Notes under the pieces: model-generated | Database searches by the model: none | Told to the model about the DNA's origin: nothing | The model's input: only the letters and a program-made list of their open reading frames with translations | From: Boudabousia marimammalium | GTDB lineage: Bacteria; Actinomycetota; Actinomycetes; Actinomycetales; Actinomycetaceae | Length of the DNA stretch: 64,000 nt | Direction of reading: 5' to 3' | Assembly (NCBI RefSeq): GCF_001936115.1 | Contig: NZ_MPDM01000003.1 | Location: 186,386 to 250,385, forward strand | Position numbers and translations under genes: made by a program | Shown here: positions 1 through 64,000 of the stretch, piece by piece | Position numbering within the stretch: position 1 is the stretch's first letter | Layout of the letters: every line of letters begins with the position of its first letter

Positions 1-1769
1 AGCGCCATCGCGTCATTGACACCATCCCCGGTCATCGCCACCGTGTGCCCTTGGCCTTGCAAGGCTTTGACCATGGCACGCTTCTGCTCTGGGGTGACGC
101 GTCCGAAGACCCCGTTTTCTTGTACGGCTTTCGCGAATGCTGTTTCGTCATTAGGATTGGGTAGCTGGCGCGCGTCCACTGCGGGCATCGGCTGCTGGTC
201 TTTCCCCGTGATACCTGCGCGCCTAGCAAGTGCTGCCACTGTGACGGGATTATCTCCGCTAATCACTTTCATCTCCACGCCCTGGCCACGGAAATACTCC
301 ATGGTTGCGGCCGCATCCGGACGAAGCTCCTCTTCCAGCATGATGAGCAGAGAGGGTTCCATTCCTTCGGGTAAGCTCTCCTCCCCTGCTTCCTGTGAGG
401 AAAAGGCAAGGACGAGGACGCGTTCACCGTTACTTGCCGCTGCTTCCACCCGGTCTAGCACTGTTTCAGCTTGCGGATATTTAGCTAAGACAATTTCGGG
501 TGCTCCCAGCACCCAGGTACCCGATGTAGTTACACAAGCAGACCATTTTCGGCTCGAGTTAAAAGGAATCTCCCGCGTCACCTCGATTGCGGGGTGGCCG
601 CCGAGGATTTCCCTGATAGCTTCAGCAGTGGCGTTCTCTCCCTCTGCCACTAAAGTCGCGAGGGCAGACTTTGCGTGACCGACGGTGATTTGATCTCCCC
701 TAGCCCCGTTATGTAATGCAACTGTGTCATCCTCGGTTTTTACGTCTACCATCGGGGAAATCTTCCGCACCTTCACGGTGCCCGTAGTCAACGTGCCAGT
801 TTTATCCGTACAGAGTACGTCCACTCGGGCCAGAATCTCCACTGCCGGAAGTTCTTGCACCAGCACCGATTTTCGCGCCAGAGTCGCGGCAGCCAAAGCA
901 AAATTCACGGAAGTGAGCAGCACTAGACCCTGCGGGATCATTCCGACTACACCGGCAACCGCAAGAATTAAAGCCCTCGACCAATCCCAGCTATCAGAAA
1001 TCCTGACCTGCGACCACACGAGAACTAAAACCGTCGGAATGATTGCCCATGAGATCCAACGTAGCACGCGGTCGATGCCGGCGCGTAACTCCGAGTGAGA
1101 CAAGCTGAACTGTTTCACCTCACTGGCCATTTGCTCAGAGTAGAGCTCTTCCCCCACCGCCTGGGTGAGGAAAGTAGCTGAACCAAAAACAACCGACGTA
1201 CCAGCCAAAACCAAGTCACCCTCGGACTTGATTACCGGCACAGATTCACCGGTCAGCATTGATTCGTCGATCGCTAAACCCCTAGCAGCTAAAACCTGCC
1301 CGTCCGTGGGAATCTGCTCGCCCATACTAAGACAGACAATGTCACCCCAAACCACCTCTTCACGGGGGATTTCAAGCTGCTTCCCCTCCCGTAGTACCGT
1401 TGCTGTAGGTGAAGCCAAAATGGCTACCTTGTCCAGGGTACGTTTAGCTTTAAACTCAGCCACAATGCCAGTTAAGGCGTTAATCACCATCACCCCGCCG
1501 AAGAGCGCATCTAGAGGACTCCCAACGATAAGCACAAGAGTCATAGCTCCAGCAAGGATGCCGTTAAACAGAGTGAAAATATTCGCCGCAATAATCGACC
1601 AGACACTGCGGGAAGTACGTGCCTTAACTGCGTTTGAGAGACCTTGGTTTTGGCGAAAGGCTGCCTCCTGCAAGGACAGGCCTACATCCGGATCAGTGTC
1701 ACTCAATGAAGCAGTTTGCGAGGGAGACGGCTCACTAGGAGACAGATAAGAATGAAGTTTTGTGGCCAT
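1..1769 (-). CDS. CtpE-like P-type cation-transporting ATPase (3' end beyond window)
   Basis: One open minus-strand frame runs from an ATG at 1769 to the window edge (about 589 codons), so the C-terminal membrane segments are missing. Visible P-type ATPase landmarks in order are the actuator motif TGES, an M4 stretch GMIPQGLVLLTS, the phosphorylation motif DKTGTLT and the hinge motif TGDGVNDA near the edge. The M4 stretch followed by ELPAVE before DKTGTLT resembles the CtpE/P-ATPase group linked to calcium uptake in mycobacteria; substrate is inferred only from that. The usual glutamate of MIPEG is glutamine here. No good Shine-Dalgarno is obvious. It lies downstream of terC on the same strand. 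Confidence 0.88.
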   Translation of the reverse strand, partial: MATKLHSYLSPSEPSPSQTASLSDTDPDVGLSLQEAAFRQNQGLSNAVKARTSRSVWSIIAANIFTLFNGILAGAMTLVLIVGSPLDALFGGVMVINALTGIVAEFKAKRTLDKVAILASPTATVLREGKQLEIPREEVVWGDIVCLSMGEQIPTDGQVLAARGLAIDESMLTGESVPVIKSEGDLVLAGTSVVFGSATFLTQAVGEELYSEQMASEVKQFSLSHSELRAGIDRVLRWISWAIIPTVLVLVWSQVRISDSWDWSRALILAVAGVVGMIPQGLVLLTSVNFALAAATLARKSVLVQELPAVEILARVDVLCTDKTGTLTTGTVKVRKISPMVDVKTEDDTVALHNGARGDQITVGHAKSALATLVAEGENATAEAIREILGGHPAIEVTREIPFNSSRKWSACVTTSGTWVLGAPEIVLAKYPQAETVLDRVEAAASNGERVLVLAFSSQEAGEESLPEGMEPSLLIMLEEELRPDAAATMEYFRGQGVEMKVISGDNPVTVAALARRAGITGKDQQPMPAVDARQLPNPNDETAFAKAVQENGVFGRVTPEQKRAMVKALQGQGHTVAMTGDGVNDAMA

Positions 1770-1806
1770 CGCAAAGCAACTCTCTACCCTTAAGAAATGG
1801 ATTCAG

Positions 1807-2799
1807 TTACTGAGCTAGTTTACCTTGTTTTCGAGAGTAAATAAGGGAGGCCACCACAGTCGCGGACAATACCACGACAATAAAGATGAGTGAAAATTCT
1901 GTGGAAGGCTCCCATAGATGAGTCGGTTCTCCACCATTAATGAAGGGCAGAGTGTTCTCCGCCAAAGCGTGCAGAACCAGTTTCACCCCAATGAATCCCA
2001 AAATGGCGGCCAGACCATAATGCAAGAAAGCTAGCCGTTCTAGCAGGCCATCAATTAAGAAGTAGAGCTGACGCAGACCAAGGAGGGAGAAAGCATTCGC
2101 AGCAAAGACCAAGAAAGGCTCTTTGGTAAGACCAAAAATAGCCGGGATTGAGTCAACCGCAAACATTACGTCAGCAGTACCAATCGCGAGGATGACCAAA
2201 AGCATCGGAGTAATATATGTTTTTCCGCTGTGCCGGTGCAGCATCTTATCGGAGACGAAGCCCTCGGTAACTGGGAAGACTTTGCGTACCCAGCGGGTAA
2301 GGAGATTATCGTGGTACTCCTCTTGATCTTCTGAGGGTTGTTCGAGGCCCTCCATGGCTTGCTTGATTGCCGCCCAGAGCAAGAATGCGCCAAACAGATA
2401 GAAAACCCAAGAGAAACGCTCGATTACTACGACACCAATGAGGATGAACACAAAGCGGAAGATTAGCGACAACACGATGCCGATTAGCAGCACCTTCTGC
2501 TGATAGGCGCGGGGCACCCGGAAGGCCGCTAGGATGATTACGAAAACGAAGAGGTTATCTAAACTGAGGGACCATTCTGTAACCCAGCCGGCCCAGTATT
2601 GAGTCGCATAGTTGAATCCCCAAAAGAACCAGACAATAAAACCAAAAGTTACCGCCAAAGCGATATACGAGGCAGACCAGATGCTGGCTTCTTTTAGCGT
2701 GGGTGCGTGTGGAGAACGAACGTGCCCCACGAAATCGACTGTCAAAAGAACAATCACCAGCGCGATTAGTAGCAGCCAACCATAGATATGTACGGACAT
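1807..2799 (-). CDS. TerC/Alx-family integral membrane protein
   Basis: This 330-residue protein has about nine hydrophobic segments and the TerC-family acidic motifs DNLFVFVIILAAF and FAVDSIPAIFGLT, whose membrane aspartates are thought to bind metal. TerC/Alx proteins export manganese or help metallate exported enzymes. A manganese-type riboswitch leader precedes the gene (about 2815-2925), which supports a manganese role. The start has a GGGGAG Shine-Dalgarno 5 nt upstream, adjacent to the last riboswitch stem. The downstream neighbour is a P-type ATPase, also a probable cation transporter. Family assignment is firm; the exact substrate is inferred. Confidence 0.9.
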   Translation of the reverse strand: MSVHIYGWLLLIALVIVLLTVDFVGHVRSPHAPTLKEASIWSASYIALAVTFGFIVWFFWGFNYATQYWAGWVTEWSLSLDNLFVFVIILAAFRVPRAYQQKVLLIGIVLSLIFRFVFILIGVVVIERFSWVFYLFGAFLLWAAIKQAMEGLEQPSEDQEEYHDNLLTRWVRKVFPVTEGFVSDKMLHRHSGKTYITPMLLVILAIGTADVMFAVDSIPAIFGLTKEPFLVFAANAFSLLGLRQLYFLIDGLLERLAFLHYGLAAILGFIGVKLVLHALAENTLPFINGGEPTHLWEPSTEFSLIFIVVVLSATVVASLIYSRKQGKLAQ

Positions 2800-2809
2800 T
2801 TATACTCCC

Positions 2810-2925
2810 CGGTACGAATAAGTTAAGGTACCGGAGGTCTCCTTCAGCTCACTCAGTCGCAAGCCTGAATGCCGGGCCAAGGCCGTGATGACGACATCCA
2901 AGTTTTGAGAAGTACTCCCCTCCAA
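2810..2925 (-). promoter_or_regulatory. yybP-ykoY-type manganese riboswitch leader of terC
   Basis: Read on the minus strand, the leader has the family hallmarks in order: GGGGAGTA near the 5' end (about 2914-2921), GTCGTCATCACGG (about 2885-2897) and GGAGACCTCCGG (about 2828-2840). Next, CCGGTAC and GTACCGG form a hairpin whose 3' arm abuts the GGGGAG ribosome site of terC. Metal-dependent refolding that frees the ribosome site is therefore plausible. yybP-ykoY aptamers bind Mn2+ and commonly precede terC/alx genes. The folding is by eye. Confidence 0.75.
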
Positions 2926-2932
2926 CTGTGCT

Positions 2933-2938
2933 ATTCTA
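2933..2938 (-). promoter_or_regulatory. -10 element for the terC riboswitch transcript
   Basis: TAGAAT on the minus strand lies about 7 nt before the first conserved riboswitch bases, so the transcript would start almost at the aptamer. I see no convincing -35. Confidence 0.5.
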
Positions 2939-2998
2939 TCGTGGCAATGCAGGTTTAACGTCGTCAGAAATGATAACCGACCGCAACTGAGTGCGATT

Positions 2999-5095
2999 TC
3001 ACCCTTCCCGTTTCATCTGTCGAAGTTCCTTCTTTAAGTCTGCTAGCTCATCGCGTAACCGGGCCGCGACCTCGAACTGAAGCTGGGCTGCTGCCTCATG
3101 CATCTGCGCGGTAAGTTCCTCAATCAGCATCACGAGGTCTCCCTGAGCGGCAGCATTCAATGGGATGCGATGGCTATCAGCAATGCCGCGAATAGTCTCT
3201 TTAGCCTTTTCCCCTGTTGCTTTGCGCGAATTCCGGTAGCCTCCGGCCAGCAGTGCCTGGGTGTCGACTTCTTCACGCTGGATCATGTCCGTGACATCAG
3301 CTATCTTCTTCCGTAAGGGCTGTGGATCAATGCCGTGTTCCTGATTGTAGGCAATCTGTTTCTCTCGGCGTCGTTCAGTCTCTTCTATGGCTCTGGCCAT
3401 CGAATCCGTAATGGAATCAGCGTACATATGGACTTCCCCGTTTACATTTCGCGCCGCACGCCCAATTGTCTGCACTAAGGAAGTGGTTGAGCGGAGGAAT
3501 CCTTCTTTATCGGCATCAAGGATAGCAACAAGGGAGACTTCCGGTAGGTCGAGGCCTTCGCGAAGCAGGTTAATACCAACCAGCACATCAAATTTGCCCA
3601 TTCTGAGTTCACGGAGTAGTTCGACCCGGCGTAAGGTGTCAACATCAGAGTGCAGATATTCGACTTTCACTCCACGCTCAGCAAGGTAATCTGTGAGGTC
3701 CTCTGCCATGCGTTTGGTCAAAGTGGTGACGAGGATTCTCTGATCCAGTGCCGTGCGCTGCAAAATCTCATCGTAGAGGTCGTCAATCTGCCCCTTAGTT
3801 GGTTTGACAACGATTTTTGGGTCAACCAGACCGGTCGGGCGAATAATCTGTTCTACGACGCCGTCACTTTGCGCAAGTTCGTAGCTGCCGGGAGTTGCTG
3901 AAAGATAAACAGTCTGACCGATCCGCTCAAGGAACTCATCCCATTTGAGCGGACGGTTATCCATTGCCGAGGGTAAGCGGAAACCATGTTCAACGAGCGT
4001 CCGTTTACGGGACATATCTCCCTCGTACATGGCGCCAATTTGCGGCACGGTAACGTGAGACTCGTCGATAACCAGCAAAAAATCATCCGGGAAGTAATCT
4101 AGCAGGGTGTGCGGTGCGGTACCCGGCCCGCGTCCATCAATATGCCGCGAATAATTCTCAATACCCGAACAGGTACCAATCTGCCTCAGCATCTCCAAAT
4201 CGTAGGTGGTACGCATACGTAATCGCTGCGCTTCCAGTAACTTCCCTTGGCGTTCAAACTCGGTCAGGCGCTCTGCTAACTCTTCCTCAATAGTTTCAAT
4301 CGCATGCTTCATTCGCTCTGGTCCCGCCACGTAGTGCGTGGCAGGGAATAGATGCACTTGCTCAGTTTCATGCAGTACGTCCCCAGTCAGCGGATGCAAC
4401 ATGGCAAGGGACTCAATCTCATCGCCGAACATTTCGATTCGGATAGCCAGCTCCTCATACACTGGGATGATCTCAATGGTGTCGCCTTTAACCCGGAAAG
4501 TTCCCCGCTGGAAATCTAGATCGTTTCTCACATACTGCATGGAGACAAAACGACGGAGGAGTTCATCACGGTCGATTTCCATCCCGACTTCTAGCGTGAT
4601 CATACGGGCCACATATTCTGCCGGGGTGCCCAACCCGTAAATGCATGAAACCGAGGAAACTACCACTACGTCGCGCCGCGTTAGCAACGAGTTCGTCGCA
4701 GAGTGACGCAGTCTCTCCACTTCATCATTGATCGATGAATCTTTTTCAATGAAGGTGTCAGTCTGCGGTACGTAGGCTTCCGGCTGGTAGTAGTCGTAAT
4801 AGGAAACAAAATATTCAACGGCGTTATCGGGGAGCAACTCGCGCAGTTCTGCCGCAAGCTGCGCAGCCAAAGTCTTATTGGGTGCCATCACCAGGGTCGG
4901 TCGTTGCATCTTCTCAACCAGCCAGGCTGCAGTAGCTGATTTACCGGTGCCGGTTGCACCCATGAGCACGACGTCTTTCTCTCCCGCAGTTAGCCGCTCA
5001 GTTAGCTCCGCTATGGCTTTAGGCTGATCTCCAGAAGGTTGAAATGGTGACTTTACAACGAAGGGTGCTTGAGAACGTTTAATCTGAGTGCTCAT
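2999..5095 (-). CDS. uvrB: Excinuclease ABC subunit UvrB
   Basis: This 698-residue DNA helicase-like subunit of nucleotide excision repair loads onto damage with UvrA and recruits UvrC. It has Walker A GATGTGKS at residues 46-53, the Tyr-rich beta-hairpin [12 protein letters not shown] near residue 100, helicase motif DESH, and a C-terminal UVR domain (ending near residue 690) that contacts UvrC. Length is typical. A -10 TAGCAT ends 6 nt before the ATG, arguing for a leaderless message. No LexA box is visible between it and the divergent BCCT gene, so SOS control is not supported by sequence. Confidence 0.97.
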
Positions 5096-5101
5096 ATACT
5101 C

Positions 5102-5107
5102 ATGCTA
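5102..5107 (-). promoter_or_regulatory. -10 element of leaderless uvrB
   Basis: TAGCAT ends exactly 6 nt before the uvrB ATG, leaving no room for an untranslated leader. Confidence 0.6.
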
Positions 5108-5179
5108 CAGTAGGAGGGTTGCTATCCGCCCTCGCGCGGTTACGCTACGAACTAATTTGGAGATATTTGAAGGATTTGT

Positions 5180-6991
5180 ATGAGTGAGACTAAATCACCC
5201 GACACTGACATTACAACCAAACCAGACCATGCTTTATCTGCTTTAAGGCCTTGGGTTTTCTGGCCAGCTGCGATTGCTTCAACAGTATTCGTCTTACTGG
5301 CACTGTTCATCCCTAAACAGCTCAATAGCATTATTCAGACAGCTAAATCCACCGTTATTTCGAATACCTCTTGGTACTTTGTGGCTGTAGTAACTGGCTT
5401 CGTTGTGTTTAGCGTCATCTTGGCTGTTTCCAAAGCAGGAGACACCATTTTGGGCGATGACGAAGATGAGCCTGAGTACTCGACCGGCTCTTGGTTTGCC
5501 ATGCTTTTTGCCGCCGGCATGGGTATCGGCCTAGTCTTTTGGGGGGCGGCTGAACCACTTTCTCACTTTATGTCTCCTCCTCCGGGAATCGGTGGGGACG
5601 CTGCCTCGGTAGCGCGCGCAGCGATGTCTCGCACCTTCCTGCACTGGGGTTTACACGCTTGGGCTATCTACGTAGTTGTCGGTTTGGGCATCGCCTACGC
5701 CGTGCACCGTAAGGGCCGTCCGGTCTCCATCCGTTGGGCGCTGGAACCTTTACTGGGCGACAAGGTTGATGGCTGGATTGGAAACCTAATCGACGCGATT
5801 GCTATCATCGGTACTTTGTTCGGTGTCGCAACCTCTCTCGGTTTCGGCGTGCAACAGGTGGCCTCAGGCCTGTATACGACCATTGGTCTGGAATCGTCTT
5901 CTACTTTGTTGGTCGTCTTAGTGATCGTAATCTCTGGTCTGGCTGCGCTTTCAGTGGCGACTGGTTTGGATGCGGGCATCAAGTTCCTTTCCAATACGAA
6001 CCTGATTATTGCTGCAATTTTGGCACTGGTAACTTTAGCGGTGGGTCCCACTACCTTCTTGCTCTCCGAGTTCGTCCAGTCGATTGGTAACTACTTAAAT
6101 AACTTCATTCACCTGTCCTTCCAGACTTTCGCTTTCGAAGAGGGAGGGTTCGGTTGGCTCTCTGGCTGGACCAGCTACTACTGGGGTTGGTGGATTTCTT
6201 GGTCACCTTTCGTGGGTGTCTTCATTGCCCGTATTTCCCGAGGGCGTACCGTTCGCCAGTTCATTGTGGGTGTGCTTTTGGTGCCCACGCTGGTGACCTT
6301 CCTCTGGTTCTCTATCTTTGGCGGTTCAGCGCTCTATCAGCAGATTTTCCTAGGTATCTCTTTCACCGGCGAAGACGGTAGTTTGAACACCACTACTGCT
6401 CTATTCCAGATGTTTGAAAATCTGCCTGCTTCGCTGGTTATGACCATCGGGGCGATGATATTGGTGATTATTTTCTTCGTCACCTCATCCGACTCTGGTT
6501 CCTATGTGCTTTCGATGATTTCTACCGGCGGCAACCCTAATCCGCCGCTTTGGATCCGTTTGACCTGGGCTACCCTGTCGGGTGCTATCGCAGCAGCCTT
6601 GCTGGGCAGTTCGGGTTCAGGCGATGGCATGTCAGCCTTGCAGACAATGTCCATTCTTTCCGCGCTTCCCTTCTCCCTCGTCATGATTGGTATTTGTGTT
6701 TCTTTATGGAAGGCCCTCAACCGAGAGGTATCCGATGCTAAGAAGCAAGAGCGCGCCATGCTCCGAGAGCGGATGGCCAGTACGGTCGCCGATACTGTGC
6801 GTGAGCAGGTGCTCTCCGACGTGGTTAGGGCGGCCCGCTCCCATCCGATTGAAACCCCCGACGAGGTCAGGGCTTTCCAGCGGCGACTGGTGCAGATGGC
6901 CGGCCTGGGTAAAGGATCCCAAAAATCAAAATCGAAAGCAAGTAAATCTACTGGCAGCGAGGGCACTTCTACGCCACCAGAAACCAAATAG
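5180..6991 (+). CDS. BCCT-family betaine/choline/carnitine transporter
   Basis: This 603-residue secondary transporter has about twelve membrane segments. The tryptophan-rich BCCT signature YYWGWWISWSPFVGVFIARI lies near residues 330-350, and GMGIGLVFWGAAEP near residue 110. A hydrophilic C-terminal tail of roughly 80 residues, rich in Arg, Lys and Ser, resembles the osmosensory tails of BetP-like members. It probably imports a trimethylammonium compatible solute with Na+ or H+; the substrate cannot be read from sequence. A GAAGGA ribosome site precedes the ATG. It is transcribed alone, divergent from uvrB. Confidence 0.93.
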   Translation: MSETKSPDTDITTKPDHALSALRPWVFWPAAIASTVFVLLALFIPKQLNSIIQTAKSTVISNTSWYFVAVVTGFVVFSVILAVSKAGDTILGDDEDEPEYSTGSWFAMLFAAGMGIGLVFWGAAEPLSHFMSPPPGIGGDAASVARAAMSRTFLHWGLHAWAIYVVVGLGIAYAVHRKGRPVSIRWALEPLLGDKVDGWIGNLIDAIAIIGTLFGVATSLGFGVQQVASGLYTTIGLESSSTLLVVLVIVISGLAALSVATGLDAGIKFLSNTNLIIAAILALVTLAVGPTTFLLSEFVQSIGNYLNNFIHLSFQTFAFEEGGFGWLSGWTSYYWGWWISWSPFVGVFIARISRGRTVRQFIVGVLLVPTLVTFLWFSIFGGSALYQQIFLGISFTGEDGSLNTTTALFQMFENLPASLVMTIGAMILVIIFFVTSSDSGSYVLSMISTGGNPNPPLWIRLTWATLSGAIAAALLGSSGSGDGMSALQTMSILSALPFSLVMIGICVSLWKALNREVSDAKKQERAMLRERMASTVADTVREQVLSDVVRAARSHPIETPDEVRAFQRRLVQMAGLGKGSQKSKSKASKSTGSEGTSTPPETK

Positions 6992-7003
6992 GCGAAGCCG
7001 CGG

Positions 7004-7687
7004 TTAGTGACCGCTAAGCATTCCATTCAGCTGCCGATACAGTTCCTGAGCGCAAGCCTTAGTATCGGCAGCTGAACCATTATTAAGTAGATTCCAATGC
7101 GCATATCTGAGCCGCTCTTCGTCGCTGAGCTGTGCTTCCATCCGAGACTGCGCATCTGTCCGGCTGAGGCCGCGGCCCTCTAGCCGGTCAAGTCTGAGTT
7201 GCTTATCTGCCGTTAGGACACAGACGGCATCGACTTTCTCATGTATGCCTGTCTCAATCAATAGTGCAACATCAAGAATCACGACAGGGCGCGAAGATTG
7301 TTTAGCGCGCTGTAACAGGAGGGAAATAATCTGCGGCAGCATGATGGAATCCAGCACGGCACGATTGCTCAGATTATTAAACACCAATCCGGCTAGCGCG
7401 CTGCGGTCGAGCGATCCGTCTGCCAGGAGGAGTTCCTCCCCCGGGAAAGCTGCAACGATTTCGGTCAATGTTGGGCTACCTGGTTCTACCAGTTCGCGGC
7501 TAATCAGATCCGCGTCAACGATGTACGCGCCACAGGCTGCCAGGGTCGCTGACACAGTAGATTTGCCGGCCCCAATGCCGCCGGTAAGGCCCAATACCAC
7601 CTTGTCAGTGACGGCTGGCCGGAAACTTAAATCTGTGCGAATTAGGGCGCTAGCGCCACGAAAGAAGGATAAATCTGAATCGCTCAT
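7004..7687 (-). CDS. coaE: Dephospho-CoA kinase
   Basis: CoaE phosphorylates dephospho-CoA, the last step of coenzyme A synthesis. The P-loop GLTGGIGAGKST is at residues 33-44, and the kinase lid and LID-like ADAQSRMEAQ regions follow. At 227 residues it carries about 28 extra N-terminal residues before the usual start. A TAGACT -10 lies 6 nt before this upstream ATG, which supports the longer form translated from a leaderless mRNA. It follows rpsA with a strong hairpin terminator between, matching the common actinobacterial order polA-rpsA-coaE-uvrB. Confidence 0.95.
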   Translation of the reverse strand: MSDSDLSFFRGASALIRTDLSFRPAVTDKVVLGLTGGIGAGKSTVSATLAACGAYIVDADLISRELVEPGSPTLTEIVAAFPGEELLLADGSLDRSALAGLVFNNLSNRAVLDSIMLPQIISLLLQRAKQSSRPVVILDVALLIETGIHEKVDAVCVLTADKQLRLDRLEGRGLSRTDAQSRMEAQLSDEERLRYAHWNLLNNGSAADTKACAQELYRQLNGMLSGH

Positions 7688-7693
7688 GCCGGT

Positions 7694-7699
7694 AGTCTA
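7694..7699 (-). promoter_or_regulatory. -10 element of leaderless coaE
   Basis: TAGACT ends 6 nt before the coaE ATG at 7687 and supports the N-terminally extended start. Confidence 0.6.
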
Positions 7700-7719
7700 C
7701 TCCATCGACCAGAAAGTTT

Positions 7720-7749
7720 GAGGCCCAGCACCTCTCGGTGCTGGGCCTC
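7720..7749 (-). terminator. Hairpin terminator after rpsA
   Basis: A perfect 13-bp stem (GAGGCCCAGCACC with its complement) closes a 4-nt loop. On the minus strand it is followed by AAACTTTCT, a weak U-tract. It separates rpsA from coaE. Confidence 0.75.
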
Positions 7750-7773
7750 AACTATGACTCTAGATTAGGTGAA

Positions 7774-9252
7774 TCAGTTGTTGGTCAACTTCTCACGCAA
7801 AGCGGCAAGAGCCTCATCGGAAGCGAGCGTGCCGCCGGGATCTTGCACATCAGAGCTGTAGGATGCGGGTGCCGCTGAATCTTCAGAGTCACCTGCAGGA
7901 GCTTCCTCAGCGGAAGCTGCGTCTGCTTCAAGAGCGGAAGCAACCTGAGCCTTGTGCTCTTCCCAACGCTGCTGAGCGAGGGCGTACTGGGCTTCCCAAG
8001 CCTCGCGCTGAGCCTCATAGCCTTCCAACCACTCGTTGGTCTCAGGATCGAAGCCCTCTGGGTACTTGTAGTTACCGTTCTCATCGTATTCGGTAGCCAT
8101 GCCGTACATTGAAGGATCGAACTCTTCAGCATTGGGGTCTACACCCTCATTCGCCTGCTTCAAGGACAAGGAGATGCGACGACGCTCAAGGTCGATATCG
8201 ATGACCTTAACGAAGACCGGGGTTCCCACCTTGACAACCTGCTCCGGCAGTTCAACGTGACGCTGAGCCAGCTCGGAGATGTGGACGAGGCCTTCGATGC
8301 CGTCTTCAACATGCACGAACGCACCGAAGGGAACCAGCTTGGTAACTTTACCGGGCACAACCTGACCGATTGCGTGGGTGCGAGCGAAGGTCTGCCACGG
8401 ATCTTCCTGGGTTGCCTTGAGGGACAGGGAGACGCGCTCACGGTCCATGTCGACATCCAGCACCTCAACGGTGACTTCTTGGCCAACTTCAACAACCTCA
8501 CCCGGGTGGTCAATGTGCTTCCAAGAAAGTTCAGAAACGTGAACCAGACCGTCTACGCCACCGAGGTCAACGAAGGCACCGAAGTTAACGATGGAGGAAA
8601 CCACACCAGTACGAACCTGGCCCTTCTGCAAGGTGTTGAGGAAGTGAGAGCGAACCTCAGACTGAGTCTGCTCCAGCCAAGAACGGCGAGACAGGACAAC
8701 ATTGTTGCGGTTCTTATCAAGTTCAATAATCTTTGCTTCCAGCTCACGGCCAATGTACGGAGCGAGGTCACGCACACGACGCATTTCAACGAGGGAAGCA
8801 GGAAGGAAGCCGCGCAGGCCGATGTCTAGGATTAGACCGCCCTTAACAACCTCAATAACGGAGCCCTTAACAACGCCGTCTTCTTCCTTAATCTTTTCGA
8901 TGGCACCCCAGGCGCGCTCGTACTGAGCCCGCTTCTTGGACAACATCAAACGACCATCTTTGTCCTCTTTCTGCAGAACGAGGGCTTCAATGGTGTCGCC
9001 AACGTGCACGATTTCTTCAGGAGAAACATCATGCTTGATGGACAGTTCGCGCGAAAGAATCACGCCTTCAGTTTTGTAACCAATGTCGAGGAGGACCTCA
9101 TCGTGGTCAACTTTAACAATGGTACCTTCGACGATATCACCGTCATTAAAGTACTTGATGGTGCTGTCGATAGCTGCGAGCAGGTCCTCGGTAGAACCAA
9201 TATCATTGATGGCAACCTGAGGGGTGCTCGGCTGCTGGTTGGTGGTGGTCAT
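7774..9252 (-). CDS. rpsA: 30S ribosomal protein S1
   Basis: This 492-residue protein has four S1 RNA-binding OB folds at roughly residues 36-103, 120-190, 207-276 and 293-362. Typical phrases are VNFGAFVDLGGVDGLVHVSE and VPFGAFVHVEDGIEGLVHISE. A long acidic, Ala/Glu-rich tail follows. Four domains rather than six is the usual actinobacterial form. S1 helps mRNAs dock on the 30S subunit; with so many leaderless mRNAs nearby, its share of initiation may be smaller. Ribosome site GGAG lies about 10 nt before the ATG. Confidence 0.97.
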   Translation of the reverse strand: MTTTNQQPSTPQVAINDIGSTEDLLAAIDSTIKYFNDGDIVEGTIVKVDHDEVLLDIGYKTEGVILSRELSIKHDVSPEEIVHVGDTIEALVLQKEDKDGRLMLSKKRAQYERAWGAIEKIKEEDGVVKGSVIEVVKGGLILDIGLRGFLPASLVEMRRVRDLAPYIGRELEAKIIELDKNRNNVVLSRRSWLEQTQSEVRSHFLNTLQKGQVRTGVVSSIVNFGAFVDLGGVDGLVHVSELSWKHIDHPGEVVEVGQEVTVEVLDVDMDRERVSLSLKATQEDPWQTFARTHAIGQVVPGKVTKLVPFGAFVHVEDGIEGLVHISELAQRHVELPEQVVKVGTPVFVKVIDIDLERRRISLSLKQANEGVDPNAEEFDPSMYGMATEYDENGNYKYPEGFDPETNEWLEGYEAQREAWEAQYALAQQRWEEHKAQVASALEADAASAEEAPAGDSEDSAAPASYSSDVQDPGGTLASDEALAALREKLTNN

Positions 9253-9469
9253 ATAGAAAAGACTCCGAAAATGGACTGAAATAGTTTGGACAGATACAGT
9301 GGCATTCGCACCAAGTCAGTCGGCTAGGCACAAACACCATGCTCAATACTACCGGTTTTTCGCGAAATTGCTAGCGGGAATGCCCTAAATTTGCTGTGAT
9401 TTTCTGTAATCCTCAACCCATTTTAGCGACTGTTATCCGACTGTAATCAGCTCAGCCTGCTGGGTACCA

Positions 9470-12163
9470 CTAATGCGCCGCAGCCCGCCAGTTGGCTCCA
9501 GTGCCCACCGACACCTCCAGGGGCACATTCAGTTGCATGGCTCCGCTCATCGCTTCACGCACCTGCGTCTCAACCACCGCGGCTTCCTCGTCGGTCACTT
9601 CCAAAACCAGTTCGTCATGGACCTGCAGCAGGACACGAGAGGATAAACCCATCTCAGAAAGGCGCTTTTCTACTTCCAGCATCGCCAGCTTTATCAGGTC
9701 CGCGGCGCTCCCCTGAATGGGTGCATTCAAGGCGGCACGCTCCGCCATTTCCCGGAGCTGCCGCTGGTTTGACATCAGATCGGGTAAATAACGACGCCGC
9801 CCAAATAGAGTCTCGGTGTATCCGTCCAAACGGGCCTGCTCAACCACCCCATCAAGATAGGCTTTCACCCCGCCGAAACGAGAGAAGTACACCTTCATCA
9901 AATCCTTGGCCTCCCCTACCGGAATGTTGAGCTGATTGGACAGGCCGAAGGCTGAGAGCCCATAAACCAGACCGTAACTCATGGCTTTAATCTTGGAGCG
10001 TTGCGGACCGCTGACCTGATCCGGGGTGGTCTGGAATACTAGGGCCGCCATCGAGGAGTGAATATCTTCCCCTGAGTTGAACGCAGCGATTAGCTCCTTG
10101 TCATCACTCAAATGAGCCATAATCCGCATTTCAATCTGCGAATAGTCAACCGTCATCAACATGTCATAACCGGCTCCGGGAACAAAAGCCTCACGGATTC
10201 GCAATCCTGCTTCCGTTCGCGCCGGGATATTCTGCAAGTTTGGCTCAGTTGAAGACAACCGGCCAGTCGCGGCAACAGTCTGCTGGAAAGTAGTGTGAAT
10301 CCGGCCATCTTCAGCGACCGCACGAGATAAGCCTTCTACGGTTTGCCGGAGCTTAATCTTGTCACGATGCTCCAGCAGGGCACCTAGGAAAGGATGCCCG
10401 GTCCGTGCGTGAAGATCTTTGAGCGCTTCCGCATTCGTAGTGTAGCCAGTCTTAGTTTTCCGGGTCTTTGGCATATCTAAACGACCAAAGAGAATCTCCT
10501 GCAGCTGTTTCGGGCTAGAAAGATTTACCGTGTCGTCCTCGATTGCTGCGAAAGCAGCCTGCTGAGCCTCATTGACCAGATGGTCGAGGTCTTGCGTGAT
10601 TTCCTGCAAGGTCGGCGCAGAGATCGCAATCCCCCTCGCCTCCATATCGAAAAGGACCTGGCTAATCGGGATTTCCAGTTTATTCATGAGCTTCGTGGCG
10701 CCCCGTTTTTCTAGTTCTGGGACGAGGGCGTCTCGGAGCAAAAGCAGGGAAGCAGCGGCCCGACCCGCAGTATCTAATCCACCGGAGAGGTCAATCATCC
10801 CAGACTCTGGCGCGAACTCAACGACTTGGCCGAGGAAGCGTTCCACCAAATCTTCCAGCTCATAGCTGCGCGCATCAGGGTTGCACAGATAAGCAGCTAG
10901 GACGATATCGAAAGCCACTGAGCCAACCACCAGCCCTCGGGCGGAAAAAGCATGCATCGCCGGTTTCGCATGATAGAAAACTAGGTCATCGCGATGCCGT
11001 AAAATATTGGCGAGGGTTTTCTCATTTCGTTCAGAAATCTCAGTCAAATCGATGACGAGGGCGTTTTCTCGGGTAGCCAGAGCCAAAGTATGAATATCTG
11101 GGTGGCTGGGGTTCAAGTCTCCGAGGGGGTACACCGCAATCCCGTCTGTACCCGCTGACTTCAACCATGTTGCTAAGGTCTTCGGATCGTTATCAAAGCG
11201 TGCTGAGGCGACCTCCGGCAATTGTGCTGCAACGTCCCCCTCAGGCGCAATAGGCTCTTCCTCAGCGAAGGTATCATCGCTTTGCAGTTGCTTGTCTGTG
11301 GCTAGGACTCGGCCACGTAAAGTAGTGAAACGAAGCGAGTCGAATAGTTCAATCAGTCCAGCACGGTTAATTGGTTTTCTCGCTAAGTCACTAAGCTCGA
11401 CTTCGAGTTCTACATCATTGACTAGTCGGTTCAAACGTCGGTTCCGCTTGACATCGTCGAGGTGTTCACGAAGTGCTTCACCACGTTTCCCCCCGATTTC
11501 TTCGACATGAGCCAAAAGATTATCTAAACCGTCATACTTGTTTAGCCACTGTGCGGCGGTTTTCGGGCCGACACCCGGCACCCCGGGTAGGTTATCGGAG
11601 GCCTCCCCCACTAGCGCCGCTAGTTCCGGATACCTCTGCGGGTAGACATCGTATTTATCCTTGACTGCCTGGGGTGTCATATGACGCACGTCGGAGGGTT
11701 TTTGGCCAGGCCAAAGCACTGTTACTTGCGAGTCCACCAATTGGAAAGTATCCCGATCCCCAGAAGCGACCAAAACTTCAAATCCGGCTTCCTTTCCACG
11801 TCGTGCGAGAGTTGCCAAGATATCGTCAGCCTCGTAGTTCTCTTTAGTGAGAACCATGATACGCATTTGCTTCAGAATCTGTTGGATTAGTGGGACCTGG
11901 CCAATGAACTCGGGTGGAGTCTCTGAACGAGTCCCTTTATAGTCCGGATATTCTGCGGTCCGGAAAGACTGTCTCGAGAGGTCAAAAGCTACTGCCACAT
12001 AATCAGGATTTTCATCTTTTAGCATCTTTACCAGCATATTGATGAAACCATGGACCGCGGTGGTTGACTGACCATCGGGGGCCGTCATAGCTTCCGGAGG
12101 AAGCGCATAGAAAGCACGAAATGCCACCGAGTGACCATCAATGATTAATAGCTTGTTACTCAT
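9470..12163 (-). CDS. polA: DNA polymerase I
   Basis: This 897-residue polymerase fills gaps in repair and replaces RNA primers. It has an N-terminal 5' nuclease (about residues 1-290, with VASGDRDTFQLV and GVPGVGPKTAAQWL), a central 3'-5' exonuclease-like region (about 310-490) and a C-terminal polymerase domain with motif A VDYSQIEMRIMAH and motif C QVHDELVLEV. The exonuclease region lacks the usual acidic metal ligands, as in mycobacterial Pol I, so proofreading is probably absent. A TAGCCT -10 ends 6 nt before the ATG, suggesting a leaderless transcript. Confidence 0.97.
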   Translation of the reverse strand: MSNKLLIIDGHSVAFRAFYALPPEAMTAPDGQSTTAVHGFINMLVKMLKDENPDYVAVAFDLSRQSFRTAEYPDYKGTRSETPPEFIGQVPLIQQILKQMRIMVLTKENYEADDILATLARRGKEAGFEVLVASGDRDTFQLVDSQVTVLWPGQKPSDVRHMTPQAVKDKYDVYPQRYPELAALVGEASDNLPGVPGVGPKTAAQWLNKYDGLDNLLAHVEEIGGKRGEALREHLDDVKRNRRLNRLVNDVELEVELSDLARKPINRAGLIELFDSLRFTTLRGRVLATDKQLQSDDTFAEEEPIAPEGDVAAQLPEVASARFDNDPKTLATWLKSAGTDGIAVYPLGDLNPSHPDIHTLALATRENALVIDLTEISERNEKTLANILRHRDDLVFYHAKPAMHAFSARGLVVGSVAFDIVLAAYLCNPDARSYELEDLVERFLGQVVEFAPESGMIDLSGGLDTAGRAAASLLLLRDALVPELEKRGATKLMNKLEIPISQVLFDMEARGIAISAPTLQEITQDLDHLVNEAQQAAFAAIEDDTVNLSSPKQLQEILFGRLDMPKTRKTKTGYTTNAEALKDLHARTGHPFLGALLEHRDKIKLRQTVEGLSRAVAEDGRIHTTFQQTVAATGRLSSTEPNLQNIPARTEAGLRIREAFVPGAGYDMLMTVDYSQIEMRIMAHLSDDKELIAAFNSGEDIHSSMAALVFQTTPDQVSGPQRSKIKAMSYGLVYGLSAFGLSNQLNIPVGEAKDLMKVYFSRFGGVKAYLDGVVEQARLDGYTETLFGRRRYLPDLMSNQRQLREMAERAALNAPIQGSAADLIKLAMLEVEKRLSEMGLSSRVLLQVHDELVLEVTDEEAAVVETQVREAMSGAMQLNVPLEVSVGTGANWRAAAH

Positions 12164-12169
12164 TCTCCT

Positions 12170-12175
12170 AGGCTA
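12170..12175 (-). promoter_or_regulatory. -10 element of leaderless polA
   Basis: TAGCCT ends 6 nt before the polA ATG. An AGGAGA stretch also lies there but sits too close to the start to act as a normal Shine-Dalgarno. Confidence 0.5.
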
Positions 12176-12251
12176 TCGGGGTGACGGCGACAGGGCAAGG
12201 TGCACGCGCTGCCACCTCAGGTTTAGCTTCCCTTCTAGCTACAGCTACGAT

Positions 12252-12257
12252 TAAACT
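12252..12257 (+). promoter_or_regulatory. -10 element of leaderless thioesterase gene
   Basis: TAAACT ends 6 nt before the ATG at 12264. Confidence 0.6.
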
Positions 12258-12263
12258 GATCTC

Positions 12264-12647
12264 ATGACGCAAAATATTATGGATGCAGCCAGAATCAATC
12301 TTGTCTCCGTCAGCCCTACCGAGGCCTCTGCCACCATGCCAGTAGAAGGTAATACGCAGCCCTTTGGGGTTCTACATGGTGGTGCTACTGCCCTACTGCT
12401 TGAGACAGTAGGTTCTTATGCAGCGCATGCGCACGCGCAACTGTCCGGGTGTGTGGCGGTGGGCACTGAACTGTCGGTTTCTCATCTGCGCTCAGTCCGC
12501 AAGGGGACAGTACATGCGTTTGCGCAGGCACAGCACACAGGTAAAAGCTCCGCCGTGTACGTTATTACGGTCCGTGATGACACAGAGCGAATCATTGCAA
12601 CAGGTCGTCTAACCTGCCGGATTCTAGAAGCGCCAGCGCAGAGCTAG
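12264..12647 (+). CDS. PaaI/MenI-type hotdog-fold thioesterase
   Basis: This 127-residue single hotdog domain has the PaaI/YbdB-type motif HGGATALLLETVGS at about residues 36-49, whose His-Gly-Gly and Glu form the acyl-CoA thioesterase site. In actinobacteria similar proteins hydrolyse 1,4-dihydroxy-2-naphthoyl-CoA or phenylacetyl-CoA-type thioesters. No menaquinone genes are nearby, so the substrate stays open. The gene stands alone on the plus strand, divergent from polA, and converges with the response regulator, whose stop is only 3 nt away. Confidence 0.85.
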   Translation: MTQNIMDAARINLVSVSPTEASATMPVEGNTQPFGVLHGGATALLLETVGSYAAHAHAQLSGCVAVGTELSVSHLRSVRKGTVHAFAQAQHTGKSSAVYVITVRDDTERIIATGRLTCRILEAPAQS

Positions 12648-12649
12648 TC

Positions 12650-13267
12650 CTAGTCCTCACCAATCTGGTCGATAACTGCATCTGCAACTTCACGCATCGA
12701 AAGACGACGGTTCATCGAGGTTTTTTGAATCCAGCGGAAAGCTTCCGGTTCACTCAGGCCCATTTCTTTCATTAGTAAGCCCTTGGCGCGGTCAACACGC
12801 TTACGTGTCTCAAAGCGATCCGTCAGGTTCGCAATTTCGTCTTCAAGGGCGAGCATCTCACTCTGACGCGAAAGCGCAACAGTAATCTGCGGAAGCAAAT
12901 CACTCGGGGTGAAGGGCTTGACTAGGTATGCCATTGCTCCTGCTTCAGCTGCCCGCGAGACTAGTTCCTCTTGTGAGAAGGCAGTGAGCATCACGACCGC
13001 TGAGGAGGTCTCTGACATGATTTTCTCGGCGGCGCTAATCCCATCTAGCTTAGGCATTTTTACGTCAAGGATGCATAGGTCAGGCTCTAGCTCGAGTGCT
13101 CTTTCAACGGCTTCTTCACCGTTAGAGCATTCTGCAACGACCTCATAACCAGCACCGACTAGAGTCTCTACGATATCCATCCGGATTAGCGCTTCATCTT
13201 CGGCCACCAAAATTGTGTGCCCGGTTTCAAAAATCTCAGTATCAGGGTTTTCTTCATTCACATTCAT
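12650..13267 (-). CDS. pdtaR: ANTAR-domain response regulator (PdtaR-like)
   Basis: This 205-residue protein has an N-terminal receiver domain (about residues 17-130) with acidic pocket AEDEAL, phospho-acceptor Asp in CILDVKMPKLDG and conserved Lys in YLVKPF. A C-terminal ANTAR RNA-binding domain follows (about 140-200, with RVDRAKGLLMKEMGLSEPEAF). In Mycobacterium the orthologue is phosphorylated by PdtaS and acts by antitermination or translational control on target RNAs. No histidine kinase is adjacent. A TATAGT -10 ends 6 nt before the ATG, so the message is probably leaderless. Confidence 0.92.
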   Translation of the reverse strand: MNVNEENPDTEIFETGHTILVAEDEALIRMDIVETLVGAGYEVVAECSNGEEAVERALELEPDLCILDVKMPKLDGISAAEKIMSETSSAVVMLTAFSQEELVSRAAEAGAMAYLVKPFTPSDLLPQITVALSRQSEMLALEDEIANLTDRFETRKRVDRAKGLLMKEMGLSEPEAFRWIQKTSMNRRLSMREVADAVIDQIGED

Positions 13268-13273
13268 GCGATA

Positions 13274-13279
13274 ACTATA
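13274..13279 (-). promoter_or_regulatory. -10 element of leaderless pdtaR
   Basis: TATAGT ends 6 nt before the ATG at 13267. Confidence 0.6.
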
Positions 13280-13346
13280 ATACTTTGGCAGCTATCTAGC
13301 GATACGCAACAAGCCGCTTCACAAAGATTGGGAAACGATTTTCGAT

Positions 13347-13376
13347 TTGCCTAAGCAAAAGTGCGTAGGCTAAGAT
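13347..13376 (+). promoter_or_regulatory. Promoter of tRNA-Leu(CAA)
   Basis: TTGCCT (13347-13352) and TAAGAT (13371-13376) are separated by 18 bp and lie 21 bp before the tRNA 5' end. Confidence 0.55.
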
Positions 13377-13397
13377 AGTTCTGCTCAACAAGAGCAA

Positions 13398-13474
13398 GCC
13401 CTGGTGGCCCAACTGGCAGAGGCGGTCGACTCAAACTCGGCATGTTGTGGGTTCGAATCCCACCCGGGGTACCA
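13398..13474 (+). tRNA. tRNA-Leu (anticodon CAA), CCA encoded
   Basis: A cloverleaf can be drawn by eye. The acceptor GCCCTGG pairs with CCGGGGT through two G-U pairs. The D-loop holds the conserved A, GG and A. The anticodon stem GTCGA/TCGGC carries loop CTCAAAC (anticodon CAA), and the T arm is GTGGG-TTCGAAT-CCCAC, followed by A and an encoded CCA. The variable region is only about five bases, unlike the long arm expected of leucine tRNAs. The amino-acid call rests on the anticodon. Confidence 0.85.
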
Positions 13475-13516
13475 AAAAAGTTCCTCATCCTAGTTTTCTA
13501 GGGTGAGGAACTTTTT
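13475..13516 (+). terminator. Intrinsic terminator of tRNA-Leu(CAA)
   Basis: A long stem, AAAAAGTTCCTCATCCTAG with a near-perfect complement, has a TTTT loop and ends in a T-run. It starts directly after the CCA end. Confidence 0.85.
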
Positions 13517-13570
13517 ATGTCTGCTCTAATTGGAACAGTTCTGCCTATATTGATCCAGCCAATTGAAAAA

Positions 13571-13595
13571 ACCTTGAGGGGATTTCCCTCAAGGT
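13571..13595 (-). terminator. Intrinsic terminator of the 69-residue small gene
   Basis: A 10-bp stem ACCTTGAGGG/CCCTCAAGGT has a 5-nt loop. On the minus strand it is followed by TTTTTTC. It lies just past the stop at 13627. Confidence 0.75.
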
Positions 13596-13626
13596 AGCTC
13601 AATGCTAATAGCTGGCTTATCATGAG

Positions 13627-13836
13627 CTACGCCGCTGGGAGCAATTCCAATCCCAGTAGTTTCATGGCTTCTTCGCGGGTACGCGAATCTGCTAAAGCAG
13701 TAATCGCCTGTTTAATGGCCGGCTGATCCAAATCAGCGAACCAAGGTCGAACAGTATCAACCACGCTGGATTCCAGCAGGTTATGTGCCTCGTAGGAACG
13801 GTTCACGTCCCTGAGACTAATCTTTGATTGATTCAT
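13627..13836 (-). CDS. Small hypothetical protein, 69 residues
   Basis: I do not recognise this protein. The ATG at 13836 is preceded by AAAGGAG with 6-7 nt spacing, and a good intrinsic terminator follows the stop, so it looks like a real monocistronic gene. A longer in-frame start at 13992 exists but has no comparable ribosome site. The product is soluble, mixed-charge and predicted helical, with a helix around PAIKQAITALADSRTREEAM. No signal peptide or membrane segment is evident. It lies between the tRNA-Leu(CAA) unit and pyk. Confidence 0.6.
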   Translation of the reverse strand: MNQSKISLRDVNRSYEAHNLLESSVVDTVRPWFADLDQPAIKQAITALADSRTREEAMKLLGLELLPAA

Positions 13837-14068
13837 CTCAATCTCCTTTTCTTCTAGCTTATGAAGGGAACCCATGGGCTCCGGTTCAGGTTGACACAAT
13901 CTACGTGTCGGTAGCCTTAAACATATGGTTTCCCTTCCGGCACTTGAGCGTGCTGGGAACCTCTGGTTAAAACAACAGCTGCAAAGACGCATTTATTCCA
14001 AATCTACGGCTTTATCTTGCTAACCAATCTGAACTGTACGTTATATCCGCACGGATTGCAAAAGCAAA

Positions 14069-14097
14069 GGGGCCGCTTGTCAATGACAAGCAGCCCC
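14069..14097 (-). terminator. Intrinsic terminator of pyk
   Basis: A 13-bp GC-rich stem with one mismatch and a 3-nt loop lies just past the pyk stop. On the minus strand it is followed by TTTGCTTTTGC. Confidence 0.8.
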
Positions 14098-14114
14098 CAA
14101 ACTCAGATTCTGAA

Positions 14115-15542
14115 TCAGTTATGGAAATCAATCTCTTCACCGATAGTGTGAATCCGAATCGAGTTTGTAGAACCACTTGAGCCCGGAGGCATGCCCGCCA
14201 CGATGACAATCTGGTCACCCGGCTCAGCAAGATGTGTCGCTTGCAAAACCTGATCGACCTGCCACACCATATCGTCAGTGTGCCGAACTTCGGGAACCCG
14301 ATAGGTTTCCACGCCCCACGACATAGCCAGGCAGTTACGGGTGGATTCCAGAGGCGTGAAAGCCAATAAGGGGATTCGTGAACGCAAACGTGACATCAAA
14401 CGGGAAGTGGAACCTGACTGCGTGAAAGTAACCATGAACTTCAAGTCCATCATTTCGGCGATCCGGTTCGCGGCATGAGTAATAACACCTGAACGAGAGT
14501 GAGCAAAAGAACCCAAATCTGCGATTCGATCACCGCCGTTTTCTTCAACGTTCTCAATAATACGCGCCATGGTACGGACAGCTTCAATCGGGTACGCGCC
14601 AATCGAGGTTTCACCAGAGAGCATGACTGCGTCGGCGCCATCCAAAATAGCGTTGGCACAGTCGGAGGCTTCGGCGCGGGTGGGGCGCGGATTGGTGATC
14701 ATTGAATCCATCACCTGGGTTGCCACAATCACGGGCTTGGCTTCACGTCTGGCGAGTTCAATGGCCTGCTTTTGTACCAAAGGAACGGCTTCAAGCGGCA
14801 TTTCCACACCGAGGTCGCCACGAGCAACCATAATGCCATCAAAAGCCTGGACGATGCCCTGCAGGTTTTCAACTGCCTGGGGCTTTTCAATCTTCGCAAT
14901 GACAGGGACGAACCTGCCTTCCTCTTCCATAATTGCGTGAACATCTTCAATATCCACGGCAGAACGGACGAAGGACAAGGCGATTACGTCAGCTCCCACG
15001 TTCAAAGCCCAACGTAAATCTTCCTTGTCTTTTTCAGAAAGAGCCGGAACTGAAACTGCTACCCCGGGAAGGTTCAAACCCTTATGGTCGGAAACATATC
15101 CGCCAACCTCAACGGTCGTGATCACGTCGGTCTCTGTGACCTTAGTGACACGAACCGCGACATTACCATCATCAATGAGAAGACGGTCGCCAGGCCGGCA
15201 GTCGCCCGGCAATCCTTTGAAGGTGGTGCCGACGCGTTCCTTGGTACCTTCAACATCGTCAGTGGTAATGGTAAAAGTATCACCGGGTTCCAATAACTCA
15301 CGGTCATTCTTGAAGTTACCGAGACGAATCTTGGGTCCTTGCAAATCAACCAAGATGGCAATTGCTCGACCTGAGGCACGCGCCGCACGACGAACTTCTG
15401 CATACACCGCTTCGTGGCTTTCTTGGGTGCCATGACTGCGGTTAATTCTGGCCACATCCATGCCGGCGTCTACCAGAGCCTGGATTTGCGATGGAGAGTC
15501 GGTCGCAGGACCGATAGTACAAACAATCTTCGCTCGACGCAT
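14115..15542 (-). CDS. pyk: Pyruvate kinase
   Basis: This 475-residue glycolytic enzyme converts phosphoenolpyruvate and ADP to pyruvate and ATP. It opens with RRAKIVCTIGPA, and has ARINRSHG near residue 33, the catalytic-lysine motif IAKIEKPQAVEN and the metal-site stretch MVARGDLGVEMP. A complete C-terminal regulatory domain is present. A GAAGGG ribosome site lies about 13 nt upstream of the ATG, rather far. It ends the run of minus-strand genes that begins with the Pup operon, but a gap of about 100 nt separates it from lgt. Confidence 0.97.
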   Translation of the reverse strand: MRRAKIVCTIGPATDSPSQIQALVDAGMDVARINRSHGTQESHEAVYAEVRRAARASGRAIAILVDLQGPKIRLGNFKNDRELLEPGDTFTITTDDVEGTKERVGTTFKGLPGDCRPGDRLLIDDGNVAVRVTKVTETDVITTVEVGGYVSDHKGLNLPGVAVSVPALSEKDKEDLRWALNVGADVIALSFVRSAVDIEDVHAIMEEEGRFVPVIAKIEKPQAVENLQGIVQAFDGIMVARGDLGVEMPLEAVPLVQKQAIELARREAKPVIVATQVMDSMITNPRPTRAEASDCANAILDGADAVMLSGETSIGAYPIEAVRTMARIIENVEENGGDRIADLGSFAHSRSGVITHAANRIAEMMDLKFMVTFTQSGSTSRLMSRLRSRIPLLAFTPLESTRNCLAMSWGVETYRVPEVRHTDDMVWQVDQVLQATHLAEPGDQIVIVAGMPPGSSGSTNSIRIHTIGEEIDFHN

Positions 15543-15645
15543 TGGTTTTAATTACACCCTTCAGAGTAGCTTAGCTGTGTCTTCAGTCTACTGACAACTA
15601 GGCCAGTGCGCTATTGGGACGCGCATGATTTAGCCTTCGGCATCA

Positions 15646-16542
15646 TTATTTCTGTTTGGATTCAGCTTCCTCAGCGGCGTTCTGCCAATGTTCCACCTCA
15701 GTCTTGGTTAGTTTGGTCGCAGCTCCAAGCCGGCCAGCCCACCAGTAGCCGACTAAACCGAGCAGTACCATACCCAGACCAAACCAGGAAGCTAAACGAA
15801 GCGGGCCAACCCAGTGGGCAGGCTCGTCGATACGAAGATGCTCCACCCAAGCCCGACCCAACCCATAGATGGCAACATAGAGCCACATAATCTGCCCGGA
15901 AGCAACCTTGTTCTTCCGCCAATAATCAAACCAAATTAAGAATGCCGCTCCCAACAGATTCCAAATCAGTTCATATAAGAATGTGGGGTGGAAAAGACTG
16001 CCGGAAGCATACTGCACAGGTAGATGCGCATCATCAATTTCAAGCCCCCAGGGCAAAGTAGTTGGCAAGCCAAACAGTTCTTGATTGAAATAATTACCGA
16101 TACGGCCAATCGCCTGCGCAATCAAGACTCCAGGGGCCAAAGCATCAGCAAAGGGCCCTAGGCGCTGGCCAGCCCGACGAACCGTGATAAAAGCAACCAG
16201 TGCCCCGAGCAAAACCGCACCCATAATGCCCATGCCCCCCTTCCAGACCTGGACCATCAGTAGCGGATCTCCGGTGGGAGGAAAATAGCGTTGCGGGGAA
16301 GTAAAAATTTCGTAGAGGCGCCCGCCGATGATGCCAGCCGGAATCACCCAGATCGCTACCGCGTAGAGAAGCTCGGTATCTCCCCCGCGCTCAGCATAGC
16401 GCCGTTGCCCCAGATAGATTGCCACGAGGATACCAATGAGGATACAGATGCCGTAGGCTCGCAGAGGAATGGGTCCCAAATACCAGACGCTTTCAGAAGG
16501 ACTAGGAATCGAGGCCGGGAGAATAACGGCTAGGTCGAACAA
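15646..16542 (-). CDS. lgt: Prolipoprotein diacylglyceryl transferase
   Basis: Lgt moves a diacylglyceryl group from phosphatidylglycerol onto the lipobox cysteine of prelipoproteins at the membrane. The Lgt signature AIGRIGNYFNQELFG is present, with about seven membrane helices and the essential RAYGICILIG region early on. I chose the TTG at 16542, which has AGGAG 7 nt upstream directly after the FKBP stop codon. An ATG at 16587 would overlap the FKBP gene by 32 nt. The tail after the last helix is short and charged. It is probably cotranscribed with the Pup operon. Confidence 0.9.
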   Translation of the reverse strand: MFDLAVILPASIPSPSESVWYLGPIPLRAYGICILIGILVAIYLGQRRYAERGGDTELLYAVAIWVIPAGIIGGRLYEIFTSPQRYFPPTGDPLLMVQVWKGGMGIMGAVLLGALVAFITVRRAGQRLGPFADALAPGVLIAQAIGRIGNYFNQELFGLPTTLPWGLEIDDAHLPVQYASGSLFHPTFLYELIWNLLGAAFLIWFDYWRKNKVASGQIMWLYVAIYGLGRAWVEHLRIDEPAHWVGPLRLASWFGLGMVLLGLVGYWWAGRLGAATKLTKTEVEHWQNAAEEAESKQK

Positions 16543-16555
16543 AATATTACTCCTG

Positions 16556-17749
16556 CTATTTAGTGGAAATGATTCCAAGAATATCAATCATAATAATAAC
16601 TGGAATATTTCCATCTGCTTCAGCTGCTGGCACTAAAACTACCAGTCTGCTTCCTACCTTCTGATCTGTTAGCTCATTGCTCAGTGGCTTCATCAGTTCG
16701 CTCATCTGGACTTTTTTCGGCGTTTTATCGCCGCTCCAAGTGGAGTTAGTAATTTCGCCCGTCTGTGCGTTCATCACGGTATATTGCACTAACAAAGTAT
16801 CGCTTGGCCCGACCTGCGCCCCCGTACCGGTGATTACAACCTGGCTGATTGATTTACTTAAATCAAGAGAATCAACTTTCGTAATCTGAGGAATCTCAGC
16901 AGTACCATCAACCCAGATAGTCAGATTCTCTGGAGCTGGAGCAAGCTCTCCATGCGCTTGAGTGTACATAATGTCAATGATTGAAATCTCAAACTCTGGG
17001 GATTCATCTTGACCAATATTGTGCACTACCGCGATCCTGTCGCCCTCGTGCTTACCAACTACGCTGGTATAGAGAAGGCCCGGCAGTAGTTGCTCATTAG
17101 CTAAACCGATACGTTCAATGGGCTGTAAGTTTTTGGGTTCGCCAGAGGCAGCGGCAAAGTTCGTGACCCGGGTGAAGACCGGCTCTCCTGGGGTAATTTC
17201 ACGGCCGCGCCCAGATTCAATCACTTGGGCGCCATTCTCTTTTGCGGTGATTTCTCTGTCCACCTGCAAAGTCAAAGTCGCACCGTGTCGACCTGTCACA
17301 GTAAATGGGTCCGTTTCGGTGACCACTACGGCTCGCGTGCCTGCCCACAGCCATATCACCCCGATGATTAACAGCAGTAAAGCTAGCGTCACAATCAGTG
17401 CAATAATCCGGCTCCATTTTGAAGAAAAAGAGGGAAAATGCAGTGGAAGTTTTCGCGATTTCTGCTTTGCTTTGCGCCTGTCCAAAGAGGATTGATTACC
17501 TGGCTTTTCCCGATTCTGTGCGCGCCGCGAGGGAATCTTCGGATGAGCAGAAAGCATCGGAACTTCAGTAGTTTTAGTCAGCTCAGGTGTTGCTGAAAGC
17601 AGATCAACAGGCTGTCCCTTAGCCGCTTCACTGGTAGCGGTCTGCTCTTGCTGACCCGCAAGATTTGCCTCAGCCACCGGTTCGTGCCGTGACAGATTCC
17701 GTCGGGAGGGGAATTGTCGTGGCTGAGACTCCTGATTAGAGTCATGCAT
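16556..17749 (-). CDS. Membrane-anchored tandem FKBP-like protein
   Basis: This 397-residue protein has a long polar, Arg/Gln-rich cytoplasmic N-terminus (about residues 1-112), one membrane helix (about 115-137) and an extracytoplasmic part with two FKBP-type repeats. The clearer second repeat (about 290-397) contains TLLVQYTVMNAQTGEI and VGSRLVVLVPAA. The first is more divergent and includes VVGKHEGDRIAVVHN. Several aromatic residues of the FKBP active site seem absent, so prolyl isomerase activity is doubtful. FKBP genes next to pafA are common in actinobacteria. It follows pafA closely and precedes lgt. Confidence 0.72.
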   Translation of the reverse strand: MHDSNQESQPRQFPSRRNLSRHEPVAEANLAGQQEQTATSEAAKGQPVDLLSATPELTKTTEVPMLSAHPKIPSRRAQNREKPGNQSSLDRRKAKQKSRKLPLHFPSFSSKWSRIIALIVTLALLLLIIGVIWLWAGTRAVVVTETDPFTVTGRHGATLTLQVDREITAKENGAQVIESGRGREITPGEPVFTRVTNFAAASGEPKNLQPIERIGLANEQLLPGLLYTSVVGKHEGDRIAVVHNIGQDESPEFEISIIDIMYTQAHGELAPAPENLTIWVDGTAEIPQITKVDSLDLSKSISQVVITGTGAQVGPSDTLLVQYTVMNAQTGEITNSTWSGDKTPKKVQMSELMKPLSNELTDQKVGSRLVVLVPAAEADGNIPVIIMIDILGIISTK

Positions 17750-17761
17750 GATTCTCCTCCT

Positions 17762-19132
17762 TTAACCTAAGGATTCTATTCTATGCACGAGGGTCGCTGT
17801 CTCGCTCTGCAGAGGCTCGAACGGGTCAGGCAGATCAGCTTTGACCTCTCCTTTCGACCCGACGGTGATTCCCGTCCAATCCGCGCGATAGTCGCGATGG
17901 CACCTACGAGCGGCCGCGATTAGAGTTCCGCGCGCGTGCGCCCGGGTAGTTGCAGGCGGGAAGTTGACCGCGGATTCCACGTCCTCGTCCCGCGTGAGGC
18001 GAGGTAGGTGCCCCAGTTTTTCAAGCCGCTCCCGCAGGCTCCCGCTCACGTCATGATACGCCCAATCCAGTTCACGAAGCCGAGGGTGAGTCCACGCCAA
18101 ACCCTCCCGCGAGCGATATTGATCAAGTAGCTGCCCCTTGGCAACCCAATCCACGCTGCGGGCTAAAGCCGAGAAATCCTGTGTACGGGCCGCCTCGGTC
18201 ATTTCCTGCCACTGTTTCCCAGCGACAGTCACGGTCGGATCTGCGGTCAGATTACCGAAGGCGTCTACTCCTCCGAGTCGTCTAATAATCTCAGATTGAA
18301 TCTGGGCTGCACTCATTCTTCGCCCATCGGCCAGTTCAAGCTCCGCGCCACCCTCCAAATCCAAACCTACTGTCCGCAGCGCCGCCAGCGGATTAGCTAA
18401 GCTCAGGTCATCCCAGTTAATCCCGGTCTCTAGCGCAGCCAGAACCAGTAAGGTGGAAGCGATTTTCATAGCTGTGGCAGTTTCTGAAACATTCGTATCC
18501 CCTGCCATCACATGCACACGACGATACTGTAATGGATTAGCTAAAGGCTGGTCTCGCGTGTTGATTAACGGTCGCTCACTGGTGGAACGGGATGAAAGCA
18601 TCGCGTCCAGCAGTTGTGAGCGGGGAGAGACTACATATCGAGGGCGGGTGATTCTCGCCGCCTGATGCGGTAGCATGATTGCTCCGGCGCCAGTCAGAAG
18701 GGTTCGCGTAATTAAGAAACTGAAGAAAGAATCGCTCAAATGTGCGGTTTCCTCTCTGCTAACCAAATAGTTTTCGTGGCAGCCGAAAGAATTGCCGTGG
18801 GCGTCTAAGTTATTGCGAAAAATACGTAGACTCTGACCGCTATCTTCATGTTTCTCATTGAAAGCCCGCACCCTCCGTGAAAGCATGAGATCGCCGGCAC
18901 GATCTTGCACTAAGAGGTCTCGTAGGCTGTCACACTCCGCGGTGGCATATTCTGGATGGTCACCAACATCCACGTATAAGCGCCCGCCATTGCCCAAAAA
19001 GGTGGAGGCTTGGGAGTCGTAGTTAATCCCGGAGAAGAGTTGCCGTACAGCTGCTGAGACACTCCAGTTCGGGTCTGAGCTGAGCCGGGCCACACCGTAT
19101 TCAGTTTCGAGCCCGTATATGCGTTGTTTCAC
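17762..19132 (-). CDS. pafA: Pup--protein ligase PafA
   Basis: PafA links the C-terminal glutamate of Pup to substrate lysines using ATP. This 456-residue protein has YGLETEYGVA at the start, with the metal- and ATP-binding glutamates, and the catalytic-base Asp in RLYVDVGDHPEYAT (Asp55). A glutamine-synthetase-like fold and the small C-terminal domain fit the family. Its start overlaps the pup stop by 4 nt (ATGA), so the two are translationally coupled. In proteasome-bearing actinobacteria prcB and prcA lie between pup and pafA; here nothing does. Confidence 0.96.
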   Translation of the reverse strand: MKQRIYGLETEYGVARLSSDPNWSVSAAVRQLFSGINYDSQASTFLGNGGRLYVDVGDHPEYATAECDSLRDLLVQDRAGDLMLSRRVRAFNEKHEDSGQSLRIFRNNLDAHGNSFGCHENYLVSREETAHLSDSFFSFLITRTLLTGAGAIMLPHQAARITRPRYVVSPRSQLLDAMLSSRSTSERPLINTRDQPLANPLQYRRVHVMAGDTNVSETATAMKIASTLLVLAALETGINWDDLSLANPLAALRTVGLDLEGGAELELADGRRMSAAQIQSEIIRRLGGVDAFGNLTADPTVTVAGKQWQEMTEAARTQDFSALARSVDWVAKGQLLDQYRSREGLAWTHPRLRELDWAYHDVSGSLRERLEKLGHLPRLTRDEDVESAVNFPPATTRAHARGTLIAAARRCHRDYRADWTGITVGSKGEVKADLPDPFEPLQSETATLVHRIESLG

Positions 19133-19317
19133 TGTCCGCCCTGTTGTACGTAGCCGCGAGCTAAGGCTTGAGCGTCTTCAGTGAGGACCGAGTCGATGTC
19201 ATCTAGAACCGCGTCCAGATCCAGATCCTGAGTGTTTTGCGTGCCTGTCCAAGCTGGGGTGATGGCTGTTTCTTCCTCAATCTGTGCTTGTCTTTCGATT
19301 TTGATCTGTTTCGGCAT
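19129..19317 (-). CDS. pup: Prokaryotic ubiquitin-like protein Pup
   Basis: This is a 62-residue, intrinsically disordered acidic modifier. The C-terminal half LDAVLDDIDSVLTEDAQALA is the helix-forming PafA/Arc-binding segment, and the protein ends GYVQQGGQ. The terminal Gln means Dop must deamidate it to Glu before conjugation. The N-terminus MPKQIKIERQAQIEEE matches the segment that threads into the Mpa/Arc pore. It lies 3 nt after dop and overlaps pafA by 4 nt. Confidence 0.96.
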   Translation of the reverse strand: MPKQIKIERQAQIEEETAITPAWTGTQNTQDLDLDAVLDDIDSVLTEDAQALARGYVQQGGQ

Positions 19318-19320
19318 TGT

Positions 19321-20940
19321 CTACTCCTCAATCTCTATCGCGGACCGCGCAAATTTGGCCAGCAACTGCGGAATCGTTAGTTGATCAATCCCGTGCTGGT
19401 CACCGTCTTCGATTATAGCTTGCTGATTGTCCGCGGCACCTAAAGGGATTCGGTAACTTCGAGAGTTTTGCGGATCAGCCAAAACTGCCGTCGTCCAGCC
19501 TGCCTTCACGACTGCGGGATGTCCCATCAGTTCCGCTCGGAGAGTGCCCCGAGTTCGTTGGGTGCCCCTTCCCACAGGCGGGGCCAGTATCGGCATTTTT
19601 CGCCGGTATATCTCGAATAGCGAGTTGGCGGGATCAAGGTCAGCCCATTTAATGTCCAGTGCCGCCAGTCGCGGATCTTCCCAGCCGCTTCCCCAACGGC
19701 CTCGTTGCCGGTCCAGAAGCTGATACTTCGCCAGCCACTCAACTCTCATCGCGGCTTGGCTTAAATCAGTTTGAAGCAGATGCAGGGTTTCATTCCAGTC
19801 ATTGATTGCCTGCTGTACGCTACTAGCTTGCAAATCTAGTTGTTCCGCCGCCCTAGCCTGCCAGGTCTGGGTGATAACTTTCGCGTATTGCGCCAAAACT
19901 TCCAGCGCCGGCAGAAGGCGCCCGTCCATTAGCTCCACCGTGCTAGCCAAATGTGGGTCTGCTGCGACCTGATGCGCAGCCTTGACGGGATCTTTCAACA
20001 GCCAGGATTCGAGAGAGCCGAGATGACTAGTTTCCCACAGGCTGGCAACCGTCCAGAGGAGCAAACTGGTCGACGTAACACGCAGATAGGTGGAATATGC
20101 CAAAAGGTTAGGATCACCGGCAATGATATGGAGTCTTCGCCATTGCTGCGCATGGTCATGTGGTTCGTCTCGCGCATTTACGAGGGGCCTTCGGTAGGTG
20201 GTTTGGAGGCCTTGTATGCATTCAAGATGACGGGCTCTTTGGCTAATTTCATATCCGGCTGGCCGGGTTTTCGAAGATGTGCGTACCCATCCTGCACCGC
20301 AGTAAATGGGGCGTAAAGCCAAGAAAGAAGCCAGGATTGGCACAATTTTTTTCCAGGGCAGAGACCGACTAATCCGATAGTTTTCGTGATGCCCCCAAGT
20401 GTGACCATGTTGGTCGGCAACGTTCTTGATAATGCGATAGCGATTACCCGCAAGACGGTTGGCTTCGCAAATTATGCGATCGTTCTCAGCATCTTCCAGC
20501 ACCGCTTGCACAGGCCCGTAGCATTCCGGGGAAGACACCTCAGGATGCGAGTGGTCAACGTAGAGGCGTCCCCCTCGTCTCGTTACGGCGTTAGTAGCGA
20601 GGCGAGACGAGGGAGCCAGCCGCCCATGCGCACCCAAAGGAGCATCGGTGGCGACTCCACCATCTGGGCTTATCTGCGCAGGAAGCACTGCGATTTCTAA
20701 AGGAACATCTGTGAGTTGTGTCGGATGGGCCTGGCGCCGATCTATCCTCATCCCGCGCATGTCATTCAGTGGGTCTTCACCCTGGTAATCCCATCGTGGG
20801 CTACCGTGATACTTTGCGTATGCATCCACTATTTGAGCTGAACCGATGGTGGGATTCGTGCTGGCATCCTCGGCGATAGCTTGAATCCCGTATTCGGTTT
20901 CAATTCCTACTATCTGGGAGAAGGGGGAGGCTGTATTCAT
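19321..20940 (-). CDS. dop: Pup deamidase/depupylase Dop
   Basis: Dop converts Pup-Gln to Pup-Glu and removes Pup from conjugates. This 539-residue paralogue of PafA has VGIETEYGIQ near residue 11 and the nucleophile/base Asp129 in RLYVDHSHPEVSSPEC. It also carries the Dop-specific insertion between these motifs (about residues 45-110), absent from the nearby PafA. Length is slightly above typical. It begins 4 nt after the arc stop and sits 3 nt before pup, consistent with one operon. Confidence 0.95.
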   Translation of the reverse strand: MNTASPFSQIVGIETEYGIQAIAEDASTNPTIGSAQIVDAYAKYHGSPRWDYQGEDPLNDMRGMRIDRRQAHPTQLTDVPLEIAVLPAQISPDGGVATDAPLGAHGRLAPSSRLATNAVTRRGGRLYVDHSHPEVSSPECYGPVQAVLEDAENDRIICEANRLAGNRYRIIKNVADQHGHTWGHHENYRISRSLPWKKIVPILASFLALRPIYCGAGWVRTSSKTRPAGYEISQRARHLECIQGLQTTYRRPLVNARDEPHDHAQQWRRLHIIAGDPNLLAYSTYLRVTSTSLLLWTVASLWETSHLGSLESWLLKDPVKAAHQVAADPHLASTVELMDGRLLPALEVLAQYAKVITQTWQARAAEQLDLQASSVQQAINDWNETLHLLQTDLSQAAMRVEWLAKYQLLDRQRGRWGSGWEDPRLAALDIKWADLDPANSLFEIYRRKMPILAPPVGRGTQRTRGTLRAELMGHPAVVKAGWTTAVLADPQNSRSYRIPLGAADNQQAIIEDGDQHGIDQLTIPQLLAKFARSAIEIEE

Positions 20941-20944
20941 TGGT

Positions 20945-22438
20945 TCACCGGAGGGGATGGAGACGTTTTACTTGACCGTATTGCAGTCCCAGAGTGCGGG
21001 CCCACTGGGCGGGAGAATCCGCTGCGGCAAGGTCGCTCAGCTCAGCTAGTTCTTGACCGACGGCTTGTTGAATATGAGAGCTGGAAAGGCCCTCACCATT
21101 GCCAACTAGGCTCTCATTGATGGCGGCTTTCTTGGCTTTTTCAATAATTCCTGCAACTGCCGCGCCAGACATTAAATGAGAGGCCCGCACGGGCATGATT
21201 TCCCCGTTTTCTAATTCCGCATTAAGGAGCGGCGTTTCACGATCATAGATTTCACGGATCAACGTGGAGATTAACTGCTGCGGCGCGATATTGTCCCGGC
21301 GGGGTGTTTCTTCGGTCAGGTAGATACCGGCGATTTGCGCGGCACCTTCACGAGTGGGACGGGAAATCTTAATCCTGACGTCAAGCCTGCCAGAACGTAG
21401 CACTGCTGGATCAATCATATCTTCGCGGTTCGAAGCTCCAATCACCACCACATTTTCCATGGATTCAATGCCGTCTAGTTCGGACAGAAACTGCGGTACC
21501 ACAGAGGTTTCCACGTCAGAAGAGATACCGGAACCACGCGTCTTAAACAATGCTTCCATCTCATCAAAGAAAATCACCACGGGACGATCGTGACGGGCGA
21601 GTTCACGGGCACGCGCAAAGATTGCCCGAATATGACGTTCGGTCTCCCCCACAAATTTATCCAAAAGTTCTGGACCCTTTACGGAGAGGAAGTAAGCGTT
21701 AGATCCGTCAGTTTTCCCATTCGCCAAAGCAGTCGCAATAGCTTTTGCCAACAGGGTTTTACCGCAGCCGGGAGGACCGTATAGTAGCACGCCACGCGGC
21801 GGCCTAATCCCGTAGCTTTGAAACAGCTCTGGATGCGCAAAAGGAACCTCGACCGCTTCTCTGAGCTGAGCAATCTGTCTTTCTAGCCCGCCAATTTGCT
21901 CATACTGCACGTTCGGTGTGCGCGGCGTTAGTAGTTGTTCGACTCGTTCACGAATCAGCTTTTCAAAAGCAAGACCGGCCCTTAAATCTACTCTCAGCTC
22001 ATCGCCGATAGAAAGTTTGCTTTGTCGCAGGCAGTGAGCTATCTGCAAGACATTTTCGTGCCCGGAACCGGTGTCGACAATGACGCGGTCCGCCCCTAGC
22101 ACCTCGACCACAACCGCAATGCTCCCCTCCCTGCGGGCAGGCGCAATACCTGCGAGGACGAGAGAGTCGTCCACTCTAATGCGATCTCCGCAGCGAAGCG
22201 AAGCTAAATCAACTTGGGGGCTAACGGCAACTCTCATCGGCCGGCCCAGAACATATACCTCAGCTTGCCTCTCAGCCGGGTAGGTGGCGATTAAATATCC
22301 GAGGTGCGAAGGAGGTTGCTGAATCTGGTTGATTTGCTTCTGCAAATGTGTCAGCTGGTCACGAGCCTTAGCCAGTGCAGCAACCATTGCTGGATCGTTA
22401 TTGTACCCGGGTCCCTCAGATGTTCGGTCCTTAGTCAT
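20945..22438 (-). CDS. arc: AAA ATPase forming ring-shaped complexes, Arc/Mpa
   Basis: Arc is the ring unfoldase that recognises pupylated proteins. This 497-residue protein has a short N-terminal coiled coil (about residues 17-42), tandem OB folds (about 45-170), Walker A GPPGCGKT at 221-228, Walker B VVIFFDEMEALF and sensor-2 sequences. It is shorter than mycobacterial Mpa (609), and it ends VKRLHPLR. The C-terminal Gln-Tyr-Leu that docks Mpa on the 20S proteasome is missing, in line with the absent prcBA genes. It would act as a stand-alone unfoldase. Confidence 0.95.
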   Translation of the reverse strand: MTKDRTSEGPGYNNDPAMVAALAKARDQLTHLQKQINQIQQPPSHLGYLIATYPAERQAEVYVLGRPMRVAVSPQVDLASLRCGDRIRVDDSLVLAGIAPARREGSIAVVVEVLGADRVIVDTGSGHENVLQIAHCLRQSKLSIGDELRVDLRAGLAFEKLIRERVEQLLTPRTPNVQYEQIGGLERQIAQLREAVEVPFAHPELFQSYGIRPPRGVLLYGPPGCGKTLLAKAIATALANGKTDGSNAYFLSVKGPELLDKFVGETERHIRAIFARARELARHDRPVVIFFDEMEALFKTRGSGISSDVETSVVPQFLSELDGIESMENVVVIGASNREDMIDPAVLRSGRLDVRIKISRPTREGAAQIAGIYLTEETPRRDNIAPQQLISTLIREIYDRETPLLNAELENGEIMPVRASHLMSGAAVAGIIEKAKKAAINESLVGNGEGLSSSHIQQAVGQELAELSDLAAADSPAQWARTLGLQYGQVKRLHPLR

Positions 22439-22443
22439 TGCAA

Positions 22444-23505
22444 TCAGTCCTGATCTGTGCTCTGCTCAGATTCCTCACCAGCCCAGCGGTGTGCGCGGGC
22501 AGTCACATCGCGATGTACGCGCCTCACCTTACGTTCAGAGATATCTCTTTGCCCAATCGCCGGTAGTGACCACTCTTCAGTCTCATCCCATTGTCCGGCT
22601 AAACCCTGTGCTTCTTTGGCGGGGCGACGGGAAACAGTGGGTGGCTCCACTCCGGCAGCCATCCGGCGCGCAGTTAAAAGGAATCCGGTATGGGCCACCA
22701 TGCGATGTTCAGGGCGAACCGCTAGGCCTTCCAGATGCCAGTCTCTGACCATGGACTCCCAGGCTTTTGGCTCAGTGAAAAGACCGGTGGCACGCAAGTC
22801 TTCAGCCAGACGGGATAGCTGTGTCACGGTGGCAACATAGCAAAGTAGCACTCCTCCCGGCACGAGGGCTTGGGCGGCGGACTGCAGATTCTCCCACGGA
22901 GATAGCATGTCCAGAACCACACGGTCAATGCTGTTGGGCTCGACTTCTTGCTGCACGACATCCGCGAAATCGCCGACTTTCACAGTCCAAGCTGGATGTC
23001 GCTTCCCAAACCAAAGATCGACATTTGCCTGCGCGATTTCCGCAAAGTCGGCTCGTCTTTCAATACTGGTTAGCTCACCTTCCGCGCCGACTGCGGACAG
23101 CAAGGAGAGCGTCAATGCGCCTGAACCAACCCCGGCCTCCAAGACACGAGCACCAGGGAAAATATCTGCATACTGCACGATTAGGGCGGCATCTTTGGGA
23201 TAGACCACTGCGGCCCCGCGTGGCATAGACAGAGTGTAGTCGCTCATTAGGGGACGCAGACATAGGTACTCCCCTCCGCCGCGGGCCGTGAGTACAGTCC
23301 CTTCATGCTGACCGATTAGCTCTTCATGACGGAAGGAATATTTATGGGTATTGAAAGATCCTCCCGGCGTCAAAGTAATAGTGTGCATCCGGCCTTTAGA
23401 GTCGGTGAGTTGCACCCGGTCACCCGGTTGGAAAGGGCCCCGACGGGCAGCTTGGCCCAGTTGTGAATCAGAGCGGGAAGAATCTTGCGGTATTGCTTGC
23501 GTCAT
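22444..23505 (-). CDS. trmI: tRNA (adenine(58)-N1)-methyltransferase TrmI
   Basis: TrmI makes m1A58 in the tRNA T-loop using S-adenosylmethionine. The 353-residue protein has an N-terminal small domain and a Rossmann methyltransferase with motif I VLEAGVGSGALTLSLL and a following VVLDMLSPWENL (motif IV region). A charged C-terminal tail of about 60 residues follows. trmI next to arc is the usual actinobacterial arrangement. A TACAAT -10 ends 7 nt before the ATG, so this is probably the first, leaderless gene of the Pup operon; uppP read-through is also possible. Confidence 0.93.
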   Translation of the reverse strand: MTQAIPQDSSRSDSQLGQAARRGPFQPGDRVQLTDSKGRMHTITLTPGGSFNTHKYSFRHEELIGQHEGTVLTARGGGEYLCLRPLMSDYTLSMPRGAAVVYPKDAALIVQYADIFPGARVLEAGVGSGALTLSLLSAVGAEGELTSIERRADFAEIAQANVDLWFGKRHPAWTVKVGDFADVVQQEVEPNSIDRVVLDMLSPWENLQSAAQALVPGGVLLCYVATVTQLSRLAEDLRATGLFTEPKAWESMVRDWHLEGLAVRPEHRMVAHTGFLLTARRMAAGVEPPTVSRRPAKEAQGLAGQWDETEEWSLPAIGQRDISERKVRRVHRDVTARAHRWAGEESEQSTDQD

Positions 23506-23512
23506 GGGGAAT

Positions 23513-23518
23513 ATTGTA
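23513..23518 (-). promoter_or_regulatory. -10 element of leaderless trmI / Pup operon
   Basis: TACAAT ends 7 nt before the trmI ATG and lies just past the end of uppP. It is the likely promoter for trmI-arc-dop-pup-pafA. Confidence 0.6.
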
Positions 23519-23534
23519 CCGCCTATCCACCCGC

Positions 23535-24395
23535 TTAGAGGGCTACTGCGATTGCGTCAGCGTGAAGCACATCAGCCAGCAAGAGGACGGCAATTGCAGC
23601 GGCCAAGGCGACCCGGTAGATGACAAAAGGCATGAAGGAGCGGGTAGAAACCAGTTTTAGGAACCAGACTATTACTGCGTAGCCAACCACAAAGCAGACT
23701 AGAGTTGCCACTAGGGTTGGACCCCATGCCACTGCAGCCCCCTCAGGACCAGTAAAGACGTCATAGGTCTTGTACAGTCCGGAAGCGAAGATAGCTGGCA
23801 TCGCCAACAAGAAAGAGTAGCGCGCCGCAGCCGGACGGGTAAATCCCATCAACCGTCCGGCGGTGATGGTGCCACCAGAGCGGGAGACACCCGGGATTAG
23901 AGCAAGAGCCTGCGCTAAACCGTAGAGGATTGCCTGCAACCAGGTCATCTGTTCGAGGCTTCGTTCACGACGACCGTAGATGTCTGCCACCCCAAGCAGG
24001 AGACCGAAGAAGGCGAGGGTGAACACGGTAATCCACAGATTCCTAAAGGATGAATCAATCCAGTCCTCCAGCAGCAAACCGAAGATACCGATAGGCAGGG
24101 AACCCACAATAATCATCCATCCCAGTCGCACATGCGGGTCCGAGGAGGGAATCCGATTTACCTTAATCCAAGGTAGGGAGCGCCACCATTTCGTCAGGAT
24201 TTCGACGATATCGTGCCAGAAATAGATTAAGACGGCGATTTCTGTACCGATTTGGATAATAGCGGTGAATCCAGAGCCCGGGTCACCGATTCCCAGCAGG
24301 TCGGTAGAAACCCGAATATGAGCGGAAGATGAAACCGGCAGAAACTCGGTTAAGCCTTGCACAATGCCGAGAATAATCGCAGAAAAGTAATCCAT
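23535..24395 (-). CDS. uppP: Undecaprenyl-diphosphatase UppP/BacA
   Basis: UppP dephosphorylates undecaprenyl pyrophosphate to recycle the cell-wall lipid carrier. It is polytopic, with the catalytic motifs GLTEFLPVSSSAH at the N-terminus and PGVSRSGGTITAGRLMG in the middle. I use the ATG at 24395 (286 residues), because the family begins MDYFSAIILGIVQG and a TATGCT -10 ends 7 nt upstream. An ATG four codons further upstream (24407) overlaps that -10. Length is typical. Confidence 0.95.
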   Translation of the reverse strand: MDYFSAIILGIVQGLTEFLPVSSSAHIRVSTDLLGIGDPGSGFTAIIQIGTEIAVLIYFWHDIVEILTKWWRSLPWIKVNRIPSSDPHVRLGWMIIVGSLPIGIFGLLLEDWIDSSFRNLWITVFTLAFFGLLLGVADIYGRRERSLEQMTWLQAILYGLAQALALIPGVSRSGGTITAGRLMGFTRPAAARYSFLLAMPAIFASGLYKTYDVFTGPEGAAVAWGPTLVATLVCFVVGYAVIVWFLKLVSTRSFMPFVIYRVALAAAIAVLLLADVLHADAIAVAL

Positions 24396-24402
24396 GCGGT
24401 TA

Positions 24403-24408
24403 AGCATA
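24403..24408 (-). promoter_or_regulatory. -10 element of leaderless uppP
   Basis: TATGCT ends 7 nt before the ATG at 24395 and favours that start over the ATG at 24407. Confidence 0.5.
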
Positions 24409-24434
24409 GCGAATCGCCAGTACCGGCTTCAAAT

Positions 24435-24458
24435 CTCCTAAGCGTGTTGACTTAGGAG
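24435..24458 (-). terminator. Possible terminator hairpin after the acidic-tail gene
   Basis: CTCCTAAG and CTTAGGAG form an 8-bp stem with an 8-nt loop between the acidic-tail gene and uppP. The U-tract is poor, so termination is uncertain. Confidence 0.35.
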
Positions 24459-24491
24459 TGGTAGAGGCCGCAAAATCAGGCGGGCTGGAAG

Positions 24492-24776
24492 TTAGTCTTC
24501 CTCGTCCTCGTCATCCTCGTCGTCATCTTCATCGTCGATGTCGTAGAAGTCATAATCATCGTCATCCTCGTCGTCATCCTCATCCAGGATGTCGAAAGGT
24601 AACTCTACGTCATACTCGGTAAAGAGCTCATCATCATAAGTAAAAAAGGCATTTCTCAGCTGTAATTCAGCGCGCGCCAAGGCCTCATCGGAAGCGCTCT
24701 CGCTGACAGAGACTTCATAGTGATTCTCAAATGCCTCCAGGAGGCGGTCCAGAGCGATGCGTGCAGATTTACTCAT
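24492..24776 (-). CDS. Small protein with extreme Asp/Glu C-terminal tail
   Basis: I cannot name this 94-residue protein. Residues 1-45 form a probable helical region (ALDRLLEAFENHYEVS). Residues 62-94 contain 27 acidic residues out of 33, broken only by Ile, Leu, Tyr and Phe. The DNA of the tail is a GAY/GAR-rich tract that could expand or contract by slippage. Such tails occur in histone- and DNA-mimic or chaperone-like proteins, but no function is assigned. A TACTCT element ends 6 nt before the ATG. Confidence 0.7.
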   Translation of the reverse strand: MSKSARIALDRLLEAFENHYEVSVSESASDEALARAELQLRNAFFTYDDELFTEYDVELPFDILDEDDDEDDDDYDFYDIDDEDDDEDDEDEED

Positions 24777-24782
24777 ACCTTA

Positions 24783-24788
24783 AGAGTA
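24783..24788 (-). promoter_or_regulatory. -10 element of leaderless acidic-tail gene
   Basis: TACTCT ends 6 nt before the ATG at 24776. Confidence 0.45.
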
Positions 24789-24868
24789 ACCCAAATGAGG
24801 CCCTAGGTGAAAACCCAAGACCTCATTTAGATAACAATTTGGTGTCAACCCATTGAGGGGTGCGCAGA

Positions 24869-25963
24869 TTACGGCAAACGCAGCTGCGAACGAATCATGG
24901 AAACCATTAAATCCGTACCTTTAATCTGGGCAGTCTCATCAGGTCCCACAATGCGAATATCACCATTGGGCTCCACCAACTGGGAAGCGCCACCATCGGG
25001 GCCAAGCGGGAGAATAACCCACTCTTTGCCGGCGGAATAGGTGGTTGAGGGGGAACGGCCCTCAATCTCATCGCGAATATTGGCCACTACCACGCGAGCG
25101 TGAGCGCGAGCAGCATCCGCGCGCTTTGATTCCTTCACGTCGGTGATGTCACCAACCGCGTAAACATTATTGTGGCCCTGCACGCGCATGTACTTATCAA
25201 CGGAAATCTGGCCGTTCGGGCGCATCAGGTCGGAGAACTCGTGAGCCAAGTAGCCTGAAGCAGTCTGCGCCCCATAGCACTGGAACCACATATCGGCTTC
25301 AATCTTCTCACCGTTGCGGGTCTCCACCTGGAAACGGCTCAAGGCACCCATGTCCACCGGCGGGTTGTAAGCCAGCGGGGAGCCGGCCACAATCTTGATG
25401 CCGCGTTCTTCAAGCTGGGCATGAATGACCTTACGTAGCTCATCAGTGTAATCGTGGGTGGGAAGGATCCGCTCTTCCTTTTCCACCATGATGATTTCCA
25501 GATCGGGATACACCGAGGAGAGCTCACCAGCAAACTCGATGCCGACGGTGCCAACACCAACCAGCAGGACGCTCTTGGCATGCTTCAGGTTTTCCCGTGT
25601 CTGTGTTAGGCGGGCCTGCGCCACCTTCGCGGTGGAAACCATGTGCTTGGCGGGGTACGGGTAGGTTGATCCGGTTGCCAGCACAATATAGTCAGCCTCA
25701 ATCGGGTCATGTCCGGCCACGTAAACTTTGTTGCCTTCAATCCCCATGGCTGGTGCATGAATCACCTGACCGTTGCGAAGCAGCCGGTTATAGGGCATGA
25801 AAATCGTCTGTGACCAAACGGGATCCACTGCGGCCCGCAAGGCGGCTGCGTGGTGAACAAATTGATCTTTCTGCTCAACCAAAATAACTTCAGCGATATC
25901 GTCCAGACCACCGGCGACAGTGATACCTCCGTATCCGCCACCAATCACAACTACACGTGCCAT
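24869..25963 (-). CDS. AIF/FSP1-like FAD-dependent NAD(P)H oxidoreductase
   Basis: This 364-residue flavoprotein has an N-terminal FAD Rossmann motif VVVIGGGYGGITVAGGL, a second NAD(P)H motif VLLVGVGTVGIEFAGEL at mid-protein and a C-terminal FAD motif VYAVGDITDV. The architecture resembles AIFM2/FSP1 and type II NADH dehydrogenases that reduce quinones. Lack of a clear membrane helix fits peripheral attachment. I chose ATG 25963 because AAAGGTGAG lies just upstream and MARVVVIGG is the family start; an ATG at 25996 adds 11 residues. Electron acceptor unknown. Confidence 0.82.
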   Translation of the reverse strand: MARVVVIGGGYGGITVAGGLDDIAEVILVEQKDQFVHHAAALRAAVDPVWSQTIFMPYNRLLRNGQVIHAPAMGIEGNKVYVAGHDPIEADYIVLATGSTYPYPAKHMVSTAKVAQARLTQTRENLKHAKSVLLVGVGTVGIEFAGELSSVYPDLEIIMVEKEERILPTHDYTDELRKVIHAQLEERGIKIVAGSPLAYNPPVDMGALSRFQVETRNGEKIEADMWFQCYGAQTASGYLAHEFSDLMRPNGQISVDKYMRVQGHNNVYAVGDITDVKESKRADAARAHARVVVANIRDEIEGRSPSTTYSAGKEWVILPLGPDGGASQLVEPNGDIRIVGPDETAQIKGTDLMVSMIRSQLRLP

Positions 25964-26019
25964 CTGCTCACCTTTCAATTTTTCACTCATGTCCATATTG
26001 TGCCACGAAAATAAGTTAT

Positions 26020-27075
26020 CTAGTTACCTAAGCCTAAGACTTTCGCGATTTCAGGGCCAAAGAAATCTGGGCCCTTCAAAACTTTGCCATCCTCACGGTA
26101 TTTCACTGACCCGTCGGGCATCAGTTTAGACATATTGGAAGCCTGTACCTGCGACAACACCGCCGGGAGGTCAATTCCGAGTTCAAGGGCCGCACCGTAA
26201 ACCACGTAGACGATATCGGCAAGGGCGTCAGCAATCTCAACAATGTCGCGAGTGCCGTCATCGCTCTCTAACGCTTTCACCCAAGCGGATTCAATCAGTT
26301 CACGGGCTTCCTGCCCATAGGCCGCTCCCACCAGTTCAGCGGTTTCTTCCAAAATCAATCCCATCCGCATGTGGATACGATCGGTACTGGCATCCGGGGC
26401 ATCCACCACCGGCAGACCGTAGACCTGATGGAATTGCCTCACTAGGTCATCGGGACGATTCGCATCAGCTAACACGACCGGCACATTCTGACCGGAAATC
26501 GGGCCATGCCAACGCCCCCTCGGCTCCATCTTTTCACCCGGAAGTAAACTACCTACCCAAGCATCCATAAGGGGGTCATCACCCTGAGAAAGCCTAAACG
26601 CAGACCGTGGTTCACAACGGCGAGAAACGCCCTCGAACTTGAATCCAGCTTTCCACGCTACCTTCCGGGAAGCCCAGTTTCCCACTCCAGCCCGCCATTC
26701 AATGCGTGGCCAACCCAGAGTTTCAAAGGCGTAAGCGCAAGCGGCTTTTACCGCTTCAACCATGAAACCCTGGCCCCGGTATTGCGGTGCAGTCCAGTAG
26801 CCTACGCTCCCCCCAACAGACTCTTTCCTTAATGCCAGGGTAGCTACCAAGGTCTGATTATCAGACAGATAGACACCATAGTTGCGTCCACCTCGCGCAG
26901 TGAGTTCTTCCGTGACGGTGGTCAGAAAAGACTCCGCATTAGCCCGCTCATAAGGGAAAGGAATCCCCGTCCATTTAGCGATCTCTTCATCCTGACAGGC
27001 TTCATAGACAGCCTCAGTATCAGCCAATGTGGGGGTGCGAAGGATTAGTCGTTCTGTGCGAATCTCATTAGTCAT
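26020..27075 (-). CDS. GNAT acetyltransferase fused to MazG-like NTP pyrophosphohydrolase
   Basis: This 351-residue protein has two domains. Residues 1-165 are a RimJ/RimL-type N-acetyltransferase, with acetyl-CoA loop YRGQGFMVEAV and the LGWPRIEWRAGVGNWAS strand-helix. Residues about 195-351 are an all-alpha NTP pyrophosphatase-like domain with LILEETAEL and EIADALADIVYVVYG, whose acidic residues bind metal. The second half resembles MazG/PRA-PH house-cleaning enzymes. The joint is continuous and in frame with no internal start signal. A TAGAAT -10 ends 6 nt before the ATG. Confidence 0.82.
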   Translation of the reverse strand: MTNEIRTERLILRTPTLADTEAVYEACQDEEIAKWTGIPFPYERANAESFLTTVTEELTARGGRNYGVYLSDNQTLVATLALRKESVGGSVGYWTAPQYRGQGFMVEAVKAACAYAFETLGWPRIEWRAGVGNWASRKVAWKAGFKFEGVSRRCEPRSAFRLSQGDDPLMDAWVGSLLPGEKMEPRGRWHGPISGQNVPVVLADANRPDDLVRQFHQVYGLPVVDAPDASTDRIHMRMGLILEETAELVGAAYGQEARELIESAWVKALESDDGTRDIVEIADALADIVYVVYGAALELGIDLPAVLSQVQASNMSKLMPDGSVKYREDGKVLKGPDFFGPEIAKVLGLGN

Positions 27076-27081
27076 ATTGTG

Positions 27082-27087
27082 ATTCTA
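27082..27087 (-). promoter_or_regulatory. -10 element of leaderless GNAT-pyrophosphohydrolase gene
   Basis: TAGAAT ends 6 nt before the ATG at 27075. Confidence 0.6.
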
Positions 27088-27130
27088 CCTGCTGCCGAAG
27101 CTGGCGGTATCGAATGTTTCCAGATACACA

Positions 27131-27156
27131 AAAGGCAGACCAACCGGTCTGCCTTT
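27131..27156 (-). terminator. Terminator after tRNA-Leu(GAG)
   Basis: An 11-bp perfect stem AAAGGCAGACC/GGTCTGCCTTT has a 4-nt loop. On the minus strand it is followed by a T-rich stretch. Confidence 0.75.
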
Positions 27157-27162
27157 AACGTG

Positions 27163-27250
27163 TGCGCGGAGGGGGACTTGAACCCCCACTCCCGAAAATG
27201 TGGGAACTAGCACCTCAAGCTAGCGCGTCTGCCTATTCCGCCACCCGCGC
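27163..27250 (-). tRNA. tRNA-Leu (anticodon GAG), CCA not encoded
   Basis: This is an 88-nt class II tRNA. The acceptor GCGCGGG pairs with TCCGCGC, the D arm holds GGAATAGG, and the anticodon loop TTGAGGT gives GAG. A long variable arm TCCCACATTTTCGGGA and T arm GGGGG-TTCAAGT-CCCCC follow. The discriminator is A and the genomic bases after it are CAC, so CCA must be added. Confidence 0.95.
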
Positions 27251-27365
27251 ATGGGTGTCATCTTGCGACTGAAAGAGAATAACACGGTTTTTATTTGACG
27301 CAAAACGATAACCCACAAATGCCGCATTTTCCCCTCTCACGGGCGAAGATTTTGCTCCTAACCGG

Positions 27366-27371
27366 TAGGCT
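27366..27371 (+). promoter_or_regulatory. -10 element of leaderless HAD phosphatase gene
   Basis: TAGGCT ends 7 nt before the ATG at 27379 and supports that start over the ATG at 27295. Confidence 0.5.
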
Positions 27372-27378
27372 TAAGAGT

Positions 27379-28059
27379 ATGAAGTCAAATATTCTGCCCC
27401 AGCCTCCGTTTTCAGCTGTCTTGATTGACCTTGATGGGACTATCACTGACTCCAAAGAGGTCATCATGGCTGCTTTGCGGGCGGTGTTTCGCAAATATGG
27501 TGTCAAACATGACACTGATGAGGAGCTCAATACCTATATCGGTCCGCCGTTAGAAGAATCCTTCCGTGAACTAGCTGGTTTTACAGAAGACGAAGTGGAT
27601 GAGCGGATCGCTGAATTCCGCGCCGAATATAACCGCATCCTGTATGACACTCCCCTCTATGACGGAATGGCGGAAGCTATAGTCCAGCTTTACGAGGCGG
27701 GAATCCCGCTCTCTTTAGCTACATCAAAGAATGAGAAGATTTCAGTTCGCCTGATGGACTATCTAGAGCTGAGCCAGTATTTCGCCACTTTGGTGGGATC
27801 TGATGCAGCCGCTGGACGCACTCAAAAGAGTGAGGTGGTGCAGACCGCCCTCGCCCGCCTGAGCCAGCAGGGTCTAGATATTTCCCGCCCGGTTTTGGTG
27901 GGTGACCGAATTCACGATGTGGAGGGTGCTGCTGCGAATCAGATTGCCTCCGTCATGGTGAGCTGGGGTTATGGCGATGAGGATGAGAGAGCGCGGGCAA
28001 CCTACCGGGTTGACAGCCCGCAGGAGCTGGTCGCTTTCCTAACTGGTAAAACCGACTAA
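27379..28059 (+). CDS. HAD-superfamily hydrolase, phosphoglycolate phosphatase-like
   Basis: This 226-residue HAD phosphatase has motif I LIDLDGTITDSKE with nucleophile and acid/base Asp, an alpha-helical cap (about residues 25-90), motif II LATSKNEK and motif IV GDRIHDVEGA. It resembles Gph/PpaX proteins acting on phosphoglycolate or pyrophosphate; the substrate is open. I prefer ATG 27379, which sits 7 nt after a TAGGCT element and just before the conserved fold. An in-frame ATG at 27295 would add 28 residues. It converges with dnaE2, whose stop is 12 nt away. Confidence 0.88.
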   Translation: MKSNILPQPPFSAVLIDLDGTITDSKEVIMAALRAVFRKYGVKHDTDEELNTYIGPPLEESFRELAGFTEDEVDERIAEFRAEYNRILYDTPLYDGMAEAIVQLYEAGIPLSLATSKNEKISVRLMDYLELSQYFATLVGSDAAAGRTQKSEVVQTALARLSQQGLDISRPVLVGDRIHDVEGAAANQIASVMVSWGYGDEDERARATYRVDSPQELVAFLTGKTD

Positions 28060-28071
28060 ATTGAGTGTCTC

Positions 28072-31000
28072 TTAAGCATAATTTCGAGCGGGCATCCCAA
28101 TCGGAACAGTTAGCGCTCTGACCTGATCCGCCAAAATTGTGTGCGCACCCGCATGCCAATCACAGATTCCTCGCACCAGCAAGGCGGATGCAGTTTCTAA
28201 GGTTTTGGCATATTTTTTCCACATTCCTGGGGTGCAGAGCACGTTTACTAATCCGGTTTCATCCTCCAAGGACAGGAAAGTTACCCCGTTTGCAGTGGCG
28301 GGACGTTGCCGATGGGTGATTACTCCAGCTACTTTGATGCGGGTCCCGGACTCTACCTGTTTTAGTTCTGTAGCACTGAGGCAACCTTCAGTTAGCAGCT
28401 TTGCGCGAAGTAGTTTCATTGGGTGAGAGCTCAAAGCTAGACTGGTGTTTTGCAGTTCTAAGCGAAGTAGTTCAGATTCAGAAAGGGCCGCTAGTTCAGG
28501 AGCATAGGCTCCTGCCGCGGTCCCTGGGAGGGGTGCTTGATACCAGCTGTCAGCATTTTTGACCCCAACAGCTCCAGCTTCCCAAAGCCCCTGTCGGCGG
28601 CTCACCCCAAGGCTTTCTAAGGCCCCCGCCAAGGCTAGTTTTTCAAGTTCTCGAACGCTTAGTCTGGCTCTGCTAGCTAGCTCTTCAACTGTCTGGAAGG
28701 GCCCCTCCGCTTTGCGGTTTTGCACAATTCTTTCTGCGCCTTTCCCAAGCCCTTTGACGGAGTGCAGCCCCAGTCTGATCCGCCCTTGCGAAGCCACTTC
28801 ATCAGGCAGAGAGGCCGTAGCTTCCAACTCAGAATATTGCACGTCCACGGGTTCCACTACCACTTCATGGCGCCGGGCATCTTGGACGAGGGTGGCGGGA
28901 CTGTAGAATCCCATGGGCTGACTGGCTAGAACTGCAGCGTAGAAGAAAGCTGGATAGTGAGCCTTCAACCAAGCTGAGGCATAAACAATATAGGCAAAGC
29001 TGAAAGCGTGGGATTCAGGGAACCCGAAATAGGCGAAGCTTTCAAACTGGTCGATTAAAGATTCTGTGTCAGCTGCGCTTATTCCTTTAGCTTGGAATCC
29101 TGCACGCAATTGGTTACGCAACTGCACGGCTTTTTCGGCGCCCCGTTTGGAGCCCATGGCGCGACGGAGTTCATCTGCTTGTTTAGGCGTGAAACCGGCA
29201 AGCACTACGGCAAGTTGCATGAGTTGTTCTTGGAAAAGGGGAATACCAAGGGTCTTTTCAACTACTGGGCGAGCTGCTTCATGTGGGTAGGTGACGGCCT
29301 CTTCTCCTCTGCGCCTACGCAAGTAGGGGTGCACGGTCTGTCCTTGAATGGGGCCGGGACGGACCAGAGCCACTTCCACCACAATGTCGTAAAAGCAGCG
29401 TGGCTGTAGTTGCGGGAGCATATTGATTTGTGCCCGAGATTCCACCTGGAAAACCCCGATGGTATCCCCGGCACAAAGCAGATCATAGACTTTCGGGTCA
29501 TCTTGTCCGATTGAGTGCAGGCTAAGGGTCTGTCCTCGCTCCCCTTTGATACCAAGTTTAGCCAATCCAGAAAAGGCAATTTTGAGGGCGGTAAGCATTC
29601 CTAAACCCAGTAGGTCAAATTTCACCAGTCCCGCGGCGGCACAGTCTTCTTTATCCCATTGCACTACGGTGCGGTTTTCTTTTGCTGCCCACTGAATGGG
29701 GACAAGTTCAGGAATCGGACGGTCCGCAAGGACCATACCACCGGAGTGAATCCCTACATGCCGCGGCAGATTCAGGAGTCCCTTACTGAGCCTAGCGACT
29801 TGCGCAGGTAGCTTTTCCGCCTGGATTTTTCTGTGTCCCTGCAGGTGCGTAAAGCGGCTGATTTCCGTCTCAGAGTAGCCGAGCGCTGCGGCGGTTAAGC
29901 GGATTGCCGATTTTGGTCGGAGGGTAATAATATTAGCTACTTGCGCGGCTTGCTGACGGCCGTAGGTACGGTACACATACTGGATGGCTTCTTCCCGGCG
30001 GCCTGATTCGATATCTAGGTCGATGTCTGGGTATTCTTTACGATCTGGGGAGAGGAACCTTTCGAAGAGCATTTTGTGCCGCACGGCGTCAACTGCGGTG
30101 ATTCCCAGCGCGTAACAAACCGCTGAGTTTGCGGCAGAGCCCCGGCCTTGACAGAGGATTTCTTGTTTTTCGCACCATTGCACAATGTCGTGAACGATGA
30201 GGAAGTATCCACAAAAACCTAAACCGGTAATAATGTTGAGTTCTTTTTCGATTAGTTCCCAGGCTGCTGGGGCTTCTGCCCTATTGCCGTAGCGGCGAGT
30301 GGCGCCGGCGATCACCAGCTGTCTCAGATAGGTGGCGTCATCAACGCCATCAAGATGCTTCAGTCTGGGTAGTTGTGGCCACGCGTTCGCAAGGTCGAAA
30401 GCTAATTGGGCACCAAATCGACCAGCATTGTGGAGGGCTTGCGGATAGTCTCGGTAAAGCCGAGCCAGCTGTGCCTTGCTGCGCACAAAGTTTCTTCGCG
30501 CCGGCAGTTCAGACTGACATTCAACTAGTGGTTTCCCTAGCTGAGCTGCCTGCATAAGATCCGCCAGCGGCACCTGTTCAGGTCTGGTGATTCGGATAGC
30601 TCCGGTAGCAATCAGGGGAAGCCCGTATTTTTCACTCAGGTAGTTGAGTTGGCGGGCATATGCGGCATCTCCCGGGTAGCCGCTGAGATTTAGTTCTATA
30701 CCAAGGCGGTCTTTCCCGAATTGTTCGATGAGCTGCCCAAGATCTGCTTCAGTTTCCGCAGAAGGTGTCGTGACGTCAAGATTCAGATGCTTTCCCAGCG
30801 GGCCGCGCCTAGTCCCGGTGAGAACAAACCAGTCTCCAGATAGTTCACTGAGTGAGTAGCTGGGCGCTTTTCTTTCCCCGGCAGCTAGGTTGTGCACGGT
30901 GATGGTACGGGAGAGTTCTTTATACCCTTCGGGCCCAGTTGCTAGGACTGGAAGGCAGCTACCATTTTCGAGGGTGAGTTCTGCCCCATAAATGCTGTTT

Positions 31001-31179
31001 ATTTGCTGCTCTTTACAGGCCTCATATTGTTGGATGACGGCGTACAGACCGTTATGGTCGGTAATAGCGAGGGCGGCATACTGAGCTTTCGCCGCTGCTT
31101 CCGCTAGCTGCCGTGGGGTGGCAACGCCATCCAGAAAAGAGTATGCGGAATGCGCATGCAACTCACTATAATCGAACAT
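28072..31179 (-). CDS. dnaE2: Error-prone DNA polymerase DnaE2
   Basis: DnaE2 is the C-family translesion polymerase of the ImuA'-ImuB-DnaE2 mutasome, used in SOS mutagenesis. An N-terminal PHP domain (YSELHAHSAYSFLDG) is followed by the polymerase palm with catalytic PDIDLDIE, fingers, a helix-hairpin-helix region and a C-terminal OB fold. The ATG at 31179 starts MFDYSELHAHS, the usual DnaE2 beginning, and lies inside a perfect LexA palindrome, 7 nt after TATAAT. An upstream ATG at 31206 adds nine residues but would lie upstream of the predicted transcription start. It is about 1035 residues. Confidence 0.95.
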   Translation of the reverse strand: MFDYSELHAHSAYSFLDGVATPRQLAEAAAKAQYAALAITDHNGLYAVIQQYEACKEQQINSIYGAELTLENGSCLPVLATGPEGYKELSRTITVHNLAAGERKAPSYSLSELSGDWFVLTGTRRGPLGKHLNLDVTTPSAETEADLGQLIEQFGKDRLGIELNLSGYPGDAAYARQLNYLSEKYGLPLIATGAIRITRPEQVPLADLMQAAQLGKPLVECQSELPARRNFVRSKAQLARLYRDYPQALHNAGRFGAQLAFDLANAWPQLPRLKHLDGVDDATYLRQLVIAGATRRYGNRAEAPAAWELIEKELNIITGLGFCGYFLIVHDIVQWCEKQEILCQGRGSAANSAVCYALGITAVDAVRHKMLFERFLSPDRKEYPDIDLDIESGRREEAIQYVYRTYGRQQAAQVANIITLRPKSAIRLTAAALGYSETEISRFTHLQGHRKIQAEKLPAQVARLSKGLLNLPRHVGIHSGGMVLADRPIPELVPIQWAAKENRTVVQWDKEDCAAAGLVKFDLLGLGMLTALKIAFSGLAKLGIKGERGQTLSLHSIGQDDPKVYDLLCAGDTIGVFQVESRAQINMLPQLQPRCFYDIVVEVALVRPGPIQGQTVHPYLRRRRGEEAVTYPHEAARPVVEKTLGIPLFQEQLMQLAVVLAGFTPKQADELRRAMGSKRGAEKAVQLRNQLRAGFQAKGISAADTESLIDQFESFAYFGFPESHAFSFAYIVYASAWLKAHYPAFFYAAVLASQPMGFYSPATLVQDARRHEVVVEPVDVQYSELEATASLPDEVASQGRIRLGLHSVKGLGKGAERIVQNRKAEGPFQTVEELASRARLSVRELEKLALAGALESLGVSRRQGLWEAGAVGVKNADSWYQAPLPGTAAGAYAPELAALSESELLRLELQNTSLALSSHPMKLLRAKLLTEGCLSATELKQVESGTRIKVAGVITHRQRPATANGVTFLSLEDETGLVNVLCTPGMWKKYAKTLETASALLVRGICDWHAGAHTILADQVRALTVPIGMPARNYA

Positions 31180-31193
31180 ATGTTCGATTATAG
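31166..31193 (-). promoter_or_regulatory. LexA/SOS box over the dnaE2 promoter and start codon
   Basis: A perfect 28-bp palindrome is centred between 31179 and 31180. Its core TCGAACATATGTTCGA matches the actinobacterial/Bacillus-type SOS box exactly. The minus-strand -10 TATAAT (31187-31192) and the ATG at 31179 both lie inside it. LexA bound here would block RNA polymerase directly, and the transcript would begin at or next to the start codon. Confidence 0.9.
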
Positions 31194-31212
31194 GTAATGT
31201 GTGCAAGGTTTG

Positions 31213-31839
31213 CTAGGAAGCTAAATGCCCGCCAGATTCTTCTAGATAGCAGGCACCACAAAGAGATTCGTAGGTAACCATGACCCCATCAATTGCTACT
31301 TGGTCGCCGTCGAACACAAATTCGTCCCCGATTTTTCGGGCGTTAAAGATGGCTTTGCGACCGCAACGGCAAATTGTTTTCAGCTCCTCTAACGTGTGCG
31401 CAATCTCTAAGAGCCGGCGCGCTCCTGGAAAGGCTTCAGTCCTAAAGTCTGTGCGAATACCGTAGGCCAGCACGGGAACGTTGTCCAGCAAAGCAATCCG
31501 CATCATGTCATCTATTTGAGCAGGGTTCAAGAATTGTGCCTCATCAACTAGCAGTGCAGCCACAGGCTCCATTTCCACATGTTTAACCAGAGCATTAGGA
31601 TCATCTCCCCGTGCGACAGCATGGAAATGATCGCGGAGATTGTCATTGCTGCCAACTAGGAAGTCAACTTTCCGAGAAACCCCTAAACGGGAAACTATGT
31701 AGGATTCCCCTTTGGAATCAATCTTTGGTTTGGCTAATAGTACTCTTTGCCCGCGCTCTTCATAGTTATAGGCGGCTTGCAGAAGCGCAGTGGATTTCCC
31801 AGAGTTCATTGCCCCGTATCGAAAATACAATTTAGCCAT
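31213..31839 (-). CDS. tdk: Thymidine kinase
   Basis: Tdk phosphorylates thymidine to dTMP in pyrimidine salvage. This 208-residue type II enzyme has P-loop RYGAMNSGKSTALL at the N-terminus, a catalytic VDEAQFL region, the zinc-binding cysteines in CRCGRKAIF and LCGACYLEE, and the lasso-like YESLCGACY loop near the end. A strong GGAGGGGGAG ribosome site lies just before the ATG. It sits between imuB and dnaE2 on the same strand, with no separate SOS box, so SOS read-through from imuA'B could raise it. Confidence 0.95.
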   Translation of the reverse strand: MAKLYFRYGAMNSGKSTALLQAAYNYEERGQRVLLAKPKIDSKGESYIVSRLGVSRKVDFLVGSNDNLRDHFHAVARGDDPNALVKHVEMEPVAALLVDEAQFLNPAQIDDMMRIALLDNVPVLAYGIRTDFRTEAFPGARRLLEIAHTLEELKTICRCGRKAIFNARKIGDEFVFDGDQVAIDGVMVTYESLCGACYLEESGGHLAS

Positions 31840-31895
31840 GGCTCCCCCTCCGCATTGTTTTAGTCCCTGTATAGGATAACTGTTTTATTTCCTCT

Positions 31896-33509
31896 CTAGG
31901 TATAAACACCGTCAATTAACCACCCTCCTTGCTGGTAGCACAGCAAAATATCAATCTTTTTCCCACCTAATGAAGCAATTAAATAGGCCCTAGGGTTTTC
32001 ATAGTTACCTTCTTTAACACACCACCATTGCCCCCAAACTTGCCAAACCGGAGACTGCTTCTCTATTGCAACGCAATCTCCGCCCAAAAGTTCCCTTAAT
32101 ATGCGACTTTCAGCCGCCTTAATCCCCTTTCCGATCTTCAGCCAGGCCGGAGTGGAACTCATTTCCCCTGCCGCATCAATTAGAATGCTTTTATCTTCAC
32201 TGTCCACTACCTGCACCGGAAGAGGCCTTTCCAAAACGATTTCGGGCCACTTACCGATTTCTCTAAGCGCCCCTTCCCTGTCCAGTTTTAGCGCCCCCAA
32301 AGCTAGGTTTCTAGGGGCGTGATATTTTTCTACTTTGACGGCGCTACGGGGATCATATCCACCTTGATAAAAAGGCTGTTTAACCTCAGCCTCCCCAAGT
32401 GTAGTTTGTAGCCTACTGATTAGTCGGTAAGCTGCAGCCGTTTTCGCGTTAGCTGTCCCCCACAGGCTCTCTCCCACCTCTCCTGCCGGGTATGGATCCA
32501 CTGCTACCAAGGTAAGCTGCGTAATTATTTCTGCCAAACTTCCATTTTGTAGCCATCCTTGCAATTGCCATCTCACCCGATCTCTGATGGCGACCGCACT
32601 TTTTTCTCCTAATAAAAGCCAGGTTCGTTCTAGATGTTTAGCACTTTCAGTGACCGCCTGGATTGTGACGCCACGCAGAGAGTAACCCCTACCCTGCAGT
32701 TTTGAAATCAGCAGGTCCGCCGCCCGCTTCGCAACGAACCCTGCCATTTCAACCGTTTCCAACCCGGGATCGCAATCAATTTGAACTCTGATTTGCGGCG
32801 TATGCTGGGATTTCGCAACAACTGCAATATCGTTGCCGCTGGCCAGATTCCAAAGTTCCAGTCCCAGATCCCCAAAACGGGCATAGACGGCATTTTTAGG
32901 CGCCTGAGCTAGTTTTCCACAAGTATCTAACCCCAATCCCAGCATGACCGCTAAGAGGTCATCGAGCTGCGCTTGCGAATAATCTAATAAACCCAAATGG
33001 ACCACTTCACTAAGCGTGATATTGGATAAATAATGAGCGGTTTTCCCAGGTGGAAGAATCCGGTTTTCTTGGGCCGCCAACCAGGCCGCCGCCAAGGTGT
33101 CCGCTATCCCAACCATTACCTCCGCCCCCGTGGCAGACACTATGGTCTCAATCAAGAGTTCTTGCAGCTGCAGTTCCCCTCCCGCCCATTTGCTTGGTCC
33201 GACAGCAGGAGCCGTGAGAATACCAGGTCGCAAGACTTCCAGATTTGCCGCCAATTGAGCAGCCGCTGACACGACAGGTTCAAAGGCTCTTCCTTCCCGG
33301 GAAGGGTCGGGCGATAAATCCACCAGCTCTGGACATAGCTCATGTGCCTGCACAGCTCTCATTTTCGCTACAACGCCACAATTTTTAGCCGCATGATTAG
33401 GCAATAAGATTCTTCCTCGTCCTATAATCGCAGCCGGCATCCCAACTGGAACCTCCACCTCCAAAGCTGCCAGTGGCCAATCTGGAGCCAGCACGCAAAG
33501 CCATCTCAT
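31896..33509 (-). CDS. imuB: ImuB, inactive Y-family polymerase homologue
   Basis: ImuB is the catalytically dead Y-family hub that ties DnaE2 to the beta clamp. This 537-residue protein starts MRWLCVLAPDWPLAALE, where active Y-family enzymes carry DxDxFFASVE, so the metal-binding acids are missing. A clamp-binding-like motif QLTLV is at residues 331-335. Its start overlaps the imuA' stop by 4 nt (ATGA), so both are co-translated. The long C-terminal region interacts with ImuA' and DnaE2 in other species. Confidence 0.9.
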   Translation of the reverse strand: MRWLCVLAPDWPLAALEVEVPVGMPAAIIGRGRILLPNHAAKNCGVVAKMRAVQAHELCPELVDLSPDPSREGRAFEPVVSAAAQLAANLEVLRPGILTAPAVGPSKWAGGELQLQELLIETIVSATGAEVMVGIADTLAAAWLAAQENRILPPGKTAHYLSNITLSEVVHLGLLDYSQAQLDDLLAVMLGLGLDTCGKLAQAPKNAVYARFGDLGLELWNLASGNDIAVVAKSQHTPQIRVQIDCDPGLETVEMAGFVAKRAADLLISKLQGRGYSLRGVTIQAVTESAKHLERTWLLLGEKSAVAIRDRVRWQLQGWLQNGSLAEIITQLTLVAVDPYPAGEVGESLWGTANAKTAAAYRLISRLQTTLGEAEVKQPFYQGGYDPRSAVKVEKYHAPRNLALGALKLDREGALREIGKWPEIVLERPLPVQVVDSEDKSILIDAAGEMSSTPAWLKIGKGIKAAESRILRELLGGDCVAIEKQSPVWQVWGQWWCVKEGNYENPRAYLIASLGGKKIDILLCYQQGGWLIDGVYT

Positions 33510-34003
33510 GAGGCTTTAACCTCTCGCCCCAAAACCTGTTCCCGCTGCCTTTGTAGCTCTAGAGAATAAGCCAGTAAGAGGGTGTCGCGAGCCTTCGCTT
33601 TAGCCTCCAGTCTAAGCAACTGCGAAGAAGTAAAAAGCTCTGCCTCATAAACCACTACCTCCACCGCCCCCAGCATTGTTTCCATCACCCAAAGAGCCCG
33701 CTCTTCCGGCGAAGGTAAATAAAGAACCCTGCCTAAATCTATGCCCATTTCCGCCCAGGCGGCCCAACCGATTGAAACCCGCCCCAGTACCGCCGCCCAA
33801 CCGGAGGTACCCATCACAGTTTTTACTCGCTCCGACAGGCTAATATTGCTACCTCCCCAAACTTTCGATGGCTTCGCTTCCTGTGCAAAGTCTTGCAGGA
33901 AGGCCCGGTCCTTTAACCCAAAAGCAACCTCTGCCTGGTTTAAGACCGAGCGCGCCAACCCCAGTCTTTGCTGCTGCTCCACCGTTTTTGAGCTTCCTTC
34001 CAT
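33506..34003 (-). CDS. imuA': ImuA'-type mutasome accessory protein
   Basis: This 165-residue protein is a shortened, RecA-like-fold relative. The core GWAAVLGRVSIGWAAWAEMGIDLGRV... followed by ...LYLPSPEERALWVMETMLG resembles actinobacterial ImuA', and no intact Walker A is visible. It is shorter than the roughly 200-residue mycobacterial protein. It anchors imuB and DnaE2 into the mutasome in other species. AAAGGAGG lies 8 nt before the ATG. A LexA box at 34024-34039 lies over its promoter. The assignment leans partly on context. Confidence 0.8.
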   Translation of the reverse strand: MEGSSKTVEQQQRLGLARSVLNQAEVAFGLKDRAFLQDFAQEAKPSKVWGGSNISLSERVKTVMGTSGWAAVLGRVSIGWAAWAEMGIDLGRVLYLPSPEERALWVMETMLGAVEVVVYEAELFTSSQLLRLEAKAKARDTLLLAYSLELQRQREQVLGREVKAS

Positions 34004-34023
34004 CAGCTTCCCACCTCCTTTGA

Positions 34024-34044
34024 TAGAACATATGTTCGATAATA
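34024..34044 (-). promoter_or_regulatory. LexA/SOS box and -10 of imuA'-imuB
   Basis: TCGAACATATGTTCTA (34024-34039, minus strand) differs from the perfect box by one base. A TATTAT -10 (34039-34044) overlaps its upstream edge. Layout and sequence closely match the dnaE2 box. Confidence 0.85.
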
Positions 34045-34143
34045 TCGGAAGGGTGGGACAAATTAAAATGAAATACTTTCCTCCCCCATCGTTATCCCGT
34101 AAAGTACCAAGTGAAAGTCAAAAAATAGTGATAGGAGACTTTG

Positions 34144-34674
34144 ATGAACCTGAACGATCGCCCTCTTGCTCCAGAACCTTATGGACTTCTCCCTAAAGTT
34201 CCTTCGTTCACTTTGACTTCACCCGATTTCACTGAAGGAGGGGACCTTCCCGCCGCCCAGACCGCCAATGGCGGCAACCAATCTCCCGCTTTGAAATGGG
34301 AAGGCTTCCCACCCGAAACGCAGTCTTTTGTGATTACCTGCTTCGACCCGGACGCCCCCACGCCGGCCGGATTCTGGCACTGGTGCATTCAAGATATTGA
34401 TGTCGCCGTCACGGAACTACCCGCCGGGGCCGGCCACTCAGATTTAGAATTGGACGGGGCAGCTTTCCACTCCCCTAACGACACTGGAGCCGCCAACTAC
34501 TATGGAGCAAACCCTCCCGCCGGTGATCGTCCCCACCGCTACATTTTTGCGGTTCATGCGCTTGACGTGCCCAGCTTGGAACTAGATGACGAAGCCACCC
34601 CGACCGTGGTTTCTTTTAATGCACTCTTCCACACCATTGCGAGGGCTACTCTCACTGCCACTTTCACCCAGTAG
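34144..34674 (+). CDS. PEBP-family (YbhB/YbcL, Raf-kinase-inhibitor-like) protein
   Basis: This 176-residue single-domain protein has the PEBP ligand-site motifs VITCFDPDAPTPAGFWHW and PPAGDRPHRYIFAVHALD. Bacterial PEBP proteins bind small anionic groups such as phosphate; their role is unclear. No signal peptide is seen, so it is probably cytoplasmic. The ATG at 34144 has AGGAGA 6 nt upstream; a TTG one codon earlier is possible. It is transcribed away from imuA'. Confidence 0.9.
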   Translation: MNLNDRPLAPEPYGLLPKVPSFTLTSPDFTEGGDLPAAQTANGGNQSPALKWEGFPPETQSFVITCFDPDAPTPAGFWHWCIQDIDVAVTELPAGAGHSDLELDGAAFHSPNDTGAANYYGANPPAGDRPHRYIFAVHALDVPSLELDDEATPTVVSFNALFHTIARATLTATFTQ

Positions 34675-34725
34675 GAAGAATGCTTCCCGCTCGCCTAGCG
34701 AGCTAATCGTGGCACAATGGTGACT

Positions 34726-35187
34726 ATGCTTCATATCATCTTCTACGAACCTCGAATTGCTGGAAATACGGGAGCAGCCATTCGTCTCTCTGCCAACACT
34801 GGCTCCATGCTTCACTTGGTGGAACCGCTCTGTTTCGAGATGGAAGATACCAAACTGCGTCGCGCCGGTTTGGACTATCACGATCTGGCTCACGTGAAGG
34901 TACACCCCAATTTTGAGGATGCTTTAGCCGATATACCTGGAAAGATTTATGCCTTCACAGGCAGAGGCCAAACCTACCATACTGCCGTGTCTTATCAAGA
35001 CGGCGACGGCCTGCTTTTTGGGCCAGAACCTACCGGACTACCTGATTCCGCTATGGAGCATCCGCGGATTGAGGATTTGGTTCGCATCCCGATGCGACCG
35101 GGGAATCGCTCTTTAAATTTGGCAAACTCTGCAGCGATTGCAATTTATGAGGCTTGGCGACAACTAGATTTCGTTGGCGGAGAGTAA
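34726..35187 (+). CDS. trmL: tRNA (cytidine/uridine(34)-2'-O)-methyltransferase TrmL
   Basis: TrmL is a small SPOUT methyltransferase that ribose-methylates the wobble base of certain leucine tRNAs. It has IIFYEPRIAGNTGAAIRLSANTG at the start, interrupted only by family-typical variation, with knot motifs LLFGPEPTGLP and IPMRPGNRSLNLANSAAIAIYEA at the C-terminus. Length (153 residues) is typical. The family starts MLHI, so I chose ATG 34726; ATG 34717 adds three residues. Neighbouring tRNA-Leu genes in the window are likely but unproven substrates. Confidence 0.92.
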   Translation: MLHIIFYEPRIAGNTGAAIRLSANTGSMLHLVEPLCFEMEDTKLRRAGLDYHDLAHVKVHPNFEDALADIPGKIYAFTGRGQTYHTAVSYQDGDGLLFGPEPTGLPDSAMEHPRIEDLVRIPMRPGNRSLNLANSAAIAIYEAWRQLDFVGGE

Positions 35188-35266
35188 CCTCATCCCTGCG
35201 GTTTCCAAGAATTATTGTTATCGGCGAATCTTGCACTATAAGAGTGCTACTACTGTTTAAATTGCA

Positions 35267-35272
35267 TAGAAT
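35267..35272 (+). promoter_or_regulatory. -10 element of leaderless pepA
   Basis: TAGAAT ends 6 nt before the pepA ATG at 35279. Confidence 0.6.
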
Positions 35273-35278
35273 GCCGGT

Positions 35279-36730
35279 ATGACAAATTTCAGTTTATTCA
35301 CCGATGACATTTCTACTCTTAACGTAAAAACCATTGTTTTAGCAGTGGCTAAGCAGGGCGAAGAAGCCGCTATCTGCCAGTCTTCTCTCGACAGTCAGAT
35401 TATTGCTGAGCTTGACACCCATCTTCCTGCCCTAGGCATGGATGGTTCCGCCGGCTCTGTGGTTACCACTATTGCCCCGGCAGGAATCTCAGCCGAGACA
35501 CTGACGTTGGTGGGCGTAGGGAAGCTAGATGAGCTTGACGCCGAAGCTTTCCGCCGGGCTGCCGGCGTGGCTACCCGCATCACTAAGGCTGAGAGCGTGG
35601 CTTTCGATATTGCCACTTCAGATACAGAGTTCGCCGCCCTAGTTGAAGGCGCCGCCTTGGGTGCATACCGTTACGACCGTTACCTCAGCAAGAAGGCTAC
35701 CCGTATCGAGTCGGTTTCTTTTGCCGAGGAAGAGGGCCGCCAGTCTCAGCTGGACGCAGTCTTGAAGGTGAGTGCCGCGGTTAGCCTGACCCGCGACCTG
35801 GTGAATACTCCTTCGCTTGATCTCTACCCGGAGAAGTTTGTGGAGCTAGCCCGCGAAGCTATCGCAGACCTACCCATCGAAATCGAAGTTTGGGATATGG
35901 AACGGCTGCGCGCCGAAGGCTGCGGTGGCATTGTGGGGGTTGGCCAGGGTTCATCACGTCCCCCGTTTATGGTTCGCCTCTCCTACTCTCCCAACGCCGC
36001 AACTTCGCATATTGCCCTGATTGGCAAAGGTATCACCTTCGATTCGGGCGGTATTTCCTTGAAGCCCGGCTTGAATATGGAGAATATGAAGTCCGATATG
36101 GCTGGTGCTGCCACCGTTTTGAGCGCCACCGTTGCGGCCGCCCAACTGGGCTTGGACACTAAGGTGACCACCTATCTAGCTTTGGCAGAAAACCTTCCCA
36201 GCGATACCGCGCAGCGTCCCTCAGATGTAGTAAAGATTCGCAATGGCAAGACCGTTGAAGTAATCAATACAGATGCTGAAGGACGCATGGTCATGGCTGA
36301 TGCACTGAGCCTAGCTACCGAATTGAATCCGGATGCAATTATCGACGTCGCCACCCTGACTGGAGCGCAGATCATCGCCCTCGGCAATCGCACTGCAGGC
36401 CTAATGGGCCAAGGCGAGGTTCCCGATGAGCTAGCGGTTTCTGCGCAGGAAACTGGAGAGCCGATGTGGGTAATGCCAATTCCTGAGGAAACCGCAGAAG
36501 CCAACTCCTCTACAGTTGCGGATGTGCAAAACACTGGCGGCCGCCCCGCCGGCATGCTAGTAGCCGCCAACTTCCTCTCTAACTTTGTGGCAGATTTCCC
36601 TTGGGCACACATGGATATCGCCGGACCTTCCTACAATACGGGGGCTCCTTGGGGATTCACCCCGAAAGGTGGAACCGGCATGGGCGTGCGGACTTTGATT
36701 GACTATTTGATTAGCCGGCAGCCCGCCTAA
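35279..36730 (+). CDS. pepA: Leucyl aminopeptidase (M17)
   Basis: This 483-residue cytosolic metalloexopeptidase removes N-terminal residues from peptides. The metal-site motifs are GKGITFDSGGISLKP, MKSDMAGAATVL and NTDAEGRMVMADAL, and the last two are diagnostic of M17. The N-terminal alpha/beta domain (about residues 1-160) is divergent as usual. It precedes lpdA by about 140 nt, so it is probably its own unit. Confidence 0.96.
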   Translation: MTNFSLFTDDISTLNVKTIVLAVAKQGEEAAICQSSLDSQIIAELDTHLPALGMDGSAGSVVTTIAPAGISAETLTLVGVGKLDELDAEAFRRAAGVATRITKAESVAFDIATSDTEFAALVEGAALGAYRYDRYLSKKATRIESVSFAEEEGRQSQLDAVLKVSAAVSLTRDLVNTPSLDLYPEKFVELAREAIADLPIEIEVWDMERLRAEGCGGIVGVGQGSSRPPFMVRLSYSPNAATSHIALIGKGITFDSGGISLKPGLNMENMKSDMAGAATVLSATVAAAQLGLDTKVTTYLALAENLPSDTAQRPSDVVKIRNGKTVEVINTDAEGRMVMADALSLATELNPDAIIDVATLTGAQIIALGNRTAGLMGQGEVPDELAVSAQETGEPMWVMPIPEETAEANSSTVADVQNTGGRPAGMLVAANFLSNFVADFPWAHMDIAGPSYNTGAPWGFTPKGGTGMGVRTLIDYLISRQPA

Positions 36731-36868
36731 TCAGCAAAATGTGATAATAGACATTACCAAAGAAAATAATTCACATTTTCTCGCCTTTGGTGAGAGACTA
36801 GACACAGTGACTCTAGGACATCAGTCCCTGAGTTGTTATAGATTCAATTACAAAAAGGAGACCTGCAG

Positions 36869-38245
36869 TTGAGTGAGACACTGTACGACATTGTCATCCT
36901 AGGTGGCGGTTCTGGCGGCTACGCTACTGCTCTCAGAGGCGCACAGCTAGGCATGAAAGTGGCTTTGATCGAAGGCGACAAGCTCGGTGGTACGTGTTTG
37001 CATCGCGGTTGCATTCCTACGAAAGCCTTGTTGCATGCGGCAGAAACTGCCGACACTATCCGCGAATCCGCGCAGTTCGGTGTTAAGTCAACTTTTGAAG
37101 GCATCGATATTGCCGCGGTAAATCAATACCGTGACGGCGTAATTTCCCGCCTTTACAAGGGCCTACAGGGCTTGGTTAAGTCCCGCAAGGTTGATTTCAT
37201 TACCGGTTGGGGCCGTCTGGTAGCTCAAGACACCATTGAGGTCAACGGCCAACTAATCAAGGGCAAGAATGTTGTTCTAGCTTCTGGTTCTTACTCAAAG
37301 TCTCTACCGAGCCTAGCGATTGAAGGCCGTGTCATCACCTCCGAGCAGGCTCTCATGTTGGACTGGGTTCCGCAGCGTGCAGTCATTTTGGGTGGCGGCG
37401 TGATCGGCGTTGAGTTCGCTTCCGTGTGGGCTTCCTTCGGTTGTGATGTGACCATTATTGAAGGCTTCGACCACTTGGTACCCAATGAGGATCCTTCAGT
37501 CTCTAAGGCTTTGGAGCGTGCTTTCAAGAAGCGCGGCATCAAGTTCCACACTGGTGCTCGCTTCCAGTCAGTTAGCCAAGATGAAACTGGCGTACACGTA
37601 GTAACTGAAGACGGCACCGAAGTTGACGGCGACCTAATGCTGGTTGCTGTGGGACGTGGGCCCGCCACCGCTAACTTGGGATACGAAGAAGCCGGCATCC
37701 CGATGGATCGCGGTTATGTGCTGGCTAATGAGCGTCTCCACACTGGTGTGGCAAATATTTACGCAGTGGGAGACATTGTCCCCGGCTTGCAGCTAGCTCA
37801 CCGCGGTTTTGCCCATGGTATCTTCGTCGCTGAAGAGATTGCCGGCTTGAATCCACGTCCGGTGATTGATGCTGAGATTCCCCGCGTCACCTACTGCGAG
37901 CCTGAGATTTGCTCTGTGGGACTTTCCCGCAAGCAAGCTGAAGAGCGTTACGGCAAGGACGGCATCAACGTTGTTGAATATAATCTTGCTGGTAATGGCA
38001 AGTCTCAGATTCTCGGAACTACCGGCTTCATCACTTTGATCAGTGAAAAAGACGGCCCCATTGTTGGCTTTAACGCATTCGGCTCGCGTGTTTCCGAGCT
38101 GGTTGGCGAAGGCCAGCTAATGGTGAGCTGGGAGGCATTCCCTGAGGATCTAGCTTCCCTGATTCATGGTCATCCAACTCAGAATGAAGCAATCGGCGAG
38201 GCCGCTATGGCACTTGCTGGTAAGCCGCTTCACTCCCACAATTAA
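36869..38245 (+). CDS. lpdA: Dihydrolipoyl dehydrogenase (E3)
   Basis: E3 reoxidises the lipoyl groups of 2-oxoacid dehydrogenase complexes with FAD and NAD+. This 458-residue protein has FAD motif VILGGGSGGYATAL, redox-active disulfide GGTCLHRGCIPTKALLHAAE, NAD motif VILGGGVIGVEFASVW, and the C-terminal dimerisation domain with HGHPTQNEAIGEA. The start is TTG with AAAGGAG 8 nt upstream. It is followed 27 nt later by the lipoyl E2 gene, and the two form an operon. Confidence 0.96.
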   Translation: MSETLYDIVILGGGSGGYATALRGAQLGMKVALIEGDKLGGTCLHRGCIPTKALLHAAETADTIRESAQFGVKSTFEGIDIAAVNQYRDGVISRLYKGLQGLVKSRKVDFITGWGRLVAQDTIEVNGQLIKGKNVVLASGSYSKSLPSLAIEGRVITSEQALMLDWVPQRAVILGGGVIGVEFASVWASFGCDVTIIEGFDHLVPNEDPSVSKALERAFKKRGIKFHTGARFQSVSQDETGVHVVTEDGTEVDGDLMLVAVGRGPATANLGYEEAGIPMDRGYVLANERLHTGVANIYAVGDIVPGLQLAHRGFAHGIFVAEEIAGLNPRPVIDAEIPRVTYCEPEICSVGLSRKQAEERYGKDGINVVEYNLAGNGKSQILGTTGFITLISEKDGPIVGFNAFGSRVSELVGEGQLMVSWEAFPEDLASLIHGHPTQNEAIGEAAMALAGKPLHSHN

Positions 38246-38272
38246 TCCGTTCGATACGAGGAGAATAGACAT

Positions 38273-40057
38273 ATGTCAACGTCCGTAACAATGCCCGCTT
38301 TGGGCGAATCGGTGACTGAAGGAACCGTGACGAGCTGGCTTAAGTCGGTGGGTGATGAGATTGCCGAGGATGAAGCTATCGTTGAGGTTGCTACCGACAA
38401 GGTAGACTCCGAAGTTCCCTCTCCGGTAGCCGGCGTACTTTTGAAGATTCTGGTAGCCGAGGATGAAACCGTTGAGGTAGGCACTGAGATTGCTTTGATT
38501 GGCGATCCTTCAGAGCTGGAATCAGCAGACTCTGCTCCGGCAGCTCCGGCAGCTGAGCCTGCCGCTGAACCTACTGAGGTAGCTGCTACTGTAGCTGTTG
38601 ATGAACCAGCAGCCCAGGTGGCTTCTGCGACCCCCGCCGGCGACATTACTGAGGTCACTATGCCGGCACTGGGTGAGTCAGTATCAGAAGGTACTGTTAC
38701 CACTTGGCTGAAAGCAATCGGCGACAAGATTGAGGCGGATGAACCTATCGTTGAGGTTGCTACCGATAAGGTTGACTCTGAGGTTCCCTCCCCCACTGCT
38801 GGCTACCTAGTTGAGATTTTGGTGCCCGAGGATGAGACCGTTGAGGTAGGCACCCCGATCGCCAAGATTAGCTCTGCTGCACCGGCTCAGCCGGCTCCCG
38901 AGCCCGCTCCCGCTCCGGCCCCCAAGGCTGAGCGCACCGTGGATGAAGTCCCGGGTAAAGACATTCCTTCCCGCGTGCGTGAAGGCGAAGATGGTGACAA
39001 GGTAGTCGAGTGGGCCAGCCCGGCTGCGCCCGCTGCACCTGCCGCTTCGGCTCCTGCCGCACCTGCCGCGCCCGCAGCTCCTGCCGCACCCGCCGCTTCG
39101 GCTCCGGCCGCTCCGAAACCGACTCCGGCAGCATCGTCTTCTAGCTATGTAACTCCGATTGTGCGACGTCTGGCAGCAGATAAGGGCGTTGACTTGGCTA
39201 CCGTTACCGGTACCGGCGTTGGCGGTCGGATCCGCAAGCAGGACGTACTCGATGCTGCCAAAGCTGCTGCCGCACCAGCGGCTACACCGGCTGCCGCACC
39301 AGCTCCTAAGGTCCGAGAAGAGATTGTTCCTTCACCTCTGCGTGGCACCACTGAGAAGATGTCAGGCCTACGCAAGGTCATTGCCAAGCGCATGGTTGAA
39401 TCCTTGCAGACTGCGGCTCAGCTAACCACGGTGGTTGAAGTAGACGTCACCAAGATGGCTGCTGTCCGTGCTGCAAACAAACAGAAGTTCCAGGAGCAGA
39501 AGAACACCAAGCTGACCTTCCTGCCCTTCTTCGTGAAGGCGGCCACGGAGGCGCTACTGGTCCACCCGAAGATTAACGCCACTATCAATGATGACAACAC
39601 TGTCACCTACCATGACGTGGAAAACATTGGTATTGCTGTTGATACTCCTAAGGGCCTCTTCGTCCCTGTCATCAAGAATGCCGGCGACAAGGATATCCAG
39701 GGCATCGCAAACGCAATCAACGATCTAGCCGGCCGCACTCGCGACGGCAAGATTGGTCCGGATGAGCTCTCTGGATCTACCTTCACTATTACCAACACCG
39801 GTTCTGGTGGCGCTTTGTTCGATACTCCTGTACTGAACATGCCTGAGACCGCAATCTTGGGTGTCGGTACCATTGTTAAGCGCCCTATGGTGATTAAGGA
39901 TGCTGAAGGTAATGAGGCTATCTCGATTCGTTCGATGGTTTACCTTGCGCTTTCCTACGATCACCGCCTGGTAGACGGTGCTGATGCTGCTCGGTACCTG
40001 ATGACGGTTAAGCGTCGTTTGGAAGAGGCAGATTTTGATGCTGATTTGAATCTCTGA
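38273..40057 (+). CDS. sucB: 2-oxoglutarate/pyruvate dehydrogenase E2 with two lipoyl domains
   Basis: This 594-residue acyltransferase core has two near-identical lipoyl domains (about residues 1-77 and 123-200). Each carries the lipoylated lysine in EVATDKVDSEVPSP. An Ala/Pro-rich linker, a peripheral subunit-binding domain (SYVTPIVRRLAADKGVDL) and a catalytic domain ending SYDHRLVDGADAARYL (HxxxDG) follow. Two lipoyl domains and the TDKVDSE motif are like actinobacterial DlaT/SucB. Substrate, pyruvate or 2-oxoglutarate, is not decidable, since no E1 gene is here. A GAGGAG ribosome site precedes the ATG. Confidence 0.95.
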   Translation: MSTSVTMPALGESVTEGTVTSWLKSVGDEIAEDEAIVEVATDKVDSEVPSPVAGVLLKILVAEDETVEVGTEIALIGDPSELESADSAPAAPAAEPAAEPTEVAATVAVDEPAAQVASATPAGDITEVTMPALGESVSEGTVTTWLKAIGDKIEADEPIVEVATDKVDSEVPSPTAGYLVEILVPEDETVEVGTPIAKISSAAPAQPAPEPAPAPAPKAERTVDEVPGKDIPSRVREGEDGDKVVEWASPAAPAAPAASAPAAPAAPAAPAAPAASAPAAPKPTPAASSSSYVTPIVRRLAADKGVDLATVTGTGVGGRIRKQDVLDAAKAAAAPAATPAAAPAPKVREEIVPSPLRGTTEKMSGLRKVIAKRMVESLQTAAQLTTVVEVDVTKMAAVRAANKQKFQEQKNTKLTFLPFFVKAATEALLVHPKINATINDDNTVTYHDVENIGIAVDTPKGLFVPVIKNAGDKDIQGIANAINDLAGRTRDGKIGPDELSGSTFTITNTGSGGALFDTPVLNMPETAILGVGTIVKRPMVIKDAEGNEAISIRSMVYLALSYDHRLVDGADAARYLMTVKRRLEEADFDADLNL

Positions 40058-40068
40058 TTCAAAAGCTT

Positions 40069-40111
40069 AGTTGGGGTGGTTACACTGTGTAACCGCCCCA
40101 ACTTGTTTTTG
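40069..40111 (+). terminator. Intrinsic terminator of lpdA-sucB
   Basis: A 16-bp stem, AGTTGGGGTGGTTACA with a complement holding one G-U pair, and a 3-nt loop are followed by TTGTTTTT. Confidence 0.9.
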
Positions 40112-40130
40112 CCTTGTTTGGGCTCTTTTC

Positions 40131-41360
40131 TCACTCTGACGCAATTTCGGATAGTCGCCAGGGGGAAGGAACTAGTCTCAGCCGAACCTGTCGAGCTGGG
40201 AGCCGCGCTATCTCAACGCATTCTTGTGCGCAACGTAGGTGCTCGCTTTGCGATATCATGGCCGTCACTTCAATCCAATCAGCACCCCGTGCCGCTATCT
40301 GCACATCTTCATAGGTCGTTCGATAGCCTTGCACGCGGTTACCGTCTTTGATGAGTGCTTGAAAAAGGCCATTTTCGACCTTTGCCGCGGAGGAACCAAC
40401 AACCGTCAAAGCCTGGTATTCTGCCTGCTTAAGCTGGTTTATCGCATCGTCACGGAGTAGAGCCAGGGCACCTATCACTCGGCTTGCGGTCTCATCAGTC
40501 ACGGCGTCAATCGACACAGGTGTGTTTATAATGTCGAGGGCGTTTTCGTAGTGTTCAATCGTTGACTCAGGTACTCCCCAATCTAGCTCTACTGTGCTGT
40601 GAGACTCGGTCGTAGATGACATATCTGCAGCTATGTCATGATTGGGCGAGGGCGTGAAATAGGTATCTGCCAGCCAGACAGCTCCAGAGAGCAGTCCGCC
40701 TAGACCCAGAGCTGCCGCAGCTAGCCAGGGCGCTTTTCGCATCGGGGTTTTTGCGGCTGTTGTGCTTGCTCTTATCGACGTAGCCGCCGCAGAAAAGTCC
40801 GTTGTTTCCGGCGCTTCCACGGGTTCACCTTGCAAGGTATCCCGTATGATTTGCTCTAGGCGACCCAAATCAGCGATGTCTCTCGCGATGTCGCCGCCTC
40901 GCGCAAGCTGTTCTCCACCTGGTGATTGGCTGAGACTATACAGAGAAAGCCTAATCTCTCCATGTTTATCAACTAGAACATCGTCAATATTCAAGGTGCC
41001 GAGGGAAAAATCGTTTCGATGGAGTAGTTTTAGGGTCTCATTGAGCTGGTTCCACAATGAATCTAGTTCATCGGGCCGAACTTCAGTAGCTGACAAATAG
41101 GCGCGCAAAGAGATTCCCTCATGGCTATCAGTAATCAGAACTGTTTGCTGTTGTTCCCGAAAGAACGCCACGATTAGGGGTAAAGCCTTTTGCGGATGCA
41201 GATGCAAGAACCTCACAAAGGCGCGAAAGCCTGCACTGTCGCATTCGTCTAGGATTTTCAGACGTTCATAAATTTGCCCGTTTTCGCTTAGCACTCTTTC
41301 AACTTGACCAAGCGACGTCTTCCGAGCTGCGGAAATTACTGTGTAGGAGTCTGGCGTCAT
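40131..41360 (-). CDS. Single-pass membrane protein with pseudokinase-like N-domain
   Basis: This 409-residue protein is not a recognised family. Residues 1-180 resemble a Ser/Thr kinase lobe: LHRNDFSLGTLNIDDVLVDKHGEIRLSLYSLS aligns by shape with the kinase HRD...N...DFG catalytic segment. However, the essential Asp of HRD (Asn116 here) and the DFG Asp are missing. One membrane helix is at about 211-231. The outer part (about 240-409) is helical and ends in a Cys-containing region. It may be a regulatory anchor. It lies alone on the minus strand. TAGACT ends 6 nt before the ATG. Confidence 0.6.
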   Translation of the reverse strand: MTPDSYTVISAARKTSLGQVERVLSENGQIYERLKILDECDSAGFRAFVRFLHLHPQKALPLIVAFFREQQQTVLITDSHEGISLRAYLSATEVRPDELDSLWNQLNETLKLLHRNDFSLGTLNIDDVLVDKHGEIRLSLYSLSQSPGGEQLARGGDIARDIADLGRLEQIIRDTLQGEPVEAPETTDFSAAATSIRASTTAAKTPMRKAPWLAAAALGLGGLLSGAVWLADTYFTPSPNHDIAADMSSTTESHSTVELDWGVPESTIEHYENALDIINTPVSIDAVTDETASRVIGALALLRDDAINQLKQAEYQALTVVGSSAAKVENGLFQALIKDGNRVQGYRTTYEDVQIAARGADWIEVTAMISQSEHLRCAQECVEIARLPARQVRLRLVPSPWRLSEIASE

Positions 41361-41366
41361 ACTGTC

Positions 41367-41372
41367 AGTCTA
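41367..41372 (-). promoter_or_regulatory. -10 element of leaderless pseudokinase-like gene
   Basis: TAGACT ends 6 nt before the ATG at 41360. Confidence 0.6.
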
Positions 41373-41489
41373 AAGCCAGACAATAGCTAAAACCGGCTAG
41401 TGATTCGCACATGTGGATAACTTACAGGTAAACTATTACCAGTATGTCTTAGTTAAAGAACACTAAGAGCACCTATCAAGGAAAAGGTA

Positions 41490-42191
41490 ATGGCGACTGA
41501 TACAGAGACAGAGGCACCGAAGAAACGGCGTTTCTACCATAATCTCAAAGATGCCTACACAATGGTGCACCGCACCTACAAGTGGTTGGGCTGGGCTCTG
41601 CTAGCAATTTCCGTTGGCCTGATTGGGCTGTCAATTGCACTGGGAATCATTTTTGACCACTGGATTGCTTACCCAATCACTGGCATTATGCTGGCTTTGC
41701 TGGCTGATTTGACTCTGCTAACGGTTCTTCTGAACCCTGCACTCTATGATCAGCTAGATGGTCGCCCAGGGGCAGTGGGCGCTGTCTTGTCTCGGCAGTC
41801 AAAAGGCTGGATTGTTTCTGATACTCCAGCCGTGATCACTAGGGATCAAGACATTGTCTGGCGCGCTATTGGGCGCCCCGGGATTATTTTAATTTCCGAA
41901 GGTCCCTCCCATCGTGTAGGTCGCTTGCTAGAATCTGAGCGCAAACGGATTCGGCGGCTGGTCCCAAATGCTCCGATTCACATGATTCAGTACGGCCATG
42001 AAGAGGGGCAGGTACCCTTGGCTAAGCTAGCTAAGAAGATGCGTTCTTTCAAGCATTCTCTTTCGAAGAGCGAAGTACCTGCAGTGGATCGCCGTCTGTC
42101 CTCTTTGCGTGGCCCTGAGATGGGGATTCCGAAGGGAGTCGACCCCACCAAGATGCGAGCTTCGAAGCGCGCGATGTATGGACGCGGCTAA
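41490..42191 (+). CDS. DUF4191 membrane protein
   Basis: This 233-residue actinobacterial protein has two membrane helices (about residues 35-57 and 60-82), flanked by a basic N-terminus and a long charged cytoplasmic C-terminus. The C-terminus holds RPGIILISEGPSHRVGRLLESERKR and a basic tail ending RAMYGRG. DUF4191 genes usually lie directly upstream of glnA1; here a glutamine-type ABC transporter follows instead. Function unknown. A GGAAAAGG ribosome site precedes the ATG, and a strong terminator follows the stop. Confidence 0.9.
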   Translation: MATDTETEAPKKRRFYHNLKDAYTMVHRTYKWLGWALLAISVGLIGLSIALGIIFDHWIAYPITGIMLALLADLTLLTVLLNPALYDQLDGRPGAVGAVLSRQSKGWIVSDTPAVITRDQDIVWRAIGRPGIILISEGPSHRVGRLLESERKRIRRLVPNAPIHMIQYGHEEGQVPLAKLAKKMRSFKHSLSKSEVPAVDRRLSSLRGPEMGIPKGVDPTKMRASKRAMYGRG

Positions 42192-42220
42192 GAAAACCTA
42201 CGACTTATACACTTAGTTTT

Positions 42221-42261
42221 GGCGGGTGTTTTAGCAGAAATGCTGAAACACCCGCCTTTTT
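42221..42261 (+). terminator. Intrinsic terminator of the DUF4191 gene
   Basis: GGCGGGTGTTTTAGCA pairs with TGCTGAAACACCCGCC around a GAAA loop, followed by TTTTT. Confidence 0.92.
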
Positions 42262-42284
42262 GTGCCACACCTCATAGCTTAGTT

Positions 42285-42320
42285 ATGCGGCACAGTGTAT
42301 AACTATGCGGTAGAGTGTAT
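42285..42320 (+). promoter_or_regulatory. Tandem operator-like direct repeats upstream of glutamine-type ABC operon
   Basis: ATGCGGCACAGTGTAT (42285-42300) and ATGCGGTAGAGTGTAT (42305-42320) differ at two of sixteen bases and repeat with an exact 20-bp period, about two helical turns. They lie 28 bp before the transporter ATG, where a promoter is expected. A regulator binding site is inferred. Confidence 0.55.
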
Positions 42321-42348
42321 GTATCAACAACTTTAAGGAGTCCTCATC

Positions 42349-43281
42349 ATGAAAAAGCCAATCCTCGGCATTATTACTGCCAGCGCCCTAGCTCTTAGCC
42401 TGACCGCTTGCTCTGCCAGTGATCCTGATACCTCGCCAGCAGGTGGAGCCTCCAACGAAGGTAGCAGCCAGACTGTCAAGTTCGATCTCAGCTCTGTTTC
42501 GGCAGATGAGACTCTTGCCAAGCAGGTACCCGCCAAGTTGCAAGACTCGAAGACCTTAAATATTGCTACCTCCGCAGACTACGAACCTGCAGAGTTCATG
42601 GACCTTGATGGGCAGACTCCGATTGGTTTTGAGATTGATCTAATCAAGGCTATTTCTAAAAAACTCGGTCTCGAACCACAGCTAAGCCATGCACCTTTCG
42701 AATCTATCATTCCGGCTGTCGGTTCAAAATATGACGCCGCGATTGCATCCTTTGAAATCAATGAGAAGCGGATCGAGGCAGTAAACATGTCTTCCTACAT
42801 GAAGTCTGGCTCAATCTACCTCATCAGCAAGGATAATCCCGCAAACTTTGACTCTGCGAATCTTTGCGGTATGCGGTTGGGCGTACAGTCCGGTTCCGCC
42901 CAGCAAAATGACATTGAAGCAGCTTCCGCAAAATGCGTAGCCGATTCCAAGCCGGAAATCACTATTTTGCCGGAAACGGACGCTCAGGTACTATTCACCA
43001 AGCTCAAGGGAAAGCAACTTGATGCCGCATTCGTCGATAATATTGCTGCAGCGCTAGCCAAGGAAAAGAATCCTGGCGACTTCGACACCTTCGGTGACGT
43101 TGTCGATGCTTTCCCAGCCGGCATTGTGACTGGTAAAGAAGATACTCAGCTTGCTGAAGTCATCACCAAGGCAACTCAACAGCTCATTGATGATGGCACT
43201 GTCGCAAAGATTTTCGAGGCATGGAACGTCGACACGTCCTCGGTCATCCCGACTGCAGAACTGAACCCCACAGGCCTATAA
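42349..43281 (+). CDS. Amino acid ABC transporter substrate-binding lipoprotein
   Basis: This 310-residue extracytoplasmic lipoprotein has a signal peptide with lipobox LTAC, so Cys21 is the lipid anchor. A periplasmic-binding-protein type 3 fold follows, with GFEIDLIKAISKKLGLEPQL and GVQSGSAQQNDIEAAS, as in glutamine- or polar-amino-acid receptors. It shares the operon with a permease (3 nt after its stop) and an ATPase. A TAAGGAG ribosome site precedes the ATG. Confidence 0.93.
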   Translation: MKKPILGIITASALALSLTACSASDPDTSPAGGASNEGSSQTVKFDLSSVSADETLAKQVPAKLQDSKTLNIATSADYEPAEFMDLDGQTPIGFEIDLIKAISKKLGLEPQLSHAPFESIIPAVGSKYDAAIASFEINEKRIEAVNMSSYMKSGSIYLISKDNPANFDSANLCGMRLGVQSGSAQQNDIEAASAKCVADSKPEITILPETDAQVLFTKLKGKQLDAAFVDNIAAALAKEKNPGDFDTFGDVVDAFPAGIVTGKEDTQLAEVITKATQQLIDDGTVAKIFEAWNVDTSSVIPTAELNPTGL

Positions 43282-43284
43282 ACA

Positions 43285-44244
43285 ATGTCAACACAATCGG
43301 ACTTTCCCGAGCTAATCAACGCTCGTCCAGTTCCCAAACCATCACGGTGGCTCAGTGCCGCCGTGGTGGCGCTCTTGGCCGCAATGTTCATTAATGGCCT
43401 CGTAACCAATGAAAAGTATCGTTGGGATGTAGTAGCTCAATGGCTTTTCGCACCTACTATCGTCAGGGGTGTCCTAGACACCTTGCTTCTCACAGTACTC
43501 GCCATGCTTCTAGGGATTGTTCTGGCGATTACTGCCGCTACCATGCGGCAGTCAACGAACCCGATTATGCGTAGCGTGGCTTGGGTCTACATCTGGTTCT
43601 TCCGCGGTACCCCAATCTACACGCAGCTCATCTTCTGGGGGCTACTCCCCACCCTATACTCGCAGATGAGTCTCGGTATTCCCTTTGGCCCGGAGTTCTT
43701 CGTTTTCGACACCCAGACTGTTTTCACCGCTTTCGTCAGCGCGGTGATTGGTTTGGGGCTTAACGAGGGCGCGTACTTGGCTGAAATTGTCCGCACTGGT
43801 CTTAACTCAGTAGACAAGGGTCAAACAGAGGCAGCCCAGGCTTTAGGAATGAAACACTCCACTATTTTGTGGCGCATTATCATCCCGCAAGCCATGCGCG
43901 TGATAGTCCCACCGACCGGAAATGAAACCATTTCCATGCTGAAGACAACTTCGCTGGTTGTGGCCATCCCGGTCACAACAGAGCTGACATTCGCGGCTTC
44001 GCGGGTCGGACAAAGGCTCTACATGCCTCTACCAATGCTCATTGTGGCAGCCCTCTGGTACCTTGCGATTACCTCAATCTTGATGGTGGGACAGCATTAC
44101 CTAGAAAGCTACTATGGCCGCGGCTTCAATGAAAGCGACATCAATAGCAACGGTAAGCGATCACGCTCACTCTCCCGTAAACAGGCTGCCATCTTGGCTG
44201 CCGGAACCACCTCAGAAGACCCATTTGTGGAGTACACGCCATGA
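43285..44244 (+). CDS. Polar amino acid ABC transporter permease (HisM/GlnP type)
   Basis: This 319-residue permease has about five to six membrane helices. The EAA-loop signature [33 protein letters not shown] contacts the ATPase, and the family phrase [14 protein letters not shown] is present. It starts 3 nt after the binding protein and overlaps the ATPase by 4 nt. A cytoplasmic C-terminal tail of about 40 residues, rich in Ser and Lys, is unusual for the family. Confidence 0.94.
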
Positions 44245-45041
44245 CCACCCCAATGGTAGAGATCCAATCAGTACACAAAATATTCGGCGAACTACACGTC
44301 CTCAAAGGGGTTGACTTAACTGTTCAACCAGGTGAAGTCTGTGTCCTCCTCGGCCCTTCAGGCTCTGGAAAATCAACGCTGCTTCGCTGCATCAATGAGC
44401 TAGAGTTCATATCATCCGGGCGCATCTACATCGAAGGCGAGATGCTGGGCATGTATGAAGCGCCAGCACCAAAATGGCGTTTTTGGGGACAGCACGAAGG
44501 AACTGAACTGCGCCGTTTGAAAGACAAACAGGTCGCCGCGCAACGCTCCCGTATCGGCATGGTATTCCAACGCTTCAACCTTTTCCCGCACATGACGGCC
44601 CTAGAGAACGTGATGATTGCGCCCCGCAAAGTAAAAGGGATAAGCTACGAAGAAGCCAGGCAGAACGCGCAGATTCAGCTAGAGCGCGTCGGCATGGGTG
44701 ACCGCATGAATCACTACCCTGCCCAGCTTTCTGGCGGTCAGCAGCAGCGTGTAGCGATTGCTCGCGCATTAGCTATGGACCCTGAAATCATGCTCTTCGA
44801 TGAGCCTACTTCTGCACTTGACCCCGAGCTGGTAGGTGAAGTCCTGCAGGTGATGCAGAACCTCGCCAATGATGGCATGACCATGATTGTGGTCACCCAT
44901 GAAATCGGCTTTGCTCGAGAAGTAGCAGATCAAGTCGTGTTCATGGATGACGGGATGATTATTGAGTCCGGGACTGCACAAGAAGTAATTGATAATCCCC
45001 AGCATCCGCGCACCCAGGACTTCTTTGGGAAAGTGCTGTAA
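44241..45041 (+). CDS. Polar amino acid ABC transporter ATP-binding protein
   Basis: This 266-residue ABC ATPase has Walker [14 protein letters not shown]-loop [11 protein letters not shown], signature [15 protein letters not shown], Walker [15 protein letters not shown] and the H-loop VTHEIGFA. An insertion of about 20 residues before the Q-loop (containing [16 protein letters not shown]) is present, typical of some actinobacterial members. It completes the three-gene transporter. Glutamine or glutamate as substrate is inferred from the neighbouring glnE and glnA2. Confidence 0.95.
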
Positions 45042-45048
45042 GCGGTAT

Positions 45049-48039
45049 TTACTCTAGGTGACTGCCGACAGCGGGTTCTGTGATGCCTTGAAAAAGGCGC
45101 ACAAACACGCTACGCGCATGTCTGGCAGCTCTCAGGTAATCCTCTTCGAGTTGCCGCTCTGCACCTGCAGGGTAACCGAGGATACGAGCCACCGCGCTGC
45201 GCTGAGCATCGGTAGCCGGCAGGATATCAACTTTGTATCCGCGTGTCCTGCCCAAGGCTAAGGCATTTGCCGCTCTAATTTTTGAGGCTAACACCCATGC
45301 CTCTCTTAACTGCTTTTGGTCAGAGTCACTGACCAGGCCAGCATCGGTTAAGGCGGCTAAAGCTACCAGCGTGGAGCTTACCCGCAAACTGGGATGGAGG
45401 CGGGCGTGCTGCAGCTGTGCGAGCTGCACAGTCCACTCCACATCGCTTAATCCCCCCGGGCCCAGTTTGACGTTTCGGTTGGGTTTTTGCCCACGAGGGA
45501 GTCTTTCCTTTTCCATCCTCGCCTTGAGTAACCTAATCTGTTTAATCTCGTTGTCAGTCAACGGCTGATGCCACCTGCGCTGGTCAACAATCCGCAAGTA
45601 GCTTTCCTGCACTGACTCATCGCCGGCAATTGGCCTAGCTCGTACCAGAGCCTGCCGTTCCCAGGCTACCGACCAGTCCTGATAATAACGCTCTAGTGAC
45701 TGAAGTGACCTTGCTAGCGGACCTTGCTTGCCCTCTGGGCGCAAATCAAAGTCAACTCCCAGCGAATTGGGTTCCGCCTGGAGAATCTGACGTAACTGGG
45801 TAGCCACTGCGGCCCCGATGCGAGTGGCCTCGGACTCTTCGCAGCCTGCATCATCATGGATTAGCACTAAATCAGCATCGGAACCATAACCGCATTCGCG
45901 CCCGCCGAGTCTTCCCATCGCAATAACCGCCATCGGCAAGGAGTCCGCTCCTTCGGTGGCATTCCGCGCCACCATCAAGGCATTCTCAATAGCCACTTGG
46001 GTACAATCAGCCAGTCGCCTTCCGCTAAGGGCAACATCCATGCCAAAAATCATGTCCGCACAGCCGGCTCGAGAAACCTCACGCGAACGAATTGAGCGAA
46101 TTCTTTGGCTGGCATCGGCGAGGGTTTCTTGCCGGGAGATTACCGCCTGCGTTTCAGTGCGTAGCTGACCGATTGATAACGGCGCAAGCTCATCTTCACC
46201 GTCTAGCCAACGAATCAAAGTCGGCTGAAGTTTGATGGCATCGGACAGATACAGGGAACTAGACAGGATTAAGCACAGGCGCTGGGCGGCCTGTTTTGAG
46301 TCACGGAGAGTTCTCCCGAACCACTGACTGCCTCCCACTTCCTCGGCGATAATCCGAAACTCAAGTAAACCTCGGTCCGGGTTAGCCCCATCAGCCAGCC
46401 ACCCCAGCATGGCGGGGAGAACCTGGCGGACAATTGAGGCTCTCCTCGACACTCCTGCAGTCAAGAAACCGATATGGCGCAAAGCAGCCCTCGGATCTAG
46501 GTAGCCGATAGCTTTGAGACGGTCTTCAGCGGCACTCTCAGAAAGACGTAAATCCTCATTACTCAAAGCTGCGGTTACTGAGAGCAAAGGACGATAGAAA
46601 ATCTGCTGGTGGAGCTCCCTGACCCGAATCCGGAGCCGCTGCCACTCATTCTCTAAGTCTTCAGCGCTCAGCAGTTCTGTCCTGTCCAGTTCCCCCTCAC
46701 CGGATAGTCGAGCACAAAATGAGCGGGCATATCTACGTAACCTCTCGAGGCTATCTGGCACCACATGACTTCGTTTCAGCTTCTCCAACTGGATGCGATG
46801 TTCTAGCGTCCGCAAATAACGGTAGGCATACTCCAGTTCTGCCGCCTCAGCGCGCCCAACATATCCCCCTTCACATAACTGGGCCAGTGCCTCCAAAGTA
46901 TTAGGAGAGCGAACTGACTCATCAACGCGGCCATGAACTAGTTGCAGCAACTGGACAGTGAACTCTACATCTCTCAGCCCTCCGGGACCTAACTTGAGGT
47001 GGCGTTCACGCTGTTGCCGGTTAATATTAGATTCAACCCGCCGACGCATCGCACGCGACTGTTCCACAAAATCGGGACGTGCCGAGACCTCCCAAACCAG
47101 CGGGCGTACCATAGCGACGAAATCACGCCCCAAGCTAAGGTCGCCTGCGACAGGACGCGCCTTCAGCAGAGCTTGAAACTCCCATGGCTGAGCCCACTTC
47201 TGGTAGTAACTGCGGTAGGAGTCTAGCCCTCGTACTAAAGCACCATCCTTACCTTCTGGCCGTAAAGCAGTGTCAATCGGCCACAACGGACGCCAACGAC
47301 CCGGACCTGAAACAATGGTGGAGAGTGCAACCGCTAGACTAGTAGCCGCAGACAAAGCGGCTCCCTCAGTCATTTCTTCGGGCCACTTCGCCACGAAGAT
47401 AAGGTCAACATCAGAAATATAGTTGAGCTCTCGTGCGCCTGCTTTACCTAAGGTTAAAACCGCCAAAGAAAGTCCCTCATTTGCTTGGGGAACCTGCCTT
47501 CGAGCCAGTGTCAGCGCCGCCTCCAAAGTGGCGTCAACAAGCGTTGAAATACGCCAAGAAATCTCAGGGAAATCGGATGTGGAATCGGCAGCGAATAGGT
47601 CACTGACTGCAATCTCAATCAAGAGAGCGTAATATCTTTCCCTAATCTCATCTACCCCACCGGCAGCATCTGACATCTGCGCGGCAAAGCCTGCTGCGAT
47701 GTCCTCATGGCTGTGCAACGACCCCAAGACTGGCAATGTCAGGGCTGACAGCAGATCGGGATAGGCGATAATCAAATCTGCTAAGGCATCTGAAAGACCT
47801 GCCAGACGCAAAAATCTTGACCAAAGGACTGGAGTTTGTGAAAAGCACTCAACCGCGTCAGCGTCGGCCTCTTGCAGACGCAAAAGCGCCAGTACGGCCG
47901 CGTCAGGGTCACCGCAATACTTTAGTAGCGGCCAGTACTCTTCAGGGAAATTCAGTTCCCCTTTCTCCACCCAAGTTTGGAGCTGTTCAGGCCGACGCAG
48001 ACCGAAAGCGCGTAGTTGAGTATTGTCGAGAGCAGCCAT
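45049..48039 (-). CDS. glnE: Bifunctional glutamine-synthetase adenylyltransferase/deadenylase GlnE
   Basis: GlnE adds and removes AMP on glutamine synthetase to match nitrogen supply. This 996-residue protein has two nucleotidyltransferase halves, with ELNYISDVDLIFVAKW (N-terminal, deadenylylation) and YGSDADLVLIHDD (C-terminal, adenylylation), each followed by a helical RNVKLGPGGLSDVEWTVQLAQ-type linker. I chose ATG 48039, five nt after the glnA2 stop; a longer frame from 48111 would overlap glnA2. It converges with the ABC operon at 45041. Confidence 0.93.
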   Translation of the reverse strand: MAALDNTQLRAFGLRRPEQLQTWVEKGELNFPEEYWPLLKYCGDPDAAVLALLRLQEADADAVECFSQTPVLWSRFLRLAGLSDALADLIIAYPDLLSALTLPVLGSLHSHEDIAAGFAAQMSDAAGGVDEIRERYYALLIEIAVSDLFAADSTSDFPEISWRISTLVDATLEAALTLARRQVPQANEGLSLAVLTLGKAGARELNYISDVDLIFVAKWPEEMTEGAALSAATSLAVALSTIVSGPGRWRPLWPIDTALRPEGKDGALVRGLDSYRSYYQKWAQPWEFQALLKARPVAGDLSLGRDFVAMVRPLVWEVSARPDFVEQSRAMRRRVESNINRQQRERHLKLGPGGLRDVEFTVQLLQLVHGRVDESVRSPNTLEALAQLCEGGYVGRAEAAELEYAYRYLRTLEHRIQLEKLKRSHVVPDSLERLRRYARSFCARLSGEGELDRTELLSAEDLENEWQRLRIRVRELHQQIFYRPLLSVTAALSNEDLRLSESAAEDRLKAIGYLDPRAALRHIGFLTAGVSRRASIVRQVLPAMLGWLADGANPDRGLLEFRIIAEEVGGSQWFGRTLRDSKQAAQRLCLILSSSLYLSDAIKLQPTLIRWLDGEDELAPLSIGQLRTETQAVISRQETLADASQRIRSIRSREVSRAGCADMIFGMDVALSGRRLADCTQVAIENALMVARNATEGADSLPMAVIAMGRLGGRECGYGSDADLVLIHDDAGCEESEATRIGAAVATQLRQILQAEPNSLGVDFDLRPEGKQGPLARSLQSLERYYQDWSVAWERQALVRARPIAGDESVQESYLRIVDQRRWHQPLTDNEIKQIRLLKARMEKERLPRGQKPNRNVKLGPGGLSDVEWTVQLAQLQHARLHPSLRVSSTLVALAALTDAGLVSDSDQKQLREAWVLASKIRAANALALGRTRGYKVDILPATDAQRSAVARILGYPAGAERQLEEDYLRAARHARSVFVRLFQGITEPAVGSHLE

Positions 48040-48044
48040 GGGAC

Positions 48045-49382
48045 CTAGTTCGTGATATTCAAGAAGTATTCGTACTCCCAGGCGGTAATCTGGCGTCGGT
48101 ACTCTGTCCACTCGGCCCGCTTGTTACGCTGAAAGTACTCGAACACTTCTTCCCCCAAAGTGTCAGCAACCAAGTCGGAATTAGCCATTAGATGGACAGC
48201 TTCCGACAGCGAACGCGGTAGCGCCTCAATTCCCATAGCTTGACGTTCCCCGTCAGAGAGCATCCAAACATCATCTTCAGTTTCGTCGGGCAGCTCATAC
48301 TTCTCAGTTACACCGCGCAACCCGGCGGCCAGTACCACCGCAAGTGCTAGATAGGGGTTTGCGGCGGAGTCCATGCCTCTGAACTCGATTCTTGACGAGG
48401 AAGATTTCCCTGGCTTATAAAGCGGTACGCGTACCAAAGCGGAACGGTTGTTATGTCCCCAGCAAACATATGAGGGGGCTTCTCCCCCGCCCCATAACCG
48501 CTTGTAAGAGTTCACGTGCTGATTGGTGACTGCGGCGATTTCACGGGCATGTCGTAAAATACCTGCCATGAAGCGGCGTCCAGTAAGTGACAGCTGATAC
48601 TGTCCCGACGGCGAGTAGAAGGCGTTCTCCTCTCCCTCGAACAAGGACAGGTGTAGGTGCATCCCCGACCCGGGCTCATCACGGAAAGGTTTTGGCATGA
48701 AAGTGGAGACAACCCCCTCTTGATTTGCCAGCTCATTGATTACTGTGCGAAGCGTCATCATATTATCCGCCGCACTCAACGCATCCACAGCTCGTAAATC
48801 AATCTCGTTCTGCCCTGGACCGCCTTCATGATGGCTAAACTCCACATTGATTCCCATGTCCTCCAAGGTGGACACCACCTTGCGCCGGAAACCGTGCGCC
48901 ATTCCGCCAGAGACATGATCAAAGTAGCCGGCACGATCCAAAGGTTCTGGTTCTGATTTTAAATCCGTAACCGCTCGTAACAGATAGAATTCAATCTCAG
49001 GATGAACCCGGAAAGTAAAGCCTAGCTCCTCTGCTCGTTTAATCTGACGCTCCAGCACACCCCGTGGATCTGAGTAGGCTGGTTCCCCATCGGGGCCCAG
49101 CACGTCACAAAACATACGGGCCATTCGGTGTTCTTCATCCCATGGCAACATCTGGAAAGTTGAGGCATCCGGACGTAGCAACATATCGGACTCATAGATA
49201 CGAGTCATGCCCTCAATCGATGATCCATCAAAACCGATGCCTTCGGTAAAGGCATCTTCCAGTTCGCCTGGATCAATACTGACACCTTTAAGCACACCGG
49301 AAACATCAGCAAACCAGAGCGTCAGAAAACGAATGTTATTCGCAGCCACTCGGCTGAGTACTTCTTCTTGCATCTGGTTCAT
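48045..49382 (-). CDS. glnA2: GlnA2-type glutamine synthetase
   Basis: This 445-residue type I glutamine synthetase-family protein has FADVSGVLKG and IGFDGSSIEG near the start, metal-ligand stretches VHPEIEFYLL and FSHHEGGPGQNE, and the ATP loop MPKPFRDEPGSGMHLHLS. The tyrosine that GlnE adenylylates in GSI-beta enzymes (within NLYDLPP) is not seen; the region reads DDVWMLSDGERQ. That places it in the non-adenylylated GlnA2 group, which may act in glutamine or polyamine metabolism. A GAGGAAG ribosome site precedes the ATG. Confidence 0.93.
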   Translation of the reverse strand: MNQMQEEVLSRVAANNIRFLTLWFADVSGVLKGVSIDPGELEDAFTEGIGFDGSSIEGMTRIYESDMLLRPDASTFQMLPWDEEHRMARMFCDVLGPDGEPAYSDPRGVLERQIKRAEELGFTFRVHPEIEFYLLRAVTDLKSEPEPLDRAGYFDHVSGGMAHGFRRKVVSTLEDMGINVEFSHHEGGPGQNEIDLRAVDALSAADNMMTLRTVINELANQEGVVSTFMPKPFRDEPGSGMHLHLSLFEGEENAFYSPSGQYQLSLTGRRFMAGILRHAREIAAVTNQHVNSYKRLWGGGEAPSYVCWGHNNRSALVRVPLYKPGKSSSSRIEFRGMDSAANPYLALAVVLAAGLRGVTEKYELPDETEDDVWMLSDGERQAMGIEALPRSLSEAVHLMANSDLVADTLGEEVFEYFQRNKRAEWTEYRRQITAWEYEYFLNITN

Positions 49383-49423
49383 TATGCTTCCTCTACAATC
49401 TCAATAAATTTAGTCCATGATAA

Positions 49424-49462
49424 GATTCCCTCGGCTCAGAATTACTTTGAGCCGAGGGAATC
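49424..49462 (-). terminator. Intrinsic terminator after the SPFH locus
   Basis: A perfect 15-bp stem GATTCCCTCGGCTCA/TGAGCCGAGGGAATC with a 9-nt loop lies just past the SPFH stop at 49471. Confidence 0.85.
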
Positions 49463-49470
49463 AACATCAG

Positions 49471-50371
49471 CTAGTTTTGGCTTTCGCTTTTACCGTTGAA
49501 GCCATTCGTGATCGACTGCAAGGCTGCGGTCAGTTCAGTCGGAACCACCCACACCTTCGAGGCCTCACCTTCGGAAAGCTTCGGCAGCATCTGCAAGTAC
49601 TGGTAGGCCAACAGTTTGGGATCAGGATTGCCAGCATGAATCGCATCGAAGACCTTTTGGATGGCTTCAGCTTCACCCTGTGCCGACAGAATAGCGGACT
49701 GCGCTTCGCCCTCGGCTCGCAAAATGGCGGACTGTTTCTCACCCTCGGCGGTTAAAATCTGTGATTCCCGCAAACCCTGCGCCTTCAAAATGGTGGCGCG
49801 CTTATCACGCTCGGCTCGCATCTGCTTTTCCATGGCCTGCTGAATCGAGGGAGGCGGCTCAATCGCTTTGAGCTCCACCCGGTTGATCCGGATACCCCAG
49901 TTTCCGGTGGCCTCATCGAGGACTCCACGGAGCTGCCCGTTAATATGATCACGGCTAGTCAAAGTGGCTTCCAGGTCCATCGAACCAATCACGTTACGCA
50001 ATGTAGTCACAGTGAGCTGCTCAATCGCTTGTGAAGTTAGCGATCTCGTAGGTGGCTCTGGCCGGCTGATTAACCTGATAGTAAACAACAGAGTCAATCG
50101 AAACCGTTACGTTGTCGGAAGTAATTACCGGCTGCGGCGGGAAAGACACCACCTGTTCACGCATGTCAATACGTGCCACCACTCGGTCAATAAACGGAAT
50201 CAAAACATGCAGGCCACCGTGCCATTCTGCCTGGAACTTACCGAGACGTTCCACCACGATAGACCGCGACTGGGGCACGATGACAACCGCTCGTAGCATG
50301 ATGATGACAACCAAAACGACGGCAATAACCACCAATATAGTTGTCAGGAAAGACTGTGTAATATCTCCCAT
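49471..50371 (-). pseudogene. SPFH/stomatin-like (QmcA-type) protein, frameshifted
   Basis: Two reading frames together match one SPFH protein of about 300 residues. The first (from 50371) gives an N-terminal membrane helix and band-7 domain, ending ATYEIANFTSD and a stop at 50021. The second continues in the next frame with QAIEQLTVTTLRNVIG, then the coiled-coil Glu/Ala repeats and a C-terminus LAYQYLQMLPKL. The break lies at about 50028-50035, where the family reads through without interruption, so two bases are probably lost (or one gained). It may be a true pseudogene or a sequencing error. GGAGGGG precedes the ATG. NfeD, its usual partner, is upstream. Confidence 0.85.
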
Positions 50372-50383
50372 TACCCCTCCAGA

Positions 50384-50836
50384 TTATTCGGATTGTGATT
50401 TATCGTGGCTCGTTAAAGAGATGACTGCAGTAGCACCATCAATCCCAGCGACAAAAGCTTGAGTACCTGGCGTAATCACCGAGCCATCTTCTGAACGAGC
50501 AGACCAGATCTGACCGCTGATTCGAACCCTACCAGAATCCTTAGTGACAGTTTCAGTTATCTCAACACTCTTCCCCACCAAACCAGCTACGTTGGTTACC
50601 AGATTGGGACTGCGTTTCTTAAAATGGGCGCGCGCCCATGGTTTCACACCAAAAAGCAAGAGGAGTGAGACCACAACGAAAACCACTACTTGAATGGTAA
50701 GGCTATCTGGTTTAACCCATGCCGTGATAGCGCCGCTAAGGGCGCCGCCAGCAAGCATGAGGAAAGTCAAATCGACAACCATTACCTCAATGATTACAAG
50801 GACTAAGGCTGCTAGCAGCCACCAGATTGGGTTCAT
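50384..50836 (-). CDS. NfeD-family membrane protein
   Basis: This 150-residue short-form NfeD has about three N-terminal membrane helices (residues 1-75) and a C-terminal OB-fold domain with KSVEITETVTKDSGRVRISGQIWSARSEDG. NfeD proteins pair with SPFH proteins, and here the SPFH gene starts 12 nt downstream. The NfeD-SPFH pair is thought to shape or stabilise membrane microdomains. It follows an ABC ATPase by 4 nt and is likely co-transcribed. Because its SPFH partner is frameshifted, its role may be lost or altered. Confidence 0.9.
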   Translation of the reverse strand: MNPIWWLLAALVLVIIEVMVVDLTFLMLAGGALSGAITAWVKPDSLTIQVVVFVVVSLLLLFGVKPWARAHFKKRSPNLVTNVAGLVGKSVEITETVTKDSGRVRISGQIWSARSEDGSVITPGTQAFVAGIDGATAVISLTSHDKSQSE

Positions 50837-50840
50837 TTAT

Positions 50841-51626
50841 TTATCGCCTTCCGTGAGCCCACCAACGGCCTTGGGATGATTCAACCTGAATCTCCATACC
50901 GAAGGCTTCACTCAAGTTTTCACTTGTTAAAGTAGCGGCAATTTCACCTGAGTGTAATACCCGCCCAGCCGACATAATCAGGACATGGGTATATCCAGCC
51001 GGGATTTCCTCGAGGTGATGAGTCACCAAAAGCATAGCCGGGGATCGGTGATCGCCCGCTAGTTCGGTCAGTGCCATCAGCAAGTTTTCACGCGCCCCCA
51101 AGTCTAGACCTGAAGCGGGTTCATCCAGAATCAGTGCCTGAGGATCTGCCATGAAAGCACGAGCCACCTGCACACGCTGTTTCTCTCCATTAGATAAGGT
51201 GCCGTATAGTCTTTCAGCTAGCTCCGCCACCGAAAAGGCAGCGAGCAGGTTATGCGCCCGCTCCAAGTCGATATCTTCATAGCTTTCCCGAAAGCGGCTT
51301 GTCCTGCCCTGCGCGGCAGCTAGCACCACGTCCAATACAGTCTGCCGAGCCGGCAAGCGAGTAGCCAAAGCTGATGACGAATAACCCACCAGAGAGTTCA
51401 GCTCCGCACTGGGGACTTCCGCTACTGGCTCACCAAGGATGTCCACCGACCCGCTGGTGGCAGGCAGACGTCCCATCAGGAGTTTCGTCAAAGTGGTTTT
51501 ACCTGCGCCATTCGGACCCAGCACAACCCAGTGTTCCCCTACCTTCTGACGCCAATTGAGCGCAGTTAAGATAGCAGTATTATCGATATTGACATTAACG
51601 TCGTTGAGTGAAAAAACTGTGTCCAT
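50841..51626 (-). CDS. ABC transporter ATP-binding protein, orphan
   Basis: This 261-residue single ABC domain has Walker A GPNGAGKTTLTK, signature LSNGEKQRVQVARAF (Ser-Asn instead of Ser-Gly), Walker B ALILDEPASGLD and H-loop VTHHLEEI. It resembles ModF/FecE-type and stand-alone actinobacterial ATPases. No permease is adjacent, so transport substrate is unknown. A TAGAAT -10 ends 6 nt before the ATG. It heads the ABC-NfeD-SPFH unit. Confidence 0.9.
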   Translation of the reverse strand: MDTVFSLNDVNVNIDNTAILTALNWRQKVGEHWVVLGPNGAGKTTLTKLLMGRLPATSGSVDILGEPVAEVPSAELNSLVGYSSSALATRLPARQTVLDVVLAAAQGRTSRFRESYEDIDLERAHNLLAAFSVAELAERLYGTLSNGEKQRVQVARAFMADPQALILDEPASGLDLGARENLLMALTELAGDHRSPAMLLVTHHLEEIPAGYTHVLIMSAGRVLHSGEIAATLTSENLSEAFGMEIQVESSQGRWWAHGRR

Positions 51627-51632
51627 GTAAAT

Positions 51633-51638
51633 ATTCTA
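51633..51638 (-). promoter_or_regulatory. -10 element of leaderless ABC ATPase gene
   Basis: TAGAAT ends 6 nt before the ATG at 51626; it overlaps the 3' end of glgA. Confidence 0.6.
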
Positions 51639-52856
51639 CTTGTTATACTCCGCCAACACTGTCTCATATACGGCAACGGTACGTTCAGCGATACTGGCCC
51701 ATGAGAAATGTTCCTCTACCCGGCGTCGTCCAGACTCACCCATCTGTTTAGCAAGCTGAGGATCTGCTAGTACGCGATTGATTCCGGCAGCCAGATCAGC
51801 CACAAACTTATCTGGGTCTAGAGGCGTTCCAGTTCCGTCCTGAGCCTGTTCGATGGGAACTAGCACGCCAGTTTCTCCGTCAACAATTACATCCGGAATG
51901 CCCCCGGTAGCGGTTCCGACCACAGGCAAAGAAACTGCCATCGCTTCCAAATTCACAATGCCTAGGGGCTCATAGACTGAAGGGGTGACGAACACAGTCG
52001 AGTTATCAAGTACCGCGACAAGATCGCGACGCGGCAGCATATCTTCAACCCAGATCACCTGTCCACGCTCTTCGCGCAACTGGTCAACTAGGCCCACCAC
52101 TTCACGCATGATTTCTTCGGTATCGGGAGCACCCGCACAGAGGATGATTTGCACTTGGGGAGGTAGCTCATGCAGTGCCCGCAACAGATAGGGCAATCCC
52201 TTCTGACGGGTAATCCGGCCGACAAAAACGACAGTGGGAATGCCAGCTTTAATACCAAGACGTTCCAAAGTTGCAGCCGCGTGCGCCTGGCCGGCCTCAC
52301 TATGATCGGGCAACCAGCTCTCAAGATCAATCCCGTTATGGACGACATGCACCTTAGCAGGATCAATTTCTGGGTAGCAACGCAAGATGTCGTCACGCAT
52401 ACCGTTCGAAACTGCAATGATTCCAGCCGCACCTAGGTAAGCGGTCTTCTCAGCCCAAAGCGATACTTGGTATCCACCGCCAAGCTGCTCAGCCTTCCAA
52501 GGACGCAGGGGCTCCAGAGAGTGAGCGCTAATCACGTGGGGTACCCCGTGCAACAGGGAAGCCCAGTGCCCGGCCATATTGGCATACCACGTGTGGGAGT
52601 GGACTAAATCTGCTCCGGTGGCTCCGGCTGCCATTTGTAGGTCTACGCCGAGGGACTGCAGGGCCGGGTTAGCGTCTTTAAGTTCAGAAAGATTGCTGTA
52701 GCCGGATACACTCGGGTTGTCTGTACGGGGGCCATCGAAGGCATGCACATGAACATCAACATGTTCGGCAAGTACTTTCGACAATTCTTCTACGTGTACT
52801 CCAGCTCCGCCATAGACATGAGGAGGGAATTCCCGGGTTAAAAGATCAACTCTCAT
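51636..52856 (-). CDS. glgA: Corynebacterium-type glycogen synthase (GT4, GlgA/GlgM)
   Basis: This 406-residue GT4 glycosyltransferase starts MRVDLLTREFPPHVYGGAGVHVEEL and has the retaining-GT4 donor-site stretch VTPSVYEPLGIVNLEAMAVSLPVVGTATGGIPDVI. Mycobacterial members of this group were shown to make maltose-1-phosphate for glycogen synthesis with GlgE. It uses ADP- or UDP-glucose; the divergent glgC gene supplies ADP-glucose. The ATG at 52856 is preceded by AAAGG with 8-nt spacing. An ATG at 52883 would add 9 residues. Confidence 0.92.
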   Translation of the reverse strand: MRVDLLTREFPPHVYGGAGVHVEELSKVLAEHVDVHVHAFDGPRTDNPSVSGYSNLSELKDANPALQSLGVDLQMAAGATGADLVHSHTWYANMAGHWASLLHGVPHVISAHSLEPLRPWKAEQLGGGYQVSLWAEKTAYLGAAGIIAVSNGMRDDILRCYPEIDPAKVHVVHNGIDLESWLPDHSEAGQAHAAATLERLGIKAGIPTVVFVGRITRQKGLPYLLRALHELPPQVQIILCAGAPDTEEIMREVVGLVDQLREERGQVIWVEDMLPRRDLVAVLDNSTVFVTPSVYEPLGIVNLEAMAVSLPVVGTATGGIPDVIVDGETGVLVPIEQAQDGTGTPLDPDKFVADLAAGINRVLADPQLAKQMGESGRRRVEEHFSWASIAERTVAVYETVLAEYNK

Positions 52857-52888
52857 TTGCACAACCTTTCTAGTTCTACCCATATTGT

Positions 52889-52913
52889 ACTGTCATTTAG
52901 GACACATGACAGT
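52889..52913. promoter_or_regulatory. Inverted repeat between glgA and glgC
   Basis: ACTGTCAT and ATGACAGT (9-nt spacer) sit in the intergenic region. The repeat overlaps a likely glgA -35 (CTGTCA) and abuts its -10 (TACAAT), and is 11 bp from the glgC -10. A shared operator is inferred. Confidence 0.5.
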
Positions 52914-52924
52914 GATTTAGTCGT

Positions 52925-52930
52925 TAGAAT
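52925..52930 (+). promoter_or_regulatory. -10 element of leaderless glgC
   Basis: TAGAAT ends 6 nt before the glgC ATG at 52937. Confidence 0.6.
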
Positions 52931-52936
52931 ACGACT

Positions 52937-54172
52937 ATGAGTAACCCACGCGTATTAGCAATTGTTCTCGCCGGCGGCGAAGGTAAGCGTCTTATGCCCC
53001 TCACTGTGGATCGGGCTAAGCCTGCAGTCCCCTTTGGCGGGCATTATAGATTGATTGATTTTTCTCTCTCTAATATCGTCAACTCTGGTTTCTTGCAGGT
53101 TGTCGTCTTAACCCAGTACAAATCGCACTCTTTGGACCGTCACGTTACTTTGACATGGCGCATGTCCAATCTTTTGGGCAATTTCGTGGCTCCGGTTCCG
53201 GCGCAGCAACGAATGGGCAAGCACTGGTTCCTAGGTAGCGCCGACGCCATCTACCAGTCCATGAATATTGTTGAAGATGAGAAGCCCGACTATATTGTCA
53301 TCACCGGTGCAGATAATATTTACCGGATGGATTTCAGCCAGATGCTGGATCATCACATCGCTTCCGGTCTGCCTTGCACGGTAGCTGGTATTCGCCAGCC
53401 TTTGTCTTTGGCCAACCAGTTCGGCGTGATTGAGGCTAAAGACGGGGTCATCACCAACTTCTTGGAGAAACCTGAGAATTGTAAGGGGCTACCCGATGCG
53501 CCCGATCAGGTGTTAGCCTCGATGGGCAACTACATTTTCACCACCAAAGATTTGAAAGAAGCACTATCGATAGATGCCCAAGATTCTGAGTCAGCACATG
53601 ACATGGGCGGCAATATTGTCCCCTATTTCGTCTCCCAAAACGCTGCTGGCGTGTATGACTTCATTGATAATGACGTCCCTGGCGCATTGGACCGCGACCG
53701 CGACTACTGGCGTGATGTAGGTACTTTGGATGCCTACTATGAGGCGAATATGGATTTGGTGTCAGTGAACCCGGTGTTCAATCTGTACAACCAAAACTGG
53801 CCGGTATTCACAGGTCTGTCGGGTTCTTTTGCTCCTGCTAAGTTCGTTTACGGCAGTGCGGACCGGATGGGCGTGGCAATTGATTCGATTGTCTCCCCTT
53901 CGGTGATTATTTCCGGCGGTAAGGTACAACGTTCAGTTCTCTCCCCCGGCGTGTATGTGCACTCTTGGGCAGATATTTCTGGCTCCGTACTGATGCACTC
54001 CACCAAGGTGGGCCGCGGTGCGGTAGTACACCGCGCTATCTTGGATAAGAACTGCGTGGTTGAGCCGGGCGCTCAGGTCGGTGTCGATCTGGACCGTGAC
54101 CGGGAACGCGGTTTGACCGTGACAGAATCCGGAATTGTGGTAGCCCCCAAGGGTCTAGTAATCCGCAAGTAG
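52937..54172 (+). CDS. glgC: Glucose-1-phosphate adenylyltransferase
   Basis: GlgC makes ADP-glucose for glycogen. This 411-residue protein has nucleotide-binding [26 protein letters not shown] near the start, catalytic-site phrases FLEKPEN and [14 protein letters not shown], and a C-terminal left-handed beta-helix with hexapeptide repeats. A leaderless promoter is suggested. It is divergent from glgA, and a strong hairpin terminator follows. Confidence 0.97.
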
Positions 54173-54182
54173 CCTGCAAGTC

Positions 54183-54216
54183 ACTGTGCCCTAGAGCTGC
54201 GGTTCTAGGGCACAGT
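54183..54216. terminator. Bidirectional hairpin between glgC and the SixA-like gene
   Basis: A perfect 13-bp stem ACTGTGCCCTAGA/TCTAGGGCACAGT has an 8-nt loop. Its right arm overlaps the last codons of the convergent SixA-like gene. Confidence 0.75.
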
Positions 54217-54699
54217 TGTATGTAGTACCTGCACTAGTTGACAACTTCCGTAGTTGATTTCCGAGGGCGTTAGGTCGCAATCAAGCACGACTGCGGTGGC
54301 TGTGGGAACCCCATGATTGAAGATTTGTGCTTGTGCTTCATTAGCTACTAGTTGAGCAGCGGTCGCTGAAATAGTCGGCTCATGTCCGATGATTACAGTG
54401 GTCGCGGTTTCACTCAACCTGATAATTTCTATCAGGTCATCCATCCATGCCTGATAGATTTTTCGATCTTCCACAACGTCAGCGAATGACTGACTTGGTT
54501 GTATCGCCGCCAGGGTTTGCCGCGTCCGCAGAGCTGATGACACATACACCGTTACTGGATCTACCAGATAATCGCCAAGTAGCCTGCCGAGGGCGGCCGC
54601 TTGCTCTTTACCGCCCGTAGTGAGAGCTCTACCGTGGTCTCCAGAATCGGAGTATCTCTCAGCAGTAGCATGCCTGATTAGAACGATACGAGTGCCCAT
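54205..54699 (-). CDS. SixA-like histidine phosphatase
   Basis: This 164-residue histidine phosphatase domain has catalytic LIRHATAERY near residue 7, the conserved SALRTRQT arm and the second catalytic His in VIIGHEPTIS. Small, SixA-like members act on phosphohistidine of signalling proteins or small substrates; here the target is unknown. It lies 28 nt after the ABC-F gene on the same strand and may be co-transcribed. Confidence 0.9.
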   Translation of the reverse strand: MGTRIVLIRHATAERYSDSGDHGRALTTGGKEQAAALGRLLGDYLVDPVTVYVSSALRTRQTLAAIQPSQSFADVVEDRKIYQAWMDDLIEIIRLSETATTVIIGHEPTISATAAQLVANEAQAQIFNHGVPTATAVVLDCDLTPSEINYGSCQLVQVLHTTVP

Positions 54700-54727
54700 C
54701 TGTCAACTTTCTGAAAGTCGTTTGAAT

Positions 54728-56341
54728 CTAGGTCAAGGTTACCAAATCTAGATAATCTTCCGACCAAAGGTCCTCATCCGCATCAGGCAAAATCAACACT
54801 CGGTCAGGATTGAGAGCTTCAACTGCTCCCGGATCGTGGGTGACTAGAATAACTGCTCCCTCGTAACTAGCTAAAGCTTCCAAAATCTGTTCCCGCGAGG
54901 CAGGATCTAGGTTGTTAGTAGGCTCATCGAGTAGCAGCACATTCGCAGCAGAGACTACGAGCGTGGCCAGCGCCAGGCGGGTCTTCTCACCTCCGGAAAG
55001 AACTGCAGCAGGCTTGTCCACGTCTTCACCGCTGAAAAGGAACCGCCCTAACACATTGCGGGTTTGAGTATCATCAAAATCTGGGGCGGCTGCAGCCATA
55101 TTCTCCAAAACGGTAGCGTGCACATCGAGGGTTTCATGTTCCTGCGCGTAGTAGCCGAGTTTAAGCCCGTGGCCGGCGATTACCTCACCGTCGTCAGCTT
55201 CCTCGACCCCAGCTAAGATACGGAGCAAGGTGGTCTTACCGGCACCATTCAAACCCAAGACAACTACTTTTGAACCACGGTCAATCGCTAAATCCACGCC
55301 AATCAACACATCCAGTGAGCCGTAGGATTTAGTAATCCCGCGCGCCTCCAGCGGTACTCTACCGGAAGGCGCAGGGTCGGGAAAACGAATATTCGCAACC
55401 TTCTCCACGGGAGCAGATTCCTCCACCGAAGCCAACAGCTCCTCAGCCCTACGTAGCATCTGCTGAGCGGCAACGGCTTTGGTTGCTTTTGCTCTCATCT
55501 TTTCGCCCTGTAAACGCAGCGCGGCAGCCTTCTTTTCCGCGTTAGCCCGCTCCCGCCGTCGCCGGCGTTCGTCATCAGCGCGTTGCTTTAAGTACTCAGC
55601 CCAACCCAGATGGTAAATATCCATTACCCCGCGTGAGGCATCCAAGTAAATGACTTGATTAACTGTCTCTTGGAGGAGCTTGACATCGTGGGAAATAATC
55701 ACACAACCACCAGGATAGTTGCGCAAATATTCTCTCAACCAGATGATGGAGTCATGGTCTAGGTGGTTTGTTGGTTCATCCAAAAGCAGCACGTCAGCCT
55801 CTGAGAAAAGCACTCTGGCCAGCTCTACTCGCCGGCGTTGGCCGCCCGAAAGAGTGTGCAGAGGCTGTTCCAGAACCCGGTTTGGCAGCCCTAAAGAGTT
55901 CGCAATTTGAGCGGCTTCCGCGTTTGCTCGCCATCCCCCGGCAACCGTAAATTCGTGATCTAGACGGGTGTATCGTTCCATCGCTTTGACCTGTTTATCT
56001 CCGGTCAAAGTCCCCATATCGCGCTCGGCTTTCTTGATGCGAGCAAGTAGCTTATCGATGCCACGAACCTCAATAATTCGCGCCCTAGCAGTCTGTTCAG
56101 GATCTCCCACGCGAGGATCTTGGGAAAGGTATCCAACGGTTCCATTCGAGTGGACTGAGCCTGAGAACTCCACAATGTCTGAGTTAGAGTTATCTCCCGC
56201 AAGTAGCCGCATGGTGGTGGTCTTCCCGGCACCGTTACGTCCCACCAGACCAATCCGCATGCCCTTATCTACTTTAAAGGAGGCCTCTTTGACGAGGGTG
56301 CGCGCCCCGATTCGTACGGATAGGTTAGATACATTAATCAC
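54728..56341 (-). CDS. ABC-F family ATPase
   Basis: This 537-residue protein has two ABC domains and no membrane part. The first has GRNGAGKTTTMRLLAG and LSGGQRRRVELARVLF; the second has GLNGAGKTTLLRIL and LSGGEKTRLALATLV. A basic, Arg/Lys/Ala-rich interdomain linker (about residues 240-310) is the ribosome-probing arm of ABC-F proteins. It may be an energy-sensing or antibiotic-relief translation factor. The start is GTG with TAGAAT 6 nt upstream, so a leaderless GTG start is likely. Confidence 0.92.
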   Translation of the reverse strand: MINVSNLSVRIGARTLVKEASFKVDKGMRIGLVGRNGAGKTTTMRLLAGDNSNSDIVEFSGSVHSNGTVGYLSQDPRVGDPEQTARARIIEVRGIDKLLARIKKAERDMGTLTGDKQVKAMERYTRLDHEFTVAGGWRANAEAAQIANSLGLPNRVLEQPLHTLSGGQRRRVELARVLFSEADVLLLDEPTNHLDHDSIIWLREYLRNYPGGCVIISHDVKLLQETVNQVIYLDASRGVMDIYHLGWAEYLKQRADDERRRRRERANAEKKAAALRLQGEKMRAKATKAVAAQQMLRRAEELLASVEESAPVEKVANIRFPDPAPSGRVPLEARGITKSYGSLDVLIGVDLAIDRGSKVVVLGLNGAGKTTLLRILAGVEEADDGEVIAGHGLKLGYYAQEHETLDVHATVLENMAAAAPDFDDTQTRNVLGRFLFSGEDVDKPAAVLSGGEKTRLALATLVVSAANVLLLDEPTNNLDPASREQILEALASYEGAVILVTHDPGAVEALNPDRVLILPDADEDLWSEDYLDLVTLT

Positions 56342-56347
56342 TGGCTC

Positions 56348-56353
56348 ATTCTA
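56348..56353 (-). promoter_or_regulatory. -10 element of leaderless ABC-F gene
   Basis: TAGAAT ends 6 nt before the GTG start at 56341. Confidence 0.6.
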
Positions 56354-56499
56354 ACTGCTTAGAGTACGATACGCGGAGAGCAGACCGCCTAATGTGACCC
56401 GCTCCCCTAAGGTAGAACAGCGAGCGCCTAAAAGGGTGTAGGGGTAACATTTAAACGTTGATTAGTTCCGCCACGGGCATGGGCGTTGAAGGAGAACCA

Positions 56500-58206
56500 G
56501 TGGTACAGAAAAGTATTGCAGAGCAAGCTCACGCACATTACGACCGTGGGGTTCCTTTTGAGATACCTCTTCCCACTAGGTCTTTATATTTCTTACTAGA
56601 GACCTCCGCACGCTACTATCCAAACAATATTGCGATTGATTTCTTCGGCCGCACCTGGACTTATGAGAAGCTACTGCGTGAGGTCAACCAGGCAGCACAG
56701 GTGCTCTATCAGATTGGTGTCCGTAAGGGCGATACCGTTGCTTTAGCAATGCCAAACTGCCCGCAGCATTTCGTCGCTTTCTACGCTCTCATGCGCTTGG
56801 GAGCTGTGGCTGCGGAGCATAACCCTTTGGCTCCTGACGCACAGATTGCAGGCCAGTTGGAACGCAATGGCGCGAAGGTAGCGATTGTATGGGAAAAGTG
56901 CGCCTCCTCCTACACACAGATTGTGGAAGATGGAGGCACCGTATTCAGCGTAAACCTATCCGCATCAATGCCCGCAAAGTATCGTTTCGCTTTGAATCTA
57001 CCCGTCAATAAGGCTAGGAAAAAGCGCGCTCAAGTAAGGGCAGATGTACCTGCAGAGTACCTCAGCTGGGATAACGAAGTCGCGAACTCGCGTCTGCTCG
57101 CTGCCACGGTTCCGCATGCCGAGGTTGATGACATCGCAGTTATTTTGCACACCGGCGGCACTAATGGAGTCCCAAAATCTGTGCCGCTGACACATCTTAA
57201 CCTAGGTGCGAATGCTAACCAGAATATTTTCTGGGTCTGGAAGCTACACGAAGGGGCAGAAACCTTCTGGTCCCTACTTCCCTACTTTCATGCCTTCGGC
57301 CTGACTTTCTTCCTGATCTGTTCCGTGGCTTTAAGTAGCACCCAGGTCATGCTTCCTCAGTTTGATGTGGATGCCGCCCTCGATGCGCATAAACGTCGAC
57401 CGATTTCTTTCTTTGTCGGTGTTCCTCCAATGTTTGACCGCTTAGCCAAAGCCGCCCGTAAACGCGGTGATGACTTGACATCGATTAAGTTCGCTATCTC
57501 CGGCGGAATGCCGCTTTCTCGGGAAATCGCAGAGCTTTGGGAACACACCACCACGCACTACATCATTGAGGGCTACGGAATGTCAGAGACTGCACCCACC
57601 ATGTGCGGCTCCCCACTCACGCCTGAGCGCAGACACAGTAGTTTGGGATTACCCTTCCCCTCAACTGAAATCCGACTTGTCGACCCGGCCAATCCCTCCA
57701 TGGATGTGGAGGACGGGCAACCTGGCGAAATTCTAGTCAAAGGTCCACAGGTTTTCTCCGGATATCTAGACGCCCCCGAAGAAAACCAGCGCGTATTCCA
57801 TGATGGCTGGCTGCGCACCGGCGATATCGCACGCAATGAAGACGGCTTCCTAGTCATGGCTGACCGTCTAAAAGAAATGATCATCACATCCGGTTTCAAT
57901 GTCTTCCCCTCAGAGGTAGAAGCAGTATTTAACCAGATGGAAGAAATTGAGTCCTGCACTGCGGTTGGAATTAGCGACCCAGAATCAGGCGAAAAAGTGG
58001 CTCTCGCCATTGTTCCCGCTGAAGAGCAGGAAGGTAGACTCACTTTGGCCGATATCAGGGCTTTCGGTGAAGCGCACCTGCCTCACTATGCGCTACCGAA
58101 AATTGTGGAGCTATTCGAGTCACTACCCGTCTCACAGTTAGGCAAAGTGCTTCGCCACACAGTGCGGGACCAGATTACCCAGCGGCAAGGTAAACCTAAG
58201 GCCTGA
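56500..58206 (+). CDS. Long-chain acyl-CoA synthetase-like AMP-binding enzyme
   Basis: This 568-residue ANL-superfamily enzyme has the AMP-binding loop HTGGTNGVPKSVPLTH (the usual TSGTTG motif carries Asn in place of Thr), motif GYGMSETAPTMCG, the hinge region WLRTGDIARNEDGFLVMADRLKEMIITSGFNVFPSEVE, and C-terminal catalytic Lys in QLGKVLRH. It probably activates fatty acids to acyl-CoA. GTG 56500 has AAGGAG with 5-6 nt spacing; an upstream TTG at 56458 lacks it. Confidence 0.88.
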   Translation: MVQKSIAEQAHAHYDRGVPFEIPLPTRSLYFLLETSARYYPNNIAIDFFGRTWTYEKLLREVNQAAQVLYQIGVRKGDTVALAMPNCPQHFVAFYALMRLGAVAAEHNPLAPDAQIAGQLERNGAKVAIVWEKCASSYTQIVEDGGTVFSVNLSASMPAKYRFALNLPVNKARKKRAQVRADVPAEYLSWDNEVANSRLLAATVPHAEVDDIAVILHTGGTNGVPKSVPLTHLNLGANANQNIFWVWKLHEGAETFWSLLPYFHAFGLTFFLICSVALSSTQVMLPQFDVDAALDAHKRRPISFFVGVPPMFDRLAKAARKRGDDLTSIKFAISGGMPLSREIAELWEHTTTHYIIEGYGMSETAPTMCGSPLTPERRHSSLGLPFPSTEIRLVDPANPSMDVEDGQPGEILVKGPQVFSGYLDAPEENQRVFHDGWLRTGDIARNEDGFLVMADRLKEMIITSGFNVFPSEVEAVFNQMEEIESCTAVGISDPESGEKVALAIVPAEEQEGRLTLADIRAFGEAHLPHYALPKIVELFESLPVSQLGKVLRHTVRDQITQRQGKPKA

Positions 58207-58230
58207 AGTCACAAGTACATCAGGCCTTAG
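58196..58230. terminator. Hairpin between the acyl-CoA ligase gene and sufT
   Basis: A perfect 11-bp stem CTAAGGCCTGA/TCAGGCCTTAG has a 13-nt loop that begins at the ligase stop codon. It is probably bidirectional between converging genes. Confidence 0.65.
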
Positions 58231-58250
58231 AACTGAACTAGCAGTTTCGA

Positions 58251-58688
58251 TTAAACGTTGAACCCCAGAGCACGAAGCTGCTCACGCCCATCGTTTGTAA
58301 TGCGATCTGGACCCCACGGTGGCATCCATACCCAGGTAATGGTGACACCGTTAGCAATCGGTTCAAGCACCATCTGCGCCTGCTGCTCAATCACGTCAGT
58401 GAGCGGGCAAGCCGCAGAAGTCAAAGTCATATCTAAAGCAACATGATTATCTTCTTCTACTGCCACCCCATACAGCAAACCCAAATCAACTACGTTAATG
58501 CCGAGCTCCGGATCGATCACATCACGGAGAGCCTCTGCGACGTCCTCAGCTGCTAAGCTCCCCCGAGAAATCATATCGGGGCCATCTGAGGGCTCCGGCT
58601 CCGGCAGCGTGAAACGCTGGCTTACCGGCTCAGTAGCAGCCATCGGATTCACGACCTGGCTGGGATCGTTAAAATCTTGATTTGTCAT
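58251..58688 (-). CDS. sufT: SufT-like iron-sulfur assembly factor (MIP18/DUF59)
   Basis: This 145-residue protein has a DUF59/MIP18 domain at its centre: LRDVIDPELGINVVDLGLLYGV and MTLTSAACPLTDVIEQQA, the Cys being a likely cluster ligand. An extra N-terminal segment of about 40 residues is polar. SufT assists Fe-S maturation. The stop of sufU overlaps its start by 1 nt (58688), so it is the last gene of the SUF operon. Confidence 0.92.
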   Translation of the reverse strand: MTNQDFNDPSQVVNPMAATEPVSQRFTLPEPEPSDGPDMISRGSLAAEDVAEALRDVIDPELGINVVDLGLLYGVAVEEDNHVALDMTLTSAACPLTDVIEQQAQMVLEPIANGVTITWVWMPPWGPDRITNDGREQLRALGFNV

Positions 58689-59146
58689 TAGGATTCCTTC
58701 GTTTCAGCAGTAGCAATGGCATCTCGAAGAGCCATCCAGCCTAATAGTGCACACTTCACACGTGCCGGGAACTTAGAAGCACCGCTTAGCGCAGCTGCGT
58801 CCGCAAGTTCATCGAGGTCATCTTCACTCAGTTCGGCGCCTCGCGAATGCATCATCCGCGAGAAAGTTTCCGCAAGATGTTCACGCTCTTGCGTGCCCAT
58901 CCCCACTACCATCTCAGACATCATGGATAAAGAGGCTTGAGAAATCGAACAGCCTGAGCCATCCCAGACCAATCGTTTCACCGAACCATCCTCGGCCAAA
59001 TCAACGCCGAGAGTGACCTCATCACCACAGGTAGGATTAACCTGATGACTGCTTCCGGAGATGTCTTCAGGAACAGATCCGCTTCCGCTACGGGCACGTG
59101 CGTGATCTAAAATCACCTGCTGATAAAGCTGTTCAAGTTCCGACAT
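58688..59146 (-). CDS. sufU: SufU iron-sulfur cluster assembly protein
   Basis: This 152-residue SufU takes sulfur from SufS through a zinc-bound cysteine relay. Conserved Cys occur in NPTCGDEV, GSGCSISQAS and VKCALLGW, with the Asp in TCGDE that completes zinc binding. ATG 59146 has GGAGGG 3-4 nt upstream, inside the end of sufS; the family start is MSELEQLYQQ. A longer start at 59158 overlaps sufS by 11 nt. Confidence 0.95.
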   Translation of the reverse strand: MSELEQLYQQVILDHARARSGSGSVPEDISGSSHQVNPTCGDEVTLGVDLAEDGSVKRLVWDGSGCSISQASLSMMSEMVVGMGTQEREHLAETFSRMMHSRGAELSEDDLDELADAAALSGASKFPARVKCALLGWMALRDAIATAETKES

Positions 59147-59147
59147 G

Positions 59148-60434
59148 CTACCCTCCAAAAAAGCGGATGACCCGATTAATACCAGCTACTAGCCTATCGG
59201 TTTCAGTCACGCTTGTCGTTAGTGAGGCAGAGGCTCTTGTCGAAGAGCGAACACCAAAATGGGTGTGCAGAGGAATCGCGCAGTGATGCCCAACCCGAAC
59301 CGCTACATCCTCGTCATCTAGAATCTGCCCAACGTCGTGAGGATGTACTCCCTCAACCTCAAAGGAGACCACCGCGAGACGAGAATCCATTGATTTTGGT
59401 CCCAAGATGCGCACTTGCTTGATCGCTTTTAACTGATCCAGCAGATGCTCACCAATTGCTCGCTCATGCTTTTCGATCCGGCCGAAACCAACCTCATCAT
59501 AGAAATCAAGTGCTTTAGCCCAACCAACGGCTTGCGCAACCGGCTGCGTGCCAGCCTCGAACTTAGCGGGAGCCTCATGGAAGGTAGCTTCCTCCATAGT
59601 CACCCAAGTCACCATGGAACCACCGGTCAAGAAGGGAGCCAGATGCTCCAGTACTTCGGCGCGCACATATAGAGCACCAATACCGGTTGGACCCATCATC
59701 TTATGCGCGGAAAATACCGCCGCATCCACCCCCAAATCATGGAGGTTAATAGGCAGATGAGCAGAGGACTGGCAGGTGTCAAGCACTACTAGAGCGCCCA
59801 CCCGTCGAGCAGCCGCAATGATTGGTTCCAAGTCAGTAATCGCGCCCGTCACGTTAGAGGCGTGCGTAATTGCCACAATCTTGGTGGAGGAATTGATTTT
59901 TTCCGCCAGGCGCGAAGTATCAATTAATCCATCTTCGGTTGCATCCAACCAAGTGAATTTAGCTCCTGAACGCTGACAGGCTTGCTGCCAGGGAACAATA
60001 TTGGCGTGGTGCTCCACCACTGTAGAGCAGACCTCATCACCGGGTCCAAGCGTCCACGGGCTAGCTTTCCCGACTCCCGCCGAGCAGACGAAAGCCAGCA
60101 GGTTGAGACCCTCTGTGGCGTTCTTGGTCCAAATGATTTCTTCTACATCTGCACCGACAAAATCGGCCAACCGCTTCCGAGCCTGTTCAAAGGCCACAGT
60201 TGATTCATCAGCCAACAGGTGGGTTCCCCGATTCACCGCCGCGTTATTATTCGCATAGTAATCCGAGACAGCGGAAATTACCGACTGTGGTTTTTGCGAG
60301 GTCGCTGCAGAGTCAAGATAGGCGATGGGGCGCCCTCCTCGCCCTGTCCGAGACAGGATGGGGAACTGCCCGCGCAGCTGCTCTAACTCAAGAGCGGTAA
60401 AACCAGACCCTAGTCCAACTGAAACCTCAGACAT
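59148..60434 (-). CDS. sufS: Cysteine desulfurase SufS
   Basis: SufS extracts sulfur from cysteine with pyridoxal phosphate. This 428-residue group II desulfurase has PLP-lysine in FSAHKMMGPTGIG, catalytic Cys in VRVGHHCAIPLHTHFG, and the N-terminal YLDSAATSQKP. It is followed at once by sufU, the partner that relieves its product persulfide. It starts 3 nt after the sufC stop. Confidence 0.97.
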   Translation of the reverse strand: MSEVSVGLGSGFTALELEQLRGQFPILSRTGRGGRPIAYLDSAATSQKPQSVISAVSDYYANNNAAVNRGTHLLADESTVAFEQARKRLADFVGADVEEIIWTKNATEGLNLLAFVCSAGVGKASPWTLGPGDEVCSTVVEHHANIVPWQQACQRSGAKFTWLDATEDGLIDTSRLAEKINSSTKIVAITHASNVTGAITDLEPIIAAARRVGALVVLDTCQSSAHLPINLHDLGVDAAVFSAHKMMGPTGIGALYVRAEVLEHLAPFLTGGSMVTWVTMEEATFHEAPAKFEAGTQPVAQAVGWAKALDFYDEVGFGRIEKHERAIGEHLLDQLKAIKQVRILGPKSMDSRLAVVSFEVEGVHPHDVGQILDDEDVAVRVGHHCAIPLHTHFGVRSSTRASASLTTSVTETDRLVAGINRVIRFFGG

Positions 60435-60437
60435 GAC

Positions 60438-61190
60438 TCATTTGACCAGGTACTTGTCGTATCCGTCAAGCTCGAGCTTGTCAGCCAGCTCCGGCCCACC
60501 CTGATCAGCGACGCGACCATCCACGAAAACGTGGACAAAGTCAGGCTTAATATAGTTAAGGATGCGAGTGTAGTGAGTAATCAACAAGATACCTGAGCCA
60601 ACATTATCGTGAACCCGATTAACCCCCTCCGAAACGATGCGTAGAGCATCCACGTCAAGACCGGAGTCAGTTTCATCCAAGATTGCAAAACTAGGCTTGA
60701 GTAGCTCCATTTGCAAGATCTCGTGGCGCTTCTTCTCGCCGCCAGAAAATCCCTTATTGACGTCGCGCTGAGCGAAGACCGGATCCATACGGAGCTTTTC
60801 CATTGCTTCATTGACGTCTTTCACCCATTGACGCAGAGCCGGAGCTTTACCATCGATAGCGGTCTTAGCGGTACGGAGGAAGTTGGAGACGGTTACGCCG
60901 GCAACCTCGACAGGGTACTGCATCGCAAGGAACAGGCCTGCGCGAGCACGTTCGTCAGCGGTCATCTCACCAAGATCTTGGTCATCTAGATAGGCGTGAC
61001 CGGAGGTGATGTGGTAGTTGGGATGGCCGGCCAGAGAGTAAGCCAGCGTGGATTTACCAGAACCATTCGGTCCCATCACGGCGTGGATCTCACCAGATTT
61101 AATCGTCAGATCCACCCCCTTCAGAATCGGCTTCGGTCCGTCTTGAGTTTCCACAGAAACGTGGAGATCCTCAATCTTTAATGTTGACAT
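60438..61190 (-). CDS. sufC: Fe-S assembly ATPase SufC
   Basis: This 250-residue ABC ATPase energises the SufBCD scaffold. It has Walker A GPNGSGKSTLAYSLAG, the SufC-type signature FSGGEKKRHEILQM, Walker B FAILDETDSGLDVDAL and H-loop ITHYTRIL. It follows sufD by about 78 nt, a gap that contains a 14-bp palindrome (61203-61216). Confidence 0.97.
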   Translation of the reverse strand: MSTLKIEDLHVSVETQDGPKPILKGVDLTIKSGEIHAVMGPNGSGKSTLAYSLAGHPNYHITSGHAYLDDQDLGEMTADERARAGLFLAMQYPVEVAGVTVSNFLRTAKTAIDGKAPALRQWVKDVNEAMEKLRMDPVFAQRDVNKGFSGGEKKRHEILQMELLKPSFAILDETDSGLDVDALRIVSEGVNRVHDNVGSGILLITHYTRILNYIKPDFVHVFVDGRVADQGGPELADKLELDGYDKYLVK

Positions 61191-61202
61191 GTTGTTTTCC
61201 TT

Positions 61203-61216
61203 CCTAGGCGCCTAGG
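61203..61216. repeat. 14-bp palindrome between sufD and sufC
   Basis: CCTAGGCGCCTAGG is a perfect palindrome in the 78-nt gap between sufD and sufC. It could be a small attenuating or processing stem, or a protein site; nothing decides between them. Confidence 0.35.
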
Positions 61217-61268
61217 TCGCAGCCAAGGCTTCTCTCCAGAGCTAAGATAAATAAATTTTCGAGGGGGT

Positions 61269-62480
61269 TTAGACGGTACCAGCAGCAATTTGACCGGTCA
61301 TCATGAGTTCTTCCTCAATCTTTTCCATCAGGTGTTCGTCGACTTCAGGAACTCCAATTTGGTTAATCAGTTCGCCGAAGAAACCAAGCACCACTAGGCG
61401 GCGCGCATCAACTTCAGGAATACCGCGTGCACGTAGATAGAAGAGCTGCTCATCATCGAAACGACCGGTTGCGGACGCGTGGCCAGCGCCTACGATTTCG
61501 CCGTTTTCAATTTCCAAGTTCGGCACTGAATCTGCTCGGGCGCCTTCACTGAGAACCAAGTTACGGTTTAGCTCGTAGGTATCAGTACCGAAACCTTCTT
61601 TACCAATCAGTACGTCGCCAACCCAGACCGCATGGGCATTCTTCCCCTGTAGCGCCCCCTTGTAGGTGACTCGAGAAACACAATTGGGCTTTGAATGGTC
61701 AACGAAAAGTCGATGTTCGTGATGCTGTCCAGCGTCGGTGAAGTACAGACCCAAAAGTTCAACATTCGCACCGGGCTCAGAGAAACGCGCATCAGTGCAG
61801 ATGCGTACCAGGTCGCCACCCAAAGTCACCACAATATGCTTTACCTCAGCATCCTTCGCGGCCGTAATCCGGTAATTTGCCGCGTGAATAGAACTCTCAT
61901 CCCACTCTTGGGTAGTAACAACTGTTACCTTAGAGCCCGCGTCAGCAATAATCTGTACAGTCTCGTTGTAGAGAGCATGACCATAGTGTTCAAGCACGAC
62001 AATCGCACTGGATTGCTCTTTCACGTGGATCAGGGTGCTACCAGCTGCTGGCCGTTCGTGGGTGCCGGTCATCTTCACGATTACCGGGGTGTCCAGCTCG
62101 GTGCGAGCAGGGACTTCAATCATCATGGTTTCTTTCCAGTTTTCCCAGGCCAGTGCCGAGGTCCTATCCTGCGGACCACCAGCTAAGGCAAGCTGCGGGG
62201 CGTGAGAGCAATCCAGATATGACACACTGACATCATCAGGAGCCTGGATTTGAGCAGCGGGAACTTCTCCCTCATAGTTTTCTTCCATGAGTGGCCGAAT
62301 CCGCTTCATCGGGGTGAAACGCCATTCTTCCTCACGGCCGGTGGGGAGAGGGAAATCTGCTGACGAAAACGAAGTGGGACGCTCCGCGCGAGAACCGGAA
62401 GGTTTGACGGGCTTTTGCTGAGGGCGCGCCACGCCAGGGGTAAGTTCCTGGTTGTCAGGGAGCACAGTATATTCAGTCAT
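61269..62480 (-). CDS. sufD: Fe-S assembly scaffold protein SufD
   Basis: This 403-residue beta-helical scaffold subunit forms SufBC2D. The core includes VTYKGALQGKNAHAVWVGDVLIG and HASATGRFDDEQLFYLRARGIPEVDARRLVVLGFFGE, the second being the conserved SufB/SufD C-terminal block. Its start codon and the sufB stop overlap by 1 nt at 62480, so they are translationally coupled. Confidence 0.96.
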   Translation of the reverse strand: MTEYTVLPDNQELTPGVARPQQKPVKPSGSRAERPTSFSSADFPLPTGREEEWRFTPMKRIRPLMEENYEGEVPAAQIQAPDDVSVSYLDCSHAPQLALAGGPQDRTSALAWENWKETMMIEVPARTELDTPVIVKMTGTHERPAAGSTLIHVKEQSSAIVVLEHYGHALYNETVQIIADAGSKVTVVTTQEWDESSIHAANYRITAAKDAEVKHIVVTLGGDLVRICTDARFSEPGANVELLGLYFTDAGQHHEHRLFVDHSKPNCVSRVTYKGALQGKNAHAVWVGDVLIGKEGFGTDTYELNRNLVLSEGARADSVPNLEIENGEIVGAGHASATGRFDDEQLFYLRARGIPEVDARRLVVLGFFGELINQIGVPEVDEHLMEKIEEELMMTGQIAAGTV

Positions 62481-63922
62481 TAGCCAACGGATCCTTCCAT
62501 TTGCAGTTCAATAAGTCGGTTCAGCTCTAGCGCGTACTCCATGGGGAGCTCACGAGCGATTGGCTCCACGAAACCACGCACGATCATTGCCATTGCTTCG
62601 GTTTCCTCCATGCCTCGGCTCATCAGGTAGAAGAGCTGGTCTTCGCTGACTTTAGAGACCGTAGCCTCGTGTCCCATTTCAACGTCATCGGTACGCACAT
62701 CTACATATGGGTAGGTGTCAGAACGTGAAATCTGGTCAACCAGCAAGGCATCACACAGTACGTTGGACTTGGCGTGATGGGCACGAGCCATCACCTGCAC
62801 TAATCCACGATAGGCACTCCGTCCGCCATTGCGAGCCACCGATTTCGAGACGATTGAGGAGGAGGTGTGGGGCGCCATATGCACCATCTTGGCACCGGTA
62901 TCTTGATACTGGCCTTCACCGGCGAAAGCGATGGACAGAGTTTCACCGCGAGAATGCGGACCCATCAGGTAAACAGCCGGGTATTTCATAGTGACCTTAG
63001 AGCCAATATTGCCATCTACCCACTCCATTACGCCGCCTTCTTCTACGACGGAACGCTGTGTCACCAGGTTATACACGTTATTTGACCAGTTTTGGATGGT
63101 GGTATAGCGAACGCGAGCGTTTTTCTTGACGAAGATTTCGACCACTGCAGCGTGCAGTGAATCGGTGTCGTAAATCGGGGCGGTACAGCCCTCAACGTAA
63201 TGAACATATGAGCCTTCATCCGCGATAATCAAAGTGCGCTCAAACTGACCCATATTTTCGGTATTAATGCGGAAGTAAGCTTGGAGGGGAATCTCCACAT
63301 GCACGCCCTTCGGGACGTACACGAAAGAGCCACCGGACCATACCGCGGTGTTTAGAGCAGCAAACTTGTTGTCTCCGGCAGGTACGGCTTTGCCAAAGTA
63401 CTCTTGGAAGATTTCAGGGTATTCACGTAATCCAGTATCAGCGTCGAGGAAGAGGACCCCCTGTTTTTCTAAGTCTTCGCGAATCTGATGGTAAACCACT
63501 TCAGATTCATACTGGGCGGCAACACCAGCAACTAGGCGTTTCTTCTCTGCCTCTGGAATACCAAGTTTGTCATAGGTACGTTTGATATCTTCCGGAAGAT
63601 CTTCCCAGGTCTGAGCCATCTTCTCCGTAGATTTAACGTAGTACTTAATCTTGTCAAACTCGAGATCGGAAAGATCTGCACCCCAAGCAGGCATCGGCTT
63701 AGCTTCATAAGTCTCTAGTGCCTTGAGACGGCGCTGGAGCATCCATTCTGGTTCGTTCTTGCGACCAGAGATATCGAGAACAGTCTGCTTAGTGAGGCCG
63801 CGTGGCGCGCTTTGGCCTGCAGTATCAGAATCGTGCCAGCCGTACTCGTAGGCACCGATAGATGCAATAATCTCTTCATCAGATTGTTGGGCATCCACAG
63901 GTGGAGTAGGTGATGGAGTCAT
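62480..63922 (-). CDS. sufB: Fe-S assembly scaffold protein SufB
   Basis: SufB is the main scaffold on which the new cluster forms. This 480-residue protein has [20 protein letters not shown] near residue 57, [26 protein letters not shown] (sulfur-acceptor Cys region) and the C-terminal block [45 protein letters not shown] lies 6 nt before the ATG, and the ATG overlaps the stop of an upstream reading frame (ATGA). It heads the SUF operon visible here. Confidence 0.97.
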
Positions 63923-64000
63923 CGATTTCCTTCCTTGATTGATGCTGCCGCTGCAGCTATACGCGTTCCTTTTCGAATTGTCGGCATGCCAACTGGAACG
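63919..64000 (-). CDS. C-terminal end of an upstream gene, possibly the suf-operon regulator
   Basis: An open minus-strand frame enters from the window edge, reads [20 protein letters not shown]... and stops at 63919, overlapping the sufB ATG by 4 nt. In many actinobacteria the sufR regulator gene precedes sufB in just this way. Only about 27 codons are visible, so the identity rests on position. Confidence 0.4.

Follow-up and report, generated by a model that had tools for sequence, protein, structure and literature searches.

In the established SOS pathway, DNA damage leads RecA to stimulate the self-cleavage of LexA. The mycobacterial LexA SOS box, TCGAAC(N)4GTTCGA, has a core identical to that of the box described here. 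In the account of its LexA motif given in PMC4181829, the refined mycobacterial motif is MKWMTCGAAMRYWTGTTCGA, and dnaE2 and HNH genes of the 13E12 family are among the mycobacterial LexA targets. According to the relevant text of PMC9380542, dnaE2 of Streptomyces venezuelae is likewise bound and controlled by LexA. Leaderless expression of an SOS gene is described in part of PMC2897130 for lexA of M. tuberculosis, where the translation start is the transcription start, as we predict for dnaE2 at the present locus. Here the predicted start codon of dnaE2 lies inside an exact LexA box that itself begins on the last base of a predicted -10 element (Table 1).

Table 1. Features at and upstream of dnaE2, with positions in the window.
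Feature	Position	Strand	Basis or remark
Exact palindrome, 28 bp	31166..31193	.	repeat finder
LexA box TCGAACATATGTTCGA	31172..31187	.	exact consensus match; 7 relatives share its place and start geometry
dnaE2, error-prone DNA polymerase	28072..31179	-	NF004225, 1221.6 bits (cut-off 939)
Predicted dnaE2 start codon ATG and predicted transcription start	31177..31179	-	box positions 9-11
Predicted -10 element TATAAT	31187..31192	-	last T is box base 1
Alternative in-frame TTG	31204..31206	-	upstream of the predicted -10
Mirror TATAAT, probably coincidental	31167..31172	+	conserved in 1/8
tdk, thymidine kinase	31213..31839	-	NF003300, 251.3 bits against 195; PF00265; directly upstream of dnaE2
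imuB-like gene (Y-family)	31896..33509	-	PF00817, 41.4 bits against 23.2
imuA'-like gene	33506..34003	-	NF058630, 51.7 bits, under the cut-off of 65
Second LexA box, one mismatch (34024-34039), with TATTAT (34039-34044)	34024..34044	-	upstream of imuA'

The LexA box and the start of dnaE2

The first-pass annotation of the window (the whole 64-kb stretch of DNA analysed) had reported a palindrome, exact over 28 bp, with the consensus LexA box as its core. The repeat finder confirmed that its arms (31166-31179 and 31180-31193) are 14 nt each, 100% complementary and without a spacer. No other palindrome without a spacer in the window has arms of 9 or more, and 200 Markov-1 sequences, each 64 kb long, gave arms of up to 11, against 14 at this site; the 28-bp palindrome at dnaE2 exceeds chance length. 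The core, TCGAACATATGTTCGA at 31172-31187, matches TCGAAC(N)4GTTCGA exactly, in agreement with the earlier reading; nowhere else does the window match TCGAACNNNNGTTCGA without a mismatch. When two mismatches were allowed, the window held 3 matches against 2.55 expected; since this count is not above chance, only the exact box is remarkable in the window.

The order TATAAT (31192-31187), 7 nt and ATG (31179-31177) on the minus strand was also as had been claimed, and this ATG opens MFDYSELHAHS. The product scores above the cut-off of the error-prone DnaE family profile NF004225 (NCBIfam), whose alignment begins with the residue that ATG 31179 encodes. The distance of 7 nt falls within the 6-7 nt required of a leaderless start, and a simple motif check found no Shine-Dalgarno before this ATG. 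No -35 element was recognisable at the site and the consensus promoter scan returned no sigma-70 pair, so the -10 element is what carries the promoter prediction. The earlier annotation had named an ATG at 31206 as a start whose use would contradict its reading; the codon there is in fact TTG, and upstream of ATG 31179 it is the only in-frame ATG, GTG or TTG.

Among 42 window gene starts hand-picked from the ORF list, 11 had TANNNT exactly 6 nt before the start, against 0.83 expected (binomial p 5e-10), the expectation being the mean per spacing at 12-59 nt for the same 42 starts. Roughly one start in four thus has the motif at this distance, which suggests that leaderless expression is widespread in this genome. 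The genes with the 6-nt spacing include ones read from their frames as uvrB and polA. The 7-nt spacing is less usual: it was found at 2 of the 42 starts, one of them dnaE2.

We consider it likely that a LexA operator sits on the start point of a leaderless dnaE2. As the predicted -10 element ends on box base 1, initiation would take place at or near the in-box ATG: RNA polymerase would start at this ATG, or within about 2 nt of it, and the mRNA would begin with the start codon. With LexA on the box, the start point would be covered and RNA polymerase kept from initiating; transcription entering from tdk might be stopped as well. Once LexA had cleaved itself in response to DNA damage, the site would be open again. 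Translation runs through the right half of the box, so that a Met-Phe-(Asp/Glu) N-terminus would be dictated by the operator. The sequence, its geometry and conservation, the reading frames and the presence of lexA and recA are observed; we infer the transcription start, LexA binding, repression and the N-terminus of the protein.

dnaE2 5' ends across the family

The family sample comprised 151 genomes drawn from a larger group, and a dnaE2-like match was present in 125. We read the 5' ends at 90 dnaE2 loci from these 125 genomes, our own genome included. At eight of the 90, in three genera and with the window among them, the start lies in the box (class III). All eight have an in-frame RTG (ATG or GTG) at box position 9 (box +8), a TANNNT flush with the box and ending on its base 1, Phe as residue 2, encoded by TTC, and Asp or Glu as residue 3; the N-termini are MFDY, MFEY, MFDR, MFDI, MFDS, VFES, VFDD and VFDV. 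In four of the eight the in-box codon is the sole in-frame ATG, GTG or TTG upstream of the PHP motif. TTG 31206 has no counterpart in L010, L011, L019 and L167, where the in-box codon is the only start candidate. Class II, with 26 loci in five genera, has the order box, abutting TANNNT, 6 nt and RTG; TANNNT is at box +16 and RTG at box +28 in 26/26, and none of these proteins has Phe as residue 2, compared with 8/8 in class III. The distance from -10 to start is therefore rigid in both classes, and the box lies on either side of the -10. The overlap of codon and operator, which the first-pass annotation had proposed to look for in related genomes, is thus kept at eight loci in three genera. 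The conserved RTG and flush TANNNT favour the leaderless dnaE2 mRNA, with a start codon that is itself operator DNA, which it had predicted, and the invariant RTG, TTC and acidic residue 3 fit its view that the first codons are constrained by the box.

The start-in-box arrangement is not general in the family, since no box with at most one mismatch was present within 300 nt of dnaE2 at 56 of the 90 loci. Four of these 56, all from genus g4, carry a degenerate box placed as in class III, three in frame and one out of frame. In the latter (L170), the degenerate in-box ATG opens, by reading, a short ORF whose stop overlaps the dnaE2 ATG. Of four genomes sampled in the window's own genus, a dnaE2 match is present in three, all of them class III; the dnaE2 proteins of this genus are 51-53% identical to that of the window, yet the class III arrangement is kept. 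On a dnaE2 tree of 53 rows, made by a quick method that flags long branches (including L011 of the window's genus), class III needs three changes, at least two of them forced by well-supported branches. Class III is therefore either old and lost, or arose more than once.

A search with a shorter module in nine genomes of the class III genera gave the dnaE2 site as the single match in five, further matches in G000, G028 and G057, and none in G019, which has no dnaE2 match. In genus g28, imuA' starts in a box of its own in both genomes (NF058630, 71.5 and 63.8 bits; cut-off 65). In a sample of 80 named loci from outside the family, L043 has an in-frame in-box ATG preceded by GATAAT, not TANNNT, before the box; L045 has an in-frame in-box GTG, L041 an in-frame TTG, and L048 the class II spacing.

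The annotation had further suggested that TATAAT might be used on both strands. Both copies are present in the window, as expected of a bidirectional operator-promoter, but a flush TANNNT on the other strand was found at only one of the eight start-in-box sites, the window itself. The frame from the mirror ATG on the plus strand is just five codons long (MFDYR-stop). The left palindrome arm is the -10, whereas the right is GAT TAT, the Asp and Tyr codons, with the Tyr belonging to the conserved YxELH motif. With the mirror TANNNT at one site in eight, we rejected reading on both strands, and such a promoter appears very unlikely.

We also rejected the 28-bp length as a general feature, as the window's symmetry extends 6 bp past the box and that of the other seven class III sites 0-1 bp. 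The length and the mirror TATAAT in the window are probably coincidental, although extended symmetric flanks also occur in L024, L129 and L043. In the flank-symmetry table, which holds 25 of the 26 class II loci (L035 being left out), symmetric flanks of 9 bp are recorded for L024 and L129, and of 5 bp for L164 and L165. The class II boxes of L024 (about 1458-1491) and L129 (about 1464-1497) stand just behind a collinear helicase-like gene, and their 9-bp flanks differ from each other, with matching changes on both sides. A divergent promoter fails as an account of these flanks because the upstream gene runs the same way. In L043, a MAG titled Acidimicrobiaceae, the arms at the dnaE2 box are 14 bp by eye and those at another box of this locus 13 bp by script, as if the lineage favoured a longer operator.

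Neighbouring genes, SOS setting and read-through RNA

On the minus strand of the window the order is imuA'-like gene, imuB-like gene, tdk and dnaE2, all collinear and close. Against NCBIfam the imuB-like gene gave Pol IV matches alone, all under their cut-offs. The position of tdk between imuB and dnaE2 is noted here; a tdk match was seen in the fetched stretch near dnaE2 at 11 of the 90 family loci. At the second box, upstream of imuA', the register of TATTAT to the box is identical to that of the -10 and box at dnaE2. The in-box ATG (34031) is out of frame with imuA', whose own ATG at 34003 lies behind AAAGGAGG. From this in-box ATG runs a 60-codon ORF that overlaps the start of imuA' in a different frame. 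If transcription began at this ATG, the mRNA would open directly with an AUG and carry, 28 nt further along, another start preceded by a Shine-Dalgarno.

The genome encodes LexA (TIGR00498, 215.9 bits against 110.95) and RecA (TIGR02012, 563.9 against 325.3), with boxes near lexA and recA at C4:77015 and C4:88900. RuvA was confirmed by profile, and a box lies near ruvA. Boxes with at most one mismatch occur at eight places in the genome, two of them exact. The count at one mismatch was eight on each strand against ten on each strand for a backward-pattern control; being below the control, it leaves weak single boxes to be judged by gene context. Neighbouring frames tie six of the places to SOS genes: dnaE2, imuA', recA, ruvA, lexA and a YneA-like gene, divergent from lexA, whose profile match is under cut-off. 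Among these six, the box at dnaE2 is the only one that contains the start codon of its own gene.

The gene order allows another account, in which dnaE2 is expressed mainly by read-through from imuA'-imuB-tdk, is translated from TTG 31206 or ATG 31179, and uses the box as a roadblock operator only. The closeness of the four collinear genes and the box of imuA' are in favour of this account, as is the presence of imuB just upstream of dnaE2 at 48 of the 56 family loci that have no box nearby. It leaves unexplained, however, the exact register of TANNNT with the start in 8/8, and its candidate TTG is not conserved, while ATG 31179 has no Shine-Dalgarno that we could find. Moreover, the read-through RNA is predicted to form a hairpin with the start codon at its tip (z -5.3), compared with z +0.3 for RNA beginning at the ATG. 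We therefore regard expression mainly by read-through as unlikely, and favour initiation at the in-box start codon.

The predicted folds were compared across class III. In read-through RNA the first two bases of the start codon lie in the loop at seven of the eight sites. The leaderless 5' end is predicted to be open at five of the eight and not at the three of genus g11, an argument against promoter-specific openness as a general rule. A dual DNA and RNA device, with DNA bound by LexA, a read-through hairpin with the start codon at its tip, an open leaderless RNA, and actinobacterial boxes that serve as a reusable cassette of promoter, operator and start codon, is a speculation that we regard as possible but doubtful. 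If it were true, translation would be promoter-specific, and the mutator polymerase would be silent both when repressed and in read-through RNA. As a cassette, LexA boxes would write Met-Phe-(Asp/Glu) onto many SOS proteins.

Start codons in LexA boxes beyond dnaE2 and in described systems

In genomes of the class Actinomycetes, the module TANNN-TCGAACNNRTGTTCGA was found in 89 of 394 (174 strand hits), compared with none for the backward control and with 5 of 394 genomes (5 hits) for a module with YTG in place of RTG. A chance overlap would be one in which the LexA consensus supplies TG at positions 10-11, so that some boxes offer an NTG. Generic LexA boxes in 118 genomes gave 498 RTG and 127 YTG strand hits; this purine preference at position 9 agrees with such an overlap, and LexA's own preference accounts for some of the RTG excess. 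However, a flush TANNNT accompanied 60 of the 498 RTG hits but only 4 of the 127 YTG hits (Fisher p 0.001, with strand hits of one palindrome, and of relatives, not being independent). We read 71 of the 174 RTG strand hits, at 70 loci, of which 67 had sequence for at least 150 codons. The in-box frame was open for at least 150 codons at 48 of these 67 sites, and not at 19, compared with 9 and 15 for the other two frames. Together with the fixed in-frame position and flush TANNNT in 8/8 dnaE2 genes, these counts make chance overlap extremely improbable as the origin of the dnaE2 arrangement.

Among the 53 module proteins of at least 100 aa, 45 form one cluster (L181-L247), and all seven clustered proteins tested matched DUF222 and/or HNH above the Pfam cut-off. 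Three further module proteins resemble UvrD-type helicases; two of them were compared with helicase models and scored under the cut-offs. In our sample the start-in-box arrangement was commonest at the DUF222/HNH genes of other Actinomycetes families; in M. tuberculosis such HNH genes are the 13E12 family, as named in the pertinent text of PMC4181829. The predicted arrangement is thus recurrent in Actinomycetes, beyond dnaE2.

Our search of the open-access literature, which took in portions of PMC3848588 and PMC3062782, found no description of a start codon inside a LexA box, although one may be in print. The dnaE2 box of Streptomyces venezuelae, in the text cited above (PMC9380542), is at -68 from the predicted start codon, unlike that of the window. 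Similarly, the passage on M. tuberculosis lexA (PMC2897130) does not place its start codon inside the box, in contrast to dnaE2 here. In Deinococcus, as described in parts of PMC5552922 and PMC8072749, the motif (RDRM) of the damage-response repressor DdrO overlaps promoters, and at ruvB the promoter so overlapped has its transcription start at +1 of the gene. DdrO is, however, another repressor, and its 17-bp motif, which runs from the -35, stops short of the start codon.

A further likeness is with mycobacteria. The published motif is asymmetric, both in the bases left of the box and in the WTG at its centre (PMC4181829), and this asymmetry fits a -10 element and a start codon, as at the start-in-box sites; neither a -10 element nor an in-box start codon is mentioned in that paper's section on the motif. 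Starts within boxes would offer a reason for the asymmetry. They would also suggest a rule for the starts of SOS genes, with RTG either at box position 9 or at box +28. At dnaE2 one palindrome would carry three codes, as it would bind the repressor, set the transcription start and spell the first codons; the N-terminus of a protein would be put under selection by a repressor. The predicted dnaE2 site joins the known control by LexA to the known leaderless mode of expression in a conserved start-in-operator arrangement.
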